DNA of 64,000 nucleotides, taken from Lactiplantibacillus pentosus (GTDB lineage: Bacteria > Bacillota > Bacilli > Lactobacillales > Lactobacillaceae). The stretch lies in contig NZ_CP032757.1 in the NCBI RefSeq assembly GCF_003641185.1, forward strand, positions 1,736,001 through 1,800,000. The letters run 5' to 3'. How positions within the stretch are numbered: position 1 is the first letter of the stretch; every line of letters begins with the position of its first letter. Made by a program: the position numbers and the translations under genes. Below the pieces are notes generated by a model. The model was not told where the DNA came from. It made no database searches and was given only the letters and a program-made list of their open reading frames with translations. This document shows, piece by piece, positions 1-64,000 of the stretch.

Positions 1-591
1 GTCCATGAATTTCAAAGTGTCATCAGTATTGAAGCCAAACAACAGTTGTTGGCAGAAACCGGCCGTTTACCGGATGCCGTTGTCGCTTGCGTCGGTGGTG
101 GGAGTAACGCTATTGGGAGCTTTGCTGCCTTTTTGGAGGACCCTTCCGTTCAGTTGATTGGCTGTGAAGCCGCTGGCAAAGGCATCGAAACGCCATTGAC
201 GGCTGCGACGATTGAACGCGGACGAACTGGGATTTTTCACGGTATGAAGTCGTGTTTCTTACAAGATGAAGCGGGGCAGATTGCGCCAGTCTATTCCATC
301 TCAGCTGGGCTGGATTATCCGGGTGTCGGGCCAGAACACGCTTACTTAGCTGAAACGGGGCGGGCCCAATACGTCGGCGTGACGGATGACCAAGCTGTTC
401 AAGCATTTGAAATGATTGCTAAAGTCGAAGGCATTATTTGCGCGATTGAAAGTGCCCATGCTGTTGCTTATGTTCAACAGCTCGCACCAACCATGCGACC
501 GGACCAAACGATTATTTGTACCTTGTCTGGACGTGGCGATAAAGATGTGGCCGCAATTGCAAAGTACCGGGGGGTAGAAATCAATGACTAA
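1..591 (+). CDS. trpB: Tryptophan synthase beta chain, C-terminal part (5' end outside window)
   Basis: The open frame runs from the first base of the window, so the gene starts upstream. TrpB condenses indole with serine, using PLP, in the last step of tryptophan synthesis. The glycine-rich phosphate-binding loop [10 protein letters not shown] that holds PLP is visible. So is the C-terminal segment with the conserved ESAHA motif and the LSGRGDKD ending typical of TrpB. The stop overlaps the start of trpA by 8 bp, as expected for translationally coupled subunits of one complex. The catalytic lysine lies in the missing N-terminal half. Confidence 0.97.
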
Positions 592-1384
592 TTTAGACCG
601 CGTTTTTCAAAATCATAAGGCGTTCATTGCATTCGTTGTGGCGGGGGATCCAACTTTTGACGCGACTGTCGAGCAGGTGGTTGCGCTAGCGGAGTCGGGT
701 TGTGACTTAGTTGAAATTGGCATTCCATTTTCGGACCCGGTTGCGGATGGTCCGGAGATTCAAGCCGCAGATTTACGCGCCTTTGACCAACAAATCACGC
801 CGCAGCGAGTCTTCGAATTAGTCGCTGCAATTCGGGAGCAAACGGCAGTACCACTGGTGTTTCTGACCTATGCTAACATCGTTTATCAGTTCGGTTATAC
901 GGCGTTTGCCAAGCGCTGCCAGGAATTGGATGTTGCCGGTTTGATTATCCCAGACTTACCCCTAGAGGAATCTGGTGAACTCCGGCCAACGCTTGATCAA
1001 TATGACGTGGCACTGATTCCGTTGATTGCGCCGACGAGCGACGATACTCGGATTGCAGCCATTGCGGCACAGGCCCGCGGCTTCATCTACGTCGTCTCCT
1101 CGCTGGGAGTGACTGGGACCCGCAACCACATTACGACCGACCTGACGACATTAGTCACGAAGATTCGGCAAGCGACGACCTTACCCGTTGCGATTGGGTT
1201 TGGCATCCATGACCCGGCACAGGCGCACGCAATGGCCAAATTTGCGGATGGTGTGATCGTCGGCAGCGCGGTAGTACATTTAATCGCGAACAACCAACCG
1301 GCGACGACGGTTTTGACCGACTATACACGCCAGATGCGCGCGGCGTTGGATGCGGTGACGGTGCCCGATGGTGGGAAGGGGTAA
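584..1384 (+). CDS. trpA: Tryptophan synthase alpha chain
   Basis: A 266-residue TIM-barrel protein that cleaves indole-3-glycerol phosphate to indole and glyceraldehyde-3-phosphate; indole is channelled to TrpB. The family signature [16 protein letters not shown] lies at about residues 42-57, with the catalytic acids at E44 and D55. The phosphate-binding GFGI and VGSAVV segments appear near the C-terminus. The length is normal. The ATG lies inside the end of trpB, so this is the last gene of the trp operon, and a terminator follows about 140 bp downstream. Confidence 0.97.
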
Positions 1385-1521
1385 GCCAAGCAAGCTATTA
1401 CGGCAACAACTCAACTGTTCACTGGAAACTGGCCAAGTTGCGGGTAAGATTTTATTGCAACCGTGACAATTCCGGGATTACCGGATAATTAGTTCCTCAA
1501 AGTTAAATTGATGTCTTTGTG

Positions 1522-1561
1522 ACGGTATCTGAACCTGATAAGGTGAGGATACCGTTTTTTT
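1522..1561 (+). terminator. Rho-independent terminator of the trp operon
   Basis: ACGGTATC (1522-1529) pairs with GATACCGT (1548-1555), and a run of T follows. It lies about 140 bp after trpA. The remaining bases of the 1385-1772 gap hold no convincing gene. Confidence 0.85.
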
Positions 1562-1872
1562 GTCAGCTTAGTACCGAATATTTGACGACTATGACCTTTA
1601 GATTCTTAGCGAATTTCCACTTAATAACTAGGAATCAGCTGTCCAAAGCGATGTAAACGTGGGTTTGCATTGAATTGACGTCAGCGCCTCGTATTCTAAT
1701 TAGTTTTCTGTTAGATTATGATAATACGATTAGAAAAGTGAATCGCAAATCAAACTAATGGGAGTGATGATAATGGCAGCTATTCTTTCTTTGATGGTCG
1801 TCATGGGCTTCATGATGGTGGGCGAATGGGTCTCAACCCGGAGTCGAGCCTACGTGCCATCCGTTTTTATTA

Positions 1873-2721
1873 GAACTTGTTTAAAATCTAATATATTTGG
1901 TATGATAGTTCAAAAAAGGTGATTAGTCATGAACTACCCAAGCAATATTTCCCGCCAACAATTTGAACTCATTCGTCCCGACTTAGAAGCTGCACGGCGT
2001 TCAACGAGGCCTCGAAAGTATGATCTTTATGAGTTGTTCTGTGCAGTTGTCTATGTTTTAAGAACTGGCTGTCAATGGCGCGAGTTACCAGTTGATTTTC
2101 CTCGCTGGCAATTGGTCTATTACTATTATCGCGTATGGTCTGAGGAACAGATTATTGATGAACTATCAATCTTAGATCAGTGTTTAAAAAAATTGTCTTT
2201 ACCCTACGGGAAAAACAGTCACGCTCGGCTAGAACATCTTTCATAATCATTGACGCCCAAAGCGTTAAAAATACCGATACTGCTGAGCATCGCGGCTACG
2301 ACGGTGGTAAACGCATATCCGGCATCAAACGCCACCTAGCGGTTGATATTAACGGCTTACCACAAGCAATTCACATCACCACGGCCAATGTTTCCGACCG
2401 TAATGGAGCCAGTGCCATGTTAGCTCTAAATTCTGGGCATTTACAGCAAGTTAAATCGGTTCTTGTCGATGGTGGCTACACTGGATCGAATTTTGCCGCT
2501 GATGTTTACACTAATTTAAACGCCACCGTCCAGGTGGCTAAACGCAATGAGCTTCATAAATTCGAAGTACTGCCACAACGCTGGATCGTTGAACGTTCCT
2601 TCAGTTGGTTGGATAAATGTCGACGACTTTGGAAGAACTGTGAGCGTAAACTCAATTCAAGTCGTCAAATGGTTATCTTAGCGTTTCTGGTATTACTCCT
2701 AAGAAGATTTTAAACAGGTTC
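1873..2721 (+). mobile_element. IS5-family (IS427-like) insertion sequence, 849 bp, with TTA target duplication
   Basis: The left end GAACTTGTTTAAAATC and the complement of the right end GAACCTGTTTAAAATC match at 15 of 16 positions. The element is bounded by TTA at 1870-1872 and TTA at 2722-2724. A TNA duplication, a length near 850 bp and two overlapping transposase frames are the hallmarks of the IS427 group of IS5. I do not assign an ISfinder name. Confidence 0.92.
1929..2713 (+). CDS. IS5-family DDE transposase made by -1 frameshift from two frames
   Basis: The first frame (1929-2246, 105 aa) carries the N-terminal DUF4096-type helix-turn-helix region, with the conserved TGCQWRELP segment. 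The second frame (2180-2713) carries the catalytic domain: first Asp in IIDAQSVKN, second Asp in VDGGYTG, and the Glu in VERSFSWLDKCRRLWKNCER. The frames overlap at an A AAA AAA slippery heptamer (2186-2192) in the zero-frame phase needed for a -1 shift. That shift gives a fused protein of about 261 residues, the normal length for the group. All catalytic residues are present, so the copy looks active. Confidence 0.92.
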
Positions 2722-3878
2722 TTACGGCACTTTTATTTTTAATTGGCTTTTGGACGATTGTTCCGAAGAATATTGTGCCCGCCGCTTCGTTTGGCACAGC
2801 CTTTATTCAAATTACCCAAGCCGTGCTGTTAGTGCATATGGGGACGTTGATGGACTTGAAACTTTTACTTAAGCAATGGCGTGCCGTGGTGATTGCACTC
2901 AGCGGCGTTGTCGGGACCATTATCCTCACGATGGGAATCGGACGCTTATTCTTTAATTGGCATACGATCGTTGCGAGTGTCCCGCCACTGACTGGTGGCC
3001 TGGTCGCGGCATTTTTGATGACGGCTGGCTTAAAAGCCCAACACATCACCGCTTTAGTTGCATTTCCGGTCGCAATGTTTGTGATGCACAGTATGCTCGG
3101 TTATCCATTGACGGCCTGGATGCTCAAACGTGAGAGTCGGCGGCTATTAAAAAACAGGCAGGCGGTCGCCACCGTGGTCACGGATGATGCTGAAACGGCA
3201 CGTGCCACCGTCAATACAGCGGCGCAGGTCCCAGCCGGAGATGTGCCGACAGCGGATGCCAGCGGTCGGTTGCCGAAATTCAAAATTCGTGCTTGGCATC
3301 TACCAGCTGCTTATGATACTTCGGCCTTCATGCTCTTCAAGGTCGCGGCCGTTACGGGGTTAGCTGAAGGGACCGCTCAACTGATGCACGGTGTTGTGAA
3401 CCAATATATCGTTTGTTTGATTTTTGGCGTCATTGCGCATCAACTCGGTTTTTTAGAAAATGCCGTCTTAGAAAAAGCGGGTGTGTTTCATTGGCTGATG
3501 TACGGGTTACTCGCCTACATTTTTGCCAATCTAAACATTGTCAAGATCAGTATGTTGAGCGGCATCTTAGTGCCAATTGTGACCTTGATCGTATTGGGTG
3601 TGTTAGGGATGTTCATCGCGTCTAGCTTATTGGCTCGACCGCTGGGGTTCAGTCGTGAAATGGCGTTCGCCAGCGCCCTGACGGCATTGTTTGGGTTTCC
3701 CGCAGACTATATTGTGACCCATGAAGTCACAGAAATCATGGGGACGACCCCGGATGAAAAGCAATACTTACTGGATCAAATGCTACCTAAAATGCTAGTC
3801 GGGGGCTTTGCAACGGTTTCAGTCGCTTCAGTCGTTATCGCGTCAATTTTCTTAAAAATTTTATAGGGGATGTTATCA

Positions 3879-5009
3879 ATGTTGACCACAACTTTAAGTG
3901 CATGGATGACCACGTTACGGCATCAATTACACGCGCATCCTGAATTAGCTTTACACGAAGTCGCAACGACCAAACTCATCGCGCAGACCTTAAGTGACTT
4001 AGGGGTCCGGTTACTGGATTATCCAGGTGAGACGGGGGTCGTCGCCGAGATTGGCCACGGCGCACCGATAATTGCCTTACGCGCAGATATTGACGCTTTG
4101 CCAGTTGAAGAAACCAATGATTTACCCTATGCTTCAAAGATTTCTGGACGAATGCATGCTTGCGGTCATGACTTTCATACCGCATCCTTATTAGGCGCGG
4201 CACGGCTGTTGAAAGCACGCGAGGCTGATCTTCCTGGAACCGTGCGCTTAATTTTTCAACCAGCTGAGGAAGGGCATCGGGGTGCACGCATCATGATTGA
4301 TAACGGTGTTTTAACGGGTGTGCAGGCCATTGCGGGCTTTCATAATATGCCGAATTTGCCAGTCGGGACGGTGGCGATGAAATCCGGACCGTTAATGGCT
4401 AGTAATGACAACTTTGATGTAACGATTCAAGGTCAAGGCGCACACGCGGCTATGCCAGAGGCCAGTCATGACCCGATTGTGACTTTGGGTGAACTCATCG
4501 GCAATTTACAGACGATTCGGAGCCGCAATATTGCGCCCGATGCGGCCCTGGTTCTAACGATTGGTGCGATTCAGGCCGGGACCACGTACAATGTGATTCC
4601 CAATACAGCGAGTCTCAAAGGCACCATTCGCACCTTTAACGCAGCAAATCGGGCACTGGCCAAACAGCGCTTTTACGAGATCATCAACGCGACGGCTAAA
4701 ATGAATCAGCAAGTAGCAACCATCGAATGGGATCGTGGCCCAAGTTGTGTGACGAATGATGAGACTATTACGAGACTTTTGAAGACCGCCTTTGAAAATG
4801 ATTTTAGGTTGGTTCCGGCGCAATTATGCAACGCGGATGATGACTTTGCCTTATACCAGGAGCGTGTTCCAGGCTGTTATGGCTTTCTAGGTTCGGGAGG
4901 CACCGGGGTCTTACATCAGTCGAATTATCAATGTGATGATGCTGGGTTAGCATATGGGGCACGTTTCCATGAGTTGGCAGCACTGGCACTCTTGAAGTGG
5001 GCGCAGTGA
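3879..5009 (+). CDS. M20D-family amidohydrolase (hippurate hydrolase / N-acyl amino acid hydrolase type)
   Basis: A zinc or manganese amidohydrolase, 376 residues, that removes acyl groups from N-acylated amino acids or related amides. Metal-binding features of the M20D family are visible: ACGHDFH (Cys95, His97), PAEEG (Glu130/131), GFHNMP (His155) and a C-terminal LHQSNY. I prefer the ATG at 3879 over the in-frame ATG at 3870, because the AGGGGA at 3865-3870 is 8 bp from the former and overlaps the latter. It starts 12 bp after the stop of the IS-disrupted transporter, so the pair was an operon. The insertion may now lower its expression or change which promoter drives it. The exact substrate cannot be read from the sequence. 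Confidence 0.88.
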   Translation: MLTTTLSAWMTTLRHQLHAHPELALHEVATTKLIAQTLSDLGVRLLDYPGETGVVAEIGHGAPIIALRADIDALPVEETNDLPYASKISGRMHACGHDFHTASLLGAARLLKAREADLPGTVRLIFQPAEEGHRGARIMIDNGVLTGVQAIAGFHNMPNLPVGTVAMKSGPLMASNDNFDVTIQGQGAHAAMPEASHDPIVTLGELIGNLQTIRSRNIAPDAALVLTIGAIQAGTTYNVIPNTASLKGTIRTFNAANRALAKQRFYEIINATAKMNQQVATIEWDRGPSCVTNDETITRLLKTAFENDFRLVPAQLCNADDDFALYQERVPGCYGFLGSGGTGVLHQSNYQCDDAGLAYGARFHELAALALLKWAQ

Positions 5010-5156
5010 CAAGATTGTTGATCGTTCTCGGTAAAATAGTGAATGGCTATACCAGACTTTTCAAACCGTGGCGTGTAACCACGAATAGCTGACGAGGCCC
5101 AAGCCATTTGCCCGAATTCGGTTAAGCTCGTTCTGCAATGATTCAGATTCTGCGCG

Positions 5157-5196
5157 ATAAGGTGATCAACTCACTTTGAGTTAGTCACCTTATTTT
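5157..5196 (+). terminator. Terminator after the amidohydrolase gene
   Basis: ATAAGGTGA (5157-5165) pairs with TCACCTTAT (5185-5193), an inner AACTCA/TGAGTT extends the hairpin, and TTTT follows. The rest of 5010-5399 holds only the promoter region of the next gene. Confidence 0.85.
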
Positions 5197-5335
5197 AATT
5201 TCGAACATATCACGCCTGGTTGACTTTGTTAAGGAATGGTATTTCCTGCCACTTCTGATGATTGGCAAGCAAAGCGTTGTCCGTACGCTCGGATAACGCT
5301 GATTGCTTTATCTGTGGTTAGTGATAAGATTAAAT

Positions 5336-5350
5336 AAGAAAGCGTTTACT
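5336..5350 (+). promoter_or_regulatory. cre-like site (possible CcpA operator)
   Basis: AAGAAAGCGTTTACT fits the cre consensus WTGNAANCGNWNNCW with one mismatch. It lies about 50 bp before the start of the small gene at 5400. A single match of this kind can occur by chance. Confidence 0.35.
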
Positions 5351-5399
5351 TATATGCTGATAACACAGATGCACCAACAAAAGGATGAGGTGAGCAACC

Positions 5400-5708
5400 A
5401 TGACAACTGCTTTGCCAAAGGCCGTCAAAGTTTGGATGGGGGCCAATATGATTCAAATCGAATTTGATAATGGTCAGTATCGTTACATGCGCACGCATTT
5501 CATCGACAATTATCTCTTAGCGTGGTCACCGAAGAAGGGCAAGGGGAAGCGCAAAAACTTGTGGTTGCCGCCGACCTGGGAATGGCTCGGTTCTAACGCC
5601 CGAATCCAGCCAGATGGAACCGTGATTTTGTTTGACAAGGATGTCTATACCGCCAAGGAATTGTGGGAGAACAGTTGTGACAATATAGATTTGGTGTCAG
5701 GCGTGTAA
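5400..5708 (+). CDS. Hypothetical protein, 102 aa
   Basis: I do not recognise this protein. It has no membrane segment or signal peptide, is rich in Trp and Tyr, and has a basic patch (SPKKGKGKRKN) in the middle followed by LWLPPTWEWLG. The ATG is preceded by GAGGTGAGCAACC, a good ribosome binding site, which supports real translation. It stands alone between two terminator hairpins, with a cre-like motif upstream. A soluble, possibly nucleic-acid- or protein-binding role is only a guess from the basic patch. Confidence 0.7.
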   Translation: MTTALPKAVKVWMGANMIQIEFDNGQYRYMRTHFIDNYLLAWSPKKGKGKRKNLWLPPTWEWLGSNARIQPDGTVILFDKDVYTAKELWENSCDNIDLVSGV

Positions 5709-5898
5709 TCGAATTGATGATGTGTGATGAAATGCATCCGTGTGTTTTGACAGTGGTACGCTGTCTTGCGGTTGGCGATGGGATCTATTTTGTATTTAAA
5801 GCGGCGAAGGTCAATCACAGCCAATGGATGCCATCCTAATAGTTGTCGTCCAGGTTTGAAAGCTGTGCTCGTTATTATTTCAGATAGTTGTCGATACC

Positions 5899-5949
5899 AA
5901 ATGAACGCCACCTGACTGCAGCGTCCGTTGCAACAGGTGGCGTTCATTT
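5899..5949. terminator. Strong hairpin between convergent genes
   Basis: AATGAACGCCACCTG pairs with CAGGTGGCGTTCATT over about 15 bp, with A and T runs on the flanks. It lies between the convergent hypothetical gene and the MerR gene. The remaining 5709-5898 and 5950-6030 show no gene. Confidence 0.75.
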
Positions 5950-6030
5950 GTTTTAAATTTGATTGCTACGTACAAGTTCTTATTATAGTGGATTTGTTAA
6001 TAGAACCAGTTTTGATTTCACGCTGCAATT

Positions 6031-6501
6031 TTAGGCATCCTTGATGCCATCCAACGCCGACAACCGGTGCTTGACCTGCCGGAATTTTTCTGGAATCTCC
6101 GCATCCGGCATGCCATCATGCACCGCACAAGTGCCAGCATTTTCGGCAACTTGGTAGTACCAATATTTATAATTAACAACGTCTAAGGTCGCTTGTAAGT
6201 CAGCCATTTGTTGTTGCAGAGCGGTCCGCCGTTTTTGAAACATGTCACGCCGTTCTGCGATGGTCGAATCACCAGCCATCGTCCAATCGACAAAGGTTTT
6301 GATTTCTTTGATGCTCAGGCCGGCATTTTTGAGACACTTAATGAGATAAATAAATTCTAAATCGGATTCCTTGAATAATCGGGTCCCCAGCTTGTTGGAA
6401 CTCCGAGTGACAAAGTCCAATAAGCCTTCCTTGGCATAATACCGCAACGTATAAGTGGTCAATCCGGTTCGCTGCGCCACATCATGGATCGTTAAAGTCA
6501 T
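6031..6501 (-). CDS. MerR-family transcriptional regulator
   Basis: A 156-residue regulator. The N-terminal winged helix-turn-helix has the MerR signature TIHDVAQRTGLTTYTLRYYAKEG (split here for length: TIHDVAQRTGLT, then TYTLRYYAKEG) at about residues 3-25. A coiled-coil dimerisation helix follows (ERRDMFQKRRTALQQQMADL) and then a short C-terminal sensor part containing one Cys. The ATG at 6501 is preferred over upstream in-frame TTG 6549 and ATG 6519, because the MerR fold normally starts here. It is divergent from a zinc alcohol dehydrogenase, and the promoter between them has the 19-bp spacing typical of MerR targets. Proteins of this sub-group often respond to aldehydes or electrophiles, so control of the dehydrogenase is a reasonable inference. 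Confidence 0.9.
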   Translation of the reverse strand: MTLTIHDVAQRTGLTTYTLRYYAKEGLLDFVTRSSNKLGTRLFKESDLEFIYLIKCLKNAGLSIKEIKTFVDWTMAGDSTIAERRDMFQKRRTALQQQMADLQATLDVVNYKYWYYQVAENAGTCAVHDGMPDAEIPEKFRQVKHRLSALDGIKDA

Positions 6502-6527
6502 CGAAACACCTATTTTCATAAAAATTC

Positions 6528-6558
6528 TTGACTGATAGTTAACTATCAAGTCTAGAAT
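6528..6558 (+). promoter_or_regulatory. MerR-type promoter/operator with 19-bp spacer
   Basis: TTGACT (6528-6533) and TAGAAT (6553-6558) are separated by exactly 19 bp. The perfect 16-bp palindrome TGATAGTTAACTATCA spans 6532-6547. A long spacer with a centred palindrome is the standard target of MerR regulators, which untwist the DNA to activate. It points toward the dehydrogenase and lies just outside the MerR start, so it could also serve autoregulation. Confidence 0.8.
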
Positions 6559-6692
6559 TAAATATATGAGCTGTCGGAATATTTGTCAAGAATGCAGGTG
6601 AATGTGCATTTATTAGCATTTGGTTAATGAAACCTGTTACAATTTAGGCGAATTAGACAGTATCATTATCTTAATGGAAGGAAGAACTACTC

Positions 6693-6719
6693 ATGAATTT
6701 GGTAGTTCAAGGTGATTAG
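6693..6719 (+). CDS. Possible 8-codon leader peptide before the dehydrogenase
   Basis: ATG AAT TTG GTA GTT CAA GGT GAT TAG encodes MNLVVQGD. It has its own strong site GGAAGGAAG (6676-6684) at 8-bp spacing. The stop ends one base before the dehydrogenase ATG at 6721, and the AAGGTG that should serve that ATG lies inside the mini-ORF. Translation of the leader could couple to, or compete with, the dehydrogenase start. No other evidence of function is visible. Confidence 0.4.
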   Translation: MNLVVQGD

Positions 6720-6720
6720 G

Positions 6721-7764
6721 ATGAAAGCAACCATTTTTGAAAAAGCAGGTTTTGTGGATGTTCAGGAAGTTGACAAACCAACGCTGCAGGCGGATGACGA
6801 TGTGATCGTGCGTATCGTTCGGACCTGTGTTTGTGGTTCAGACTTGTGGGCTTACGCTCATGGTGATAATAAGGATGCGCATTCAATTAATGATGGGCAT
6901 GAAGCGATTGGTATCGTTGAAGCCATTGGCGATGCAATTACCACGGTCAAACCCGGAGACTTCGTTATTACACCATTTACGCACGGCTGTGGCGACTGTG
7001 CCTCTTGTCGGGCCGGCTTTGATGGCACTTGTGATCGCCATCCCGGTGTTTCCAACTGGTCGAATGGATTCCAATCCGAATATATTCGTTTCACATACGG
7101 TAACTGGGCACTGATCAAGATTCCGGGTCAACCAAGTGATTACACGGAAGGCATGTTGAAGTCGTTATTGGCTTTAGCGGATGTCATGCCAACTGGCTAT
7201 CATGCAGCTCGTTGTGCGAATGTTCAACCAGGCGATAAAGTGGTCGTTATTGGTGACGGCGCGGTCGGTCAATGTGCCGTTATCGCTGCTAAAATGCGGG
7301 GTGCTTCTCAAATCGTCCTGATGAGTCGGCATGAAGATCGGCAACAAATGGCCCTTCAATCTGGTGCAACGGCAGTCGTCGCTGAACGAGGTGAAGAAGG
7401 CATTGCCAAAGTCCGCGAAATCCTGGGCGGTGGCGCTGACGCTGCCTTAGAATGTGTGGGTACCGAAGCAGCCATTGATCAAGCCCTAGGCGTATTGCAC
7501 AATGGCGGACGCGTTGGTTATGTCGGTGTTCCGCATTATAACAACCGGCCACTCGGTTCGACGTTTGCCCAAAACATCGCGGTTGCAGGTGGTTCGGCTT
7601 CCGTTACGACCTATGACAAGCAGTTCCTACTTAAAGCCGTTTTGGATGGCAATATCAATCCAGGGCGCGTCTTTACGCAAACATACGCTTTAGCAGACAT
7701 CAACCAAGCTTACCAAGATATGCAAAATCGTCAGACGATTAAAGCAATGGTGGTTGTTGACTAA
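6721..7764 (+). CDS. Zinc-dependent alcohol dehydrogenase (MDR superfamily)
   Basis: A 347-residue NAD(P)-dependent dehydrogenase. Catalytic-zinc ligands are visible as Cys38 (VCGSD) and His60-Glu61 (GHE). The structural zinc site is Cys90-X2-Cys93-X2-Cys96-X7-Cys104. The Rossmann motif GDGAVG lies at 178-183. It oxidises alcohols or reduces aldehydes; the substrate is not evident. The ATG at 6721 is preferred over GTG 6712, because AAGGTG (6709-6714) is 6 bp upstream of it. Its only neighbour on the same strand is the leader mini-ORF. Transcription probably starts near 6565 from the MerR-type promoter, leaving a 5' leader of about 150 nt. A perfect terminator closes the unit. Confidence 0.92.
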   Translation: MKATIFEKAGFVDVQEVDKPTLQADDDVIVRIVRTCVCGSDLWAYAHGDNKDAHSINDGHEAIGIVEAIGDAITTVKPGDFVITPFTHGCGDCASCRAGFDGTCDRHPGVSNWSNGFQSEYIRFTYGNWALIKIPGQPSDYTEGMLKSLLALADVMPTGYHAARCANVQPGDKVVVIGDGAVGQCAVIAAKMRGASQIVLMSRHEDRQQMALQSGATAVVAERGEEGIAKVREILGGGADAALECVGTEAAIDQALGVLHNGGRVGYVGVPHYNNRPLGSTFAQNIAVAGGSASVTTYDKQFLLKAVLDGNINPGRVFTQTYALADINQAYQDMQNRQTIKAMVVVD

Positions 7765-7796
7765 CCGAATAACTAAGTGTTGTGATTAAACTAATC

Positions 7797-7842
7797 AGCG
7801 AGGCAATCAGAAGATGCTCATCTTCTGATTGCCTCGCTTTTT
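7797..7842 (+). terminator. Terminator with perfect 20-bp stem
   Basis: The arm at 7797-7816 pairs perfectly with 7819-7838, and TTTTT follows. It ends the dehydrogenase transcript. Confidence 0.95.
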
Positions 7843-8028
7843 GAGTAAAACTATCCTTGTTTTATAGATTTTGTCCAATCGGCTGAGATGACAAAATATG
7901 GAATTCTAAACGAAGATTATTTCAACGACTAAATTCAAGACCAGTGTCCGTTGAAATTTGTGATATTGAGAATAGTGAACGATATTCGTGTGATCTTCTC
8001 AGCATTCAAATCCCCTAAAGCATCATCG

Positions 8029-8345
8029 GTTCCAAATTAAAAGTTCGCCTGAAGGACCAGTTACCTAATATTCAGTGGTGAATTGTACCCGGATGGGTGG
8101 CTGTTCATCCGCTATTCGAGCGGCTTCCCGACTGTAGGAGCCGGCTGACAATGCTCAGTAGCCAAATTATTCTTAGCTGGAAGTGGTCTGCTGCGGCTTA
8201 GAATAAGACTCGTATTTGAAATTGCGCAGTGGGTTTCTGCGTGAGTTCAAATCGATGTCGGCTTACGTTCCAGCAATTGTCAGCCGGCCCCGGAAGTCGG
8301 AATAAGGAGATTGCCAGCTGACGAACAGGAATCCACCAACTGGCA
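8029..8345 (+). repeat. Structured intergenic repeat, copy A (about 317 bp)
   Basis: This segment matches the reverse complement of 21484-21799 almost throughout, from a GCCTGAAGGACCAG block near its start to GAACAGGAATCCACCAACTGGC at its end. It can fold. The arm 8128-8155 pairs with 8272-8300, with a central GCCGGCTGACAAT/ATTGTCAGCCGGC. This encloses hairpin 1 (TTATTCTTAGC/GCTTAGAATAA, 8167-8206) and hairpin 2 (ATTTGAA..GCGCAG/CTGCGT..TTCAAAT, about 8213-8252). Differences from copy B keep the pairing (for example CCGG/CCGG becomes CTGG/CCAG). No reading frame is conserved. The remaining 7843-8028 and 8346-8568 show no gene. Confidence 0.85.
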
Positions 8346-8568
8346 CGTTTTAATCATCTTTAATGCTAATAGAATAACTAGTACAACGCGCCCAACCTAG
8401 GTATTTATGCACTGAATTCAGGGGATTGAACTAGGAGCTAACTTGCCAATCATTTTTCGTTACGACATGCCTACAACTAGCTTTGATAATTCACCATCCG
8501 AAGAAATGCATATTACTATTCGTGAAAATCACCACTTGATATACTGGTTCAAAAATGAGGTGGACCCC

Positions 8569-8931
8569 ATGCGTGTATTTACTTGGATTGTCCGATCGAT
8601 AGTTGGTGTGATGGTCTTAATTTGTCTCATCATGATTAGTTTAGCGCCCCAGCAAGTCGTGACCCATTTCAATGGGGCTGGTCTCGCAGATGCGTTTGGT
8701 CCGCGGTGGTGGTTGATCGTGCTGCCATTGCTAACGGTGATCTTAGCTGAGTTCTGCATTCGTAAGGCCCGGCAAAAACGACGCAAACAAGGTATGTTGC
8801 AAGTCCCAACGCTGACCGGATTTGAGGGCCAGTGTATCGCCGTGTTGGTTAGTTTTAATGTGATGCTCTGGGTGATGTTACAATCTGAGATTCAAAGTTT
8901 GCTCGTCGGTGGCATTGTGGGCCTGTTGTGA
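8569..8931 (+). CDS. DUF1648 domain membrane protein
   Basis: A 120-residue protein with four likely membrane segments. It carries the DUF1648 signature, in which a helix is followed by HFNGAGLADAFGPRWW (about residues 36-51). The family occurs in membrane proteins related to the SdpI immunity protein, but this one lacks the larger SdpI domain. The ATG at 8569 is chosen because ATGAGGTGG ends 5 bp before it. The upstream in-frame extension to 8443 (TTG) is rich in polar residues and has no binding site. It precedes the fab operon but is separated from it by a terminator, so it is not part of it. Confidence 0.75.
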   Translation: MRVFTWIVRSIVGVMVLICLIMISLAPQQVVTHFNGAGLADAFGPRWWLIVLPLLTVILAEFCIRKARQKRRKQGMLQVPTLTGFEGQCIAVLVSFNVMLWVMLQSEIQSLLVGGIVGLL

Positions 8932-9098
8932 ATGCGAACATTTAGATAATGTTGGTAGGTAAGCCGGGCGACTCTTAAGTCAATCTGAATTTAGTGTTTC
9001 GATGTTGCCAACTAATTATGATTGGATTTGAGGCCTTCTGGCGAGAATGTGGTTGTTATTCTTGTATGAAACGGATAACTTAATTTAAACGTATTAAC

Positions 9099-9141
9099 AG
9101 CATGCGAAAGAATTGCGATGAATTCTTCTGCATGCTTTTTT
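9099..9141 (+). terminator. Terminator upstream of the fab operon
   Basis: AGCATGC (9099-9105) pairs with GCATGCT (9130-9136), with inner GAATT/AATTC pairing, and TTTTTT follows. It isolates the fab promoter from upstream transcription. Confidence 0.85.
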
Positions 9142-9291
9142 GGCATCCAACCAAAAACGGCGCGTTCACGGTACTGTGAGGCTTGCTGACGTGTCAGTCT
9201 ATGGTCATTGGCTAAACGAACGCATCTTAAAGCTGGTAAATTATAAAGTTTATAGTCGCCTGATCATTTTTCTGGAAAATTCACGCAATTT

Positions 9292-9323
9292 TTAACTCGC
9301 AATTTTTGCTATTTCCGAGTTAA
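9292..9323. promoter_or_regulatory. Inverted repeat upstream of the fab operon (possible operator)
   Basis: TTAACTCG (9292-9299) and CGAGTTAA (9316-9323) form a perfect 8-bp inverted repeat with a 16-bp AT-rich spacer. It lies about 95 bp before the proposed fab promoter. It does not match the FabT-type palindrome I know (TTTGA..TCAAA), so the binding protein is unknown. Confidence 0.35.
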
Positions 9324-9417
9324 TTTCAAAAAAATTCGAAACGGTCAATCCGTTGATGCAGTGGGAATTCGTTTCTGTTCAAAAGCGTCATACTATGAAT
9401 TAAACTGCTGAAATCAA

Positions 9418-9446
9418 TTGACAATCATTTGGGGGACGATTAACTT
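9418..9446 (+). promoter_or_regulatory. Probable sigma-A promoter of the fab operon
   Basis: TTGACA (9418-9423), a 17-bp spacer and TAACTT (9441-9446) lie 38 bp before the fabZ start. The -35 is perfect and the -10 weak. Confidence 0.5.
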
Positions 9447-9484
9447 AATGCCATTCCCAAACGCCGTGAAAGGAGCGACTAGCA

Positions 9485-9928
9485 ATGAGTGTGTTAGAAG
9501 CAAGCGAAATTATGCAATTAATTCCTAACCGGTATCCGATTTTATTCATGGACCGGGTGGACGAACTAAATCCGGGTGAATCAATTGTGGTGACGAAGAA
9601 TGCCACCATCAACGAGTCCTTTTTTCAAGGGCACTTTCCTGGCAACCCGGTGATGCCGGGAGTGCTGATTATTGAAGCCCTGGCACAGGCAGCCTCGATT
9701 CTGATTTTGAAGTCTGAAAAATTTGCGGGCAAGACTGCCTATCTTGGCGCAATCAAAGACGCCAAGTTTCGTAAAATCGTACGGCCCGGCGATGTCTTGA
9801 AGTTGCACGTCCAGATGGTCAAGCAGCGTTCGAATATGGGCACCGTCAGCTGTCAGGCGATGGTCGGCGATAAAGCCGCCTGCACGACAGACTTAACGTT
9901 TATCGTTAGTCCCACTGATTCAAAATAG
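9485..9928 (+). CDS. fabZ: 3-hydroxyacyl-ACP dehydratase FabZ (first copy)
   Basis: A 147-residue hot-dog enzyme that dehydrates 3-hydroxyacyl-ACP in the elongation cycle. The active-site segment FFQGHFPGNPVMPGVLIIEALAQ (in two parts: FFQGHFPGNP, VMPGVLIIEALAQ) gives catalytic His50 and Glu64. The ATG has AAAGGAGCG at good spacing. It is the first gene of the fatty-acid operon. No fabA or fabM is visible here, so in related lactobacilli the isomerase step for unsaturated fatty acids has been attributed to a FabN-like FabZ. Whether this copy has that activity cannot be read from sequence alone. Confidence 0.96.
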   Translation: MSVLEASEIMQLIPNRYPILFMDRVDELNPGESIVVTKNATINESFFQGHFPGNPVMPGVLIIEALAQAASILILKSEKFAGKTAYLGAIKDAKFRKIVRPGDVLKLHVQMVKQRSNMGTVSCQAMVGDKAACTTDLTFIVSPTDSK

Positions 9929-9999
9929 AAAGGTGGTAACTGCAATTCGGCAAGCGCGTTTGGGAGATTTTGATCGATGCCGATTGTATCTAACTAACC

Positions 10000-10986
10000 A
10001 TGACAAACAATTTTTCAATTCAAGCAACCGCCAAAGCTGTACCGCATACTGAAATTTACAATCAGGACCTGACATCTCTGATGGCAACTTCGGATGAGTG
10101 GATTCAGCAACGGACCGGTATCAAGGCCCGCCATGTTGCAGCCACTGAAACGACGACCAGTTTAGCTGTAGATGTTGCCCAGCAGCTGTTGCAGCAAAGT
10201 CAGCTCGCGGCAACGAGCATCGATTTAATTATTGTGGCGACCATGTCTCCGGATTTTTTGACACCGGCGACGGCACCTCAAGTGCAAGCAGCGATTGGCG
10301 CGACCAATGCGATTGCCTTTGACATTAATGTGGCCTGTGCCGGTTTTGTCTACGGCATGCAGCTGGTTCATCAATATTTACAGCCCAGTCAGCATGCCTT
10401 GCTTATCGGTAGTGAGACATTGAGTCACTTGGTCGATTGGCACGACCGTCGTACCGCCGTTTTGTTCGGCGATGGTGCGGGTGGCATGCTGATTGCCGCG
10501 GATTCGGATGCCCCAACCGGTCATTGGCTGGGCAGTCACTACGCCACGTTTGGTGCGGATGGCCACTATTTAACTGCGGGACAACAGCCGCGATTGAATC
10601 CCTGGTCGACCGACACAGCCGCCAAGCCAACCAATCAGTGGGCGTTTCAAATGAACGGTCGCCGGGTGTATGACTTTGCGACTAAGCAAGTGCCGCGATC
10701 TATCGAACAAGCGTTGACAGTAGCCAAACTGCAGGCAAATGAGGTGCAATCATTTATCCTACATCAAGCCAATGCGCGCATCGTGGCCAGTGTTGGCAAG
10801 ACGTTACATCTAAATACCGAACAATTACCCGTTAACATTGCCCAGTATGGCAATACCGCAGCCGCCAGCGAACCGATTTTATTTGCTGAGTTGGTGGCAC
10901 AACACCAAATTCAACGGGGCGACAAACTAGTATTCACCGGCTTTGGCGGCGGCTTATCCGTCGGTAGTGCCGTGATTGAATATTAA
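10000..10986 (+). CDS. fabH: 3-oxoacyl-ACP synthase III (KAS III)
   Basis: A 328-residue thiolase-fold enzyme that condenses acetyl-CoA (or another acyl-CoA) with malonyl-ACP to start chains. The Cys-His-Asn triad is visible: Cys113 in NVACAG, His255 in LHQANAR and Asn285 in YGNTAAAS. The C-terminal GLSVGSAV replaces the more usual GLTWGA. The ATG at 10000 has only a poor upstream ribosome binding site. The 71-bp gap after fabZ, with an unused AAAGGTGG at its start, is longer than other gaps in this operon. An upstream ATG at 9976 is out of play because it meets a stop. Confidence 0.96.
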   Translation: MTNNFSIQATAKAVPHTEIYNQDLTSLMATSDEWIQQRTGIKARHVAATETTTSLAVDVAQQLLQQSQLAATSIDLIIVATMSPDFLTPATAPQVQAAIGATNAIAFDINVACAGFVYGMQLVHQYLQPSQHALLIGSETLSHLVDWHDRRTAVLFGDGAGGMLIAADSDAPTGHWLGSHYATFGADGHYLTAGQQPRLNPWSTDTAAKPTNQWAFQMNGRRVYDFATKQVPRSIEQALTVAKLQANEVQSFILHQANARIVASVGKTLHLNTEQLPVNIAQYGNTAAASEPILFAELVAQHQIQRGDKLVFTGFGGGLSVGSAVIEY

Positions 10987-11034
10987 CTGAAGACAACACG
11001 AATATTATTCTAAAAACTCTGGAGGAACAGACTA

Positions 11035-11283
11035 ATGACTAAAACTGAAATTTTTGACCAAATTAAAAAGATGATTGTTGAACAACTGGACGTGGATGCT
11101 GACAAGATTACGATGACGACCAACTTCACGGAAGATTTGGCGCTCGATAGTCTGGATGTCTTTGAAGTGATCGACAAGATCGAAGACGAATATGATATCG
11201 AAATTGAAACGGATTATGCCTTAGCGACCGTTGGTGATTTGGTTGATTACGTCGCTAGCCACCAGGAAGCAAGCGAGGATTAA
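11035..11283 (+). CDS. acpP: Acyl carrier protein
   Basis: An acidic 82-residue four-helix protein that carries growing acyl chains on 4'-phosphopantetheine. The attachment serine is Ser39 in LALDSLDVFEVIDKIEDEY, the conserved DSL motif at the start of helix II. It has a strong GGAGGAACAGACTA binding site. It sits between fabH and fabD, and the PPTase at the operon end could convert it to the holo form. Confidence 0.97.
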   Translation: MTKTEIFDQIKKMIVEQLDVDADKITMTTNFTEDLALDSLDVFEVIDKIEDEYDIEIETDYALATVGDLVDYVASHQEASED

Positions 11284-11286
11284 ATC

Positions 11287-12216
11287 ATGAAGCTGGCAAT
11301 CTTATTCAGTGGGCAGGGGCAACAGTTCGCTGATATGGGACAAGACCTTTATCAAGCGCTGCCAGCCTATCAAAAGACGATTGATGCGGCCAATCAGGAA
11401 CTGGACTGGGATTTACGGATCACCGATGATTGGTTAGACGATAACCAGCGTGGCCCGGTTGCCATTACGGCGATGAATATGGCCCTTTATCAAGCCTTAA
11501 CACCCCTAGTTGGTTGCCCGACCGCGCTAGTTGGCTTAAGCTTGGGCGAATATGCTGCACTAATGGCAGCGGGGACGTTATCGTTTACAGATGGCCTCAA
11601 ACTGGTGGCTGACCGTGCGCGTTACATGCAACGGGCCGGATTACAACAGCCGGGTGCAATGGTGGCGGCGTTAAAAGTCACACCTGCACTGGTAGCGGCT
11701 GCTTGTCAGCGTGCTAGCACGGTCGGAGCGGCCTACCCAGCCAATTATAATTTAGCTGATCAGATCGTGATTGGAGGTGACGCGGCGGGAATCAAGGCGG
11801 TCACCGCTGATCTGCACGACCACGGGATCAAACGGGTCGTGCCGTTAGACGTCGCGGTTGCGTCTCATACGCCATTAATGGCTAGTGCCAGTGAAGCGTT
11901 GGCGTACCGGTTACGCTATACGACCGTGGCAGCACCACAGATTCCAGTCATCAGTAACACCACCGTGGCACCGTTTAGTCAGGCGACGGTCAAGGAAACC
12001 TTAGTCAAACAGCTCATCACGCCAACGCATTTTGCAGCCTGTTTGGAACGGCTGACGGCCTATGACATTGATGGCGTGGTTCAAGTCGGGCCGGGACACA
12101 ATCTGGCCAAATTCGCCAAGCAAACGCTACCGAACGTCCGGGTATGGTCCATTGAAGATGTTGATGATTGGCAGACGTTTAAGCAAGATATCGAGGAGGT
12201 AAGTGAACGTGGATGA
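11287..12216 (+). CDS. fabD: Malonyl-CoA:ACP transacylase
   Basis: A 309-residue alpha/beta hydrolase-like transferase that moves malonyl from CoA to ACP. The N-terminal GQGQQ (oxyanion loop), catalytic Ser85 in GLSLGEYAA, a conserved Arg near residue 112 and His194 in VASHTPLM are all present. The start codon is 3 bp after the acpP stop. The end overlaps fabG, as in other fab operons. Confidence 0.96.
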   Translation: MKLAILFSGQGQQFADMGQDLYQALPAYQKTIDAANQELDWDLRITDDWLDDNQRGPVAITAMNMALYQALTPLVGCPTALVGLSLGEYAALMAAGTLSFTDGLKLVADRARYMQRAGLQQPGAMVAALKVTPALVAAACQRASTVGAAYPANYNLADQIVIGGDAAGIKAVTADLHDHGIKRVVPLDVAVASHTPLMASASEALAYRLRYTTVAAPQIPVISNTTVAPFSQATVKETLVKQLITPTHFAACLERLTAYDIDGVVQVGPGHNLAKFAKQTLPNVRVWSIEDVDDWQTFKQDIEEVSERG

Positions 12217-12931
12217 AGTGATTATCGTGACGGGCGCGGCAAAGGGCATCGGCCTGGCGACGGTCAAACGATTAGCCGCGCAAGGCGCTCGTGTCGTGCT
12301 GAATGTCCATCATGAAATTGACGCGGAAGCTTGGCAAGCCTTGACGGCGACCTATCCGCAACTGGTTCAATTAGTGGGAGATGTCAGTGATGAATCCTCC
12401 GCGGCCGAGTTAGTTGAAACGGTCATGACAAATTTTGGCCGTATCGATGGGTTAGTCAATAACGCTGGCATTACTCATGACCAATTATTGACCCGGATGC
12501 ACGTTGAAGATTTTAAACAGGTGTTGGAGACAAATCTGATTGGGACGTTTAACATGACGAAACATGTGCTCAAAGTGATGCAACGCCAACGGCAAGGAGC
12601 CATCGTCAATGTTGCCAGCGTTGTCGGCTTACACGGTAACATTGGACAAGCCAATTACGCAGCTAGCAAGGCCGGCATTATCGGTTTAACCAAGACGACC
12701 GCCAAGGAAGCCGCTCGCCGCCAAGTGCGCTGTAATGCGGTGGCGCCGGGCATGATTGAAACGGCGATGACCGCACAACTGAACGAGCGTGTCAGGACGG
12801 CAGCTTTAAGCGGTATTCCACTGCAGCGCTTTGGCACTCCTGATGAGATTGCTCAAGCGATTGACTTTTTATTACACCAACCGTATTTGACCGGACAAGT
12901 TTTGACGGTCGATGGCGGAATGACGATATAG
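12209..12931 (+). CDS. fabG: 3-oxoacyl-ACP reductase
   Basis: A 240-residue short-chain dehydrogenase that reduces 3-oxoacyl-ACP with NADPH. The cofactor motif TGAAKGIG is at residues 8-15, NNAG near 84-87, and the catalytic Ser137, Tyr150 and Lys154 lie in NVASVVGLHGNIGQA and NYAASK. Two GTG starts are possible, 12203 and 12209. The second is preferred because GAGGAGGT (12193-12200) is 8 bp upstream of it but only 2 bp from the first. It overlaps the end of fabD. Confidence 0.95.
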   Translation: MDEVIIVTGAAKGIGLATVKRLAAQGARVVLNVHHEIDAEAWQALTATYPQLVQLVGDVSDESSAAELVETVMTNFGRIDGLVNNAGITHDQLLTRMHVEDFKQVLETNLIGTFNMTKHVLKVMQRQRQGAIVNVASVVGLHGNIGQANYAASKAGIIGLTKTTAKEAARRQVRCNAVAPGMIETAMTAQLNERVRTAALSGIPLQRFGTPDEIAQAIDFLLHQPYLTGQVLTVDGGMTI

Positions 12932-12948
12932 ACATGGGAGGGTAACCA

Positions 12949-14181
12949 ATGACAGAACGAGTAGTGGTGACTGGGATGGGTGCGGTGACGCCCCTCGGTA
13001 ACGATGTTGACACTTTTTTGGCGAATTTATTTGCGGGAAGACTTGGCATTGGACCGATTACCAAGTTCGATGCGACGGCAACAGGAATCAGTGTTGCCGG
13101 TGAAGTAGATGATTTTCAGCCAGAAAAACGGATCGAAAAGAAATTGGCAAAACGCCTAGATTTATTCTCAATTTATGGCTTATACAGTGCCAGTGAAGCA
13201 ATGGCTCAAGCGGGTCTGGATGAAACGACGATTGACCCCGAACGGTTAGGTGTGATTTATGGTTCCGGTATTGGTGGTTTGACGACGATTGAAGCGCAAG
13301 TGATCAAGATGCACGACAAGAGCCCCAAACGGGTTTCACCGTTATTTGTGCCGAATTCGATCATTAATATGGTTGTCGGTAACATCGCCATGCAGTTCAA
13401 TGCGCAGAACACCAGTCAGGCGATCGTCACGGCCTGTGCTTCGGCCACCAACGCGATTGGTGATGCGTTTGAATATTTACGCCAAGGAAAAGCTGACGTG
13501 ATGATTACCGGTGGTGCAGAAGCGTCAGTCAACGAAATCGGTATTGCGGGCTTTGCCGCGTTGACCGCGTTATCCAAAGCCACTGATCCGACGAAAGCGT
13601 CGTTGCCATTTGACACAGACCGCAATGGCTTTGTGATGGGTGAAGGTGCCGCCAGCTTAGTCTTAGAAACGCTGACGCATGCTCAAGCGCGTGGTGCCAA
13701 AATTCTCGGTGAAGTTGTCGGTTATGGGACGACCAGTGATGCTTACCATATGACTGCACCACGGCCAGATGGTGCGGGTGCCAAACGTGCTATGCAGCAA
13801 GCCATTCAAGAAGCGGGCATTCAACCTGAAGATGTCGGCTACATCAACGCACATGGCACCGCGACCCACGCCAATGATAGTGCTGAAGCCCAAGCAATTG
13901 CCGAACTATTTGGTGAAGAAACCCCTGTCAGCAGTACCAAAGGGATGACCGGACACTTGTTAGGCGCTGCCGGTGCGATCGAAGCGGTCGCGACGATTGG
14001 TGCCTTACAAGCGGGACAGTTACCGCCCAATGTCGGGTGTACGACGCCAGATCCTGACTGTCCAGTAAACTTGGTCTCGCCCGCGACCCAGCAACAGGCT
14101 GCCACCTATGCATTGAGTAATTCATTTGGCTTTGGCGGTCACAATGCCGTCGTTGCCTTTAAAAAGTGGGTGAGCGCATGA
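12949..14181 (+). CDS. fabF: 3-oxoacyl-ACP synthase II (KAS II)
   Basis: A 410-residue condensing enzyme for chain elongation. The Cys-His-His triad is Cys163 (TACASATNAIGDA), His302 (AHGTATHANDSAEAQ) and His336 (TGHLLGAAGAIE), with the conserved Lys331. The C-terminal NSFGFGGHNA loop is intact. The binding site GGGAGGGTAACCA is strong. The stop TGA overlaps the ATG of accB, which implies translational coupling to the carboxylase genes. Confidence 0.97.
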   Translation: MTERVVVTGMGAVTPLGNDVDTFLANLFAGRLGIGPITKFDATATGISVAGEVDDFQPEKRIEKKLAKRLDLFSIYGLYSASEAMAQAGLDETTIDPERLGVIYGSGIGGLTTIEAQVIKMHDKSPKRVSPLFVPNSIINMVVGNIAMQFNAQNTSQAIVTACASATNAIGDAFEYLRQGKADVMITGGAEASVNEIGIAGFAALTALSKATDPTKASLPFDTDRNGFVMGEGAASLVLETLTHAQARGAKILGEVVGYGTTSDAYHMTAPRPDGAGAKRAMQQAIQEAGIQPEDVGYINAHGTATHANDSAEAQAIAELFGEETPVSSTKGMTGHLLGAAGAIEAVATIGALQAGQLPPNVGCTTPDPDCPVNLVSPATQQQAATYALSNSFGFGGHNAVVAFKKWVSA

Positions 14182-14642
14182 GTATGACGGATACGGAAGC
14201 CATGACCGCACTGATCGACCAGTTCAACCAGTCTAGTGCGCAAGTCATGGATGTCAAGACGAGCGGGTTTGAATTACATCTGAACAAACAAGCGGTCCTT
14301 ACCCAGCCGATATCAGCGAGTGACCAGCCTCAAGCGACTAATGCGGCTGAACCAGCACCAGGATCCCCATCGACACCTGCGGCCACTCGTTCATCAGCGA
14401 CCATGGTAACGGCGCCGCTAGTCGGAGTGGCGTATTTAGCCGCGGAACCTAAGGCGGAACCATTCGTTCAGGTCGGCACGCACGTCAAGGCTGGCGAAAC
14501 GCTGTGTGTCATTGAAGCGATGAAGATGATCAATGAAGTGCCGAGCCCAGTTAGTGGGACGGTCAAGGAAGTTCTGGTCAAGAACGCGGCGATGGTCGAG
14601 TTTGATGAGCCACTATTTGCGATTGAGGAGACGAAAGCCTAA
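14178..14642 (+). CDS. accB: Biotin carboxyl carrier protein of acetyl-CoA carboxylase
   Basis: A 154-residue carrier that shuttles carboxybiotin between AccC and AccD/AccA. The C-terminal biotinyl domain has the EAMKM motif, with the biotinylated lysine at Lys116. An Ala/Pro/Ser-rich flexible linker (residues about 45-75) separates it from the N-terminal part. Start ATG 14178 overlaps the fabF stop as ATGA. An upstream in-frame GTG (14166) lies inside fabF and is less likely. Confidence 0.95.
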   Translation: MSMTDTEAMTALIDQFNQSSAQVMDVKTSGFELHLNKQAVLTQPISASDQPQATNAAEPAPGSPSTPAATRSSATMVTAPLVGVAYLAAEPKAEPFVQVGTHVKAGETLCVIEAMKMINEVPSPVSGTVKEVLVKNAAMVEFDEPLFAIEETKA

Positions 14643-15055
14643 TGGAAGTGACTAGTTTAATTCCGCAACGGTATCCGGTGCAACTCTTGGATCGTATCGT
14701 TAGCGTCGAGCCAGGGGTCGGTGCAACCGCCGAGAAATTAGTGACCATTAATGAATGGTTTTTCCAAAGTCCAACGCTGACAGGGCGGACGATGATGCGG
14801 CCACTGTTGCTAGAGATTTTAGCGCAAACGGGGGTCGTCGCCTTGCTATCGATTCCTGAGCATCACCGACAAAACGTCTTCTTCGGTGGGATTCGACAGG
14901 CTGATTTTAAGGCGGATGTTCACCCTGGGGACCGCTTAGAATCAACCGTCACCCTGACGAAGTTTCGGCGTCAAATTGGCACTGGCCATGGGATGATCAC
15001 TTGCGCGGGTCATGAAGTCGTCAGTGCGGATTTGACCTTTGTGATTCAGACTTAA
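14642..15055 (+). CDS. FabZ-like dehydratase homologue lacking the catalytic histidine
   Basis: A 137-residue hot-dog protein clearly related to FabZ: SLIPQRYPVQLLDR at the start, GGIRQADFKADVHPGDRL in the middle, and ADLTFVIQT at the end. The active-site block is changed. Where FabZ has FFQGHFPGNPVMPGVLIIE, this has FFQSPTLTGRTMMRPLLLE at the same length, so the catalytic His is replaced by Pro44 while Glu58 stays. It may be a non-catalytic partner, bind acyl-ACP, or catalyse another step. The start overlaps the accB stop (TAATG). This position between accB and accC is where active fabZ sits in streptococci, so it is probably the ancestral fabZ after loss of activity, or a specialised form. 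Confidence 0.9.
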   Translation: MEVTSLIPQRYPVQLLDRIVSVEPGVGATAEKLVTINEWFFQSPTLTGRTMMRPLLLEILAQTGVVALLSIPEHHRQNVFFGGIRQADFKADVHPGDRLESTVTLTKFRRQIGTGHGMITCAGHEVVSADLTFVIQT

Positions 15056-15069
15056 GGGAGGTCAGAGGA

Positions 15070-16458
15070 TTGTTTGAAAAAGTATTAGTAGCCAATCGGG
15101 GCGAAATTGCGGTGCAGATTATTCGTGCGTTGCATGAAGTCGGCAGTCAAGCCGTCGCCGTCTATTCGGTGGCCGACCAAGAGAGTCTATTTGTTCGACT
15201 CGCCGACGAAGCCGTTTGTATCGGTGATGGCCCGGTCAATCAGTCTTATTTGAACATGCAGGCCGTAATCAGTGCTGCCAATCTGACAGGCTGTCAAGCC
15301 GTTCATCCGGGCTACGGTTTCTTGTCTGAGAACGCCGCGTTCGCCCAACTATGTGCGGATTGCCAGTTAACCTTTATCGGACCTAGTCCAGCAGTAATCG
15401 ACCAAATGGGTGACAAGGAAAATGCCCGCCAGACAATGCAACGATTGGGTGTGCCAGTCATTCCAGGCAGTCAAGCGGTACTGGAAAATGTCGACGCTGC
15501 CTTAAAATCGGCGCATGAGTTGGGCTATCCGGTCATGATTAAGGCTGCCGCGGGTGGTGGCGGTAAGGGCATTCGAGCCGTCAACGATGATCAGGCGCTA
15601 GCACGTGCATTTCAGACCGCTCAACAGGAAGCACAGGCGTCATACGATGATCAACGGCTGTACCTCGAAAAGATTATTGTCCCTGCCAAACATATTGAAG
15701 TGCAAGTCTTGGCAGACCAACAGGGGCACGTCGTTTATTTACCCGAGCGAGATTGTTCGCTACAACGTAATCATCAAAAAGTCATGGAAGAAACGCCATG
15801 TCAGGTGATGACCAGTGCCGAACGATTGGAACTAGGCCAGTTAGTGGCGGATGCAACCAAAAAGTTGGGTTATACAAATACGGGGACTTATGAGTTTTTG
15901 ATGGATCAGCAGCACCACTTTTATTTTTTGGAAATGAACACGCGATTGCAAGTTGAACATACGGTCACTGAAATGGTGACGGGGATTGAGCTAATTAAGG
16001 CCCAGCTTACGATTGCGGCGGGAGAACCATTGCCATTTGCGCAAGCCGATATACACGTTCAGGGTACCGCGCTTGAATGCCGTCTGAACGCGGAAGATCC
16101 ACAGCACGACTTCCGGCCACAACCAGGTCGAATTGAACAACTGATTTATCCGATAGGCACGTTGGGGGTGCGCATTGATGCCGGTGTGGTTGCGGGGAGC
16201 TTGATTGCACCGTTTTATGATTCGATGATCGCTAAAGTAATTGTCCATAGCAATCAGCGCCAGACGACGCTTAACAAGATGCGGCGGTGCCTGGATGAAT
16301 TGATGCTGACTGGCGTTCAAACCAATCAGGACTTTTTAGCCGCATTGCTAAATACAAAAGCGGTGGCAGACGGTACTTATACGACAACGTACATTGAACA
16401 AGATTTTTTGAAGGGGTGGTTAAACGATGCCCAAGCGCAAGTTTCAAGCGCCAACTGA
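15070..16458 (+). CDS. accC: Biotin carboxylase subunit of acetyl-CoA carboxylase
   Basis: A 462-residue ATP-grasp enzyme that carboxylates biotin on AccB. It begins with the typical VLVANRGEIAVQIIRA, has the glycine-rich ATP loop AAAGGGGKGIR near residues 160-170, the biotin-carboxylase motif FLEMNTRLQVEHTVTE near 288-303, and the C-terminal RLNAEDP. The start is TTG (15070), supported by GGGAGGTCAGAGGA and by alignment of MFEKVLVANRGEIA with the family N-terminus. It overlaps accD by 32 bp. Confidence 0.96.
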   Translation: MFEKVLVANRGEIAVQIIRALHEVGSQAVAVYSVADQESLFVRLADEAVCIGDGPVNQSYLNMQAVISAANLTGCQAVHPGYGFLSENAAFAQLCADCQLTFIGPSPAVIDQMGDKENARQTMQRLGVPVIPGSQAVLENVDAALKSAHELGYPVMIKAAAGGGGKGIRAVNDDQALARAFQTAQQEAQASYDDQRLYLEKIIVPAKHIEVQVLADQQGHVVYLPERDCSLQRNHQKVMEETPCQVMTSAERLELGQLVADATKKLGYTNTGTYEFLMDQQHHFYFLEMNTRLQVEHTVTEMVTGIELIKAQLTIAAGEPLPFAQADIHVQGTALECRLNAEDPQHDFRPQPGRIEQLIYPIGTLGVRIDAGVVAGSLIAPFYDSMIAKVIVHSNQRQTTLNKMRRCLDELMLTGVQTNQDFLAALLNTKAVADGTYTTTYIEQDFLKGWLNDAQAQVSSAN

Positions 16459-17269
16459 GCAACAACTCGCGGTTCGACGGGATTACATTCCGGATGCGCT
16501 ATTAACTCGTTGTCCAGTTTGTCATCAAGATTGCTATACACAAGATTTAGGCGAGTTCAAGGCTTGCCCACATTGTGACTACGGATTCCGACTCCCAGCA
16601 TGGGAACGGGTGGCGCAGTTGACGGATGCTTTTGACGAGCACGATGCGGACTTGCGTGCACCAGCTGATTTTACGGACGCAGCTTATCAGGACAAATTAA
16701 GACGGGCAGCCGCTCAGTCGCAGATGAATGAAAGCGTCTTGACTGGGATTGCGGCCACTGACGGCATGCAATTTGGATTAGGGGTCATGGATACCAATTT
16801 TATGATGGGCAGTTTAGGGTCCGCCACTGGGGAGAAAATCACCCGTTTGTTCGATACTTGTACGATACAAAAGCTTCCGGTCGTGATGGTGACGGCCTCT
16901 GGTGGGGCACGGATGCAAGAAGGCACCCGGGCACTGATGCAGATGGCAAAAATATCTGCGGCAGTGGCTAAACACCGTGAAACCGGGTTATTGTATATCA
17001 CAATCTTAACTGATCCAACCACAGGTGGTGTGACCGCAAGTTTTGCGATGCAAGGTGATATTATGCTGAGCGAGCCACGGGCCTTGATTGGATTTGCCGG
17101 GCGTCGCGTCATCGAACAAACCATTCAACAGACGCCACCCGCAGATTTTCAACGGGCAGAAACGTTGTTTGCGAATGGTTGGTTGGACCAAATTGTGCCG
17201 CGACCGGCCTTGAAACAAACGTTACAACGATTATTGCGGCTCACACAAGGAGGTCGTCAAAATGGCTGA
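16427..17269 (+). CDS. accD: Acetyl-CoA carboxylase carboxyltransferase beta subunit
   Basis: A 280-residue subunit that, with AccA, transfers CO2 from carboxybiotin to acetyl-CoA. The N-terminal zinc ribbon is Cys29-X2-Cys32-X14-Cys47-X2-Cys50. The crotonase-like core has ASGGARMQEGT and TDPTTGGVTASFAMQGD. The ATG is preceded by AAGGGGTGG and lies inside accC. The gene ends 8 bp inside accA. Confidence 0.96.
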   Translation: MPKRKFQAPTEQQLAVRRDYIPDALLTRCPVCHQDCYTQDLGEFKACPHCDYGFRLPAWERVAQLTDAFDEHDADLRAPADFTDAAYQDKLRRAAAQSQMNESVLTGIAATDGMQFGLGVMDTNFMMGSLGSATGEKITRLFDTCTIQKLPVVMVTASGGARMQEGTRALMQMAKISAAVAKHRETGLLYITILTDPTTGGVTASFAMQGDIMLSEPRALIGFAGRRVIEQTIQQTPPADFQRAETLFANGWLDQIVPRPALKQTLQRLLRLTQGGRQNG

Positions 17270-18032
17270 TACCACTGCTTATGAACAAGTTCAGGCGGCA
17301 CGGTCCACTGACAAAATTAGTATTGAAGCGTTGATCGATGGCCTAACGGAAGACTTTTTTGCTTGTCATGGGGATCGCCAACGCGCGGATGATCCGGCGG
17401 TGATTGTCGGACTAGCGACGATTGCTGAACGCCCCGTTACCATTATTGGCATTCAGAAAGGGCAAACGTTAGCCGAAAACCAGGCGCGCCACTTTGGTTG
17501 TGCAACACCTAGCGGCTATCGTAAAGCACTGCGGTTGATGCAACAAGCAGAAACATTACAGCAACCAGTCGTCACGTTGATCAATACGCCCGGCGCTTAT
17601 CCGGGGGTGGATGCTGAATATCAGGGCCAAGGTCGTGCAATTGCCGACTGTTTGTTAGCTGGTATTCAGTTAAAAGTGCCCTTTTTAAGTCTCATCGTTG
17701 GTGAAGGCGGTAGCGGTGGCGCACTCGCCTTGGCGTGTGGCGACCAAGTCTGGATGCTAGCGAAAAGTACTTATTCGGTGCTCTCACCGGAAGGCTACGC
17801 CACTATTTTATGGAAGCAATCACAACGTGCGGCAGAAGCGGCGGAAAAAATGCGACTCACACCGACGGAATTATTAGCAGACGGCGTGATTGACCGGATT
17901 ATCCCGGAAGTCGCAACGGCCGCTGATTGCCAGCCGCTTAAAGCCGCAATCGACGAAACACTAACTGCTTTAGCAGCCAAGCCGGTGACAGAACTCGTGG
18001 CACAACGCCAGGCCCGTTATCGACAATTTTAA
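17262..18032 (+). CDS. accA: Acetyl-CoA carboxylase carboxyltransferase alpha subunit
   Basis: A 256-residue crotonase-fold partner of AccD. Family features are the FACHGDRQRADDPAVIVGLA segment (here FFACHGDRQRADDPA) near residue 29, the central LINTPGAYPGVDAE, and GEGGSGGALAL, which forms the oxyanion pocket. It is shorter than the E. coli subunit, as is usual in lactobacilli. The start overlaps the end of accD, and AAGGAGGTCGTC precedes it. It completes the AccBCDA set of one enzyme in this operon. Confidence 0.96.
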   Translation: MADTTAYEQVQAARSTDKISIEALIDGLTEDFFACHGDRQRADDPAVIVGLATIAERPVTIIGIQKGQTLAENQARHFGCATPSGYRKALRLMQQAETLQQPVVTLINTPGAYPGVDAEYQGQGRAIADCLLAGIQLKVPFLSLIVGEGGSGGALALACGDQVWMLAKSTYSVLSPEGYATILWKQSQRAAEAAEKMRLTPTELLADGVIDRIIPEVATAADCQPLKAAIDETLTALAAKPVTELVAQRQARYRQF

Positions 18033-18053
18033 ATAAGTAAGGAATGATGAGTG

Positions 18054-18812
18054 ATGGACGGAATTTTATCAGGCAAGACCATTGTGGTGATGGGCGTTGC
18101 CAACCAGCGTAGTATTGCCTGGGGGTGTACCGAGGCATTGATGGCTCAGGGTGCGCAAGTTATCTTGACCTATCAAAATGACCGTTTGAAGCAAAGTTTA
18201 CAGCGATTCGTCGCACCCGAAGTGCCGCTGATTGCCTGTGACGTTGCCGATGACGATAATGTTGACCAAGCGTTTGCAACGATCAAACAGCAATATGGTG
18301 CCCTGGATGGGATTATCCATGCGATTGCCTATGCCGATAAAGCGACACTGGAAGGTGATTTTGTCGATACGACTAAGGCTGGCTATGATTTAGCTCAAAA
18401 TATTAGTGCCTATTCGCTGATTGCAATTGCCAGAGCAGTGCGACCAATGCTCAAACCAGGTGCCAGTCTCGTGACATTGACGTATTTCGGATCAGAACGG
18501 GCCGTGCCGAATTATAATATGATGGGTGTCGCGAAGGCTGCCCTCGAAGCGAATGTCCGCTACTTAGCCCGTGACTTGGGCCCGCAGCAGATTCGTGTCA
18601 ATGCCATTTCAGCTGGGGCAGTCAAAACACTGGCCGTAACTGGTATCCACGAGCATCAGCAATTATTGAAATTATCTCGAAGTATGACAGTGGATGGCGA
18701 ACCAGTTAAAACGCGTGAAATTGGCAATGTGGCCGCCTTTTTACTCAGTGACCTGTCGACTGGGATGACCGGCGATGTGGTCTACGTAGATAAAGGGGTT
18801 CACTTGAGTTAA
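18054..18812 (+). CDS. fabI: Enoyl-ACP reductase (NADH), FabI type
   Basis: A 252-residue short-chain dehydrogenase that performs the last reduction of each elongation cycle. The divergent cofactor loop GVANQRSIAWG at residues 14-24 and the catalytic Tyr154-X6-Lys161 (YNMMGVAK) mark FabI rather than FabK or FabL. The ATG at 18054 is 10 bp after AAGGA; GTG 18051 is an alternative. No fabK is present in the cluster, so this is likely the main enoyl reductase here and a possible target of triclosan-type inhibitors. Confidence 0.95.
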   Translation: MDGILSGKTIVVMGVANQRSIAWGCTEALMAQGAQVILTYQNDRLKQSLQRFVAPEVPLIACDVADDDNVDQAFATIKQQYGALDGIIHAIAYADKATLEGDFVDTTKAGYDLAQNISAYSLIAIARAVRPMLKPGASLVTLTYFGSERAVPNYNMMGVAKAALEANVRYLARDLGPQQIRVNAISAGAVKTLAVTGIHEHQQLLKLSRSMTVDGEPVKTREIGNVAAFLLSDLSTGMTGDVVYVDKGVHLS

Positions 18813-19369
18813 TGGTCATGACGCAGGTCCGCTTTGCACAGCAGTGGCTGGATTTACCAGCGGATGCTTCCAGACAAACGCGCAGGGAAACACAACGGTT
18901 GGTGAGTCGCTCGTTGATTCAACAATTACTGCCAGCACCACTTGCTTATCGCCGTTTGGGTCAGCCGTATTTTCCGAGTCAACCGAAGTTAGGAGTCAGT
19001 GTCAGTCATACGGCCCAGTTCGTCCTAGTGGCATTGGGCCCAGGTCCGCTCGGGATTGATGTGGAACAGGTGCGACCACGGGATTTTACGGCAATTCAAC
19101 GCGCGTTTACGTCCGCAGAGTGGCGCTTGCTACAGGCCCAACCCAAATTAGCTCGGCAGCGTATAGGCTGGCAACTGTGGACGGCTAAGGAAGCGGTCTT
19201 GAAGCTGGTTGGTTGTGGCTTAACGCAGGCCCCACGCCGGGTTGAAGTGCTAGATTTAAAGCAAGGTGTTGTGCGGTATCAATCCCAGTTATATCGTTTA
19301 CGACCATTGGCCTTGCCAGCGATGTATGTCGGCTGGGTCGCACAACCAATGCGTGATGGCCGAGATTAG
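18812..19369 (+). CDS. Sfp-type 4'-phosphopantetheinyl transferase
   Basis: A 185-residue enzyme that transfers phosphopantetheine from CoA to a carrier protein serine. The two magnesium and CoA motifs of the Sfp family are visible: GIDVEQ (Asp83, Glu85) and WTAKEAVLK (Trp123, Lys126, Glu127, Lys131). It is larger than AcpS (about 120 aa) and a little shorter than Sfp itself (about 224). The start overlaps the fabI stop (TAATG), so it is the last gene of the operon, and the operon ACP is its obvious substrate. AcpS, if present, lies outside the window. Confidence 0.9.
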   Translation: MVMTQVRFAQQWLDLPADASRQTRRETQRLVSRSLIQQLLPAPLAYRRLGQPYFPSQPKLGVSVSHTAQFVLVALGPGPLGIDVEQVRPRDFTAIQRAFTSAEWRLLQAQPKLARQRIGWQLWTAKEAVLKLVGCGLTQAPRRVEVLDLKQGVVRYQSQLYRLRPLALPAMYVGWVAQPMRDGRD

Positions 19370-19479
19370 CGGTGTGTGGTTCAACGCTGGATGGAATGGG
19401 CGCTGCAAAGTTCAACTTGAGCGCCCATTAACAACGCAATGCACTGTTTGCGTGTTAATGCGCGATAATGACCGGACAT

Positions 19480-19532
19480 AAAAGCAGTTCTGAGTCACGT
19501 CTTAACAGGCGATGGCACTCAGAACTGCTTTT
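19480..19532. terminator. Bidirectional terminator after the fab operon
   Basis: AAAAGCAGTTCTGAGT (19480-19495) pairs perfectly with ACTCAGAACTGCTTTT (19517-19532). A and T runs on both sides suit both the fab operon and the convergent DUF554 gene. Confidence 0.92.
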
Positions 19533-19554
19533 AGTTTACAGTCAAATCGCCACA

Positions 19555-20280
19555 TTATAATAATGGCATGACGACCTGCATCCAGAACCAGGAGATTGGC
19601 ATGATCACGATCATCATCGGAATCATATCGGCAGTCGGAAACATTTTGACCTCAATGATTCGAAAACCACTCGCGACCATTAAGATCCCACCAACGGCTT
19701 TAAAATCGAGAATCATATTTGGCGTCGTGAGTGGGAAAATCAGGTGAGCAATCAAAAAGAGTATCGTTAGGATGATCACTTGTGGAATCGCAATCAAAGA
19801 GACGACTAGCCCCAGATTGGCGCCAAAAATGACCGCGGCGAAGAAATCAAGAATCGACTTAGAAATCAGAATGGTAGCATCGCCGTTCATGCCTTCAGTC
19901 AATGTCCCATAAATCCCAGTCCCACTCGCACAGAACAAGACAATGACGGTCACCATCGTACGTTCAAAGGCCTGTTGTTCAAAATTGTCCGGTGCGCTGA
20001 TAAACCGTGAGATCAACCTTTGCATTGCCATGGCGCCACGGTTGATCAGCTTGCCGAGATGGCACAGGAGACCGATTCCAGTACCGATGATTACGGCAAA
20101 GATGACGGCCGCCAGATTTTTTAACGGGGCGATCGCATAGACGCCCATTGCCATCGACGCAATTCCGAAGGTCATGTTTAAGCCTTCTTTAAGTTCGGTG
20201 GACATTTTTTGACCACCTAGTGCACCAACGATGCCACCTAAGAAGATGGCACAAACATTTGTAATAATTCCAACTGGCAC
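19555..20280 (-). CDS. DUF554 family integral membrane protein
   Basis: A 241-residue protein with about seven membrane segments, matching the DUF554 (YdfK/YqgA-like) family: the N-terminal VGIITNVCAIFLGGIVGALGG block, the ASGTGIYGTLTEGMNGDATILISKS block in the middle (here ASGTGIYGTLTEGMNGD), and the VGGILMVASGFRI block. Function is unknown. The GTG at 20280 is chosen because GAGGAGGGC is just upstream and the family begins at this point; the longer frame to 20346 would overlap the promoter region. It is divergent from the LysR gene. Confidence 0.88.
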   Translation of the reverse strand: MPVGIITNVCAIFLGGIVGALGGQKMSTELKEGLNMTFGIASMAMGVYAIAPLKNLAAVIFAVIIGTGIGLLCHLGKLINRGAMAMQRLISRFISAPDNFEQQAFERTMVTVIVLFCASGTGIYGTLTEGMNGDATILISKSILDFFAAVIFGANLGLVVSLIAIPQVIILTILFLIAHLIFPLTTPNMILDFKAVGGILMVASGFRIIEVKMFPTADMIPMMIVIMPISWFWMQVVMPLL

Positions 20281-20362
20281 GCAAGCCCTCCTCAATAAAA
20301 TCAAAATAACAGGTTTTAGTGTAGTCTTCGCCAGTAGCAGGAACAATTCTAATTATGTGGTA

Positions 20363-20385
20363 AACTATTCTAAACTGGAATAGTT
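20363..20385. promoter_or_regulatory. Inverted repeat between DUF554 and LysR genes (possible LysR operator)
   Basis: AACTATTC (20363-20370) and GAATAGTT (20378-20385) are a perfect inverted repeat with a 7-bp spacer. It ends 2 bp before the LysR ribosome binding site. Position and symmetry suit autoregulation by the LysR protein, and control of the divergent gene. Confidence 0.5.
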
Positions 20386-20397
20386 GGAGGAAGAGAT

Positions 20398-21290
20398 TTG
20401 GAAACCCGTAAATTGGCGGTATTCGTGGATTTGGCTGAGACTTGTAATTATAGTCGTAGCGCTGAACGGTTATTTTTGTCCCAGTCGACGATTTCAAAGT
20501 ACATCTTGGCCCTAGAAGCCGAGTGGCAAGTGCAATTATTTAAACGTGCGCATCGACAAGTGACGCTAACGCCGGCTGGCCAACGGTTGTTACCACAAGT
20601 CAAGGCAGTTTTGCAAGCGACCGACCAACTGCAGCAGGCAATCACGGTACAACAGCAACAGGCGGCGCAATCATTAGTGATCCGTGGGTTGCCGTCGTTG
20701 CCGCAGTATCAAGCCTTTCATATTATCACGGCATTTACCAAGCGGTATCCGCAAATTAAATTACACTTCAGTGAAGCTAGTGTCGGCGAATTGACCCACG
20801 CCCTCGATGATCAAACCGTCGATCTTGTGTTTACACGGATTTTTAACGAAGCACCAGCAGCTTATGACTGTTTATTCAACGAGTCGGATCAATTCGTGGT
20901 TTTAGTGCCAAAGGATAATCCGTTGGCGCAACGTGCAGAGATTAGCTTACCAATGCTTTCAAATGAGTCGATTTTATTATTGAAGGTGGCTGTCAGTCCC
21001 GACAACCCCTTATTTGCGACGCTACAAAAAATGCGCGCACAGGCACAGGTCAAGTATGATGGTCAGCGGATCGAACTGATTTTGGAGATGCTGAATCAGG
21101 GCGAAGGCGTTTCAATCGTGATGGCGCGGTCATTTGATTTGACAGGGTTCGACAACATAAAGCCATTCCGCTAGTGCCGAAAGTGACGAGTCGAATGGCC
21201 TTCATGAAACGACCAGGACCGCAATCAGCCGCCGTTCAGCAATTTTGGGAGTTTGCTACCACCTATACGCGTCAACACGGCACCGAGTGA
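20398..21290 (+). pseudogene. LysR-family regulator with a frameshift near its C-terminus
   Basis: A TTG start with GGAGGAAGAG upstream opens a LysR regulator. The N-terminal helix-turn-helix (AERLFLSQSTISKYILALEAE) and the effector-binding domain are intact to about residue 250. The frame then reads IKPFR and stops at 21174. The next frame down by one base continues with IPLVPKVTSRMAFMKRPGPQ and on to a stop at 21290, which restores the usual length of about 297 residues. This fits loss of one base near 21155-21165. The protein may be inactive or merely truncated by about 40 residues, and a sequencing error is possible. Confidence 0.8.
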
Positions 21291-21483
21291 TGTGACGCAT
21301 CATTTGACTCATATAATCGTGTCGGCTGCCGCGATGAGCAGGTCACTAGATTCGTTGCTTCAGAACTTCGGGTTCACCACTGTTAGCACAGATTTAGTGG
21401 CCCACATCCGTGAAAATTCGATATAATTACATTAATAAGAACGCAGTGTGCTAGTTAATTTGTCATGAATTATGATTAAATCA

Positions 21484-21799
21484 TGCCAGTTGGTGGATTC
21501 CTGTTCGTCAGCCGGTGCGCGCCTTAGTCCGACCTCCGGAGCTGGCTGACAACGCTGGAACAGGGCGGACATCGATTTGAACTCACGCAGAAATCCACTG
21601 CGCAATTTCAAATACGAGTCTTCTTCTAGCCCGAGAGACCCACCCGGACAAGAAGAATTTCGCCCTTGAGCATTGTCAGCCAGCCCCTACAGTCGGGAAC
21701 CCGCTCGAATGGCAGATGAACGGCCACCTATCTAGGTACAATTGACTACTGAATATTAGATGGCTGGTCCTTCAGGCAAACTTTTAGTTGGTATCGATA
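21484..21799 (-). repeat. Structured intergenic repeat, copy B (inverted relative to copy A)
   Basis: This is the reverse complement of the element at 8029-8345. The long arms are 21529-21555 and 21669-21696, pairing through AGCTGGCTGACAACGCT and AGCATTGTCAGCCAGC. Inner hairpins are CGCAG/CTGCG (about 21585-21605), extended by TTTGAA/TTCAAA, and TTCTTCT/AGAAGAA (about 21620-21657). In hairpin 1 most bases differ from copy A while pairing is kept. It lies in a 1.26-kb gap (21291-22552) without a supported gene. Confidence 0.85.
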
Positions 21800-22109
21800 A
21801 AGACTTATAGCATTTAATTATTGAGACGATTGCCTGAATATTAGTTACTCATCTCAATGCCACAAATTTCAATGGCAACTAGCCAAATTAGTCGATAAAA
21901 ATGCCGCCGCTTAAAGTTCAAGACTTTGTTATCTCAGACGACTAGCAAAAGTCCTGACAAGTTCAATAAATCCGTGTGTCTGAAGCATTAAAACATGGGT
22001 AAGAAAGTTTAGCAATTGTTAGCAAACTGTCTGACACTTAAATATCAAGATGACCGTGTACAATGGAACCAACGACTAATCATACAAAAGGTTGGGTTCG
22101 CACAAGTCT

Positions 22110-22400
22110 GCCTTTCGAATACCATCCCGGCTGGAAGGTATTCTGGGCAAGGCCAAGTGCTTTTAGAGTGTGAGGTTCAGACGGGTTGGGACTGAGGATT
22201 AGCCTAGCTAGAGCGTTAAGCGGCGAACTTCCGCTTGGCGTTCTGGCGTAGCTAACCGGAAGTCCCAGTCTGACCCGAACACGTTTCGGCTATATTGCAT
22301 AGAACACGAAAGACCAGTATTTAAGACGTGGGTTGTCGGCTTAAATCTGTGTCCACCACGTTTCGGCCATTGCCCAGAATGCCTGGAAGCCGGCGTAGGA
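22110..22400. other. Non-coding region with very long-range base pairing
   Basis: The arm 22127-22154 (CCGGCT, GGAA, GGTATTCTGGGCAA, GGCC) pairs with 22365-22393 (GGCCATTGCCCAGAATGCC, TGGA, AGCCGG). Only a small internal loop and one bulge interrupt it. About 210 nt are enclosed, and these hold a second long stem (GGGACT/AGTCCC plus TCAGAC/GTCTGA, 22177-22273), TTAGC/GCTAA and AGCGG/CCGCT. A short minus-strand frame (22208-22435) overlaps it but has no ribosome binding site and looks like a by-product of the symmetry. The layout resembles the repeat at 21484-21799, although the sequence is different. Confidence 0.6.
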
Positions 22401-22552
22401 CGTTTCCACAACAGCAAGTTTACGCTAAGTCGCATTTTTTCCAGCAGGTCTCAGCTGGCAGCACTTGAACTTAGAAATTGTCATGATTTAACCATGTGAC
22501 AATTTAACTAGCACAATGCGTTAATAAGATTAATTACAAATGAGGTGCACAG

Positions 22553-23053
22553 ATGGAAGCGATGCGAATATCAGAAACATTATCAATTAGCAATCACCGG
22601 GTCTTTTCAGCTGACCTGAACGAACATGATACCGTCTTTGGGGGCAAAATTCTGGCGACAATCGATGATAATTCATCGATTGCGGCGTCGCGGGTCGCCA
22701 GAATTGAAACGGTGACGGTCTCAGTCGACCAGGTCAACTTTTTATTGCCGTTTCGTTTGCAGGATTCGATGTGTGCCGAATCCTATGTCTCTGGCGTTGG
22801 TCACCGGTCAATTGAGGTCTTCACCAAAATTATCGGTGAACACTTAAAGACCGGCGAGCGCTTTTTAGGACTGACGTGTTTTTCAACGTTTGTCGTTACC
22901 GACCGTAATGTCGTTTTGCCGGACTTGACTGCTGACAAACCAGAGTATGCTTATGTGGCGGATGGCTATCAGGAGCGGCAAGCACAACGGTTGGCGAAAT
23001 TAAAACGGCAACGCGCATTCAATGCCCATATCAGCGTTGAATTGCCTTGGTAA
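22553..23053 (+). CDS. Acyl-CoA thioesterase, hot-dog fold (YkhA/BACH type)
   Basis: A 166-residue single hot-dog protein that hydrolyses acyl-CoA. The family signature is visible: NEHDTVFGGKILATIDDNSSIAA (in parts NEHDTVFGGKIL and ATIDDNSSIAA) at about residues 23-45, followed by VDQVNFLLPFRLQD. The C-terminal helix is charged (QERQAQRLAKLKRQR). The ATG has GAGGTG 5 bp upstream; ATG 22562 is an alternative. It is a stand-alone gene after a long non-coding stretch. The next gene has its own promoter. Confidence 0.88.
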   Translation: MEAMRISETLSISNHRVFSADLNEHDTVFGGKILATIDDNSSIAASRVARIETVTVSVDQVNFLLPFRLQDSMCAESYVSGVGHRSIEVFTKIIGEHLKTGERFLGLTCFSTFVVTDRNVVLPDLTADKPEYAYVADGYQERQAQRLAKLKRQRAFNAHISVELPW

Positions 23054-23063
23054 TTGGTTTGAA

Positions 23064-23092
23064 TTGACAAACGTTGTGGGACTTGTTAAATT
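23064..23092 (+). promoter_or_regulatory. Sigma-A promoter of the rsgA-like gene
   Basis: TTGACA (23064-23069), a 17-bp spacer and TAAATT (23087-23092). Transcription would begin near 23099 and produce a leader of about 215 nt before the GTPase start. Confidence 0.75.
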
Positions 23093-23107
23093 AAGAGTAT
23101 CAAATTT

Positions 23108-23300
23108 AGGAGGGGTGCTTGATGTCGGTCAGTCGTTAGGGTGTTTGTTGGACGAAAAAAGTGGGTGCGACCCGCTTAGTTTCGTGTACCCTAATGTGAC
23201 GAATGACCACGGCATTTTAGTACGCCGCACGGTTTTGCGCACAGTGGGCTCACTGGGCGCATTTTTTTATCGCAAAGCATTGGGGTTAGTCACTTTGCGA
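23108..23300 (+). promoter_or_regulatory. Attenuator-like leader of the rsgA-like gene
   Basis: A strong TAGGAGGGG site precedes a five-codon frame ATG TCG GTC AGT CGT TAG (23122-23139, peptide MSVSR). TTAGGGT (23136-23142) can pair with ACCCTAA (23189-23195). A terminator follows (TGCGC-A-CAGTG / CACTG-G-GCGCA, 23236-23261, then seven T). Last, TCGCAAAG (23270-23277) pairs with CTTTGCGA (23293-23300), right at the ribosome binding site. This order (mini-ORF, alternative pairing, terminator, sequestering hairpin) is typical of regulated leaders. Confidence 0.6.
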
Positions 23301-23312
23301 AAGGATAAAACA

Positions 23313-24371
23313 TTGACAATTAATTTAACAGAATACGGCTTAAAACAGACCATTCAGAAGACCATTACAGCTACTGAGCAACCTCGACTGGGACGAGTGA
23401 TTGAACAGCATCGGGAGTTGTATCAACTCATCACGGCTACGGGACAACGACAAGCACAAGTTACGGGGAAACTGGCGCATCAAGCCACGAGTGTCACTGC
23501 TTTTCCGGCAGTTGGTGATTGGGTTCTGTTTTCGGCTGGTGATGATGACACCACGTTGATCGACCGCATCTTGCCACGACAGAGCGTGTTGGCGCGTGGG
23601 GCAGTTAATCAGCACGATGGTCAGATCATTGCGACCAATATTGATACCATCTTTATTTGTATGTCGTTGAACGCAGACTTTAATGTGCGCCGAGTGGAAC
23701 GGTATTTGACGATTGCCTGGGATAGCGGCGCGATGCCCGTGCTTGTCTTGACTAAGGCGGATGTTTGTACGGACCGTGCCGATAAATTACGGGCGTTGGC
23801 GGATGTTACGGTTGGCGTGCCGACCGTGATGTGTTCAGCGGAAACGGGTGAAGGTCTGGAAGACTTGCAACCGTACTTGACTGCCGGGCAGACGGTGGCT
23901 TTTGTTGGCTCGTCGGGTGTTGGTAAGTCGACACTGATTAATCGCCTCTTGGGTGTCACAGTTCTGGCAACCAAGACGATTCGACAAGACGATGACAAGG
24001 GTCGCCATACGACGACTAGTCGGCAATTACTGCCATTGCCATCAGGGGCGTGTGTTATTGATACGCCTGGGATGCGCGAGCTTCAAATCTTTGTTGGCGA
24101 CCTCCAGCAGACGTTTGCCGAGATCACGGCGTTAGCTGCGGACTGTAAGTTTAACGATTGCACACATACGAGTGAACCAGGATGTGCAGTGCAAGCGGCC
24201 GTTGCTGACGGGCGCGTTTCCCTCGAGCGACTACAAAGTTATCAGAAGTTGCAGCGTGAGATGAGTTACCAAGGGTTGAATTCGCGTCAGTTAGAACAGG
24301 CCAAAATTCAACGGATGTTTGGTGGTAAGCAAGCCATGAAACGGGTCAAACAGCGGTATCATCGGGATTGA
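23313..24371 (+). CDS. rsgA: Small ribosomal subunit biogenesis GTPase RsgA (EngC/YloQ family)
   Basis: A 352-residue circularly permuted GTPase that helps mature the 30S subunit. Motifs appear in permuted order: TKAD (G4, 147-150), GSSGVGKST (G1, 199-207), DTPGMR (G3, 250-255). A C-terminal zinc site follows, with Cys278, Cys283, His285 and Cys291. The TTG at 23313, with AAAGGA 7 bp upstream, is chosen; the frame extends back to 23022 but crosses a terminator and the thioesterase gene. The usual lactobacillar rsgA lies near the stp-prkC kinase locus, which is not seen here, so this may be a second copy. Its regulated leader would fit such a role. Confidence 0.88.
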   Translation: MTINLTEYGLKQTIQKTITATEQPRLGRVIEQHRELYQLITATGQRQAQVTGKLAHQATSVTAFPAVGDWVLFSAGDDDTTLIDRILPRQSVLARGAVNQHDGQIIATNIDTIFICMSLNADFNVRRVERYLTIAWDSGAMPVLVLTKADVCTDRADKLRALADVTVGVPTVMCSAETGEGLEDLQPYLTAGQTVAFVGSSGVGKSTLINRLLGVTVLATKTIRQDDDKGRHTTTSRQLLPLPSGACVIDTPGMRELQIFVGDLQQTFAEITALAADCKFNDCTHTSEPGCAVQAAVADGRVSLERLQSYQKLQREMSYQGLNSRQLEQAKIQRMFGGKQAMKRVKQRYHRD

Positions 24372-24411
24372 TCTCACGGTGAGCTGAAAACTGAATCAAA
24401 TCTGTGAGTCA

Positions 24412-24460
24412 AGTCGGCCACCACAAGTGCGATGATGCCTTGAGGTGGCCGGCTTTTTGT
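24412..24460 (+). terminator. Terminator after the rsgA-like gene
   Basis: GTCGGCCACC pairs with GGTGGCCGGC, and TTTTT follows. It lies between the convergent rsgA-like and TetR genes. Confidence 0.85.
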
Positions 24461-24623
24461 CTGGTCAGAAGTCATTTGGGACGCAAGGTGCCTGCTGATT
24501 TACCCTGAATGACGTTTGAGATGTGACGGCTAACTGGTTGATGGTCATCCGTCGAGACGTTCCGTTCCAGCGGGCTGAATCTAGAAAGTTCGCCCCTTAA
24601 AAACTCGTCCATCGTCGTTACCG

Positions 24624-25181
24624 TCATTTCAAGCCGTTACCGGTATGACTGGCGGTGAAGCGGACGATTTGTTGGGCGAGATAGCTGGGTGGTTCGACCA
24701 TGCCGGCCTGTTGCCAGTGAATGAGAATGTTGACGACTGCACCAGAAAAAAAGGCGATGTAGTAGGGCTGATGGTGGATCGTTGAATCGGTGACAGTGAT
24801 GATGCGGTCGTGTCTGATGAGCAATGTATAAGCTGCTTCAAAAGTTTGCACGATGATTTGAGCCTTGCCATTGTCAATCAGTAACTGATTGGTTGCGGCC
24901 ATCTGCTGCATGAACGTGAAGTATTGCGTCATCAAGACTGGTAGCGTGATTTTAGATTGCCGCGGTAGACGACGAAAATAGGTCAAGATGGCTTGTTCCT
25001 GATAAGTCAAGATGATTTGGTCGAAGCTGGTAAAGTTGCGATAAAAATAGGATCGTGAAAGCTGCGCATGGGCACAGAGTTCCGTGATTGAAATCATGCT
25101 GAGTGGTTTGTGAGACATCAGATGTAGCAAGGCTTCGTAAATTGCGGTCAAGTTTTGCTGTTTACGTTCTTGTGGATTCAT
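24624..25181 (-). CDS. TetR-family transcriptional regulator
   Basis: A 185-residue regulator. The N-terminal helix-turn-helix is SITELCAHAQLSRSYFYRNFTSFDQI (in parts SITELCAHAQLSRS and YFYRNFTSFDQI), and a helical ligand domain like that of the DhaS/TetR_C_7 type follows. In-frame ATGs occur at 25193 and 25181. The AAAGGAG touches the first and is 12 bp from the second, so the start is uncertain. It is divergent from a DHA2 efflux pump, and repression of that pump is the simplest role. Confidence 0.88.
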   Translation of the reverse strand: MNPQERKQQNLTAIYEALLHLMSHKPLSMISITELCAHAQLSRSYFYRNFTSFDQIILTYQEQAILTYFRRLPRQSKITLPVLMTQYFTFMQQMAATNQLLIDNGKAQIIVQTFEAAYTLLIRHDRIITVTDSTIHHQPYYIAFFSGAVVNILIHWQQAGMVEPPSYLAQQIVRFTASHTGNGLK

Positions 25182-25272
25182 CCGTAACAACATCTCCTTT
25201 TTTGTAACGTAAGGCTAACTGTCTCATATTATATCAGCTATACTGCCGTTAATTCATTTGGAGGCGGTTATT

Positions 25273-26967
25273 ATGAAAAAATCAACAAAAGTGATCAGTA
25301 TGATGATGATTGGCATCTTTCTGTGCATGCTGGATACGACAGTAATGAATATTGCCTTGCCAGCGATTCAAGTGGGCTTAGCGACGGATTTGGCGCACTT
25401 ATCATGGGCGCTCAACATTTATACCGTATTGTTTGCCAGTTTGACAATTCCGCTTGGACGGGTTGCCGATGTCTGGGGCCGTGGCCGCGTTTATCTGATT
25501 GGACTGGCATTATTTGGCCTCGGTTCCGTGATTTCGGGGTTATGCGGTAATGTCGACGTATTGATCGTGGGCCGGGCCGTGCAAAGCCTCGGTGCGGCTG
25601 TCGTCTTCCCAGCAAGTATGACGATTGGCATTCAGAGTGTACCGCTGAACAAGCGGGTCGGTGCGATTGCCGAACTGGGTGTGATACAAGGTTTGGCCGC
25701 TGCGTTGGGACCGACAATTGGTGGAGCTGTGACTCAGTTCTTGGGTTGGCGAGGTATCTTCCTGATGAACGTGCCGCTGGTATTGGTTGCCTTTGTAGGT
25801 TGTGTGGCATGGTTGTCTTGGCGCCATCCGATTCGTGGTCAGGCCAAACTAGATTTGGCTGGGAGTGCCTTGATTATGGTGACGCTACTTTCGTTAACGC
25901 TCGTGTTGGTTGAGGGTAACGCCTGGGGTTGGACCAGTCAGTTGATTATCGGTCTGATGGCACTCAGTGGACTAGCATTAGTGACCTTTATTTGGACGGA
26001 GGCACACGTCGATCAGCCGATGGTCCCGCTAACGTTATTTAAAAATCGGCAATTCAACGGGGCATCGCTCGCAACGGTCTTGTCAGGGGTGTTTATGGTA
26101 GGGTTGTTAGTGTTGATGCCAAGTTTCTTCACGAAAGTCCAGAATCAGACGGAACTATTGGCCGCCATCATGATTACGCCAGCTTCAATGATGATTTTTA
26201 TTTTTTCGCCCATTAGCGGATTCTTGTTGTCGAAATTAGGCCCGCGCCGGGTCATTTTCAGCGGTAGTTTGGCTATGATGGCAGGCTACGCCGTTCTTAG
26301 TCAGCTGAATCCGAATCATTACTGGCAATTTGCGATTGCGGCCGTATTAATCGGTGCAGGCTATGGGACGATTATTGGCCCGATTACTGTTTTGGCCGCC
26401 GGAGATTTTACTGGTGAATTATTGACAGCTTCGCAGAGCGTGATCGGCGTCTTCCGCCAAATTGGGACGTCGCTGGCCGTCGCCATTTTTGTTTCAGCGC
26501 TTTCGGCCAATTTGACGGTTGCTAAGACCCAGACGTTGACGGATGCGCACACCACCGTCGCCAAACTCGCCATTTCCGACCAGGCTAAACGCGATACGTT
26601 ACAAGTCATCACGCATCAAATTGATCAAGAACAGACGGCAAAACCGGTGAAAACGCCAATTACAGTTGCGAAAGAGCACCGTTTAATTGCAGCAGCAGCC
26701 CGTCAAGTCCTCAAATCACCGGCACTGCAAGCCGCACCAGCCAGTGTCAAAGCCAAAGTTCAACGTCAAGTGACGCGGCAGGTAACTGTTCAGGTCAAAC
26801 AAACCAATCAGCGGATCGTAAACGCCGCAACTGCGATTAAGACCCGAAGTAAAGCGGCATTCACCCAAGCGTTTATGCGGCCGTATCAAGTGGCGTTGCC
26901 GTTTATGTTACTATTGTTACTGACGACTTGGTGTTTTGAGAAACGGGGGCGGAAGGCAAATAACTAA
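25273..26967 (+). CDS. DHA2-family drug efflux pump (EmrB/QacA type)
   Basis: A 564-residue major facilitator with 14 expected membrane segments. Motif C-like and motif A regions are visible (GRVADVWGRGRVYLIG near residue 63; GVIQGLAAALGPTIGG near 136-151; LDTTVMNIALPAI in segment 1, motif D1). It exports drugs or toxic compounds using proton flux. GGAGG (25260-25264) is 8 bp before ATG 25273; the upstream TTG is not needed. A stretch of about 110 residues between the last two segments (roughly 425-535) is rich in Ala, Gln, Lys and Val and looks like a long helical extracytoplasmic loop. It is divergently arranged with the TetR gene. Confidence 0.92.
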   Translation: MKKSTKVISMMMIGIFLCMLDTTVMNIALPAIQVGLATDLAHLSWALNIYTVLFASLTIPLGRVADVWGRGRVYLIGLALFGLGSVISGLCGNVDVLIVGRAVQSLGAAVVFPASMTIGIQSVPLNKRVGAIAELGVIQGLAAALGPTIGGAVTQFLGWRGIFLMNVPLVLVAFVGCVAWLSWRHPIRGQAKLDLAGSALIMVTLLSLTLVLVEGNAWGWTSQLIIGLMALSGLALVTFIWTEAHVDQPMVPLTLFKNRQFNGASLATVLSGVFMVGLLVLMPSFFTKVQNQTELLAAIMITPASMMIFIFSPISGFLLSKLGPRRVIFSGSLAMMAGYAVLSQLNPNHYWQFAIAAVLIGAGYGTIIGPITVLAAGDFTGELLTASQSVIGVFRQIGTSLAVAIFVSALSANLTVAKTQTLTDAHTTVAKLAISDQAKRDTLQVITHQIDQEQTAKPVKTPITVAKEHRLIAAAARQVLKSPALQAAPASVKAKVQRQVTRQVTVQVKQTNQRIVNAATAIKTRSKAAFTQAFMRPYQVALPFMLLLLLTTWCFEKRGRKANN

Positions 26968-27027
26968 GCTGGAATGTGCGGTCAGTATTGTGGCGGTCCT
27001 TTGAAAATTGAGTCCTCCTGTATGGTC

Positions 27028-27056
27028 CGTCATTAACGTCAAAGTGCGTAATGACG
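27028..27056. promoter_or_regulatory. Inverted repeat next to a -10 element (possible operator)
   Basis: CGTCATTA (27028-27035) and TAATGACG (27049-27056) form a perfect inverted repeat with a 13-bp spacer. It directly abuts an extended -10 (TGGTATGAT). It precedes the coiled-coil gene at 27098 by about 40 bp. Confidence 0.45.
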
Positions 27057-27097
27057 TGGTATGATGGTATCAAGAAATTTACGAGGGGGAACTGCCA

Positions 27098-28729
27098 GTG
27101 CAACTTAACTATCCAAACTCACATCAGTCTGTCACACAACGCAAACAAAAAGACGCTGCTAAGGCCAGCAAACGCGCTTTAATCGAGCGCTACCAATCCA
27201 AGCACTTGGCAGTTGAAACGCATCCCGTCAAGCCGGCCGCTGCTGTGGCGGAAACACAGTCAGCCTCCCAGACGCAATCAACATCTGAAAGACAAACGTC
27301 ATCCAAGGCGCAAGGGACATCTGGAGCCCAATCAATATCCGAGGCGCAAGGGACATCTGAAAACCAATCAATATCTAAAGTACGAACGGTATCTGAAACC
27401 CAAGCAATGGTCAAAATTACCGCAGCACAAGGCCATCCTGATTCGACGGCGGAACAGTCGCAATCTGCGGATACTGGGACACAAGTGGCAACCGAACAAG
27501 CCAATGTTGCCCAGCTCAAACGACAAGTGCGACGACTAAAACGGCAGCTAGCTCGTGAACAGACGAAAAATCAGAAACAAATCGACGAAGGCTTGCAACA
27601 GCAGATCAATAACAAACGACGAACGCATCAGGCTGAAGAACAGGTGGCGATAGCCCAAGCCAAAATGGCGCGCATGCAGACAGCCAATGATGAGCTAACG
27701 GCTACCAATCACCAATTGCAGCAACGGGTCACGGCAATGCAAAGTTATCAGGATGCGGCGGGTCGGTGGTTCGCGCAATCGGCGGTATTGTTGAAGCGCC
27801 AACAGGGATTGTATGAAAAGACCATGTCTGAGCGCCAGCGTCAACGCAATGAACCGATACTGACCCAGAAGCAGCGAGATAAGCTGCAGAAGTATGACGC
27901 GATGGTCAAGCAAGTTAAACGATTGTCGAAATCTGTTTCTGAGCAGGAAAAACGACTTGCGAAAGGCCAAAAGGAGAACGAACAGTTACATCGTCTCCGA
28001 CCAACTGGAAGACAAACGGTCAGCGCTGACGAGCAAGTCAATCAGGCACTGGCAGCGGGCAAATACGAGCAGTTACGGTGGTTACCACGAGCAAATAAGC
28101 GCTATCGGCGACTGTTGTTTGACCGTGTGATCATCGGGGATGGTGAGCACGTCTTTGGTTTCTTCGTCAATGTGGGCGAACGTTTAATTTTCAAGACGAT
28201 CACGGGTCAAACCTATTCGAAATATCAACGCCGGTTTCCAGCCAACACCCCAATTCAAACGGGTGTGGTCTACGGCGGCGTCATTGCTGGGCAGCAACTG
28301 TGGTTGACAGATCTGTTCTATGACGTGACGCCGAGCCAGCTGCAGCGACAACATACGCAACAATTACATCGGCGGCGGTCACATTTTGATTTCAGTAAGG
28401 TGTTACCAGCGGATGCAGTGGATGTGTGCCGGGGCAAACGAGTGATGGTCGTGACTTGGCAGCGTGCACAAACGTTGAACCAAGCGTTACGAGCTTTTCG
28501 AATGGAGCCAGTAATCGTGAATGACCATGAAAAGAGCATTGGTTGGATCAGCCAACAAATTCGTTCCAACCAAGTCGATTTTACGTTACTGTTGAGTGAA
28601 GGCCTCTCCCATAGCATGTTAGGGGCACTAGGTAAGACGTTTATTAATCAAAGCCCCGATATCCAATTAGTTTATAACGAATCACCAGAAGAACTATTGC
28701 GACGGTGCTACGCTTATTTTAAGCGCTAA
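27098..28729 (+). CDS. Coiled-coil protein with Ser/Thr/Gln hexapeptide repeats, unknown function
   Basis: A 543-residue protein that I do not recognise. Residues 1-40 are basic. Residues about 48-105 are imperfect six-residue repeats of the type (S/T)-x-x-x-Q-(S/G), encoded by 18-bp DNA repeats. Residues about 130-310 are a long, strongly charged coiled coil (AQLKRQVRRLKRQLAREQ). The C-terminal 230 residues are a mixed alpha/beta domain containing GVVYGGVIAGQQLWLTDLFYD and a possible DUF2325-like end, where a Rossmann-like GKRVMVVTW is followed later by VDFTLLLSEGLSHSM. No membrane segment or signal peptide is seen, so it is probably cytoplasmic. The start is GTG after GAGGGGGAACTGCCA. The SPFH gene follows by 38 bp. 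Confidence 0.85.
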   Translation: MQLNYPNSHQSVTQRKQKDAAKASKRALIERYQSKHLAVETHPVKPAAAVAETQSASQTQSTSERQTSSKAQGTSGAQSISEAQGTSENQSISKVRTVSETQAMVKITAAQGHPDSTAEQSQSADTGTQVATEQANVAQLKRQVRRLKRQLAREQTKNQKQIDEGLQQQINNKRRTHQAEEQVAIAQAKMARMQTANDELTATNHQLQQRVTAMQSYQDAAGRWFAQSAVLLKRQQGLYEKTMSERQRQRNEPILTQKQRDKLQKYDAMVKQVKRLSKSVSEQEKRLAKGQKENEQLHRLRPTGRQTVSADEQVNQALAAGKYEQLRWLPRANKRYRRLLFDRVIIGDGEHVFGFFVNVGERLIFKTITGQTYSKYQRRFPANTPIQTGVVYGGVIAGQQLWLTDLFYDVTPSQLQRQHTQQLHRRRSHFDFSKVLPADAVDVCRGKRVMVVTWQRAQTLNQALRAFRMEPVIVNDHEKSIGWISQQIRSNQVDFTLLLSEGLSHSMLGALGKTFINQSPDIQLVYNESPEELLRRCYAYFKR

Positions 28730-28734
28730 CTGAT

Positions 28735-28744
28735 ATGCTATAAT
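28735..28744 (+). promoter_or_regulatory. Extended -10 promoter before the SPFH gene
   Basis: ATGCTATAAT (TATAAT at 28739-28744, preceded by TGC) lies 24 bp before the SPFH start. The transcript would have a very short leader containing only the ribosome binding site AAAGGAGG. Confidence 0.5.
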
Positions 28745-28767
28745 AGTGGGCAAAAGGAGGCGCAATC

Positions 28768-29634
28768 ATGAAAGAAAAACAAGTCTTTCATATCAATGGC
28801 TACATTGGCCTGGTGCTGGCGATCGCATTTGTGTTAGTCGGTGGCTGGTTAGTCTGGGCCGGTGCGACGGGGGACCATTTTGCTAGTATCTTCTTGGGGG
28901 CACTGCTGATTATTATCGCAGCGTTCGGGGCAAGTTCGTTAACGATTGTCGGGCCAAACGAGGCACGCGTACTTACGTTTTTTGGTAAGTACATCGGGAC
29001 GATTCGGGATTCCGGACTGTTCATGACGGTCCCATTAACGAGCAAATATTCGATTTCATTACGGGTGCGTAACTTTAATAGTGCGATTTTAAAAGTGAAT
29101 GACCTGCGGGGTAACCCGGTCGAAATTGCCGCGGTGATCGTTTTTAAGGTCGTCGATACCAGTATGGCGCTGTTTGCGGTCGATGATTACGAACAGTTCG
29201 TTGAGATTCAAAGTGAATCCGCGGTTCGCCACGTGGCCTCAGAATATCCCTATGATACGTTCGATGACGACAAAAAGCTGACCTTGCGTAGTAATCCAAC
29301 GGAAGTCTCAGACCGGTTGACCGAAGAACTGCAGGAACGGCTGAACGTTGCTGGGGTGGAAATCGTGGAGACGCGGCTAACGCACCTGGCATACGCCACA
29401 GAAATTGCGAGCGCGATGTTGCAACGGCAACAATCGTCCGCCATCTTGTCAGCACGAAAAGTTATTGTTGAAGGGGCGGTCTCAATCACTGAAGATACGA
29501 TTGCCCGGCTGGAGAAGGATACCGGCATGCAGCTGTCAGATGATAAGAAGTTGCAGCTCATTAATAACATGATGGTCACCATTATTTCGGAGCGTGGGAC
29601 TCAGCCAATTGTGAATACTTCGGATGTTAAGTAG
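28768..29634 (+). CDS. SPFH/Band 7 (stomatin-like) membrane protein
   Basis: A 288-residue protein. Two N-terminal hydrophobic segments (about 10-30 and 38-58) anchor it. The SPFH domain follows, beginning VGPNEARVLTFFGKYIGTIRDSGL, shown here as VGPNEARVLTFFGKY. The C-terminal part has the helical ATEIASAMLQRQQSSAILSAR region (shown as ASAMLQRQQSSAILSARK) typical of flotillin and stomatin oligomers. Such proteins organise membrane microdomains and quality control. AAAGGAGGCGCAATC precedes the ATG, and a terminator follows. Confidence 0.92.
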   Translation: MKEKQVFHINGYIGLVLAIAFVLVGGWLVWAGATGDHFASIFLGALLIIIAAFGASSLTIVGPNEARVLTFFGKYIGTIRDSGLFMTVPLTSKYSISLRVRNFNSAILKVNDLRGNPVEIAAVIVFKVVDTSMALFAVDDYEQFVEIQSESAVRHVASEYPYDTFDDDKKLTLRSNPTEVSDRLTEELQERLNVAGVEIVETRLTHLAYATEIASAMLQRQQSSAILSARKVIVEGAVSITEDTIARLEKDTGMQLSDDKKLQLINNMMVTIISERGTQPIVNTSDVK

Positions 29635-29673
29635 GAACGTTGGTGTGACAAGGATTACAAGTTAAAAATAGTT

Positions 29674-29709
29674 AAGACGAACCTTGAAAAATAAGGCTCG
29701 TCTTTTTTT
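29674..29709 (+). terminator. Terminator after the SPFH gene
   Basis: AAGACGA (29674-29680) with CCTT pairs with AAGG and TCGTCTT, and TTTTTTT follows. The remaining bases to 29961 hold only the upstream region of the Panacea gene. Confidence 0.9.
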
Positions 29710-29961
29710 GTCGTAATGCTTGTAGTAACGTTTTGGCTTAGTCCTGAGCACTTTCTTTTTCTTCGGTGAAGTTCGTGGCGGCGTGTCGATTGAAGGCCAC
29801 AAAACCCAAGCCAGACAAAAAATTAATGTGTCTTATTTGTCTCGCGACGGAACCTTATTCATACTAGCCACATTAATCTATGCTACACTACAAACATCAA
29901 TATAGTGCTCAGTTTTCGTTAGTCTCCAAATGGTGCGAAAACGGATGGGGAGGGCAAAATA

Positions 29962-30405
29962 ATTTACGATATTAATGACATTGCGGCTTGGTTCATCAAC
30001 AAAGAACCGATGAGTGACAAAAAGTTACAAAAATTGTCTTACTATGCAGTCGCTTGGGGTTGGGCGTTGTTCAATCGCCCAATTGTGCATAATGACCGAT
30101 TCGAGGCTTGGGTCCATGGACCGGTTTCACCGCAACTTTACCAAGAGTATCGGGAGCATGGCTGGAATAAGATAGCAGCGCCTGTCAAGGAGGCACACGC
30201 CTTTGATGAGGAAATGACTAATCTATTGGAATCGGTCTGGGCAACCTATGGTGATAAATCAGGCAATGAATTAGAAGCACTAACTCACACAGAAGCACCA
30301 TGGCAAGCTGCTCGTATTGGGCTGCATCCTGATGATGCCTGCCACAATGTGATTTCACCCCAAACGATGCGGCAATTTTATTTAAGCATCTACAGTGGGG
30401 ATTAG
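29962..30405 (+). CDS. Panacea-domain (SocA/GepA-like, DUF4065) protein, likely antitoxin; apparent ATT start
   Basis: A 147-residue protein of the Panacea family, the common antitoxin domain of PanAT systems. It shows the characteristic KLQKLSYYAVAWGWALF helix followed by FEAWVHGPVSPQLYQEY and a C-terminal YGDKSGNELEALTHTEAPWQAA. The first in-frame ATG (30010) would cut off YDINDIAAWFINKEP, which belongs to the domain (family members begin with a DVANYIINK-like helix). No ATG, GTG or TTG occurs in frame between the stop at 29920 and 30010. The strong GGGGAGGG at 29947-29954 is 7 bp before ATT 29962, with ATA 29959 also possible. It precedes a small gene by only 2 bp. Confidence 0.82.
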   Translation: MYDINDIAAWFINKEPMSDKKLQKLSYYAVAWGWALFNRPIVHNDRFEAWVHGPVSPQLYQEYREHGWNKIAAPVKEAHAFDEEMTNLLESVWATYGDKSGNELEALTHTEAPWQAARIGLHPDDACHNVISPQTMRQFYLSIYSGD

Positions 30406-30407
30406 TG

Positions 30408-30809
30408 ATGGGAAAACGATTAACAAGTCAGAACAAGGCGAAAGACGCCAACAATCCAATTTTGGTGACACCCAGAAAGTCGAGTGTCCAATTTAAAATT
30501 GCGTTGGAAGACGCACTGATTGCACCCTATACTTTCAAAAAAGCGAAAGCAGAAGGTGCCAAGGGATTTGGTGAATTTATTGCTAAAACGGTGGGCAAGC
30601 ATCTGTCAATCACCGCTGTCGAAAATCTATATTTGCGGACTGACGGCCCACATGGTGCGAAGAATAAGGAACCAATTGGTGAAGTTGTCCGGGACATGTA
30701 TCATTTTAGTAATGGCTCGCGCCAATTTCGGGTTCATGGTTATTACAATGCTCAGAACTATTTTTGCCTTTGTCGACTCGACCCTAACCATCGGTATAAT
30801 TTCAAATGA
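30408..30809 (+). CDS. Small basic protein, putative toxin partner of the Panacea protein
   Basis: A 133-residue basic protein that I do not recognise by name. The first 30 residues are polar. A middle helix-rich part follows (EDALIAPYTFKKAKAEGAKGFG), and the C-terminus (SRQFRVHGYYNAQNYFCLCRLDPNHRYNFK) has a beta-hairpin pattern with a terminal RLDPNHRY. The ending resembles other small proteins coded next to antitoxins, which is a weak analogy only. ATG 30408 and GTG 30405 are alternative starts; the GTG overlaps the stop of the Panacea gene. Tight coupling to a Panacea gene is the main argument for a toxin. No catalytic motif of ToxSAS, Fic or RelE can be assigned by eye. Confidence 0.65.
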   Translation: MGKRLTSQNKAKDANNPILVTPRKSSVQFKIALEDALIAPYTFKKAKAEGAKGFGEFIAKTVGKHLSITAVENLYLRTDGPHGAKNKEPIGEVVRDMYHFSNGSRQFRVHGYYNAQNYFCLCRLDPNHRYNFK

Positions 30810-30811
30810 TC

Positions 30812-30855
30812 AAAATCCATGTTCTCAGTTTGTTGTGGCTGAAACATGGATTTTT
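30812..30855 (+). terminator. Terminator after the Panacea module
   Basis: AATCCATGTT (30814-30823) pairs with AACATGGATT (30843-30852), and TTT follows. Confidence 0.85.
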
Positions 30856-30932
30856 GTGGATTAAGACATATTGAACCGAAAGTCTCGGAAAAATTCGCCC
30901 AAGCGGTTTATAATAATTATGATGAATATGGC

Positions 30933-30960
30933 TAAGCACATAGAAGAGGATATGTGCTTA
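30933..30960. other. Perfect hairpin before the first 81-residue paralogue
   Basis: TAAGCACATA (30933-30942) pairs perfectly with TATGTGCTTA (30951-30960) around an 8-nt loop containing GAAGAGGA. It has no T run, so it is not a normal terminator. It lies 26 bp before the start codon and is absent before the second and third copies. Confidence 0.6.
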
Positions 30961-30986
30961 TCAAATTCGAAAGGTGTGTGGTTGAA

Positions 30987-31232
30987 ATGGCATTACGGTC
31001 CTGGCAATTTAATGAGGGCGATATAGATTTTATCGAACAGAATTATCCAGATTTATATCGGGCGCTTGAACCAACACTGTCTGCAGATCGGCGTTCCGTA
31101 GCAATGAAGTCTGAGGAACAGTGGGACAGAATAGAGTATCTGTTTGTTTATCAGCTATCGGGGTCGGTCACGCCACATGATGAGCTTACGGAGAATGGCC
31201 TCAGGCTTGAAGCGATTCTTGATTTTGCATGA
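30987..31232 (+). CDS. Acidic 81-aa hypothetical protein, paralogue 1 of 3
   Basis: The ATG follows GAAAGGTGTG. The protein begins MALRSWQFNEGDIDFIEQNY and ends LTENGLRLEAILDFA. It is acidic, soluble, and has no recognisable domain. It is nearly identical to the next copy over its first 50 residues and diverges in the stretch 51-65 (here YLFVYQLSGSVTPHD). All three paralogues are exactly 81 residues long. The longer frame from GTG 30954 starts inside the hairpin and is less likely. Confidence 0.75.
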   Translation: MALRSWQFNEGDIDFIEQNYPDLYRALEPTLSADRRSVAMKSEEQWDRIEYLFVYQLSGSVTPHDELTENGLRLEAILDFA

Positions 31233-31522
31233 GTCAGTCCTAAATGACTTTTGATTAATATCGGGGGATGCAGTTCATTGAGTGGTCAACAAATCATCCT
31301 AGGCGACTGCCGCAATAAATTGGTTGCATGCTGGTGCGCTTTCTCATACGAAATAAGCCATGAGGTTGCAATCAATATGCAACGAGCGATTTCGAATAGC
31401 GACGCTACCTAGCCAAACGACGGTCAATGTGTGGTTAAGACAAGGCGTATGATGTCGCTGGTCCGCCTAATTGTAAAAGCAGGTTAGTAACTGAAAAAAT
31501 TCAGACAAGGAGTGTGATTGAA

Positions 31523-31768
31523 ATGGCATTACGGTCCTGGCAATTTAACGAGGGCGATATAGACTTTATTGAACAGAATTATCCAGATTTATATCGGGCG
31601 CTTGAACCGACACTGTCTGCAGATCGGCGTTCCGTGGCAATGAAGTCTGATGAGCAGTGGGATAGAATCGAAAATCTGTTTGTGGATGAAATCGCACTTT
31701 CCGCAGATAAAAATGGTGAGCTAACGGAAAACGGACTCAGAATTGAAGCGATTCTTGATTTCGCATAA
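31523..31768 (+). CDS. Acidic 81-aa hypothetical protein, paralogue 2 of 3
   Basis: The start is ATG 31523, 10 bp after CAAGGAG. GTG 31514 is in frame but too close to the site. About 68 of 81 residues match paralogue 1. The variable stretch reads NLFVDEIALSADKNG. The DNA upstream (about 31425-31500, from CGACGGTCAATGTGTGGTTAAG to AGCAGGTTAGTAAC) resembles the DNA upstream of paralogue 3, which shows that gene plus upstream region was duplicated. Confidence 0.78.
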   Translation: MALRSWQFNEGDIDFIEQNYPDLYRALEPTLSADRRSVAMKSDEQWDRIENLFVDEIALSADKNGELTENGLRIEAILDFA

Positions 31769-31937
31769 GCCAGTTCTAAATTGCCTTTGATTGCACCAGG
31801 GATGCGATTTGCATGCAGCAACGTCAATCGGCCAAATGATTGTCAATATGTGGTTAAGGCCAGTTTATGGTGTAACCAGTTCTCCTAACCATAAAAGCAG
31901 ATTAGTAACAAAAGTATTCATAAAAGGAGCGAGTTAG

Positions 31938-32183
31938 ATGGCATTAAGACCCTTGAGATTTTTTACTGGTGACGCCGATTTTATTCAAAAATATTACCCG
32001 GAGTTATATCGGGCAATCGAACCAACACTGTCAGAGGACCGACTCTTGGTCAAGCTAAATACGCGCGAACAATGGGACGAGTTGGAAAATTTGTTTGTGG
32101 ATGAAATTGCGGGTTCCACAACTGAAAATGGTGAACTGACTGAAAATGGTATCAAACTCGAATCAATTCTAGACTGTGCGTAG
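31938..32183 (+). CDS. Acidic 81-aa hypothetical protein, paralogue 3 of 3
   Basis: ATG after AAAAGGAGCGAGTTAG. This is the most divergent copy (MALRPLRFFTGDADFIQKYY), but it keeps LYRAIEPTLS-DR, EQWDELENLFVDEIA and the ENGELTENG block near the end. It is followed by a weak hairpin with TTTT (32222-32247). The protein has no membrane segment. A role as immunity or antitoxin protein is one possibility, since such genes often occur in tandem variant arrays, but no toxin is adjacent. Confidence 0.75.
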   Translation: MALRPLRFFTGDADFIQKYYPELYRAIEPTLSEDRLLVKLNTREQWDELENLFVDEIAGSTTENGELTENGIKLESILDCA

Positions 32184-32304
32184 CCTAGCTCATTTTTAGT
32201 CACGACCAATCATCAAAAAAAGAGTCAGCCGACAACAACTGGCTCCTTTTAATTTGCTTAGTATTGCCTAAATATGCGATTGACGTTAACTGCTCAGATT
32301 AACC

Positions 32305-32748
32305 TTAGTATTCCACTCGCGTCAACTGATTGATTGCGAGGCGATTCTGATAAGCAATATTTTCTAAGAATCGGTAGAGCGGTGTAAAGTCGAATGATTT
32401 CGGAAATTCAAATTTGACTTCGGCATGTTGCTCGGTCAGTCCTTGACGGTGGACGTTGGTGAGGTAAGTGATGACGATTTCGGAATCATCAATGCCAAAA
32501 CCAGCTGTTTCAGCGGCGACGTCAATAATACTCATGAAGTAAATTGAACGATAAGCAGCCTTTTTACCAGTCACGTTTTGCCGGTCCATGAAGATGATGC
32601 GGGTGTCTGTAAAGACGATCATATCGCGGACCAGTTTGTACCCACGTTCAATCTTTTCGTCTTCCATCAAAAATTTACCGAATTGCTTCTGAATTTCTTC
32701 AGGGGTAACTTCACTCATGTTACCAAGTATCCCGTTTAAGAGTCCCAT
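32305..32748 (-). CDS. Bacterial PH-domain protein (YvbH/DUF1696-like)
   Basis: A 147-residue soluble protein with the bacterial pleckstrin-homology layout: MEDEKIERGYKLVRDMIVFTDTRIIFMDRQ (shown as DEKIERGYKLVRDMIVFTD) at about residues 29-48, then a run of beta strands and a final helix. Members of this family are small and of unknown function; some respond to stress. It has its own ribosome binding site (GGAGGGCACACG). It is isolated from its neighbours. Confidence 0.85.
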   Translation of the reverse strand: MGLLNGILGNMSEVTPEEIQKQFGKFLMEDEKIERGYKLVRDMIVFTDTRIIFMDRQNVTGKKAAYRSIYFMSIIDVAAETAGFGIDDSEIVITYLTNVHRQGLTEQHAEVKFEFPKSFDFTPLYRFLENIAYQNRLAINQLTRVEY

Positions 32749-33139
32749 CGTGTGCCCTCCAATAATTGATTTCAGGTTAGGCGGCGGTCGTTACGTCTGT
32801 CCATATGTGACAAACCGTGCACGACAGCCACTAGCCTTATGATGAATTATATCGGAGCGGGGCATAAAAGAATAGACCAATCGACATAATTGAGTGTCGG
32901 TAAACGGTTTCATATAGTCACTATTACCGATACTGGTTAATCCGGAAAAATCTGGCAATAATCACTTCAGTACCCACTATGCATCTTAATGGTGTTATCG
33001 TGCAATTCGCGGTATATTAAAAATATCAAATGTAAATCATTAGCTCGCACGCCCAATTTAGTGCCATGTTTGAGCAAATTCTGTACAAGCACGGCGTTAA
33101 TGGGCTGACGATGATGCCATTAATGAGGAGGTGACACTC
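32749..33139. other. Intergenic region without a recognised gene
   Basis: About 390 bp between divergent genes. I see AT-rich promoter-like stretches and short imperfect palindromes (for example GGTAAACGG near 32900 and TACCGATA near 32925) but no reading frame with a ribosome binding site and no RNA I recognise. Confidence 0.5.
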
Positions 33140-33391
33140 GTGAGTAAAGTTTACACGGATGTCTTTAATATTCAGCATACCGACTGCACGGTGGTGGACA
33201 CGATCAACGAGTTCAGCCGAATTTTTATTATTCAGGATAAGAATGGCTCGCGGTTCACTTGCTTAAAGGACGATGCCAAGCCGGCCAAAAAGGGAAGCGG
33301 TCACTGGACGAGCGCAAGTCCGGAAGATGCGCCGCAAGACTATGCCGTGCCGTATCGGTCACGAAAACGGCAACGTAAAAAATTATCATAG
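33140..33391 (+). CDS. Hypothetical basic protein, 83 aa
   Basis: GTG at 33140 has GAGGAGGTG 6-7 bp upstream, so it is preferred to GTG 33131. The product starts MSKVYTDVFNIQHTDC and ends in a strongly basic tail, RSRKRQRKKLS, which could contact nucleic acid or membrane lipids. No known domain is visible. A bidirectional terminator follows. Confidence 0.65.
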   Translation: MSKVYTDVFNIQHTDCTVVDTINEFSRIFIIQDKNGSRFTCLKDDAKPAKKGSGHWTSASPEDAPQDYAVPYRSRKRQRKKLS

Positions 33392-33394
33392 CAA

Positions 33395-33445
33395 AAATAA
33401 CGACCTTGTCACAGCGCGTTGAAGCTGTTGGCAAGGTCGTTATTT
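33395..33445. terminator. Bidirectional terminator
   Basis: AAATAACGACCTTG (33395-33408) pairs with CAAGGTCGTTATTT (33432-33445) between the convergent hypothetical and TspO genes. Confidence 0.92.
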
Positions 33446-33448
33446 GAT

Positions 33449-33934
33449 TTAGTTTAGCAACGCAACACCCAGGGTCAAGTAGGTCGCAAAGCAAATCCAG
33501 ATGAAGTATGGGACCATCAGCCCGGCGGCGAGGCGACTACTGCGGTAAAACTGGAGCAAGCACATCAAGACGACCAGGTCGAGCACGATAATGACGACTA
33601 AGCCCCACCAGTACGCCGATTGGCTGAAGAAGATGATCGACCAGATAAAATTCAGGAGTAGCTGAGTGCTAAATAGGATGGTATTCATCAGCCGTTCCCG
33701 TTGGGTGGTCGCCAGATAAAAGACCAGATAACCCGCGATTGCCATCAGGGCGTACAGAATCGGCCAAACGATGCCGAATAGCCAATCTGGCGGTGAGAGC
33801 ACGGGCAAACTCAGACTGTTGTAAATCCCTTTGATGTCACCAGAGAGCCAACCGGATAGACTACCGATAGCTTCAATAATGACGATAAAAATGACTAGAT
33901 GAAGCCAGCTGAATTTGGGGCGAGTTTTAAGCAT
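33449..33934 (-). CDS. TspO/MBR-family membrane protein
   Basis: A 161-residue protein with five membrane helices. TspO signatures are visible: LSLPVLSPPDWLFGIVWPILYALMAIAG (shown as LSPPDWLFGIVWPILYALM) near residues 45-63, and the C-terminal VPYFIWICFATYLTLGVALLN. TspO proteins bind porphyrins or related ligands and take part in stress responses. It has an AAACGAGGTGC site before the ATG. The neighbour upstream is a UspA gene on the same strand. Confidence 0.92.
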   Translation of the reverse strand: MLKTRPKFSWLHLVIFIVIIEAIGSLSGWLSGDIKGIYNSLSLPVLSPPDWLFGIVWPILYALMAIAGYLVFYLATTQRERLMNTILFSTQLLLNFIWSIIFFSQSAYWWGLVVIIVLDLVVLMCLLQFYRSSRLAAGLMVPYFIWICFATYLTLGVALLN

Positions 33935-33957
33935 GTGGATGCACCTCGTTTCAAAGA

Positions 33958-34416
33958 TTAGGTCGCGTCGTCGGGCATATTGATGACGGTCACGTTGACG
34001 GCCGCCTTTTGGACGACATAGGACGTGGTTGAGCCTAAGAAAATTCGTGAAACGGCGTTGGTTCCAGATTTACCCATGACAATCAAATCAATCTCATATT
34101 TCTTCGGAATTTCAGTTGCAATACTAGCTTTGGGTGAACTATTGACTTGAATTGGCAATGATTCAACGTCCGCTTCGGCTGCCATCCGCTGGCCCCGGCG
34201 CAAAATATCACGACTATTGTCCTTCGCGACCTGAAGTAAGTTCGTATACAGCGTGCCACCATAGGCTGCGGGACTATAGGCGTTCAGTCGGGTGATATCA
34301 ATCACGTTCACGAGGTACAACTTGGACTTGAAGGTTTGTGCGAGTTGGACAGCATGTTCTAAGGCCATGTAGGCGTTGTCAGAGCCATCTAGTGGAACTA
34401 AGATATTTTGATACAT
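33958..34416 (-). CDS. Universal stress protein, UspA family
   Basis: A 152-residue Usp protein: N-terminal MYQNILVPLDGSDNAYMALEHA and the C-terminal ATP-binding loop region VMGKSGTNAVSRIFLGSTTS (G-2x-G-9x-G-S/T type). The ATG at 34416 has AGGAGGTCCTGACG upstream. The 14-residue upstream extension lacks a ribosome binding site. It may be transcribed with tspO, 23 bp downstream. Confidence 0.93.
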   Translation of the reverse strand: MYQNILVPLDGSDNAYMALEHAVQLAQTFKSKLYLVNVIDITRLNAYSPAAYGGTLYTNLLQVAKDNSRDILRRGQRMAAEADVESLPIQVNSSPKASIATEIPKKYEIDLIVMGKSGTNAVSRIFLGSTTSYVVQKAAVNVTVINMPDDAT

Positions 34417-34657
34417 CGTCAGGACCTCCTGTAATGAATTATTTGTTATAAAAATCATAACATTTATATAATTATTACGTCTATCAATATGATTATGGGT
34501 TGCGTGTATGCAACAAATCTAACCTGATCTATCGTGATGAATTGAGGCACATCAGGTTAGCCAAATCTTTAACAGAACATGGCACCATTTGATATTCGAC
34601 AAACGTATTCGATATTCGTCACGGGTGGAACTGACCGATGATGACTCGACCCAAGAC

Positions 34658-34700
34658 AAAACGGATATCCTCACAGTCAAACTGCAAGGATATCCGTTTT
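34658..34700. terminator. Terminator of the DUF805 gene
   Basis: AAAACGGATATCCT pairs perfectly with AGGATATCCGTTTT. It is symmetrical, so it can act in both directions. Confidence 0.9.
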
Positions 34701-34710
34701 AAAAATCCGC

Positions 34711-35076
34711 TTATTGCCAACGATTGGGCCGTGATGGGAGCACCATCAAAATAAAGAACCAGATGCCACCAATTAGCGGCACTAAGTTAATCAACAGCCA
34801 CCAAGCAGAGTGGTCGCTGTCATGCAGGCGCCGGAATTTGAGCGAGAGCACCCCAAGCCAGACGATAAAGGCAATCAGATTGCTCATCGTGTTGACACTC
34901 CAGTCACTCCAATTGTAAATATCATCGATTGGATGCCCGGTCACAAGCTGAATGATTGTAATGATCAAGCCCCCAAGAATGTAGTTGATAATAAGTGGCC
35001 ACCAAAATTCGGACCGGGTCGCTGTCCCCGAAAAATTAAGCAAATTGTCCCAAAATTTACGATAAGCAGTTGTCAT
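34711..35076 (-). CDS. DUF805 family membrane protein
   Basis: A 121-residue protein with four hydrophobic segments. The DUF805 signature is clear: FSGTATRSEFWWPLI near the N-terminus, and FRRLHDSDHSAWWLLINLVPLIGGIW (shown as RRLHDSDHSAWWLL) near the end. ATG 35076 has GGGGGAAGGCAACG upstream; the longer frame to 35178 is rejected for lack of a site. The function is unknown; the family occurs in many bacteria, often in small membrane gene clusters. Confidence 0.88.
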   Translation of the reverse strand: MTTAYRKFWDNLLNFSGTATRSEFWWPLIINYILGGLIITIIQLVTGHPIDDIYNWSDWSVNTMSNLIAFIVWLGVLSLKFRRLHDSDHSAWWLLINLVPLIGGIWFFILMVLPSRPNRWQ

Positions 35077-35211
35077 CGTTGCCTTCCCCCTGAATAAAAT
35101 AATAATTGCAGCTGGATGCCGACCAATATGGTAATCGGTACCATGCTTAAGGATAGCCAATTTATGAATCAGACGCAATCAATATGCGAAATTGGCGAGA
35201 GATTAAAATTT

Positions 35212-36105
35212 TTATACGGATTTAGGGACGATCAAGTCAAAACGGTCGGCCAAGTAGTTCAGTTCAATCGGTAGCTTGAGGGCCGGATCGCCATCGATTC
35301 TAGTGGTGACCGCCTGCCCACTGACACTGGTGATCCGGACGTCGGTCGCGGTGAGCTGGGTGATTGATTGGGAGTTCTGCAGGTTACCCGTCCAAGCAAA
35401 CCATAAGTATGGCAACACTTGCCGCCAACCAATATTATTGAGCAAGCTGAGATGCATCTTCCCAGGGGCCGACGCGCTGTAGGTGTGTCCGCCAACTGAC
35501 TTGGTCGTGGCAATCAAACAGAACCAGGTTTTGAGCGTGCGACTGCCAGCGTGCTTGAACTGATAGCGAATCGGTAGCGATTTGTTTTTGCCAATGTGCT
35601 TGATGGCGCGGTACAGATAACTGAGTTTACCAAAGCGCTGCTTTTCAGTCTGCCGTACCTCATTTGAAATGTCGGCCAGGTTGCCAAACGTCAATGAACT
35701 GACGACTGCGCGCCGCTGATTGCAAGCTAAAATACCAACCGATTGGAGTGCCGGTCGTTGACAAATTAGTTCGATGGCGGCCGTGGAATCAGTAGGTAAG
35801 TGGTAACGCTTCGCAAAATTATTGACGGTTCCCATTGGAATCACGCCAATTTGAATACTGGCATTGGCTTGCAGTAGGGCTGTCATTGCAACATTCAAGG
35901 TGCCATCACCGCCGATAATGATCAAGGCTGACAACTGTGGCAAAGTCTGTTTAATGAGGGCAATTGCCCGTGGAATGCCCGGTGTTGTCAGAAGTTGTGT
36001 TTGGATGTGGTGTTTAGCTAACGCTTGGGCGGCTTGATGGGCGACCGTCGCAGCTTGCCCCTGACCGGCTTGACCGTTATAAAAGATTCCATATGTTATC
36101 GACAT
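35212..36105 (-). CDS. Diacylglycerol/lipid kinase family protein (DagK/YegS-like)
   Basis: A 297-residue kinase of the DAGK catalytic family. The nucleotide motif GGDGTLNVAMTAL is near residue 73, followed by GVIPMGTVNNFAKRYHLP, the family's second signature (usual form PLGTxNDFAR). The C-terminal half has the beta-sandwich with IDGDPALKLP. It probably phosphorylates a lipid such as diacylglycerol. ATG 36105 has GAGGTG 6 bp upstream. Confidence 0.9.
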   Translation of the reverse strand: MSITYGIFYNGQAGQGQAATVAHQAAQALAKHHIQTQLLTTPGIPRAIALIKQTLPQLSALIIIGGDGTLNVAMTALLQANASIQIGVIPMGTVNNFAKRYHLPTDSTAAIELICQRPALQSVGILACNQRRAVVSSLTFGNLADISNEVRQTEKQRFGKLSYLYRAIKHIGKNKSLPIRYQFKHAGSRTLKTWFCLIATTKSVGGHTYSASAPGKMHLSLLNNIGWRQVLPYLWFAWTGNLQNSQSITQLTATDVRITSVSGQAVTTRIDGDPALKLPIELNYLADRFDLIVPKSV

Positions 36106-36299
36106 GATAAGCACCTCACTGTTGTAATTTTCATAATTATCGTGGCCTAATTATACCCTGATAACGAATTTGAATGGAAATGAAACGCCTATTTGGCACG
36201 ACTATCGCTGGTAATGAGCGTTTTGATTGCTCAGGATGAAAATTATGGTTATGATAATTTCAATCAATAAATTATATTGTAAATTGGGAAGTGATTAAC

Positions 36300-36554
36300 A
36301 TGCCATGGTTAGCGGCAGTCTTGATGGGATTCACGATCGGCGTTATTACCAATGCCGTGGGAACTCATGACCGGCGACAAGTACGCGTTCATTTGATTTT
36401 AGGTGCTGCGGGTGCGGTGATTGGTCAGTGGTTGTTCAGCGCCGTTGGACCGGGAATCGCTGGAATGAGACTGCTACCAGTCGTGGGGAGTGCGGTTACG
36501 CTAATTGTTGTGGGAAGCGTGTTGTTACAACTCAGGCGGGTCGGGCAATCATAA
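36300..36554 (+). CDS. GlsB/YeaQ/YmgE-like small membrane protein (copy 1)
   Basis: An 84-residue protein with three membrane segments: GFTIGVITNAV, then LILGAAGAVIGQWLFSAVGPG, then VVGSAVTLIVVGSVLLQL. The Gly-rich second helix ending in a GPG-type turn is like the transglycosylase-associated (Tag1/GlsB) family, linked to stress and envelope. The ATG at 36300 has GGGAAGTG upstream. A 40-residue protein and a second family member follow on the same strand. Confidence 0.75.
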   Translation: MPWLAAVLMGFTIGVITNAVGTHDRRQVRVHLILGAAGAVIGQWLFSAVGPGIAGMRLLPVVGSAVTLIVVGSVLLQLRRVGQS

Positions 36555-36599
36555 TTCTCAATAATAGTTGAGCTTGTTAAACGAGTGGAGGTGGCAACG

Positions 36600-36722
36600 A
36601 TGTCAAAGAAAATCAAACGGCAAGGACCTGGTTTATGGGGTAAATTATCCTTAATAATTGCAATTGGACAATTAGGATTGACCATTTATCGTGAAGTGCG
36701 CCAATTCAAAGCGCGGCGTTAA
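36600..36722 (+). CDS. 40-aa small membrane protein
   Basis: ATG at 36600 with GTGGAGGTGGCAACG upstream, ending in TAA at 36720-36722. The product is basic at both ends (MSKKIKRQGPGLWGK and VRQFKARR), with one hydrophobic helix (LSLIIAIGQLGLTIY) between. It sits between the two GlsB-like genes, 9-45 bp from each, so all three are likely one operon. Confidence 0.7.
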   Translation: MSKKIKRQGPGLWGKLSLIIAIGQLGLTIYREVRQFKARR

Positions 36723-36739
36723 GTGAGGAGGTGGCTGCC

Positions 36740-36991
36740 ATGCATTGGTTATGGGTGATGCTAGTCGGTGCCGCAATTGGTGCTTTTGCTGGTGCCATCG
36801 TCAGTCCGGAACGTTCATTCGGTTGGATCGGACACATCTTGGCAGGGCTAATTGGTGCGTGTCTCGGTGAAGTATTGATTGGGCCAATGGGGCCAGAGTT
36901 CGCCGGTATGGCAGTCTTTCCAGCGGTAATCGGGTCACTAGTGGTCGTGCTGATGATGGTCACACTGATGTACTGGGCGCGCGCCCGGTGA
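36740..36991 (+). CDS. GlsB/YeaQ/YmgE-like small membrane protein (copy 2)
   Basis: An 83-residue protein with three glycine-rich membrane segments: WVMLVGAAIGAFAGAIVS, GWIGHILAGLIGACLGEVLIGPMGP and VFPAVIGSLVVVLMMVTLMYW. It fits the transglycosylase-associated family better than copy 1. The ATG at 36740 is preferred to GTG 36731, because GAGGAGGTG lies just upstream. Confidence 0.82.
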   Translation: MHWLWVMLVGAAIGAFAGAIVSPERSFGWIGHILAGLIGACLGEVLIGPMGPEFAGMAVFPAVIGSLVVVLMMVTLMYWARAR

Positions 36992-37176
36992 AACAATGCG
37001 TGATACCGCTGTCAGATGCAAAGTAAGTGCTAGTCACAATTCAGCGTGAGGTCAATCAATCGATTGGTCCACGTTTTTTGCGTTTGGTAGCCGTCAAGAC
37101 CAGATGACGATAAAGGCATCAAAAAAACGTGCACCAGCCGCTAAGCCAGTCCACGTTTGCGCCGTGCCCACGACGA

Positions 37177-37401
37177 TTAATGGTCGTCAGATTTTTGCTT
37201 TAATTTTTCCTTAGCTTCATCGACGGCACCTTTCACCGTTTCTTCAGCGTCGGCCAATTTATCCTTAGCTTTTCCCATCAAAGATTGCGTTTTACCCTGT
37301 GCTTCACGCGCACGGTCCCCGGTTACCTTACCTTCGACTTCTTTGGCCTTACCACTCACTTGATCTTTCTTACTGTCGAACTTCTTGTTAACATCAGTCA
37401 T
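37177..37401 (-). CDS. CsbD-family stress protein
   Basis: A 74-residue, very hydrophilic, helical protein. CsbD repeats are visible: KKDQVSGKAKEVEGKVTGD and AQGKTQSLMGKAKDKLADAEE. CsbD proteins are induced by general stress; the molecular role is unknown. ATG 37401 follows AGGAGGCGTTATTT. Confidence 0.92.
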   Translation of the reverse strand: MTDVNKKFDSKKDQVSGKAKEVEGKVTGDRAREAQGKTQSLMGKAKDKLADAEETVKGAVDEAKEKLKQKSDDH

Positions 37402-37477
37402 AAATAACGCCTCCTGTATAAGAATTACCCTTAGTTTGCTATAAGTATCCACAAAAGGCAACCAATATGCACAGGTG

Positions 37478-37744
37478 TTATAACCACTCCGTTAAAAAAG
37501 CAATCAACAGGGCGGCAAAATTGAGTAGCCAGACTGATTGGCGCTGGTTTAAAGCAATTTCCGGATGATGAGTCAGTACGATGGCATTGCAGAAAACGAG
37601 ACCCGTCACGAGGGCGCTTAACCCGTAATTCGAGGTGACTAGCAATCGATTGTTGGCAATGCCGGCCCAGTGGGTCAAGGCGAGTAATAAATTGAAAAAA
37701 CAGCTAATGATGATACTAAGACGCAATGAATTGAGTGCACGCAT
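37478..37744 (-). CDS. Small membrane protein, 88 aa, unknown
   Basis: An 88-residue protein with three hydrophobic segments (about 8-24, 38-54 and 70-85). No family is recognised. ATG 37744 follows AAGGAGGATCTGAGC. It lies 76 bp upstream of the csbD-like gene on the same strand, so co-transcription is possible. Confidence 0.75.
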   Translation of the reverse strand: MRALNSLRLSIIISCFFNLLLALTHWAGIANNRLLVTSNYGLSALVTGLVFCNAIVLTHHPEIALNQRQSVWLLNFAALLIAFLTEWL

Positions 37745-37898
37745 GCTCAGATCCTCCTTGTTCACTGTTCAGTGATAGGAAGAAGATACACCCGTGGCAC
37801 CGTAAAAGCGTTTGGTAAGTTCCATTCGGATAGTGACGAAACTAAGTCGGGGGACCTAATCGACCATCACCTTGAATGCAATGAGTTAGCTAGCTTAA

Positions 37899-37983
37899 CT
37901 GTTCGTCTGCTGGTTGTACGTCGGACACCGACTATGGGGTCAGCCGACAACGCAAAACGCGTCTGACATCGATTTGAACTCAG
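37899..37983 (-). repeat. Partial, degenerate copy C of the structured intergenic repeat
   Basis: This has the same orientation as copy B. It shares CTGTTCGTC, then GTCAGCCGACAACGC in place of GGCTGGCTGACAACGC, and GACATCGATTTGAACTCA, in the same order and similar spacing. The second half of the element is missing. It shows that the element is dispersed in this genome and decays in place. Confidence 0.6.
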
Positions 37984-38027
37984 AGCACGAACGCCTTGCT
38001 TAACGTGTTTTTTCATGGTCAGTCGAC

Positions 38028-38069
38028 AAAAAAAGTCCCGCCATTCAAAATAAGTTGAATAGCGAGACT
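38028..38069 (-). terminator. Terminator of the dipeptidase gene
   Basis: On the minus strand AGTCTCGCTATTCAA pairs with TTGAATGGCGGGACT (15 bp including G-U pairs) and TTTTTTT follows. Confidence 0.85.
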
Positions 38070-38142
38070 AGTTGGACCAACGTGCCTGTCCGGAGATGAT
38101 GTCAGGCGTGACACGTGCTGGTAAAACAATTGAAAGGGTGAA

Positions 38143-39582
38143 TTAGAGGTTCAAATCTGTATTGTAATTGAGCGGTGACATGTCGGTACTTTCAGTAATC
38201 AAATCAGCTGCCAGTGCCTGCATCGCGTTCAGGGCAATGTCTGCGGCTGCTTGGTTCGCTGCAGTTAAGGCGGCCGTTAAGTCATCACCCGTCAGTTGAC
38301 TAACCTGTTCGTCCGTCGTAATCAGATGGTGGCCAAGTTTGATGGCAAGTTCCTTTTGAACCGTTTGTAACGCATCGTGCAAATCATGGTAGTGCGCGTC
38401 GACCAGCACGCCGACATGCTTATAAATCCAATAAGCGGAAGTTGGATCGTATTTAGCAGTGGCTACCTGGTAAGCGGCCGGCGTATCAGTAGCGCCCGCG
38501 TAGAATGGGACGTAGACGCTCTCGGCGGCCACGCCCATGGCTAACCAGTGAATACCACTCTGTGTGACGGGCAAATCAGGCCGCAACTGCAAGACGTGTG
38601 ATTCTTGTGTCTTGGCGAGGCTGATTGGGCGATACTGATGTTTTTCAGCATCAGTACCGTTGCCGACTGGGTCAAACGGGGTGCCTTGGTAGTGTGACGC
38701 CAGGTAATCCCGGACCTGATCGATATGAATCAAGCCGTCCGCGCGTTGAATGAACGGCAGGTCAAAGGATTCGGGTGCTTGTTCAACGCTCGGTGTGAAG
38801 CAGCGCTGACCATACCAAACGCGTGGCGTATTATAGTAGCGGTCTGAGAGGTCGGCAGTACCAAAGACTTCTCGGAAATTTAGGCCGTTATCCATCGAAG
38901 CCAGCTGGTGATCAAGCACAAAATTACGAATGTTTTTCGCATAAAGATAATTATCATGGTCACTGAAGTCGATTTCTTGAATCGCAAGTTGATTGGCGAC
39001 GACGGCGTAAGCATCGTCTGGGATCCGTTGTGCGACCCAGTAATGTCCAGCGCCCGTTTCCATATACCACACTTCGTTGACGTCACTAAAGAGGATGCCG
39101 TTAGTTTCGTATGTGCCATAGGTCTCAATAATATGTCCGAGGCGCTCAACCCCTTCGCGTGCGGAGTGAATATAGGGGAGCGTTACGGTGACCATCGCTT
39201 CTTCACCGATGCCGTCCGTGACGTAGGGGTCCGCTGCGAGCACGCGGGTGTTGCAGTAAGCACTTTCGGTTGCGCTCATGGCTACCCCATATTCATTGAT
39301 ACCGTCTTCTTCGAATAACCCGTACTTGCTCGTCCATTCAGGGGTGGCCGTATACTTGGCCCGAATCTTGGGCAGCGTCATTTTAAACGGATGCTCGGCG
39401 TCACTAGATTCAAATGACTGGGGTTCATCGAATTCACGGTGTGGATGAACGACGAATTTTTTCGCCCAGGCCGCCCGGGAGTCTTCGTTGCGGCCAATCA
39501 TGGTCGAACCATCCGCAGTCGCATTCTTGCCCACTAAAATACTGGTACAGGCAGAATAGGGGTTAAACTGATGAGTCAGCAT
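38143..39582 (-). CDS. pepD: C69-family dipeptidase (PepD type)
   Basis: A 479-residue N-terminal-nucleophile-type dipeptidase. The nucleophile Cys12 lies in NPYSACTSILVGKNATADGS, followed by GRNEDS, as in PepDA/PepDB of lactobacilli. It cleaves a wide range of dipeptides in the cytoplasm as the final step of peptide use. ATG 39582 follows GAAGGAATTTT; the frame extends 10 codons further, without a site. The region 39583-40054 upstream holds its promoter; a weak lipoprotein-like frame at 39686 there is rejected. Confidence 0.93.
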   Translation of the reverse strand: MLTHQFNPYSACTSILVGKNATADGSTMIGRNEDSRAAWAKKFVVHPHREFDEPQSFESSDAEHPFKMTLPKIRAKYTATPEWTSKYGLFEEDGINEYGVAMSATESAYCNTRVLAADPYVTDGIGEEAMVTVTLPYIHSAREGVERLGHIIETYGTYETNGILFSDVNEVWYMETGAGHYWVAQRIPDDAYAVVANQLAIQEIDFSDHDNYLYAKNIRNFVLDHQLASMDNGLNFREVFGTADLSDRYYNTPRVWYGQRCFTPSVEQAPESFDLPFIQRADGLIHIDQVRDYLASHYQGTPFDPVGNGTDAEKHQYRPISLAKTQESHVLQLRPDLPVTQSGIHWLAMGVAAESVYVPFYAGATDTPAAYQVATAKYDPTSAYWIYKHVGVLVDAHYHDLHDALQTVQKELAIKLGHHLITTDEQVSQLTGDDLTAALTAANQAAADIALNAMQALAADLITESTDMSPLNYNTDLNL

Positions 39583-40054
39583 AAAATTCCTTCTTTCTCG
39601 GTTTCCTAACAACTGGTCGCCGATAACTAATTATCGTGTCGCTGGTGGCCCTGGTAAAAATTGGGCGAACCAAGCCAACAAGATTTTGATTAAATTAATT
39701 TTAGCATGTTTGACGCTGCTTGGGGTGGTTGGGATTTCGTTTGTTGCCGTGTGGTGTCAAAGCGAGGTCTTGCGTGTGCGGTGTTATGGCATTAAAACGA
39801 GTGTTCCGGCGGGGAATCGGGTAACGGTTGGGGAGATTGGCAGTGTCGCCGACGCATTGAAAGGGTTAGCCAGTATAACGCGAAAATGTCAATCTTGAGC
39901 GAAAGAATTGACGGTGTCAATGACTGTTGTCTCACACCAGATGTCGGTTGAGAAAAAGTTTCTGCCAACCACGACGTCGCGGCTTGCAATCCCGTTAAGA
40001 TTAAAGTAAGATTAAAACATTCGAAAATAATCATCAGAATAGGAGCGTGGCCCC

Positions 40055-40249
40055 ATGCCAATCGTACACATTGATTTAATTGCTGGTCGTTCACAAGAAC
40101 AACTCAAAAACTTAGTTAAAGACGTGACCGACGCAGTTAGCAAGAATACCGGTGCACCCGCAGAACACATTCACGTGATTTTAAGCGAAATGCAGAAAAA
40201 TCGCTATAGTGTTGGTGGTGTCCTCAAGAGCGACGAAGAAGCAGAATAG
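40055..40249 (+). CDS. 4-oxalocrotonate tautomerase family protein
   Basis: A 64-residue tautomerase with the catalytic N-terminal proline after Met ([16 protein letters not shown]) and an Arg at the usual position near residue 11. Such small enzymes convert enol and keto forms; the physiological substrate in lactobacilli is unknown. AGGAGCGTGGCCCC precedes the ATG. A terminator separates it from lysA. Confidence 0.93.
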
Positions 40250-40258
40250 GTTATGGAT

Positions 40259-40296
40259 TGCCGGACCGGTCGCATGACACGGCCGGCATTTTTTGA
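40259..40296 (+). terminator. Terminator after the tautomerase gene
   Basis: TGCCGGACCGGT pairs imperfectly with ACGGCCGGCA, and TTTTTT follows. Confidence 0.8.
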
Positions 40297-40327
40297 ATGA
40301 TGGCATTTGGGGAAGGTAGGTTAAACA

Positions 40328-41653
40328 GTGAACGAACAAATTAAGACGGATGATTTAAACGCGGCGCACCATTTAATGGTCGGCGGCGTCGATACCTTGG
40401 ATTTAGCAGCGCAATACCAGACACCGCTCTACGTTTATGATACGGGCGCGATTCGAGCCGAAATCGCGGCCTTTAAGCAGGTCTTTGAAACCAATCAGGT
40501 GGATTATCAAATCAGCTATGCTAGCAAAGCGTTCGCGACGGTGGCGATGTATCAATTGATTGCTCAGGAGCAGATCCATTGTGACGTCGTCTCTGGTGGC
40601 GAACTCTACACGGCGCAACAAGCGAAGTTTCCGATGGCCAACATTACGTTCCATGGTAACAATAAATCACTTGCAGAATTGACGCAGGCACTGGACTGTG
40701 GTGTTGGGACCATCGTTGTCGACAATTTTGATGAATTGCAACAATTGACGACGCTGACGAACCAGCGTCAACAGCTGACGACGATCATGTTACGGATTGC
40801 CCCTGGCATTTCAGCGCACACCCATGACTACATCTCGACCGGACAGGAAGACTCGAAGTTTGGCTTTGACTTAAATAGTGGCCAGGCAGATACCGCAGTG
40901 CAACAGGCCCAAGCAGCACCATATTTGAACTTAGTTGGGATTCACTGTCATATTGGCTCTCAAATCTTTGAACTGAATGGGTTTGAAATGATCGTCGACA
41001 AATTGGTCGATGTGTTTGCACGTTGGCAGGCGACCCTTGGGTTTTATCCTCGCATCATGAATGTCGGCGGTGGTTTTGGCGTCAAGTATACGGCGGCCGA
41101 CCATCCGCTTCAACCCACGGACTTCGTGGATGCGATCGTCAAGGAAACGTTGGCACAAACGCAGGCGCACGATGTCCCGATGCTTGAGATTTGGATCGAA
41201 CCCGGCCGTTCACTGGTCGCACAGGCTGGCATGACGCTCTATACGATCGGCGATTCCAAGGATATTCCGGGTATTCGCAAGTATCTCTCCGTTGACGGGG
41301 GGATGGGTGATAATATTCGGCCGGCACTGTATGAGGCGGAATACGAAGCAGTCCTTGCTAAAGACCCCACTTTACCAGCGGAGCAAGTTGCTTCGATTGC
41401 CGGTAAGTATTGCGAGTCGGGTGATATGCTGATCTGGAACCAGCAATTGCCAGCGACCAAGCCCGGGGATATTTTAGCGGTCTTGGACACCGGGGCATAC
41501 GGCTATGCGATGGCTAGTAATTACAACCGCAATCCGCGGCCGGCCGTCGTCTTCTGCGAAAATGGTCACAGTCAGTTAGTCGTTCAACGGGAAAGTTATG
41601 CAGACCTGACCCGTCTAGACTTACCGTTATCAGTGCCCGAAGAAACCAAATAA
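40328..41653 (+). CDS. lysA: Diaminopimelate decarboxylase
   Basis: A 441-residue fold-type III PLP enzyme that converts meso-diaminopimelate to lysine. PLP-binding lysine lies in YASKAF (about residue 67), the phosphate loop in GGGFGVKY, and the specificity and catalytic Cys in KYCESGDM near residue 360. The start is GTG after GGGGAAGGTAGG. No lysine riboswitch is visible directly upstream; a terminator separates it from the tautomerase gene. Confidence 0.95.
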   Translation: MNEQIKTDDLNAAHHLMVGGVDTLDLAAQYQTPLYVYDTGAIRAEIAAFKQVFETNQVDYQISYASKAFATVAMYQLIAQEQIHCDVVSGGELYTAQQAKFPMANITFHGNNKSLAELTQALDCGVGTIVVDNFDELQQLTTLTNQRQQLTTIMLRIAPGISAHTHDYISTGQEDSKFGFDLNSGQADTAVQQAQAAPYLNLVGIHCHIGSQIFELNGFEMIVDKLVDVFARWQATLGFYPRIMNVGGGFGVKYTAADHPLQPTDFVDAIVKETLAQTQAHDVPMLEIWIEPGRSLVAQAGMTLYTIGDSKDIPGIRKYLSVDGGMGDNIRPALYEAEYEAVLAKDPTLPAEQVASIAGKYCESGDMLIWNQQLPATKPGDILAVLDTGAYGYAMASNYNRNPRPAVVFCENGHSQLVVQRESYADLTRLDLPLSVPEETK

Positions 41654-41674
41654 GTCGAATTGAGTCTTACAATC

Positions 41675-41707
41675 AGGCGTTCTAGGCAGCAGCTTGGAAC
41701 GCCTTTT
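41675..41707 (+). terminator. Terminator after lysA
   Basis: AGGCGTTC (41675-41682) pairs with GGAACGCC near 41695-41702, and TTTT follows. In the remaining 41708-42244 I see no supported gene. Confidence 0.85.
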
Positions 41708-42244
41708 GTTTAGCGATTCAGTCGAGTTTAGGGGGTATCTTCAAATTCAGGGACCTTGACAAGTGACGTCAATGAAATCCACACGAAGCGCCTAGGTTCA
41801 AACGGTCTCAGTGCTGCCTTCAGTGGATGGTCAGATTTTTGATCAAGACGCTTGAAACTGGCCGATGAGCCAGCCGTGACCACCCAGCAGCTGGTTTTAC
41901 CTTGTTTTTAGCGTTGCTAGTGGTATGTTGAGCACGAATAAGCGGTGTCCTGTAGCCGAATCGCACGATGGCGGTGCCAGCAATCTGACTGCTTGATCGG
42001 TGCAATCAGCATGACTGATCAGTTGAGGTCGTGTGCGCGCATGCCGCCGCGGCAAGTGCGTTATTCGGCGGTTAGGATGCGGAACATGCGGCAATGGCCT
42101 AATTTTTGCTTAAATCCCGTGACTTTGCTTGCGTTCAGCCGTCAGTTTGTTAAAATTTGATAGTTAATGTAATCGATAAGGTTCAGGTGACACTTGTCGA
42201 TGCACACCAGAAGTGATAAATAACCGGTGGGGGAGTTGTTAGAA

Positions 42245-43162
42245 ATGAACAAGAAATGGCTAACTTGGCCTGTGTTTTATGAGTTGACGGAGATTTATAC
42301 GGCGCCACTCAATGTCATGTGGTTTGTCTTGGGGGTTGCCATTGCCCAGTTTCACTTAGGTACGGTGAACTGGCTCAATGTTGCCCTGTGCTTAGTGGCT
42401 GTTTTTATTTTCGATTTGGCGGTCAATGTCTCCGATAATTACTATGATTACCGGCATGCGGTCGATCGTGAGGGTTACGCGCAAAACACCAATCCGATTG
42501 GTCGACTGAACTTGCCAGTAGCTGGAGTGGGACGACTTGCACTGAGTCTGTATTTGATCTCACTCGTGCCTGGAATTTGGCTCGTCTTGCGGACCGGCTG
42601 GTTAGTGCTGGCCCTGGGTATCTTAGGTTATCTGGTCGGTATTTTTTACACTGCTGGACCGTACCCAATCAACGCGACGCCATTATGTGAGACGGTCGTT
42701 GCCCTGTCGATTGCGTTCATGATTCAATTGACTTGTGTGGTCGTTTCGACCTATGGGCAGCATCCGTTGACCTGGTCGATCGTTGGCAAGACCTTCCTAT
42801 TGTGCTTGCCGTTGACCCTGATCTTCTTTACGATCCAGCTCGCCAATAACACGGCGGACCGGGATGAAGATATTTTAAATCACCGCTATACCTTGGCTTA
42901 TTATTTGGGTAAACCAGGTTCGGTACGCTTGATTCAAGCCTTTTTGATTATTGGCGGCGTGTGGCCGTTAGTGAACGTGTTGCTAGGGTTAGCGCCGTTA
43001 GTTACCATCTGGGTCGTCTTATTATTACCGATTATGTGGCAAGGCATGCGCCCGTTTTTCGCGGTCCAAGATAAAAAGAAGACGTTTATTACGACGGTCA
43101 AAAGCGCGTCGTTATTCTTCGTGTTTTATCCAATTCTGTTTGTTTTGGGCACTTGGCTGTAA
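42245..43162 (+). CDS. UbiA-family prenyltransferase (MenA-like)
   Basis: A 305-residue membrane protein with about eight helices. The first Asp-rich motif is NVSDNYYDYRHAVD (Asp64, Asp68, with Asp74), the second NNTADRDEDILNHRYTLAYYLG (shown as ADRDEDILNHRYTLAYY). Both bind the magnesium-prenyl diphosphate. MenA attaches a polyprenyl chain to 1,4-dihydroxy-2-naphthoate in menaquinone synthesis. L. plantarum lacks the complete menaquinone pathway but can use supplied precursors, so a partial pathway would make sense. ATG 42245 follows GGTGGGGGAG. Confidence 0.85.
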   Translation: MNKKWLTWPVFYELTEIYTAPLNVMWFVLGVAIAQFHLGTVNWLNVALCLVAVFIFDLAVNVSDNYYDYRHAVDREGYAQNTNPIGRLNLPVAGVGRLALSLYLISLVPGIWLVLRTGWLVLALGILGYLVGIFYTAGPYPINATPLCETVVALSIAFMIQLTCVVVSTYGQHPLTWSIVGKTFLLCLPLTLIFFTIQLANNTADRDEDILNHRYTLAYYLGKPGSVRLIQAFLIIGGVWPLVNVLLGLAPLVTIWVVLLLPIMWQGMRPFFAVQDKKKTFITTVKSASLFFVFYPILFVLGTWL

Positions 43163-43259
43163 CGCACGGAAGAATTGGTGTCAAAAATTCAAACATTTAT
43201 CATGGTTATTTTGATTAAAGTGGACTATATTATTACCAGTTTATAAAATAGGGGTAAGC

Positions 43260-44033
43260 ATGATGGAAACAGAACAACGCCAGCAGCGTCGAATCATATT
43301 TTATCATTTGCTCGTCACGATTTTGACGCTGTGGTCGGTCGTTAACGTGATTTTATTAGCGTTCAATATCGGTGATTGGCACCTGGAAACACGCATCAGT
43401 AACGGCCTATTAGTGGTTTTTGCGGTCGATTATTTCGTGCGGCTTGCACGCTCACCTAATCGGAAGACTTTTTTGATTCATTCGGCCTTTGACTTGATGG
43501 GGATTATTCCGATGCACCCCGTCTTTGCGCTATTTCGGCTTGGACGACTGGCGCGAATGGTCCAATATCACCATTTGTTTTGGAAGCTCGGCTGGGACGG
43601 TAAATGGACCCACGATTTTCATCGCTTTATTTATAGTACCGGCTTTATTTATTTGTTTTCAATCAGTATTGCCATTATTGTTCTGAGCGCGCTACTATTC
43701 TCGGTCTTTGAGCACCAGAGTTTGTCGGACTCACTGTGGTGGGCGATTACGACGGCAACGACGGTCGGCTACGGTGATGACACACCGCATACCGCCGTCG
43801 GAAAGGTGATTGCGGTCGGTCTGATGTTTGGTGGGATTGGGTTTATTGGTTTGTTGACCAGTACGATCACGGACTTCTTCACCCAACAAGCCAGTCAAAA
43901 TGTTGAACCTGAAGCGGATCCCAACGAAGACGAATTACGCCAATTGTTAGTCAAAATCGATACGTTGACGCAAAAAGTCGATCACTTGGAAAAACAGGTC
44001 AAGCGGATTGAGAAGGCAGACCGGCGTAAGTGA
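43260..44033 (+). CDS. Voltage-gated-type potassium channel (6TM)
   Basis: A 257-residue ion channel. Four N-terminal helices include an S4-like segment with spaced arginines (FRLGRLARMVQ, about 92-102). The pore has the selectivity filter TTVGYGD at 167-173. The last 40 residues are a charged coiled coil (LLVKIDTLTQKVDHLEKQVKRIEK) that may drive tetramer assembly. ATG 43260, with ATG 43263 next, follows AGGGGTAAGC. Confidence 0.93.
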   Translation: MMETEQRQQRRIIFYHLLVTILTLWSVVNVILLAFNIGDWHLETRISNGLLVVFAVDYFVRLARSPNRKTFLIHSAFDLMGIIPMHPVFALFRLGRLARMVQYHHLFWKLGWDGKWTHDFHRFIYSTGFIYLFSISIAIIVLSALLFSVFEHQSLSDSLWWAITTATTVGYGDDTPHTAVGKVIAVGLMFGGIGFIGLLTSTITDFFTQQASQNVEPEADPNEDELRQLLVKIDTLTQKVDHLEKQVKRIEKADRRK

Positions 44034-44114
44034 TGCGGCGGTGTAAAAAAAGACTGACATTTAATTTGAAAAGATGCGATAATTTTTAACGGTATTTACT
44101 GCGTATAATGGTTC

Positions 44115-44153
44115 AGCGTAAAGCACACTTGTCGGTGGCTTTGCGCTTTTTTT
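44115..44153 (+). terminator. Terminator between channel and DUF2798 genes
   Basis: AGCGTAAAGC (44115-44124) pairs with GCTTTGCGCT (44138-44147), with one G-U pair, and TTTTTTT follows. A TATAAT (44104-44109) directly upstream may be a -10 element, in which case the hairpin would be an early attenuator of the next gene. Confidence 0.8.
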
Positions 44154-44215
44154 CGGCCGAAAATCGTTATGACAAAGTCAATCATTAATTTTGGGGACGC
44201 ATGAGGGGATTAAAA

Positions 44216-44702
44216 ATGGCATTTAGTTTGAAGTTACCACGCAATCGGTACGAGTCTAGTTGGTTTATTTTGATTATTTCGGTGATTTCGGTCAATGTGA
44301 TTGCGCCATTGATCACGTGTTTTGAAGTGGGATTTAGCTGGCGGATCTGGCAACAGACACTGACCGTCCTCCCAATGATTTGGGTCGTGGTGGCCGCGCT
44401 GGTGCTAGTAACGTACCGTCCGGCAGACCAAGTGACCCGGAAATTATTAGCACAGGATGATTCTTTTCGGGCCAATATGATTGTTAATTGCTTGGTCAAT
44501 GTTTTATGATGTCGATCATCTTGACGGTCGTCGCCAGCTGGATTGGGACGCGCACCATCAGCTGGTTACCAGTGCAACAATTCTTTTATAAGTGGCCACG
44601 TAATTTTTCAATTTCTTTGTTGAAGTGGCGTTAGCGCAACCAATCGCGCGGTTGGCTATGGCTAAATGGCATCAAGCCCAAACCACAAAACACCAGGGGT
44701 AA
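44216..44702 (+). pseudogene. DUF2798 membrane protein gene with two frameshifts
   Basis: ATG 44216 follows GAGGGG and opens a membrane protein (MAFSLKLPRNRYESSWFILII). The frame ends at 44509, but the next frame (from ATG 44506) continues with MMSIILTVVASWIGTRTISWLPVQQFFYKWPRNFSISL, in parts a typical second half of DUF2798. It breaks again near 44615-44622, and the third frame gives EVALAQPIARLAMAKWHQAQ to a stop at 44702. Each break fits the loss of one base. Together they give the normal length of about 160 residues. Confidence 0.8.
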
Positions 44703-44776
44703 GGAAGTGCTGATAAGCAGGTCGTCGCAAGGCTGCAGCCGTCCAAGTGGGTTAAATTTCGACGGTGGTCACAGAT

Positions 44777-44792
44777 TGACCTATGCTATAAT
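44777..44792 (+). promoter_or_regulatory. Extended -10 promoter
   Basis: CTATGCTATAAT with TATAAT at 44787-44792 lies 33 bp before the start of the 80-residue gene. A recognisable -35 is lacking, which is usual for extended -10 promoters. Confidence 0.5.
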
Positions 44793-44824
44793 AGCGTTAA
44801 CAAGATTGAAAGGACGGTGGTTAG

Positions 44825-45067
44825 ATGGGACAAGCGATGACACGGTGGGTCTGGTTGCCGGCGCCAGTCCTGACTCGTCAAGCCACATTCAAAACGCATT
44901 ATGGTGATTTGCAACAGCACCCCTTGCCATTACGTTCGGCACAGTGGTATGTGTTTAAAGCGCAACACTGGAGTGGCATTCACTCGGCGGCACTTGCCCC
45001 TGAGCAGCAGGCAGCGTTTGTTGCGCTTGCCGCTCAGGCGGTCGGTCCTGGGCAGGCCGCAATTTAA
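44825..45067 (+). CDS. Hypothetical protein, 80 aa
   Basis: ATG with AAAGGACGGTGG upstream and an extended -10 promoter. The product is Ala/Gln-rich and soluble, with WYVFKAQHWSGIHSAALAPEQQAAF in the middle (shown as WYVFKAQHWSG). I recognise no domain. A GC-rich hairpin (GCCCCG/CGGGGC) follows the stop. Confidence 0.55.
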   Translation: MGQAMTRWVWLPAPVLTRQATFKTHYGDLQQHPLPLRSAQWYVFKAQHWSGIHSAALAPEQQAAFVALAAQAVGPGQAAI

Positions 45068-45232
45068 GCAGCCCCGCAGCATCCTGTAATGACACGGGGC
45101 ACCACGATTTGTTTCAATCGGTAGGTAAGTTTAGCGTCAGGACCAAGTAAGCGTTAAACTCGCACAAATAGGATCAAGATGCTATTCTCAGACTCACAAA
45201 ATGAATATGAACTAAGTGAGGGTGTGAGGCGG

Positions 45233-45481
45233 ATGAGACAAATAAGTAACGGTGGCGAGCGAAGCGTTGGTCACCGAATCAGTGTCATCGTAGTCGGGGT
45301 GACCTGTGGCGGCCTGAGTTGGCTGCAAGCATCAACCGTGGTGCACGCCGCGATTCGTCCACTGGCAGGGCCCGCGAGCCAAGCAACATTAACTAGCGCT
45401 GTGAACTGGGAGAGCCTGTGGTTATTGTTAGCAATGGCCTTGATTGGTAGTGGGTGTTGGTGGTTGAGTCGACGGTCATGA
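45233..45481 (+). CDS. Small secreted or membrane protein, 82 aa, unknown
   Basis: ATG 45233 has GTGAGGCGG upstream. A basic N-terminus (MRQISNGGERSVGHR) is followed by a hydrophobic signal-like segment (ISVIVVGVTCGGLSWLQAS). A second hydrophobic helix near the end (LWLLLAMALIGSGCWWL) is followed by SRRS. This resembles a cell-wall anchor tail, but no LPxTG motif precedes the helix. No family is known to me. Confidence 0.5.
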   Translation: MRQISNGGERSVGHRISVIVVGVTCGGLSWLQASTVVHAAIRPLAGPASQATLTSAVNWESLWLLLAMALIGSGCWWLSRRS

Positions 45482-45864
45482 TTGGTGTGTCGGTGGCAGG
45501 TGAATTGTGACGTCGATCGTGAATCATCTGGAAACGAGCGAGTTGTAATGCTGGTGGCTTGCCGGCCCTTGAACGTCGCAGTGCCTGTTTGTCAGCAGTT
45601 GGGTGACTTGCCAATGACCAAGTTATATTACTGAAGTAGTTCAGCGATGTTAGTCATTCGTCTGATTGGTATCGATTAGCGGACCGCGGAAGTGTCATCA
45701 GTCGGATTTGAGGGCCAATTAGCCTTTTAGTACAGTTCCGGTTTATTCATCGAATTTGATGCATGCTTTGCAAGCGAAACACGAGCTTTGAATGCGTTGT
45801 TTTACAATAGCCTACAAAGCTAAGTGGCATTTCGTTGTTGTATTTTCATCAAGCAGATAAAAAC

Positions 45865-45915
45865 AAAGTCCTGAGATTCTTATCGTTTTGGCGATAGGAA
45901 CCTCAGGACTTTTTG
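45865..45915. terminator. Long hairpin terminator
   Basis: AAAGTCCTGAG (45865-45875) pairs with CTCAGGACTTT (45902-45912), with an inner TATCG/CGATA, and TTTTT follows. It stands alone in the 1-kb gap 45482-46484, which holds no supported gene apart from the leader elements near its end. Confidence 0.85.
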
Positions 45916-46066
45916 TTAACAATTTGGGCAGTTCTGAGTTGCTTTTTGGATAGGATAAATCGGGTTTTAATATATTTGATATATTTGCCTTCTTTTTATG
46001 GGCATAGTCTTCCAGAAATATAAAAAAGCTTATCCAGCCGGTCGACGTGATGAGGAATAAGTTGCA

Positions 46067-46110
46067 ATTTACTTTTAAGTATAATGAAAAAACAAATGAT
46101 AAAAGTAAAT
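46067..46110. promoter_or_regulatory. Perfect 11-bp inverted repeat upstream of the MFS pseudogene
   Basis: ATTTACTTTTA (46067-46077) and TAAAAGTAAAT (46100-46110) are exact complements around 22 bp that include TATAAT (46080-46085). It may be an operator over a promoter. Confidence 0.4.
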
Positions 46111-46204
46111 CGCTTGAATCGATTGAAAAATATGAGTTTTGAGTTGCGCTTTAGAGTTAGTGAAATTAGAATTTAACCATCCAATTTAATTGTTCTATCT
46201 TCAG

Positions 46205-46367
46205 CGGCGGATGATATTTATGCGTGTCAACCAATAAGCGGAAATAACCACATTCAGAGCCGCAGTCATGTGGAAATTTTTAACGGTTTGATGATTGAAT
46301 AACGACTGCGCCTTTTCTATTTTGTGTTCGATCGGGCTAGTGCATTGAATGGGCACTAGCCTTTTTT
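46205..46367 (+). promoter_or_regulatory. Attenuator-like leader of the MFS gene
   Basis: GGCGGATG is followed by a five-codon frame ATG CGT GTC AAC CAA TAA (46220-46237, peptide MRVNQ). A hairpin CCACAT/ATGTGG (46248-46273) comes next, and then a strong terminator GGCTAGTGC/GCACTAGCC with TTTTTT (46335-46367), 118 bp before the MFS start. The order suits ribosome-mediated attenuation, as known for several antibiotic-efflux genes. Confidence 0.5.
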
Positions 46368-46484
46368 GAAAACAGGTTTCCTACATGTAAGGAATCGTTT
46401 GTCTTAACGGCAACTTTTTCTCTGACGAATTGTCTACCTCTCTTCTCAAAAACAGATCAGTAATTATTAAAAAGGCGGTGTCTA

Positions 46485-47672
46485 ATGAAGCTGATAAGGA
46501 GTAGAGACGCAATCAAAATAATTGTCTCACAGATTTGTAGTGGTGTTGCCACATGGTGTATCACTTTAGGAATACAAATGATAATCATTTTTAAGTATAA
46601 TGCGAATATTGCTGGCGTTTCAGTGTTATTTGCAGCTGCTTTGGTACCAAGAATAGTTTTACCAAGTTTCATCGGATCTCTATTGGATAAACGGGGTAAT
46701 CGGATTTACTTTGTGAGAGGTGCACGTCTATTTGCAGGTTTCATCGCAACTGTTTGTTATTTTCAGAAAGACAGTGGGGCTTTATTGTTCATGGTCATTC
46801 TATTAAATTCAGCTTTATCCGTAGAAGAACCAGGAATGATAGGAATAATTAGAAATTTGCCACAGAAAGACCACACTCAAAATTTTAACCTCTTAGGGAT
46901 TTATTATATGCTGGAGGATATTATCAAAATTCTTGGTCCAGCAATGGCTGCTGGAATATCATTTTTCTTAGGGATAACTAGACTATTCTCTTTAGCTGTT
47001 ATTCTCTTTCTTCTTTCTTTTGTCCTTTTGAATGTACAGACTGGCAAGGACATTAACAATGTCAAAGGTGAAACGAGTAAAAAATCAATTAAACTGGAAG
47101 TCGTGAAGGAAATATTCAGAAATAAAGAATTAGGCTACGTTTTCGTTATCGTCTTTACCTTCTTATTTGCACTAAATGCCATTGACACGAGCTCAGGTAT
47201 TTTGATTCGAACATTCACACACAAGTCATATGTACAGGCTGTTTTCGTTACATTAATGGGAGCTGGCGGTACATTGGGTGCCTTAAGTGTTCTTAAATTG
47301 GATAAAAAGTATAAGTTATTAAATATATGTTTGATCAGCATGTTCTGCTTTGGTATTTTAATTAGTCTTGTCGTATTTGTAAAAAGTTTAACCTCGCTGC
47401 TGTTAATTGTGACGTTAGCCGGTATCTTGTCACCTGGAATTATAATGGCGGCTGAGTTGAAAAAGTAAAAATTAATTGATAAAGAAAAGGCTAGTCGTTT
47501 ATCAGGGATTACTGTAACTGTTAATTCTATCGCACAATTAGCTGGGATAGCACTATCACCGCTAATTGCCACGAAAATTTCAGTTAATGGTATCTTTGTC
47601 TTTTGCGGATTGTTAATGATCTTGGTCGCACTCTTAGGAATCGTAGGACATAGAAGGATGGCAAAGAATTAA
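46485..47672 (+). pseudogene. MFS (MefE-like) efflux protein with an in-frame stop codon
   Basis: ATG 46485 after AAAGGCGGTG opens a 12-helix-type major facilitator of the MFS_3 (macrolide efflux-like) group. A TAA at 47466-47468 ends it after 327 residues (MAAELKK). The same frame then continues KLIDKEKASRLSGITVTVNS to a proper stop at 47670, giving 395 residues in all. A single base change would restore it. The local DNA is AT-richer than the surroundings. The product is likely non-functional, unless the stop is read through. Confidence 0.85.
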
Positions 47673-47738
47673 TATAAAGCTTCAATTCTTGTGGCAACTA
47701 GTGCTTAATAAAGTCTAAGAATTCTAGATATACACTAA

Positions 47739-47811
47739 AATAACAGCCCAAGTATCGTCTGAAATTCAGCCATACCAAATCCGAGATTGTTTGCGATACT
47801 GGACTGTTATT
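47739..47811 (+). terminator. Hairpin after the MFS pseudogene
   Basis: AATAACAG pairs with CTGTTATT, and AGTATCG with CGATACT. A T run is short. In 47812-48334 only a weak minus-strand frame (47986-48180) without a ribosome binding site is seen. Confidence 0.55.
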
Positions 47812-48334
47812 ATTGTGCTAAAGCGTTTTCGATTGTTTGTCGGACGGTGGTGCGTTTGTGATGTTGTTAAGAATCTTTCATCTTAGAACGATGACATGTC
47901 CAAAATTGAATTGCATTTTTAGCTATTACTCGCTGTAATGGCTTACGGACATAACCGACATCTTACACAAAACGGTATCGGAAAACTACCAATAATGCCA
48001 ATCGAACTGTAACGGGTAGATTGCGCGTAACACCACGCCGAATCGCATTAATAGCCAGTAATGATTTGCTAGAGCGGCTATTAAAGTGTTGATGTGACAG
48101 GGCTTGATCCAGGCTTCCAAATACTTGACCAATTTAGCATTGGTGAGTTGATATTCTTCTCGCGTCATTTTTGGTAGCAACTTTCATCAAAATTCTTCCG
48201 GGGATAAATTGGCATTTGTTAACTCAAATAGTGGCAAATCAGGGATATGCTGGACACACAACCTGATTTAACCACTATTCATAAATTCGTTTTTCGCTGA
48301 GTTCAGGAGGTTTAAAGAAGTCGTAAATCGCTTT

Positions 48335-49609
48335 TTATGCTAAGCGGTCTTTTTTCCGCTTCTTAATGAGGGTGGATGCATACATGGCAATAACTGAAGC
48401 TATTCCAATGTACAGCAAGCTCAACATTGAAGATCCGGTGATTGATGCATCTGTAATATACATTTGATTAAGAATAAGATCATAGGCAAATCGAATTGGG
48501 GTAATATCATAAACGTAATTATGGTAGAAGGGGCTCAGCATTTGCGGAATGAAAGTGATGACTGCCATGGAACCGATCCAGATAATAAGCAGTAATGGCC
48601 ATCCTTTTAGTCCAAGTAAATCGAGTACAGCTGACTGCAGTAGATAGAAAACAAATGAGATACCACCAATCATCAGTAGGAATTGTTTTGGATCATGAAT
48701 TGGCACAGAATAGCAAACTTTTGTGAAGAAGTATACTGATACAGCGATCGCAGTGACAATTGCGACACCCGAAATCAATTGACTTGTGACGCTGGTTAAT
48801 GAGAGGCGGCCATCCGTACGTTTTTGCTCATTCTTACTATGGTCTCGCCAGTTCAGTAAACTAGCAATAAGACTACCGAGCCAACAGAAGATGGTTACTA
48901 AGAATGGCGCCATACCACTTATTTCCTTAGTTGAAACCTTATTGCGTTTGATAAGTGTTGTGTGAATTGGTGTTTGCAATTTAGACCAGTCCTGAGGAGA
49001 GAGTGTTAGTCCTGACTTATTTGCAACGGTGATATATTCGTTAGAAATCTTCTGGTTTAGGTGGTCAGTCATCTTTGGAAGTGCAGTAGTTAAAATATTT
49101 GCAACGGTCATATTACTGCCTTGACTGACGTATAAAGAGATTTTTGCTTGTTCGGGGGTCTTCTTGGTCAATGAATTTGCCAAGGCCCTTTGTTGTTGGA
49201 ATGGAGCCGTTTCAGCAACCATTGGCGTTTTAACTACCAGGGCAGCGAGCTTCTGAGTGATGATTTTGCCCTTTAAATAGTCTGTTTGCTGATTGATAGC
49301 TTGAGTAAATCCCGAATGAATGACAACCGCCCCGTAGTATTTTCCGGATGCAAAGCCTTTAGTGAGTTCACTCGTGTGGGTGACATTGACCCATTTAATT
49401 TCAGCGTTTTTCTGATGACTCTCTTTCCGTAATTTCTTTACAACATTCTTAGCATTTTTACCGTTATCGTTTACGACTAGCGCTAATGGTAAATGACGAA
49501 CCTTGACTGTGCTCCTAGCGCCAACTTGCGCGAAGGCAAATAATCCAATTAATACAGCAGCGACTAACATGCTGATCCAGATACTTTTTCGCTTAAACAC
49601 ATTGAACAT
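48335..49609 (-). CDS. ABC-2/YhgE-Pip-like membrane permease
   Basis: A 424-residue protein. One N-terminal helix (SIWISMLVAAVLIGLFAFAQV) is followed by a large extracytoplasmic region (about residues 35-235) and five or six C-terminal helices. This is the layout of ABC2_membrane_3/YhgE-type proteins, which include drug-export permeases and phage-infection (Pip) proteins. The segment LPLALVVNDNGKNAKNV at the start of the loop fits the family. ATG 49609 is preferred over GTG 49615, because AAGGGGG is 8 bp away. No ATPase gene adjoins. It is divergent from a TetR gene, so that regulator probably controls it. Confidence 0.82.
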   Translation of the reverse strand: MFNVFKRKSIWISMLVAAVLIGLFAFAQVGARSTVKVRHLPLALVVNDNGKNAKNVVKKLRKESHQKNAEIKWVNVTHTSELTKGFASGKYYGAVVIHSGFTQAINQQTDYLKGKIITQKLAALVVKTPMVAETAPFQQQRALANSLTKKTPEQAKISLYVSQGSNMTVANILTTALPKMTDHLNQKISNEYITVANKSGLTLSPQDWSKLQTPIHTTLIKRNKVSTKEISGMAPFLVTIFCWLGSLIASLLNWRDHSKNEQKRTDGRLSLTSVTSQLISGVAIVTAIAVSVYFFTKVCYSVPIHDPKQFLLMIGGISFVFYLLQSAVLDLLGLKGWPLLLIIWIGSMAVITFIPQMLSPFYHNYVYDITPIRFAYDLILNQMYITDASITGSSMLSLLYIGIASVIAMYASTLIKKRKKDRLA

Positions 49610-49766
49610 TTTCACGACCCCCTTCTTTATGCTACGAGTAGTTTATATTAATTTTGAAATGAAAAACATGGCCAAATTAATATGATTTGTGTCATAAGGG
49701 GACAAATGGCAGCAATATGAGCCATAGGGTTACAGAATTGGCAAAACTGGTAATGGAGGAATCGAT

Positions 49767-50318
49767 ATGACGGATTTTAGGATGAAAAAGACTGACGATG
49801 TGATCACCAAATCATTTGTTGACCTAGTAATAGAGAATGGATTTGACAACGTTACGGTCAAGGACATCGCACTCAGATCGATGATTAGTCGTAAAACGTT
49901 CTATTTACATTATGAAGACAAATTTGCACTGACGGATGCCATATTACAAGACATTCTAACGTGGCTTGATGAGACATTGAAAAAGAAACGAGCACTCATA
50001 GATCAGGGCATTGTCTTAAGTCGCGCAATTAGTAAATTGGAACCTGAACTTAGACAATTACTACTGTGTTGGAACAGACCAATACATGCGATAATGACCA
50101 TCCCACAAGCTAAGATGCAACTAATGGATGGCCTTAAGGATATTTTGGGTCAGCATTTACAGGCCGCTTTCAAGCATTCGGAGTCGGATTTGGAACTTAA
50201 TGTCATTGGTGGCATGATGTTAGGGATGATCAGATATTACTTGCAAACAAATGAATTTCCATCAAGCAAAGAACTTCACCAATTATCAGACACCCTTAAT
50301 TTGATATTTAAAGCTTAG
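49767..50318 (+). CDS. TetR/AcrR-family transcriptional regulator
   Basis: A 183-residue regulator. The helix-turn-helix is VTVKDIALRSMISRKTFYLHYEDK (shown as VKDIALRSMISRKTFYLHY) at about residues 29-47, and a helical C-terminal domain follows. ATG 49767 follows AATGGAGGAATCGAT. It is divergent from the YhgE/Pip-like gene, a common repressor-transporter pair. Its base use resembles the AT-richer block upstream. Confidence 0.9.
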   Translation: MTDFRMKKTDDVITKSFVDLVIENGFDNVTVKDIALRSMISRKTFYLHYEDKFALTDAILQDILTWLDETLKKKRALIDQGIVLSRAISKLEPELRQLLLCWNRPIHAIMTIPQAKMQLMDGLKDILGQHLQAAFKHSESDLELNVIGGMMLGMIRYYLQTNEFPSSKELHQLSDTLNLIFKA

Positions 50319-50468
50319 TATCAGTCAGCCACATCTCGATAAGTTGTGGCACGGCGCATGCTAGCTGGGGACGGTAATGCATTATCTTGTGAGAAAATGC
50401 TTGCGGGTCTTGTTCAATCCGCTATACCATAGTATGGTAAGGATAGACAAGTTAACGGGAGTGACAAT

Positions 50469-52148
50469 ATGGACTGGGAAGACTATTTTCCAACGGCAAT
50501 CGCTGAACGTGGGTACGATTATTATTCAAAGGGGTATGTGACTGATTTAAAGCAGACCGAAACACAAATTACGGCAACGGTTACGGGCACGCAGGACTAT
50601 TGCGTGGTGATTGATCTCGCTAATGGTGACTTTCAGGATGGCACGTGTGAGTGTCCGTATGCCAATAGTCATCCGTACTGCAAGCACATGGCGGCCGTTT
50701 TGTACCAAGCGACGGTGGCCGATAAACCTGCCAGTCAACATCAAGATTCTAAAGCACCAACTGATAACGACAATCGTGAACAGACTCCCACTAAGCTGGT
50801 TGAACGGGCGACTGATCGGCAAGTCCGGGACTTTTTGAGTGTGGTGTTGGCCCATGACAATCATCTGCTCAAGATGTTCCGGACGGTCATAGGTGAGACT
50901 AATGTCGTGACAGATTTACCTAACTATCTCGCGAGTGTTGACGATTTATTTGATAGTAACGCGGATGCCGGTGGTTTTATCGATTATGGCGCGGCGACAG
51001 ATTTCGGTGATGAGACCTTGACTTTCCTAAACGAAGAGGTGCAGCCGTTGGTCGATCAGGGCGAGTATGGTTTGGTATTTCAAATCTTGGCGCATCTGAT
51101 GCTTAAAATCGACCACGTCGACATTGATGATTCCGATGGTGAGACAATGATGATCGTGAATGCTAGTGTCGACTTGTGGGAAGCTGTCTTGACAAAAGCC
51201 GACGCGGATGTGCAGCAGCAGGTGTTTGATTGGTTATGCAAACAATTAGCGAAACCGTTGAATATCATTGAAGATACGCTTGATGATTTATTATTCACGT
51301 ATTTCAAGACGCCGGCGTTTATTGACGCAAAGTTGGCGTATACCGCTAAACGGTTCCGTGCGGTACAAAAGCACCCGGATTCCTGGAACTATGACTGGCT
51401 GACTGAAAAATGGCTAAAGCACTATTTACAAATGATGACTGCGGCGCATATGCCTGATAAGCAAGTGATTGAATTTTGCAAGGCTAATTTGGCGACACCG
51501 CAAGTCCGCCTGTTTTATAGCCAGTTCTGTCTTCAACATCACGATGAAGCACACGCGGTCCAATTGCTAAAAGATGGCAAAACCTTGGTCACGGACAATC
51601 GAAGGATGTTAGCGGAGTTTAGTCGCCAACTAAAGGATGCTTATCAGCAATTAGGTGAACAACAATTGTATCGTCAAGAATTATGGCAATTGTTGACTGA
51701 ATATGCGCCAGCGGATGAGGCGCTATTTTCAGAGTTGAAGCAGAGTTACCCGACCAAGGATTGGCCAGCGGTTCGTGAGCAACTGTTGACGGCGATAGCG
51801 AAGAATTCCAATGTTGATTTGAAACCACTGTACGTGCAAGAAAAGCTATTGGACCGGCTATTAAAAGCGGTCGTGGCCGCGGACGGACTCTGGGATTTAC
51901 AGACCTATGAGTCTTTATTGAAACCACATTTTTCAAATCAGCTATTAGCCAAATATGATCATGAAGTGCGGAAGATGGCTACGGCTACTGGAACTCGGCG
52001 GAAGTATCAACAATTAGTTCGCATATTGAAACGGATGCTCGATTACCCGGATGGCAAATCAATCGTGCAGACGATCGTCCATGATTGGCAGCAACAATAT
52101 CCGCGACGCTCAGCAATGATGGATGAGCTCTCACGGCTAAAATTGTAA
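50469..52148 (+). CDS. SWIM zinc-finger domain protein
   Basis: A 559-residue protein. The N-terminal SWIM motif is Cys60-X-Cys62-X8-Cys71-X-His73 (CECPYANSHPYCKH), and a short linker follows rich in polar residues. The rest is mainly helical, resembling stacked repeats, without a helicase domain. SWIM domains bind DNA or proteins; here it is a stand-alone protein, not the SNF2 helicase to which related domains are often linked. ATG follows GGGAGTGACAAT. Confidence 0.88.
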   Translation: MDWEDYFPTAIAERGYDYYSKGYVTDLKQTETQITATVTGTQDYCVVIDLANGDFQDGTCECPYANSHPYCKHMAAVLYQATVADKPASQHQDSKAPTDNDNREQTPTKLVERATDRQVRDFLSVVLAHDNHLLKMFRTVIGETNVVTDLPNYLASVDDLFDSNADAGGFIDYGAATDFGDETLTFLNEEVQPLVDQGEYGLVFQILAHLMLKIDHVDIDDSDGETMMIVNASVDLWEAVLTKADADVQQQVFDWLCKQLAKPLNIIEDTLDDLLFTYFKTPAFIDAKLAYTAKRFRAVQKHPDSWNYDWLTEKWLKHYLQMMTAAHMPDKQVIEFCKANLATPQVRLFYSQFCLQHHDEAHAVQLLKDGKTLVTDNRRMLAEFSRQLKDAYQQLGEQQLYRQELWQLLTEYAPADEALFSELKQSYPTKDWPAVREQLLTAIAKNSNVDLKPLYVQEKLLDRLLKAVVAADGLWDLQTYESLLKPHFSNQLLAKYDHEVRKMATATGTRRKYQQLVRILKRMLDYPDGKSIVQTIVHDWQQQYPRRSAMMDELSRLKL

Positions 52149-52190
52149 TTGATCGTTAGTTGGCGCAGCAATCGCGCACAGATTTGAGTT

Positions 52191-52242
52191 GCACCGCTAA
52201 GCTTAGGATAGGTTCCTATCCAAAACTTAGCGGTGCTTTTTT
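52191..52242 (+). terminator. Terminator after the SWIM gene
   Basis: GCACCGCTAAG (52191-52201) pairs with CTTAGCGGTGC (52226-52236), with an inner GGATAG/CTATCC, and TTTTTT follows. The gap to 52570 otherwise holds the promoter of the next gene. Confidence 0.95.
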
Positions 52243-52511
52243 AGTGTCTGAGCATGAGTGATAACTAGGTGGTGCAAGCCCGTTGTGGGCCGTAGTAGTC
52301 GGAACCATGGGCTGAGGGCAAGCGCGTCCATTGTGAGGCGGCGTCTGAAGGCACGCATCATCATCAGATTGATGTCGTCGCTTGGAATCGCAATAGATGT
52401 CGTCGTATTTGTTAATTTTATTCTTATTAATCAAAAAAATAATGACGCTTAAAAGGCGCATAATACCGGGAAAAGACGAGTTTATCCCGCGAGTGAAGGG
52501 ACTATCTGCAC

Positions 52512-52540
52512 TTGCATAAATATTAAAGTATGATTAAAAT
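52512..52540 (+). promoter_or_regulatory. Probable promoter of the epimerase-permease operon
   Basis: TTGCAT (52512-52517), a 17-bp spacer and TAAAAT (52535-52540), 30 bp before the start codon. Confidence 0.6.
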
Positions 52541-52570
52541 GGGTCTTATTAAATAAATGGGGGCTTGCAG

Positions 52571-53920
52571 ATGATTAGTAATAACCACCGTTTGGACCAA
52601 CAGCTGATTGAACGTGAAGACCATTATATGGCGACGGCCGCACGCATCAATTATTATGACTTAGTGATTGACCACGCGCACGGTGCGCTGCTCACCGACG
52701 TTGACGGCAATCAATATATTGATTTATTGGCAAGTGCCTCGGCCATTAACGTCGGTCACACGCATCCGCGAGTGGTCAAAGCTATTCAGGACCAGGCCGC
52801 TAAGTTAATTCATTATACGCCGGCGTATTTTCACCACCAGCCGGAACAACAGTTAGCGGAACGGTTAGCCAAGTTGGCTCCGGGAGCTGACAATGAAGTG
52901 ATTTTCGGTAATTCCGGGTCGGATGCCAATGACGCCATCATCAAATTCGCCCGGGGCTACACCAAGCGTCAATACATAGTGGCCTATACGGATGCTTACC
53001 ATGGCTCAACTTATGGCTCGATGTCTTTGTCGGGCGTCAGCCTCAACATGACGCGTCACATGGGGCCACTATTACCTGGAGTCGTACACGTCCCATATCC
53101 AGATACTTACCGTCGACTACCGCATGAGACGGATCATCAGTTAGCGCTGCGGTACTTTGATGCGTTCAAAGCACCGTTTGAATCGTATTTACCAGCTGAT
53201 GAGACGGCCTGCGTCTTGATCGAACCGATTCAAGGTGACGGCGGGATTCGCCAAGCACCTGAGGAATACGTTCAACTCGTTTATGATTTTTGCCATCAAC
53301 ACGGCATTTTATTTGCCGTTGATGAAGTCAATCAGGGCATGGGACGAACGGGCAAAATGTGGAGTATTCAAAACTTTCCTGGTATTCGCCCGGACCTGAT
53401 GTCTGTCGGTAAGTCGATTGCTTCAGGCATGCCACTGAGCGCTGTGATTGGGCGGCGTGAGATCATGGAAAGCCTCGGTGCACCGGCCCACGTCTTTACC
53501 ACCGCGGCTAATCCGGTCTGTTGTGCGGCTGCGTTAGCGACGCTCGATGTGCTGGCTGATGAAGAATTGGTTGAACGGTCCGCACGTCTGGGTCGTTACG
53601 CGGAAAGCCAGTTTTTGGACTTACAAACGCGGCACCCCAAAATCGGTCAAGTGCGGATGTATGGGCTGAATGGTGGCATCGAGTTAGTCACTGATCAAGC
53701 TAGTCAACAGCCAGACCCAGAGTTTGCGAGTGATGTCATTTACGCCGCGTTTGAGCGGGGTGTCGTCATGATTACGCTCAAAGGTAACATTTTACGGTTC
53801 CAACCACCGCTAGTCATCACGAAGGACCAGCTCGATACAGCGTTAGCGGCCATCGATGACGCGATGACTGCGGCGGAACAGGGACGCGTTCACCGGCCAC
53901 AAGGAAAAATGGGTTGGTAA
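52571..53920 (+). CDS. Isoleucine 2-epimerase (class III aminotransferase fold)
   Basis: A 449-residue PLP enzyme. The catalytic lysine is Lys281 in LMSVGKSIASGMPL, and the PLP-contact GNSGSDANDAIIKFA is near residue 113. It closely resembles the isoleucine 2-epimerase of Lactobacillus buchneri as I recall it: RINYY-LVIDHAHGA-L-DVDGN, ASASAINVGHTH, LIEPIQGDGGI and a C-terminal GKMGW. That enzyme racemises branched-chain amino acids at C2, yielding D-allo-isoleucine. A plain aminobutyrate aminotransferase is a less likely alternative. ATG 52571 lies 7 bp after a GGGG site; the ORF start TTG 52565 is less likely. The next gene, 23 bp downstream, is an amino acid permease. Confidence 0.87.
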   Translation: MISNNHRLDQQLIEREDHYMATAARINYYDLVIDHAHGALLTDVDGNQYIDLLASASAINVGHTHPRVVKAIQDQAAKLIHYTPAYFHHQPEQQLAERLAKLAPGADNEVIFGNSGSDANDAIIKFARGYTKRQYIVAYTDAYHGSTYGSMSLSGVSLNMTRHMGPLLPGVVHVPYPDTYRRLPHETDHQLALRYFDAFKAPFESYLPADETACVLIEPIQGDGGIRQAPEEYVQLVYDFCHQHGILFAVDEVNQGMGRTGKMWSIQNFPGIRPDLMSVGKSIASGMPLSAVIGRREIMESLGAPAHVFTTAANPVCCAAALATLDVLADEELVERSARLGRYAESQFLDLQTRHPKIGQVRMYGLNGGIELVTDQASQQPDPEFASDVIYAAFERGVVMITLKGNILRFQPPLVITKDQLDTALAAIDDAMTAAEQGRVHRPQGKMGW

Positions 53921-53943
53921 CGGTTAATTTTAGGAGGAATTAG

Positions 53944-55443
53944 ATGCAACGCTTATTCAAACGGTTAACACTAAAAGAAGACCCCAGTATTTATGAGGAT
54001 AAGGATTCCCATTTGGCCCGGGTATTAACGGTCAAGGATTTCTTAGCCCTCGGGGTCGGGACGATTGTTTCAACGTCAATCTTTACTTTACCTGGCGTCG
54101 TGGCGGCGGAACATGCGGGCCCCGCGGTGGTCTTTTCATTTATCGTAGCGGCCATCGTTGCCGGGCTAGTTGCTTTTGCCTACGCTGAAATGGCGGCAGC
54201 GATGCCGTTTGCTGGTTCAGCCTATTCCTGGATCAACGTCATGTTCGGTGAATTCTTCGGTTGGATCGCCGGTTGGGCGTTGTTAGCGGAATATTTCATT
54301 GCGCTGGCCTTCGTTGGTTCCGGGCTCTCTGCCAACTTACGGGGACTCCTGACACCACTAGGATTAAAGCTTCCGAATGCCTTATCGAACACCTTTGGCA
54401 CGAACGGTGGGGTGGTCGATTTGATTGCCGTGCTGGTGATTGCGTTGGTTTCACTGTTACTGTCTCGCGGTGTCAGCAAGGCGTCCCGGGTGGAAAATGT
54501 CCTCGTTGTCCTGAAAGTCCTAGCCGTGTTGACCTTCATCGTGGTTGGTGCGACGGCGATTCATTGGCAAAATTACGTCCCGTTTATTCCGAAGTACCAT
54601 TTAAACGCGGATGGTAGTGCGTTTGGTGGCTGGCAAGGGATTTACGCCGGTGTCTCGATGATTTTCTTGGCCTACATTGGTTTTGATTCGATTGCGGCCA
54701 ACTCAGCTGAAGCGAAGAATCCGGGCAAAACGATGCCTCGTGGGATTCTTGGCTCACTAGTCATTGCGGTGGTGCTGTTTGTGGCCGTTGCGTTGGTCTT
54801 AGTCGGTATGTTTAAGTATTCTTCTTATGCCAATAACGCGGAACCAGTTGGCTGGGCATTGCGGCACGCCGGCCATCCAATCGTGGCAAGTGTCATTCAG
54901 GCGATTGCCGTCTTAGGGATGTTCACCGCCTTGATTGGGATGACGTTAGCCGGTTCACGGTTGATTTATTCTTTCGGTCGCGATGGCATGTTGCCAAAGT
55001 GGTTGGGTAAATTAAAGCACAACCAACCGAACAACGCGCTACTCGTGTTGACGATCGTCGCGATTATCATTGGGGCCTTTTGTCCCTTTGCGTTCTTAGC
55101 CCAATTGATTTCCGCGGGGACGCTGATTGCCTTCATGTTCGTTTCGTTAGGCATTTATGCACTCCGGCGACGTGAAGGGGTCGACATTCCTGAACCAGCC
55201 TTCAAAATGCCATTCTACCCAGTCTTACCAGCTGTGGCCTTCTTGGGTGCACTGTTCGTGTTCATGGGCCTCGATATTCAAGCTAAATTGTACGCGGGTA
55301 TCTGGTTCATCCTGGGCCTGGTGATCTACTTCTGTTATGGCATGCGCCATTCATACCTCGCTGGCAAACAGCGCCAAACGACGACTACTGCAAAGTCCAG
55401 TGCGCAAGTGGATAAGTCGGTCGTTGAGGAACAAGAAGATTAG
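53944..55443 (+). CDS. APC-family amino acid permease
   Basis: A 499-residue transporter with 12 or more helices. The N-terminal signature is FLALGVGTIVSTSIFTLPGVVAAEHAGPAVVFSF, visible here as GVGTIVSTSIFTLPG near residues 37-51. It resembles YfnA-type permeases of the cationic/branched amino acid group. Co-transcription with the isoleucine 2-epimerase suggests branched-chain amino acids, perhaps the D-allo form, as substrate. GGAGGAATTAG precedes the ATG. Confidence 0.92.
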   Translation: MQRLFKRLTLKEDPSIYEDKDSHLARVLTVKDFLALGVGTIVSTSIFTLPGVVAAEHAGPAVVFSFIVAAIVAGLVAFAYAEMAAAMPFAGSAYSWINVMFGEFFGWIAGWALLAEYFIALAFVGSGLSANLRGLLTPLGLKLPNALSNTFGTNGGVVDLIAVLVIALVSLLLSRGVSKASRVENVLVVLKVLAVLTFIVVGATAIHWQNYVPFIPKYHLNADGSAFGGWQGIYAGVSMIFLAYIGFDSIAANSAEAKNPGKTMPRGILGSLVIAVVLFVAVALVLVGMFKYSSYANNAEPVGWALRHAGHPIVASVIQAIAVLGMFTALIGMTLAGSRLIYSFGRDGMLPKWLGKLKHNQPNNALLVLTIVAIIIGAFCPFAFLAQLISAGTLIAFMFVSLGIYALRRREGVDIPEPAFKMPFYPVLPAVAFLGALFVFMGLDIQAKLYAGIWFILGLVIYFCYGMRHSYLAGKQRQTTTTAKSSAQVDKSVVEEQED

Positions 55444-55476
55444 TATTTGTGATTAGCGATAACTGTATGAAAACAT

Positions 55477-55521
55477 AAAATCGGCGTTTCGAGTGTGTAG
55501 GCTCGAAACGCCGATTTTTTT
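55477..55521 (+). terminator. Terminator after the permease gene
   Basis: AAAATCGGCGTTTCGAG pairs perfectly with CTCGAAACGCCGATTTT, and more T follow. The gap up to 55748 contains no supported gene. Confidence 0.95.
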
Positions 55522-55748
55522 GGATTACTTCGCATTGGTAGTCAACAAAGGGGGTGATTAAATGGTCGATACAAGTAAATTGCCAAGTCCTGCCTGCAGC
55601 TGGGGGATTACCGGTCAGCTGAGAGCCGTCAAGCCTGGCTGGACGGTAACCCATCCTGAAGACTGATACAGACACCAGTAATATTGTGACGTCGGTCGGG
55701 GTGCACTGATTGGTCCAAGTTAACCGTCGTTATTCAGCTACGGGCGAT

Positions 55749-56558
55749 TTATTCGGCCAGTTCAAAGTAGTTGTTCAGATACCGAGCGACGCCATTTTGG
55801 TCGTTGTCATACGCTGTGATATCATCCGCGGTCGCCTTGATTTTGTCCGTCCCGTTGGCCATCGCAACCCCCAGACCTGCGTATTGGAGCATTTCTAAGT
55901 CGTTGTGCTCATCACCAAAGGCAATAATATTGCGCCGGGCGATTTGTAAGTGGTCTGCTAAGTAGGCGACCCCTTTGGCTTTATGAACACCCTTGGAGGT
56001 GATTTCTAAAATCGCATTCGGGCCACCCCAAACACCGACATCGACTTGGTCACCAAACCGGTCAGTGATCCAGTCAATAATTGCATCACGCCGGTCGAGT
56101 TGGACCAATAGCACCAAGGAATTTGGATTGCGGGTCAGTGTGGTGGGTGTCAAACGGGGACTATCCGCAATTTCTGGGAAGAATTGCCCGGCAATCAAGT
56201 CTTGCCCGGCTGTCATCGTACTGGTTTTATTTTCAGCAATAATTTCATTGATGCCCAAGTGTTCACGATATTTGACCAATGCGAGCACGATGGCTTTATT
56301 AATGGTGAACTGATATTCTAACGGCCATTCTTGGTGAGGTAGGTGGCCAAGGGAGCCATTGAAATTAATCATTGGGCTCGTGAGATGGAGCTCATCGTAA
56401 ATCGACTGAGAGCCTTGATATGAGCGACCAGTGATGATACTGACAACGTGGCCCGCTGCTTGCAAGCGCTGCATAGTGTGGATCGTCGCTGAATTGAGTT
56501 TGGATTCAGCATTGAGTGTGGTGCCATCTAAGTCTAACGCAATTAGTTTTCTTTCCAT
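55749..56558 (-). CDS. Cof-type HAD-superfamily phosphatase
   Basis: A 269-residue haloacid-dehalogenase hydrolase. Motif I is LIALDLDGTTLN (residues about 5-16), motif II SIITGRSY, motif III the conserved Lys near KAKGVAYL, and motif IV GDEHNDLEML. The C2-type cap between motifs II and III is typical of Cof-like phosphatases acting on sugar phosphates or cofactors. ATG 56558 is chosen over ATG 56570, which touches its own GGGAG site; the choice is uncertain by 4 residues. Confidence 0.92.
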   Translation of the reverse strand: MERKLIALDLDGTTLNAESKLNSATIHTMQRLQAAGHVVSIITGRSYQGSQSIYDELHLTSPMINFNGSLGHLPHQEWPLEYQFTINKAIVLALVKYREHLGINEIIAENKTSTMTAGQDLIAGQFFPEIADSPRLTPTTLTRNPNSLVLLVQLDRRDAIIDWITDRFGDQVDVGVWGGPNAILEITSKGVHKAKGVAYLADHLQIARRNIIAFGDEHNDLEMLQYAGLGVAMANGTDKIKATADDITAYDNDQNGVARYLNNYFELAE

Positions 56559-56706
56559 TTTGACAAACATCTCCCATATCTTCCGGTGGTTAATTAGTTT
56601 AATTTAGCATAAATATCGCTCGAATGCGAATCTTTGCCACCTTACAGGACTGGTGAAATGTGGTAATCTAGTTGAGGATGATTTATCGCGTAAGGAGGAG
56701 AATCTG

Positions 56707-58074
56707 TTGCAATTACCAGCAGCGTTTATTCAAAAATATCAAGACTTATTGGGTGACGAAGCCCCCGCATTTTTAGCGGCTTTCGATGGGCCCGTGGAAA
56801 AGGGGTTTCGAGTCAACCCCAATAAGGCGACGACTGACGCCATGCACGCCAAGATGGACGCACCGATTGCTTACAGCCCGATTGGATACTACGGCAAGGT
56901 CAACGGCAACGCGTTGGAACATTTAGCCGGGGCAGTCTATAGTCAGGAGCCGAGTGCCATGACAGTCGGTGAGTTCGCCAAACCAGAATTGGGTGAACGG
57001 GTGCTCGATTTATGTGCTGCGCCAGGCGGCAAAACGACCCACTTACTCAGCTATTTACAACAAACCGGCTTATTAGTCTCTAATGAGATCAATCCCAAAC
57101 GGGTGACGGCACTGGGTGATAACGTTGAACGTTATGGCGCCCGTAATACCGTGATTACCAACGCAACACCTGCAGCACTCGCAAAGGAGCTCCCTGGATT
57201 TTTTGACCGCATTTTAGTCGACGCACCGTGTTCTGGTGAAGGGATGTTTCGTAAGGATCACGATGCCGTCCAATATTGGACACCCGACTATCCAGCCGAA
57301 TGTGCCACTCGGCAGCGTGAGATCTTGACTGAGGCGGTCAAGATGCTGAAGCCCGGTGGCCATTTGATTTATTCGACCTGTACGTTTGCGCCGGAAGAAG
57401 ACGAGCAGATGATGGCCTGGCTGCTGGCGACCCACCCAGAATTCGAACTGGAAGCTCTGCCCAAGACCGCGGGCATTGCGGATGCGCGACCAGAGTGGGC
57501 TGATGGCAATCCAGAGTTAGCCAAGGCGGCCCGGTTATTCCCACACTTGATGCGTGGCGAAGGCCATTTTATCGCCAAGTTGCATTATCGCGGCACCGAC
57601 ACGGTCAAAGCCAAAAAAGTGGTTCGTGAACAGTTGAGTGCGCCGCAACGTCAACTGTGGCAAGCGTTCGAACGCCAACAGGGTTTGACTAGTTTGTCAG
57701 GCTTAGTTTTGCAAGCGCATGGTGATCAACTTTACGGTGTGCCTGAATTAATGCCCGTTCTGCGGAAAGTTAAGGTCTTCCGTCCCGGAATTTTACTTGG
57801 GACCTTCAAGAAAAATCGCTTTGAACCGAGCTACGCCTTAGCGCTTGCTAGCGATGGGCTTGGGATGACGACCGTCTCCATCAGTAGGGACCAGTGGCAA
57901 CAATATGTCCACGGTGAGACGTTTGATCTAGCCACTAGCGCGGAGACCGGTTTTCACGTGTTAGTGTGTGACGGCCTACCAGTTGGTTACGGCAAAATCG
58001 TTGGCAAGACAGTCAAGAACTTCTTCCCGAAAGGCTTACGATTCTTGGCAACGCCAGAGAATACTGAGTTATAA
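56707..58074 (+). CDS. 16S rRNA (cytosine-C5)-methyltransferase, NOL1/NOP2/Sun family (RsmF-like)
   Basis: A 455-residue SAM-dependent enzyme. The SAM motif DLCAAPGGKT, the motif IV PCSGEGMFRKD cysteine and the catalytic STCTFAPEEDEQ cysteine are all intact. The C-terminal domain of about 150 residues resembles the PUA-like part of RsmF/YebU. TTG 56707 is chosen because AAGGAGGAG lies 7 bp upstream; the frame extends back to 56653. The usual role is methylation of cytosine in 16S rRNA. Confidence 0.92.
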   Translation: MQLPAAFIQKYQDLLGDEAPAFLAAFDGPVEKGFRVNPNKATTDAMHAKMDAPIAYSPIGYYGKVNGNALEHLAGAVYSQEPSAMTVGEFAKPELGERVLDLCAAPGGKTTHLLSYLQQTGLLVSNEINPKRVTALGDNVERYGARNTVITNATPAALAKELPGFFDRILVDAPCSGEGMFRKDHDAVQYWTPDYPAECATRQREILTEAVKMLKPGGHLIYSTCTFAPEEDEQMMAWLLATHPEFELEALPKTAGIADARPEWADGNPELAKAARLFPHLMRGEGHFIAKLHYRGTDTVKAKKVVREQLSAPQRQLWQAFERQQGLTSLSGLVLQAHGDQLYGVPELMPVLRKVKVFRPGILLGTFKKNRFEPSYALALASDGLGMTTVSISRDQWQQYVHGETFDLATSAETGFHVLVCDGLPVGYGKIVGKTVKNFFPKGLRFLATPENTEL

Positions 58075-58268
58075 GTTGACCAGCAGCGTCTATTGTCGCC
58101 ATGCAAGTCGAGTACTGGCGTGTTGTTGCGACAAGTCTGGTCGGACCGTGCTTGACGTGGCTTGAGCGGCGAGCCCCAGCTGGATCAGGTTTCATGGTAA
58201 ACTGATAGATGCGCAATCGTGGCAATGATTACGCCATGGAGAACAACCGTAATATTGGAGGAGAAGCT

Positions 58269-59195
58269 ATGTATTGCCCAAATTGTGGGAAAAAGAATGA
58301 CTTGGACGCCTTGTTCTGCGAAAACTGCGGGGCACGTCTGATTTTGCCAACCTCGTCGAGTGCAGCGCCGCGTTCAGCGGCCAGCTCGGCAACAACTCGC
58401 GCAACCAGTGAGAACGCAGCATCCCGTGCGGACACCCATTCGGCGGCTGATGTTGATGATCACACGACTAGAGCGGCTCAGTCAGACTCATCAGCCGGGG
58501 TCGAAAACACGGTTGATGATACTGATGACACGGTGGCGCCCACCACGCGTTCAGCGCAACACGCCCAGCAAAGTCCACGACCACCGCATCGTGGCCTGCC
58601 AGCGCTCTTACTGGCCCTCATTGTCATTGTGCTGGTGGGTGGTGGCTACTACTGGTTCAGCCACAACAGTGCCAACACGGATTCGACTACCACGGCAACG
58701 TCGAGCTCGTCAACAGCGACGAAGTCCTCATCATCATCGTCGGCTGCCAGCACGCAGTCATCATCGAGTTCGACCACGAAAACTGCGGCTAAATGGTCGA
58801 CGGCCAAAATGAGTGAATTGTCCTCGTTTATGTCAACGTGGCAGGATACGATGAATCAATCGTATGCAGGCACTTATGACGGTCAAAGCGTGTCGGTCGA
58901 TGGTTTAGACTTACCAACCGATATTCGTGACAACAATTATCAAAACAAAATCACCGTTAATGGTAATGCCGTGAAATTGACCTGGACGACTAAAGCAAAT
59001 ACGGATGCCAACTATCAAGTCGTGGCCGCTGCAGCTTATCAGCATGGTACTCAGGTGATCATTTACTTGTACGTCTTCCATGATGGGTCGCCAGATGTAC
59101 TGGTTTCACAAGATACCAACACCACGTATAACTTTACGAGTTCTGCGAATACGGATTTACAAAATGGCTTTGCGAAGATTGCAAATGCTGATTAG
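58269..59195 (+). CDS. Zinc-ribbon membrane protein with DUF4767 domain
   Basis: A 308-residue protein. The zinc ribbon is Cys3-X2-Cys6-X10-Cys17-X2-Cys20 (MYCPNCGKKNDLDALFCENCG, shown in part). A polar linker follows, then one membrane helix (ALLLALIVIVLVGGGYYWF, about residues 117-135), and a Ser/Thr-rich spacer. The C-terminal DUF4767-like domain begins KWSTAKMSELSSFMSTWQDTMNQSY, here KMSELSSFMSTWQDTMNQ. The orientation puts the zinc ribbon inside and the DUF4767 domain outside the cell. ATG 58269 follows TTGGAGGAGAAGCT. Confidence 0.88.
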   Translation: MYCPNCGKKNDLDALFCENCGARLILPTSSSAAPRSAASSATTRATSENAASRADTHSAADVDDHTTRAAQSDSSAGVENTVDDTDDTVAPTTRSAQHAQQSPRPPHRGLPALLLALIVIVLVGGGYYWFSHNSANTDSTTTATSSSSTATKSSSSSSAASTQSSSSSTTKTAAKWSTAKMSELSSFMSTWQDTMNQSYAGTYDGQSVSVDGLDLPTDIRDNNYQNKITVNGNAVKLTWTTKANTDANYQVVAAAAYQHGTQVIIYLYVFHDGSPDVLVSQDTNTTYNFTSSANTDLQNGFAKIANAD

Positions 59196-59441
59196 AATAT
59201 AACGATGAATTGAAACGTGCGTTTGGGCTGTGGCTCGGGCGGGCGTTTTTTTCGTCTGACCAAAAAAATCTTCATGCACACCGTGGCAACGGAATAACAT
59301 GCAAAGGAAATGTTAATGCTGTGCAAACGTTTTACGCAATGACGTGCAAAAATGTTGATTTTTATATGACTTTTTTGTGAACTTTTTATGAATATCGGCC
59401 AGTCGTTAATTCAGATAAACACCCGCAATCACTGGATTTCA

Positions 59442-59479
59442 GTAGCGTTATCCAGTTATATGCACAACTAAAACGCTAC
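59442..59479. promoter_or_regulatory. Inverted repeat upstream of the maltose operon (possible LacI-type operator)
   Basis: GTAGCGTT (59442-59449) and AACGCTAC (59472-59479) are exact complements with their centres 30 bp apart, about three helical turns. Each is CGTT/AACG-type, as in LacI/MalR family half-sites. It lies just upstream of the promoter. The region 59196-59441 shows no gene; a G-rich hairpin with TTTTTTT near 59225-59255 may end the upstream transcript. Confidence 0.45.
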
Positions 59480-59500
59480 CATGCAATTTTACGCAACCTC

Positions 59501-59529
59501 TTGCATTATTTTGAAAGCGGTTTTACAAT
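59501..59529 (+). promoter_or_regulatory. Promoter of the maltose operon overlapping a cre-like site
   Basis: TTGCAT (59501-59506), a 17-bp spacer and TACAAT (59524-59529). TTGAAAGCGGTTTTA (59511-59525) fits the cre consensus WTGNAANCGNWNNCW with one mismatch and covers the spacer and part of the -10, so CcpA binding would repress. Confidence 0.65.
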
Positions 59530-59576
59530 ACAAACATGGTATTAAGCAATCACATTATTTTTTGGGAGGCATTATT

Positions 59577-60923
59577 GTGAAAGAGACAGCTAAAACAACG
59601 GCCGGGCTTCCAAAACTTTCATCGAGTAAAATCTGGATGATGAGTCTGGGGTTCCTTGGCGTTCAAATGGCATTTACATTGCAAAGCTCACAAATGAGCC
59701 GAATTTTTCAAACGTTGGGTGCTGATCCAAACAACTTAGGGTGGTTCTTCATTTTACCGCCATTAGCTGGATTGATCGTTCAACCGATTATTGGGAGTTT
59801 ATCTGATCGGACTTGGGCACCACGGTTAGGCGGACGGCGCTTACCGTATTTGATTTTAGGGACAGTGGTGGCAGCCATCGTGATGTTACTATTGCCTAAT
59901 TCTGGTTCGTTTGGATTTGGTTACGCTTCCATGGCGGCCTTGTTATTCGGTGCGATCACTGTGGCTTTTCTGGATTTATCATCAAACGTGGCAATGCAAC
60001 CGTTCAAAATGATGGTTGGTGACATGGTTAATGATGACCAAAAGAGTTACGCCTATGGGATTCAGAGTTTCTTACTGAATACCGGGGCAGTGATTGCCGC
60101 CATCTTCCCATTCTTACTGACATTATTTGGGGTTGCCAATACGGCAGCTAAGGGGATCATTCCAAATTCCGTCATCTGGTCATTCTACATTGGCGCGGCC
60201 ATCTTAGTTGTTTCAACGATTGTCACGATTGCCCGCGTACGTGAATATGATCCAGTCACTTATGCCAAATATCACGGCATTGATGAAAGCGCTAATAAAT
60301 CCGGTGGTAACTGGTTTGCCTTATTAAAGAAGGCGCCAAAAGTCTTCTGGTTAGTGGCCTTAGTACAATTCTTCTGCTGGATGGCGTTCCAATATCTCTG
60401 GACTTACTCAACGGGTGCCATGGCAGCCAACGTTTGGAACACGACCAATGCTAGTTCGGCGGGCTATCAAGCTGCAGGTAACTGGTACGGGATTTTATCC
60501 GCGGTTCAATCCGTTGCGGCCGTTGTATGGTCATACGTGCTAGCTAAAGTGCCTAACAAGCATCACAAGGCTGGCTACGCCATTAGTTTATTGCTTGGGG
60601 CCGTTGGGTTCTTATCAATCTTCTTCATCCACAGCCAATACGCCTTGATCGTTTCATTCGTATTAGTTGGGATGGCTTGGGCTTCGATGAACACTTATCC
60701 ATTAACGATGGTGACGAACGCCTTATCTGGTGAACACATGGGGACCTACTTGGGACTATTCAATGGGTCAATTTGTTTACCACAAATCGTGGCATCACTC
60801 TTGAGCTTCGCACTTTACCCATTATTCGGTAATTCGCAAGCTAACATGTTTATCTTTGCCGCAATTATTTTAGCAATCGGTGCCGCTTCAGTCGGCATGA
60901 TTAAAGAAACTTACAAAAATTAG
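59577..60923 (+). CDS. MFS maltose/disaccharide transporter (GPH/SLC45-like)
   Basis: A 448-residue transporter with 12 helices. A SLC45/sucrose-transporter-type loop RTWAPRLGGRRLPYLILG lies after helix 2, and QSSQMSRIFQTLGADP in helix 1-2 is typical of lactobacillar maltose permeases. It likely imports maltose with protons. GTG 59577 has GGGAGG 8 bp upstream; the longer frame to 59481 overlaps the promoter. It is followed after 14 bp by the maltose phosphorylase gene, so uptake and breakdown are coupled. Confidence 0.88.
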   Translation: MKETAKTTAGLPKLSSSKIWMMSLGFLGVQMAFTLQSSQMSRIFQTLGADPNNLGWFFILPPLAGLIVQPIIGSLSDRTWAPRLGGRRLPYLILGTVVAAIVMLLLPNSGSFGFGYASMAALLFGAITVAFLDLSSNVAMQPFKMMVGDMVNDDQKSYAYGIQSFLLNTGAVIAAIFPFLLTLFGVANTAAKGIIPNSVIWSFYIGAAILVVSTIVTIARVREYDPVTYAKYHGIDESANKSGGNWFALLKKAPKVFWLVALVQFFCWMAFQYLWTYSTGAMAANVWNTTNASSAGYQAAGNWYGILSAVQSVAAVVWSYVLAKVPNKHHKAGYAISLLLGAVGFLSIFFIHSQYALIVSFVLVGMAWASMNTYPLTMVTNALSGEHMGTYLGLFNGSICLPQIVASLLSFALYPLFGNSQANMFIFAAIILAIGAASVGMIKETYKN

Positions 60924-60937
60924 GGGGACAAACAATC

Positions 60938-63184
60938 ATGAAACGAATTTTTGACGTTAATCCATGGCACGTACTGACGACAGACTTCAAGCCGGAAGAC
61001 AAACGGCTCCAAGAATCAATGACTAGTTTAGGTAACGGCTACATGGGGATGCGGGGCTTCTTTGAAGAAGACTATTCCGGTGACACATTACCAGGTATCT
61101 ATCTTGGTGGTGTCTGGTATCCAGATAAGACCCGGGTCGGCTGGTGGAAGAATGGCTACCCTGAATACTTTGGTAAGGTCATCAATGCCGTCAACTTCAT
61201 CAAAATCAACTTCAAAATTAATGGTACCAAGATCGATTTAGCACAAGCTGATTTCAGTGATTTCAAACTCGACTTGGACATGCAGCACGGAACATTGACG
61301 CGGTCATTTATCGTTAACCAAGATGGCCAATCAGTCCGAGTCACCTTTGAACGCTTCCTGAGTGTCGCTCAAAAGGAACTCTCCGTTCAAAAGGTCACCT
61401 TTGAAAACTTGAGTGACCAACCGGTGAATATCAAAGTCGCTTCGGCGTTAGACGCTGATGTCAAAAATGAAGACGCCAACTATGACGAACGCTTCTGGAA
61501 TGTCCACCAAGTCACGGACAACCGCCTGATTGCCCAAACGAAGCCTAATGACTTCGGTACGCCGCAATTCACATCAGGAATGCAAGTTAGTTATGTGGCT
61601 GAATTAACGCATAAAGCCGCTCAAGTGACGGATACCGCGACAATCGATCGGTACTACGGCGATTTAGATGCTGGCGCAAGTGTTAGTTTTGAAAAACGGG
61701 TCGTGGTCGTGACCTCACGTGATTATCCGACTGATGATGCCATCATGACCGCACTTGAACGCCTCACGAAGACGGTTGAGGCTCAGTCATTTGACGACTT
61801 ACTCAGTGCACATGAGACGGTCTGGGCTGACCGGTGGCAACAATCTGATATTCAAATCGAAGGGGATACCGCCGCACAACAAGGCATGCGGTTCAACCTA
61901 TTTGAATTGTTCAGCACATACTATGGCGACGATCCGCGTTTGAATATCGGACCAAAAGGATTCACCGGTGAAAAATACGGTGGTGCGACTTACTGGGATA
62001 CGGAAGCCTTCGCAGTGCCCGTCTACTTAGGTATCACTAAGCCAGAAGTCACACGGAACCTGTTGATGTACCGTTACAAGCAATTGGATGGTGCCTATCA
62101 TAATGCGCAACAACAAGGCTTGAAGGGCGCACTTTTCCCAATGGTGACCTTCAACGGGATCGAATGCCATAATGAATGGGAAATCACGTTTGAAGAAATC
62201 CATCGTAACGGCGATATTGCATTTGCGATTTACAATTACACGCGCTACACCGGCGATACGTCCTACGTCTTACATGAAGGTAGCAAAGTCTTGACCGAGA
62301 TTTCACGTTTCTGGGCTGACCGGGTACACTTCAGTAAACGCAACCAGCAGTACATGATTCACGGCGTTACCGGTCCAGATGAATACGAGAACAACGTGGA
62401 CAATAACTTTAACACCAATTATTTAGCACAGTGGACCTTAAAGTACACGCTTGAAATCTTGGACCAAGTGGACGCTGACCAAGCAGCGGCTTTGAACGTC
62501 ACCCCTGAAGAACGCGCAAAGTGGCAAGATATTGTCGACCGGATGTACTTACCATATGACAAAGATCTGGACATCTTCGTTCAACATGATGGGTATTTGG
62601 ATAAAGACCTCGAACCAGTCTCAGCCATTCCAGCTGACCAATTGCCAATCAACCAACACTGGTCATGGGATCACATTTTACGGTCACCATATATCAAGCA
62701 AGGCGACGTCCTACAAGTGATGTACGACTTCATTGACGATTTCTCAAGTGACCAATTGAAGCACAACTTTGATTTCTATGAACCAATGACGGTGCACGAA
62801 TCCAGTCTCTCACCAGCCATTCACGCGGTGCTCGCAGCGGACTTGCACTATGAAGACAAGGCGGTTGAATTCTACAATCGGACCGCTCGTCTGGACTTGG
62901 ATAACTATAACAACGATACGGTCGATGGCTTACACATCACTTCCATGACCGGTGGCTGGATCGCCATGGTGCAAGGATTTGCCGGCATGCGGGTGCATGA
63001 TGGTCAATTAAGTTACCGCCCATTCTTGCCTAAGCAATGGACCAAGTTTTCCTTCCGGCAAGTCTTCCGTGACCGCATCATTGAAGTCACGGTCGATCAC
63101 GATGGGACGAGTCTGAAATTGATTGCGGGTGATCCAATCGACGTGCAAGTCAACGGTAAAACCCAAAGCTTGCAACAAGCCTAA
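60938..63184 (+). CDS. mapA: Maltose phosphorylase, GH65
   Basis: A 748-residue (alpha/alpha)6-barrel enzyme that splits maltose with phosphate to glucose and beta-glucose-1-phosphate. The catalytic acid is Glu482 in VTGPDEYEN, as in the L. brevis enzyme. The N-terminal ESMTSLGNGYMGMRGFFEE and TYWDTEAF segments also fit. The ATG follows AGGGGGACAAACAATC. Both products feed glycolysis: glucose via the epimerase coded next and a kinase, glucose-1-phosphate via beta-phosphoglucomutase, normally coded nearby but not seen before the window end. Confidence 0.95.
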   Translation: MKRIFDVNPWHVLTTDFKPEDKRLQESMTSLGNGYMGMRGFFEEDYSGDTLPGIYLGGVWYPDKTRVGWWKNGYPEYFGKVINAVNFIKINFKINGTKIDLAQADFSDFKLDLDMQHGTLTRSFIVNQDGQSVRVTFERFLSVAQKELSVQKVTFENLSDQPVNIKVASALDADVKNEDANYDERFWNVHQVTDNRLIAQTKPNDFGTPQFTSGMQVSYVAELTHKAAQVTDTATIDRYYGDLDAGASVSFEKRVVVVTSRDYPTDDAIMTALERLTKTVEAQSFDDLLSAHETVWADRWQQSDIQIEGDTAAQQGMRFNLFELFSTYYGDDPRLNIGPKGFTGEKYGGATYWDTEAFAVPVYLGITKPEVTRNLLMYRYKQLDGAYHNAQQQGLKGALFPMVTFNGIECHNEWEITFEEIHRNGDIAFAIYNYTRYTGDTSYVLHEGSKVLTEISRFWADRVHFSKRNQQYMIHGVTGPDEYENNVDNNFNTNYLAQWTLKYTLEILDQVDADQAAALNVTPEERAKWQDIVDRMYLPYDKDLDIFVQHDGYLDKDLEPVSAIPADQLPINQHWSWDHILRSPYIKQGDVLQVMYDFIDDFSSDQLKHNFDFYEPMTVHESSLSPAIHAVLAADLHYEDKAVEFYNRTARLDLDNYNNDTVDGLHITSMTGGWIAMVQGFAGMRVHDGQLSYRPFLPKQWTKFSFRQVFRDRIIEVTVDHDGTSLKLIAGDPIDVQVNGKTQSLQQA

Positions 63185-63206
63185 CTAACAACCATAAAAT
63201 GAGAGG

Positions 63207-64000
63207 GTGAGGCGTACGATTTCAAAAGTCCCGTTTGGCAGCTATCAAGGCGAGCCCGTCTGGCGCTATACGATTGAAAATGCGCGCCATAGCCAATTGC
63301 AAGTGCTCAGTTATGCCGCGACCTGGTATGACTTCATCGTGCAAGTTGGCGGCCAGCCCCAGTCGCTCGTTTGGCACTTTGAAACGCTAGACGACTATCT
63401 CAAGACGCCGTATCAGGTTGGCAAAACGATTGGGCGGGTGGCTGGTCGCATCGGTCATGCCCAGTTTGAGTTAAACGGTCAGACTTATCGATTGCCACCA
63501 AACGATGGTCAACACCTGTTACATGGCGGCGATCACGGTTTACAGACGCATAATTTTGACGGCCATTTTGACCCCACTGGGGATACGGTGACGTTAACGA
63601 CGACCTTATTGTCCACTGAAGATGGCTTTCCGGGTGATTTGAAGGTCACGGTGAGCTATCGGCTGACGACGGATGATACGGTGCAAATCACTTATCATGG
63701 GGTGACGAGTGCTGATACGCTGTTTGATCCGACTTGTCATGTGTATTTCAATTTGAATGGCGGTGCGGCCCTGATCAATTCGCAGCAATTAGGCATTAAT
63801 TCGACAAAGTTAGTGCATACCGACCAAGACAAGGTGCCTACGGGGGTCTTCTACGTGCCGTCACCAGCCTATGATTTTCGCGCCCAGCCTGTGATTCAAG
63901 CGCAACTGGACCGATTAAGTCAAGAAACGGGGCAGCTAGGTTACGATGACTGCTACGTCATCGACCATCAGTCTGAACCGGCAGGCAGATTAGTCGCAGC
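63207..64000 (+). CDS. galM: Aldose 1-epimerase, partial (3' end outside window)
   Basis: An open frame runs to the window end. It encodes an aldose 1-epimerase that interconverts alpha and beta anomers of glucose. Visible features are ISKVPFGSYQGEPVWRYTIEN at the N-terminus (two parts), NRxGG-like GRVAGRIGHAQFELNG, the LLHGGDHG motif with the catalytic His region, and HVYFNLNG. The family normally starts at about ISKVPFG, which corresponds to ATT 63219, preceded by GGTGAGG at good spacing. GTG 63207 (adding MRRT) is the only standard in-frame start close by. Which is used is unclear. Confidence 0.88.
   Translation, partial: MRRTISKVPFGSYQGEPVWRYTIENARHSQLQVLSYAATWYDFIVQVGGQPQSLVWHFETLDDYLKTPYQVGKTIGRVAGRIGHAQFELNGQTYRLPPNDGQHLLHGGDHGLQTHNFDGHFDPTGDTVTLTTTLLSTEDGFPGDLKVTVSYRLTTDDTVQITYHGVTSADTLFDPTCHVYFNLNGGAALINSQQLGINSTKLVHTDQDKVPTGVFYVPSPAYDFRAQPVIQAQLDRLSQETGQLGYDDCYVIDHQSEPAGRLVA

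Follow-up and report, generated by a model that had tools for sequence, protein, structure and literature searches.

The window, a 64,000-nt stretch of Lactiplantibacillus pentosus DNA, contained two related non-coding sequences, copy A at 8029-8345 on the plus strand and copy B at 21484-21799 on the minus strand, both located exactly where the original prediction had placed them. Their likeness was real, with 83.9% identity across 311 nt, and neither was covered by a gene of annotated size. Between them lay a run of open reading frames (9485-19369) that resembled, by eye, a type II fatty-acid synthesis cluster. The 317-nt match had been taken for a whole unit present in two copies. Neither point held: the match was the right arm, or half, of a longer element, and at least 125 right-arm copies were located in the same genome. 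The features of the two copies are listed below, with D1 and D2 denoting the structured domain D in the left and right arms, R1 a covariance model built from 53 copies of this genome, and R2 a covariance model built from a cross-genus alignment.

7868 (approximate)..8391, plus strand: copy A, truncated; half of the spacer, right arm and right terminal repeat, no left arm
8112..8310, plus strand: copy A right-arm domain D2, subtype II; R1 201.2 bits, R2 152.6 bits
8338..8391, plus strand: copy A right terminal inverted repeat
21433..21440, no strand: copy B 8-bp target duplication TAATAAGA, first; single copy at the empty site of the sister genome G016
21441..22521, minus strand: copy B, whole element, 1081 bp, tips ACGCATTGTGCTAGTTA / TTAACTAGCACACTGCGT; empty site in the sister genome G016
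21441..21491, minus strand: copy B right terminal inverted repeat; matches inverted consensus 63-115
21519..21712, minus strand (folded strand, outward): copy B right-arm domain D2, subtype I; R1 226.6 bits, R2 169.7 bits
22214..22403, plus strand (outward): copy B left-arm domain D1, degenerate; R1 no match, R2 36.6 bits, E 4.5e-8 (weak)
22476..22521, minus strand: copy B left terminal inverted repeat; matches inverted consensus 979-1035
22522..22529, no strand: copy B 8-bp target duplication TAATAAGA, second

The target duplication of copy B can also be read as 9 bp with the preceding T. A further segment of the window, 37899-37982, showed weak similarity to consensus positions 884-968 (73%, E 3e-5) and had no covariance-model support.

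When the copies were aligned with long flanks, the shared sequence extended about 620-720 nt upstream and 360 nt downstream, counted from where copy A starts, and the full element was a non-coding unit of 0.8-1.1 kb with imperfect terminal inverted repeats. In the consensus, built from the 104 copies scoring at least 300 bits (5 of the 109 copies in this genome fell below this score and were left out), these repeats were ACGCRTTGTGCTAGTTA...TAACTAGCACAAYGCGT. Six-frame translation of the consensus gave no long frame and hence no coding capacity, as is expected of a MITE. The terminal inverted repeats, also a MITE character, were matched by their tips 69 times at no more than one mismatch, against 0 for the reversed-pattern control. 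With up to three mismatches, a word search for the motif gave at least 71 + 80 matches in this genome, the reversed control giving 10 + 2. The DNA search (BLAST) and the word search together defined 109 distinct places; the figure of at least 125 right arms comprised 109 found by BLAST (104 at 300 bits or more) and 16 high-scoring covariance-model places. The covariance-model total of at least 121 matches was not used as a copy count because it may include left arms. The 125 located right arms were divided between the plus strand (60) and the minus strand (65), and the chromosomal strand bias suggested by a first pattern listing was rejected. With genes predicted mechanically, 1 of 107 copies had an open reading frame of more than 150 aa that overlapped its right arm.

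Exact 8-bp flanking duplications, the target-site duplications characteristic of MITEs, were found in 8 of the 39 testable copies of this genome (shuffled mean 0.18, maximum 2 in 1000), the test being confined to copies with both tips at no more than four mismatches, which left out 70 of 109. In the sister genome G016 they were found in 2 of 13 testable copies against 0.16 in shuffled data, after 28 of 41 copies without both tips were left out. The remaining 31 of the 39 testable copies had no exact 8-bp duplication, which counts against the explanation preferred below. No terminal duplication had been visible in the original prediction; this was correct within its narrow boundaries, but the true ends, at which a minority of copies bear 8-bp duplications, lie further out and were missed for that reason. 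The empty-site check was positive, since the copy B site was empty in the sister species G016 with one target copy left. Copy A was present at the same locus in G016 (L248) but inverted between its ends, as if by recombination between its terminal repeats. At least 7 of the 41 G016 copies, and 2 more by one flank, occupied sites in common with 107 copies of the L. pentosus genome. Pieces of the element occurred on 26 plasmid records (19 from Lactiplantibacillus and 7 from Ligilactobacillus), none with 80% of the query at a single site; two Ligilactobacillus salivarius plasmids (L115, L116) carried, beside ABC-transporter genes, incomplete elements with about 85-88% identity to copy B. Three loci (L371, L372, L378) were deletion derivatives in which the terminal repeats were kept and the core of one or both arms was lost. 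A phage origin was rejected, since phage records gave no match; four exact motif matches were seen in viral contigs. The element is a mobile, non-autonomous element of Lactiplantibacillus.

Each arm of the element contained one D domain of about 190 nt, the left arm being an inverted relative of the right arm, with both domains facing outward. The fold of D consisted of an outer stem, an internal loop, a long stem, a conserved internal loop GCUCA.../...GUUCCAGC, and a three-way junction with two hairpins. R1 matched both arms. Copies A and B each folded better than 100 of 100 dinucleotide shuffles (z -4.1 and -5.8), in agreement with the predicted branched structure. The opposite strand of copy A also folded strongly (z -7.6), which counts against a reading as RNA, and folding energy alone therefore cannot pick the strand. 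The compensatory changes described between the two copies were present: columns 36-182 of A2, the alignment of 53 copies from this genome, held U-G in 22 copies, C-G in 15, U-A in 14 and C-A in 2. Hairpin 1 had been described as largely rewritten; the difference is real, but it reflects a split into two subtypes, with 68 copies of subtype I, 39 of subtype II and 2 unclassified among the 109 copies.

The covariation was much wider in the cross-genus alignment of 102 sequences (100 distinct), where two-sided compensatory change was found at 62 of the 65 pairs. Standard pairs filled 96.1% of 6014 cells compared with 65.8% after shuffling, and the covariation score was 0.696 compared with 0.181; on any measure, 0 of 500 shuffles reached the observed value. 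Fitting to a model of this same structure tilts the alignment towards it, but sliding the partners by 1-3 columns reduced the score to 0.082 or less. In this genome alone, two-sided change occurred at 13 of 65 pairs, mostly marking the two subtypes. The selection on base pairing proposed in the original prediction, at the level of RNA or single-strand DNA, is strongly supported by the number of covarying pairs, the paired fraction and the shuffles, and comparison of the sequences argues strongly that the D fold is kept by it. Both hairpin loops of the right arm were mostly 7 nt long with the form TGNNNTT, the centre being variable while the rest of the domain was nearly invariant; the general form of the 7-nt loop was (U/C)GNNN(U/C)(U/G). 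The variable centre could be a read-out, specificity or recognition site.

G-U and A-C pairs were counted as an indicator of the folded strand. In the Watson-Crick-dominated pairs of A2, G-U occupied 62 cells (16 pairs) and A-C 10 cells (9 pairs); five pairs were dominated by G-U and none by A-C. The cross-genus alignment (A4) gave 216 G-U against 64 A-C cells (46 and 24 pairs). In structures predicted for each arm in the outward orientation, the ratio of G-U to A-C was 679:25 for the right arm (105 copies) and 94:17 for the left arm (60 copies). When G-U was forbidden in the prediction, which removes such columns, the contrast was weak (15:11 in the right arm and 24:13 in the left arm), and this counts against the strand assignment. 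The excess of G-U over A-C makes the outward strand of each arm, on balance, the likely folding strand, as RNA or single-stranded DNA.

D extended well beyond this species. R1 matched 18 of 21 genomes of the genus and, under stricter filters, 58 of 301 Lactobacillaceae genomes belonging to 11 of 40 genera. Across the order, R2 matched 25 of 395 genomes; 24 belonged to this family, and the other was a weak match outside it (E 1.9e-6). Across the class it matched 1 of 398 genomes, which was the L. pentosus genome itself. Among the matches listed by an exact motif scan were Lactiplantibacillus, Lacticaseibacillus, Levilactobacillus, Companilactobacillus, Lapidilactobacillus, Schleiferilactobacillus, Secundilactobacillus and Limosilactobacillus. 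The scan also matched 16 unrelated taxa among the 80 loci listed, and D matched in 0 of these 16.

D neighbours less than 1 kb apart formed outward pairs in 38 of 39 cases, with gaps of -5 to 800 nt, which is the inverted pairing known from REP/BIME elements. The count used 110 of 122 D matches from named loci; the 12 left out were truncated or weak, and two of these lie next to a counted pair, where including them would have introduced neighbours on the same strand. In Lapidilactobacillus, whole pairs were homologous within the genome (80-93%), so in this genus as well the pair is mobile as one unit; the ends were fixed in 7 of the 8 copies examined, and no inverted repeats or duplications were seen by eye. 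In Levilactobacillus namurensis, the similarity ended near the outer stem of D. Since the ends in these two genera differ, D travels in different outer contexts. The element thus carries two inverted, outward-facing domains of about 190 nt that belong to one structured nucleic-acid family across Lactobacillaceae.

Within the element, D was the best conserved part. Mean pairwise identity among the copies of this genome was 0.887 for D2, 0.812 for D1, 0.616 for the spacer, and 0.575 and 0.583 for the terminal repeats, the terminal-repeat figures being lowered by poor alignment of decayed ends. At the 6 orthologous sites without a subtype switch, D2 differed at 51 of 1146 positions, the orthologous flanks at 143 of 3145, and the spacer at 411 of 1601. 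Across all 9 sites shared with G016, two of which had one orthologous flank only, the spacer differed far more than the flanking genes. At 3 of the 9 sites the L. pentosus copy was of subtype II and the sister copy of subtype I. Such switches point to frequent exchange of sequence between copies, probably by gene conversion. Conversion could itself homogenise D, so the argument for selection is weakened, not removed.

The position of D relative to neighbouring genes was also biased. The gene beyond the right end was convergent in 66 of 99 copies, so that D2 faced the gene 3' end, and co-directional in 33 of 99 (p = 0.001); genes were predicted mechanically, and 8 of 107 copies not flanked on each side by a predicted gene were left out. 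The left side divided 50:49, and this absence of a facing bias counts against the explanation preferred below. Solo D domains of other genera faced a convergent gene in 23 of 30 cases (p = 0.005), 4 of 34 without a gene on each side having been left out.

The element may be transposed in trans by a putative DDE-type transposase. The 11 regions retrieved around unexplained tip matches contained no transposase-bearing element with the same tips; they were deletion derivatives or lone tips. An IS256-type element was rejected as the partner, since its genes occur on plasmid C2 only and its ends differ. D pairs lying 2-5 kb apart in G144 and G287 were considered as autonomous elements and rejected as well, because they enclose ordinary genes, including a D-Ala-D-Ala ligase-like frame annotated by eye, and not transposases. 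A spacer promoter driving outward RNAs was likewise rejected: a promoter match of 9/12 was reached upstream of D2 in 56 of 109 copies compared with 53 antisense, and upstream of D1 in 31 compared with 43 antisense, so that neither arm showed enrichment, which also counts against the explanation preferred below, and some pairs have no spacer (gaps down to -5).

Rfam 15 gave no match at gathering score across the window and none up to E 10 over 21400-22560, and no paper on the element was found in the open-access literature searched, a scope outside which most subscription journals lie; within Rfam 15 and that literature, the original statement that the sequence belongs to no known family holds. 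TnpB/IscB omega RNAs, IS110 bridge RNAs and group II introns, which would come with a neighbouring effector gene or an RNA core of their own kind, were covered through Rfam only, where nothing matched. Prokaryotic MITEs such as Coxiella QMITE2, RUP and CIR, as described in the passages of PMC10969869 on such elements, share with it the lack of coding capacity, the terminal inverted repeats, short target duplications, a mostly intergenic position and a high copy number. The present element differs from those described there in its greater length (0.8-1.1 kb), in two internal covarying domains that outlast the terminal repeats in conservation, and in that no parent IS with the same ends was found among the regions examined. 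MRSC-65-2, in the main text of PMC11109978, is similarly a structured motif with dozens of copies per genome and no consistent gene association; it has a UYCCGG repeat, the comparison with D being by description only, and the words "lactobac" and "plantarum" are absent from that main text. The stem-loop repeat families of 40 bacterial genomes (PMC2267715, PMC1590033) are also dispersed, intergenic and folding, some as double hairpins; "plantarum" is absent from both texts, and L. johnsonii is the sole lactobacillus in the species tables shown. A mobile structured repeat is a known kind of element; what is new is the paired three-way-junction domain with cross-genus covariation, and the D family is possibly a new RNA class.

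The mobility, the covariation, the pair arrangement, the G-U excess, the constraint in place, the differing ends and the placement at gene 3' ends are best explained together if D functions as an RNA within transcripts that exit the element on either side, a reading of the sequence comparisons to which we give an even chance. Transcripts would run through the element and exit either way with D folded as RNA, and the inverted outward pair would ensure that, whichever strand is transcribed, a D in the right orientation stands at the exit. D would then bind a protein or shape the 3' region of the transcript, by insulation, processing or stability. Its action would make insertions tolerable or useful, and D would stay intact after insertion while the spacer and ends decay. 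A more novel proposal, that D is a new Lactobacillaceae-specific class of functional RNA, travelling in outward pairs within several otherwise unrelated kinds of mobile elements and binding a dedicated partner, is put forward tentatively and may well prove wrong. D is probably not simply a transposase site, because its fold is kept although the outer ends of the elements vary from genus to genus.

The main rival is that D is a mobility structure, in which a trans-acting enzyme would recognise, at each of the two element ends, the folded single strand, be it lagging-strand DNA or the RNA of an intermediate; we consider this possible but rather doubtful. It is modelled by analogy on the Y1 enzymes: REP/BIME elements, whose unit is a short hairpin, are mobilised by RAYT (Y1) transposases. 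The present element resembles REP/BIME in its inverted pairs of structured units, its intergenic position and its location near gene 3' ends, and both the invariance of the inverted outward pairing and the preference for gene 3' ends are as this rival would have it; D pairs are moreover what the mobile families seen in the genera compared have in common. Y1 transposases were found in 90 of 301 family genomes and were somewhat commoner in D-positive (25 of 58) than in D-negative genomes (65 of 243, p = 0.017), but the D-rich genomes G144, G287, G258 and G015 had no Y1 match (0 of 4 at E<=1e-5), and membership of the RAYT/BIME system was rejected on this ground. Unlike REP/BIME, the unit is about 190 nt with a three-way junction, and the Lactiplantibacillus element has terminal repeats and duplications. 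The distance from D to the element end also differs between genera, and D remains conserved even where the terminal repeats of a copy have decayed. Terminal repeats lacking the D core exist in the three deletion derivatives, a point against the rival that is tempered in that these may not have moved since D was lost.

If the element were an ordinary MITE and D an internal relic, the apparent structural conservation would result from recent spread and gene conversion and not from function. Mobility and conversion are both supported, and the two-sided pairs of the L. pentosus genome, mostly separating two subtypes, amount to few events. The cross-genus covariation already disfavours this reading, as does the far better conservation of D than of the terminal repeats and spacer in the same copies, and we regard it as very improbable. 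Scarcely more probable is that D has been adopted by the host, its copies having a chromosomal or regulatory role, for example as dispersed protein-binding sites. Consistent with adoption, D and the orthologous flanks change at about the same slow rate where sites are shared, and its copies number well over a hundred per genome; against it stand the patchy distribution among the family genomes, the high turnover of sites between sister species, the plasmid copies and the absence of a chromosome-wide strand bias.

A much-used food bacterium thus carries at least 125 right arms in its genome of an element whose domain was detected in 11 of 40 sampled genera of Lactobacillaceae and, in the sources searched, apparently has no name or Rfam entry. 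Its mobility can be tested directly by way of the inverted-pair rule, the plasmid copies and the missing transposase. Should D act as RNA, a single domain could affect many transcripts together, and insertion turnover among closely related species would then generate regulatory variation between strains.
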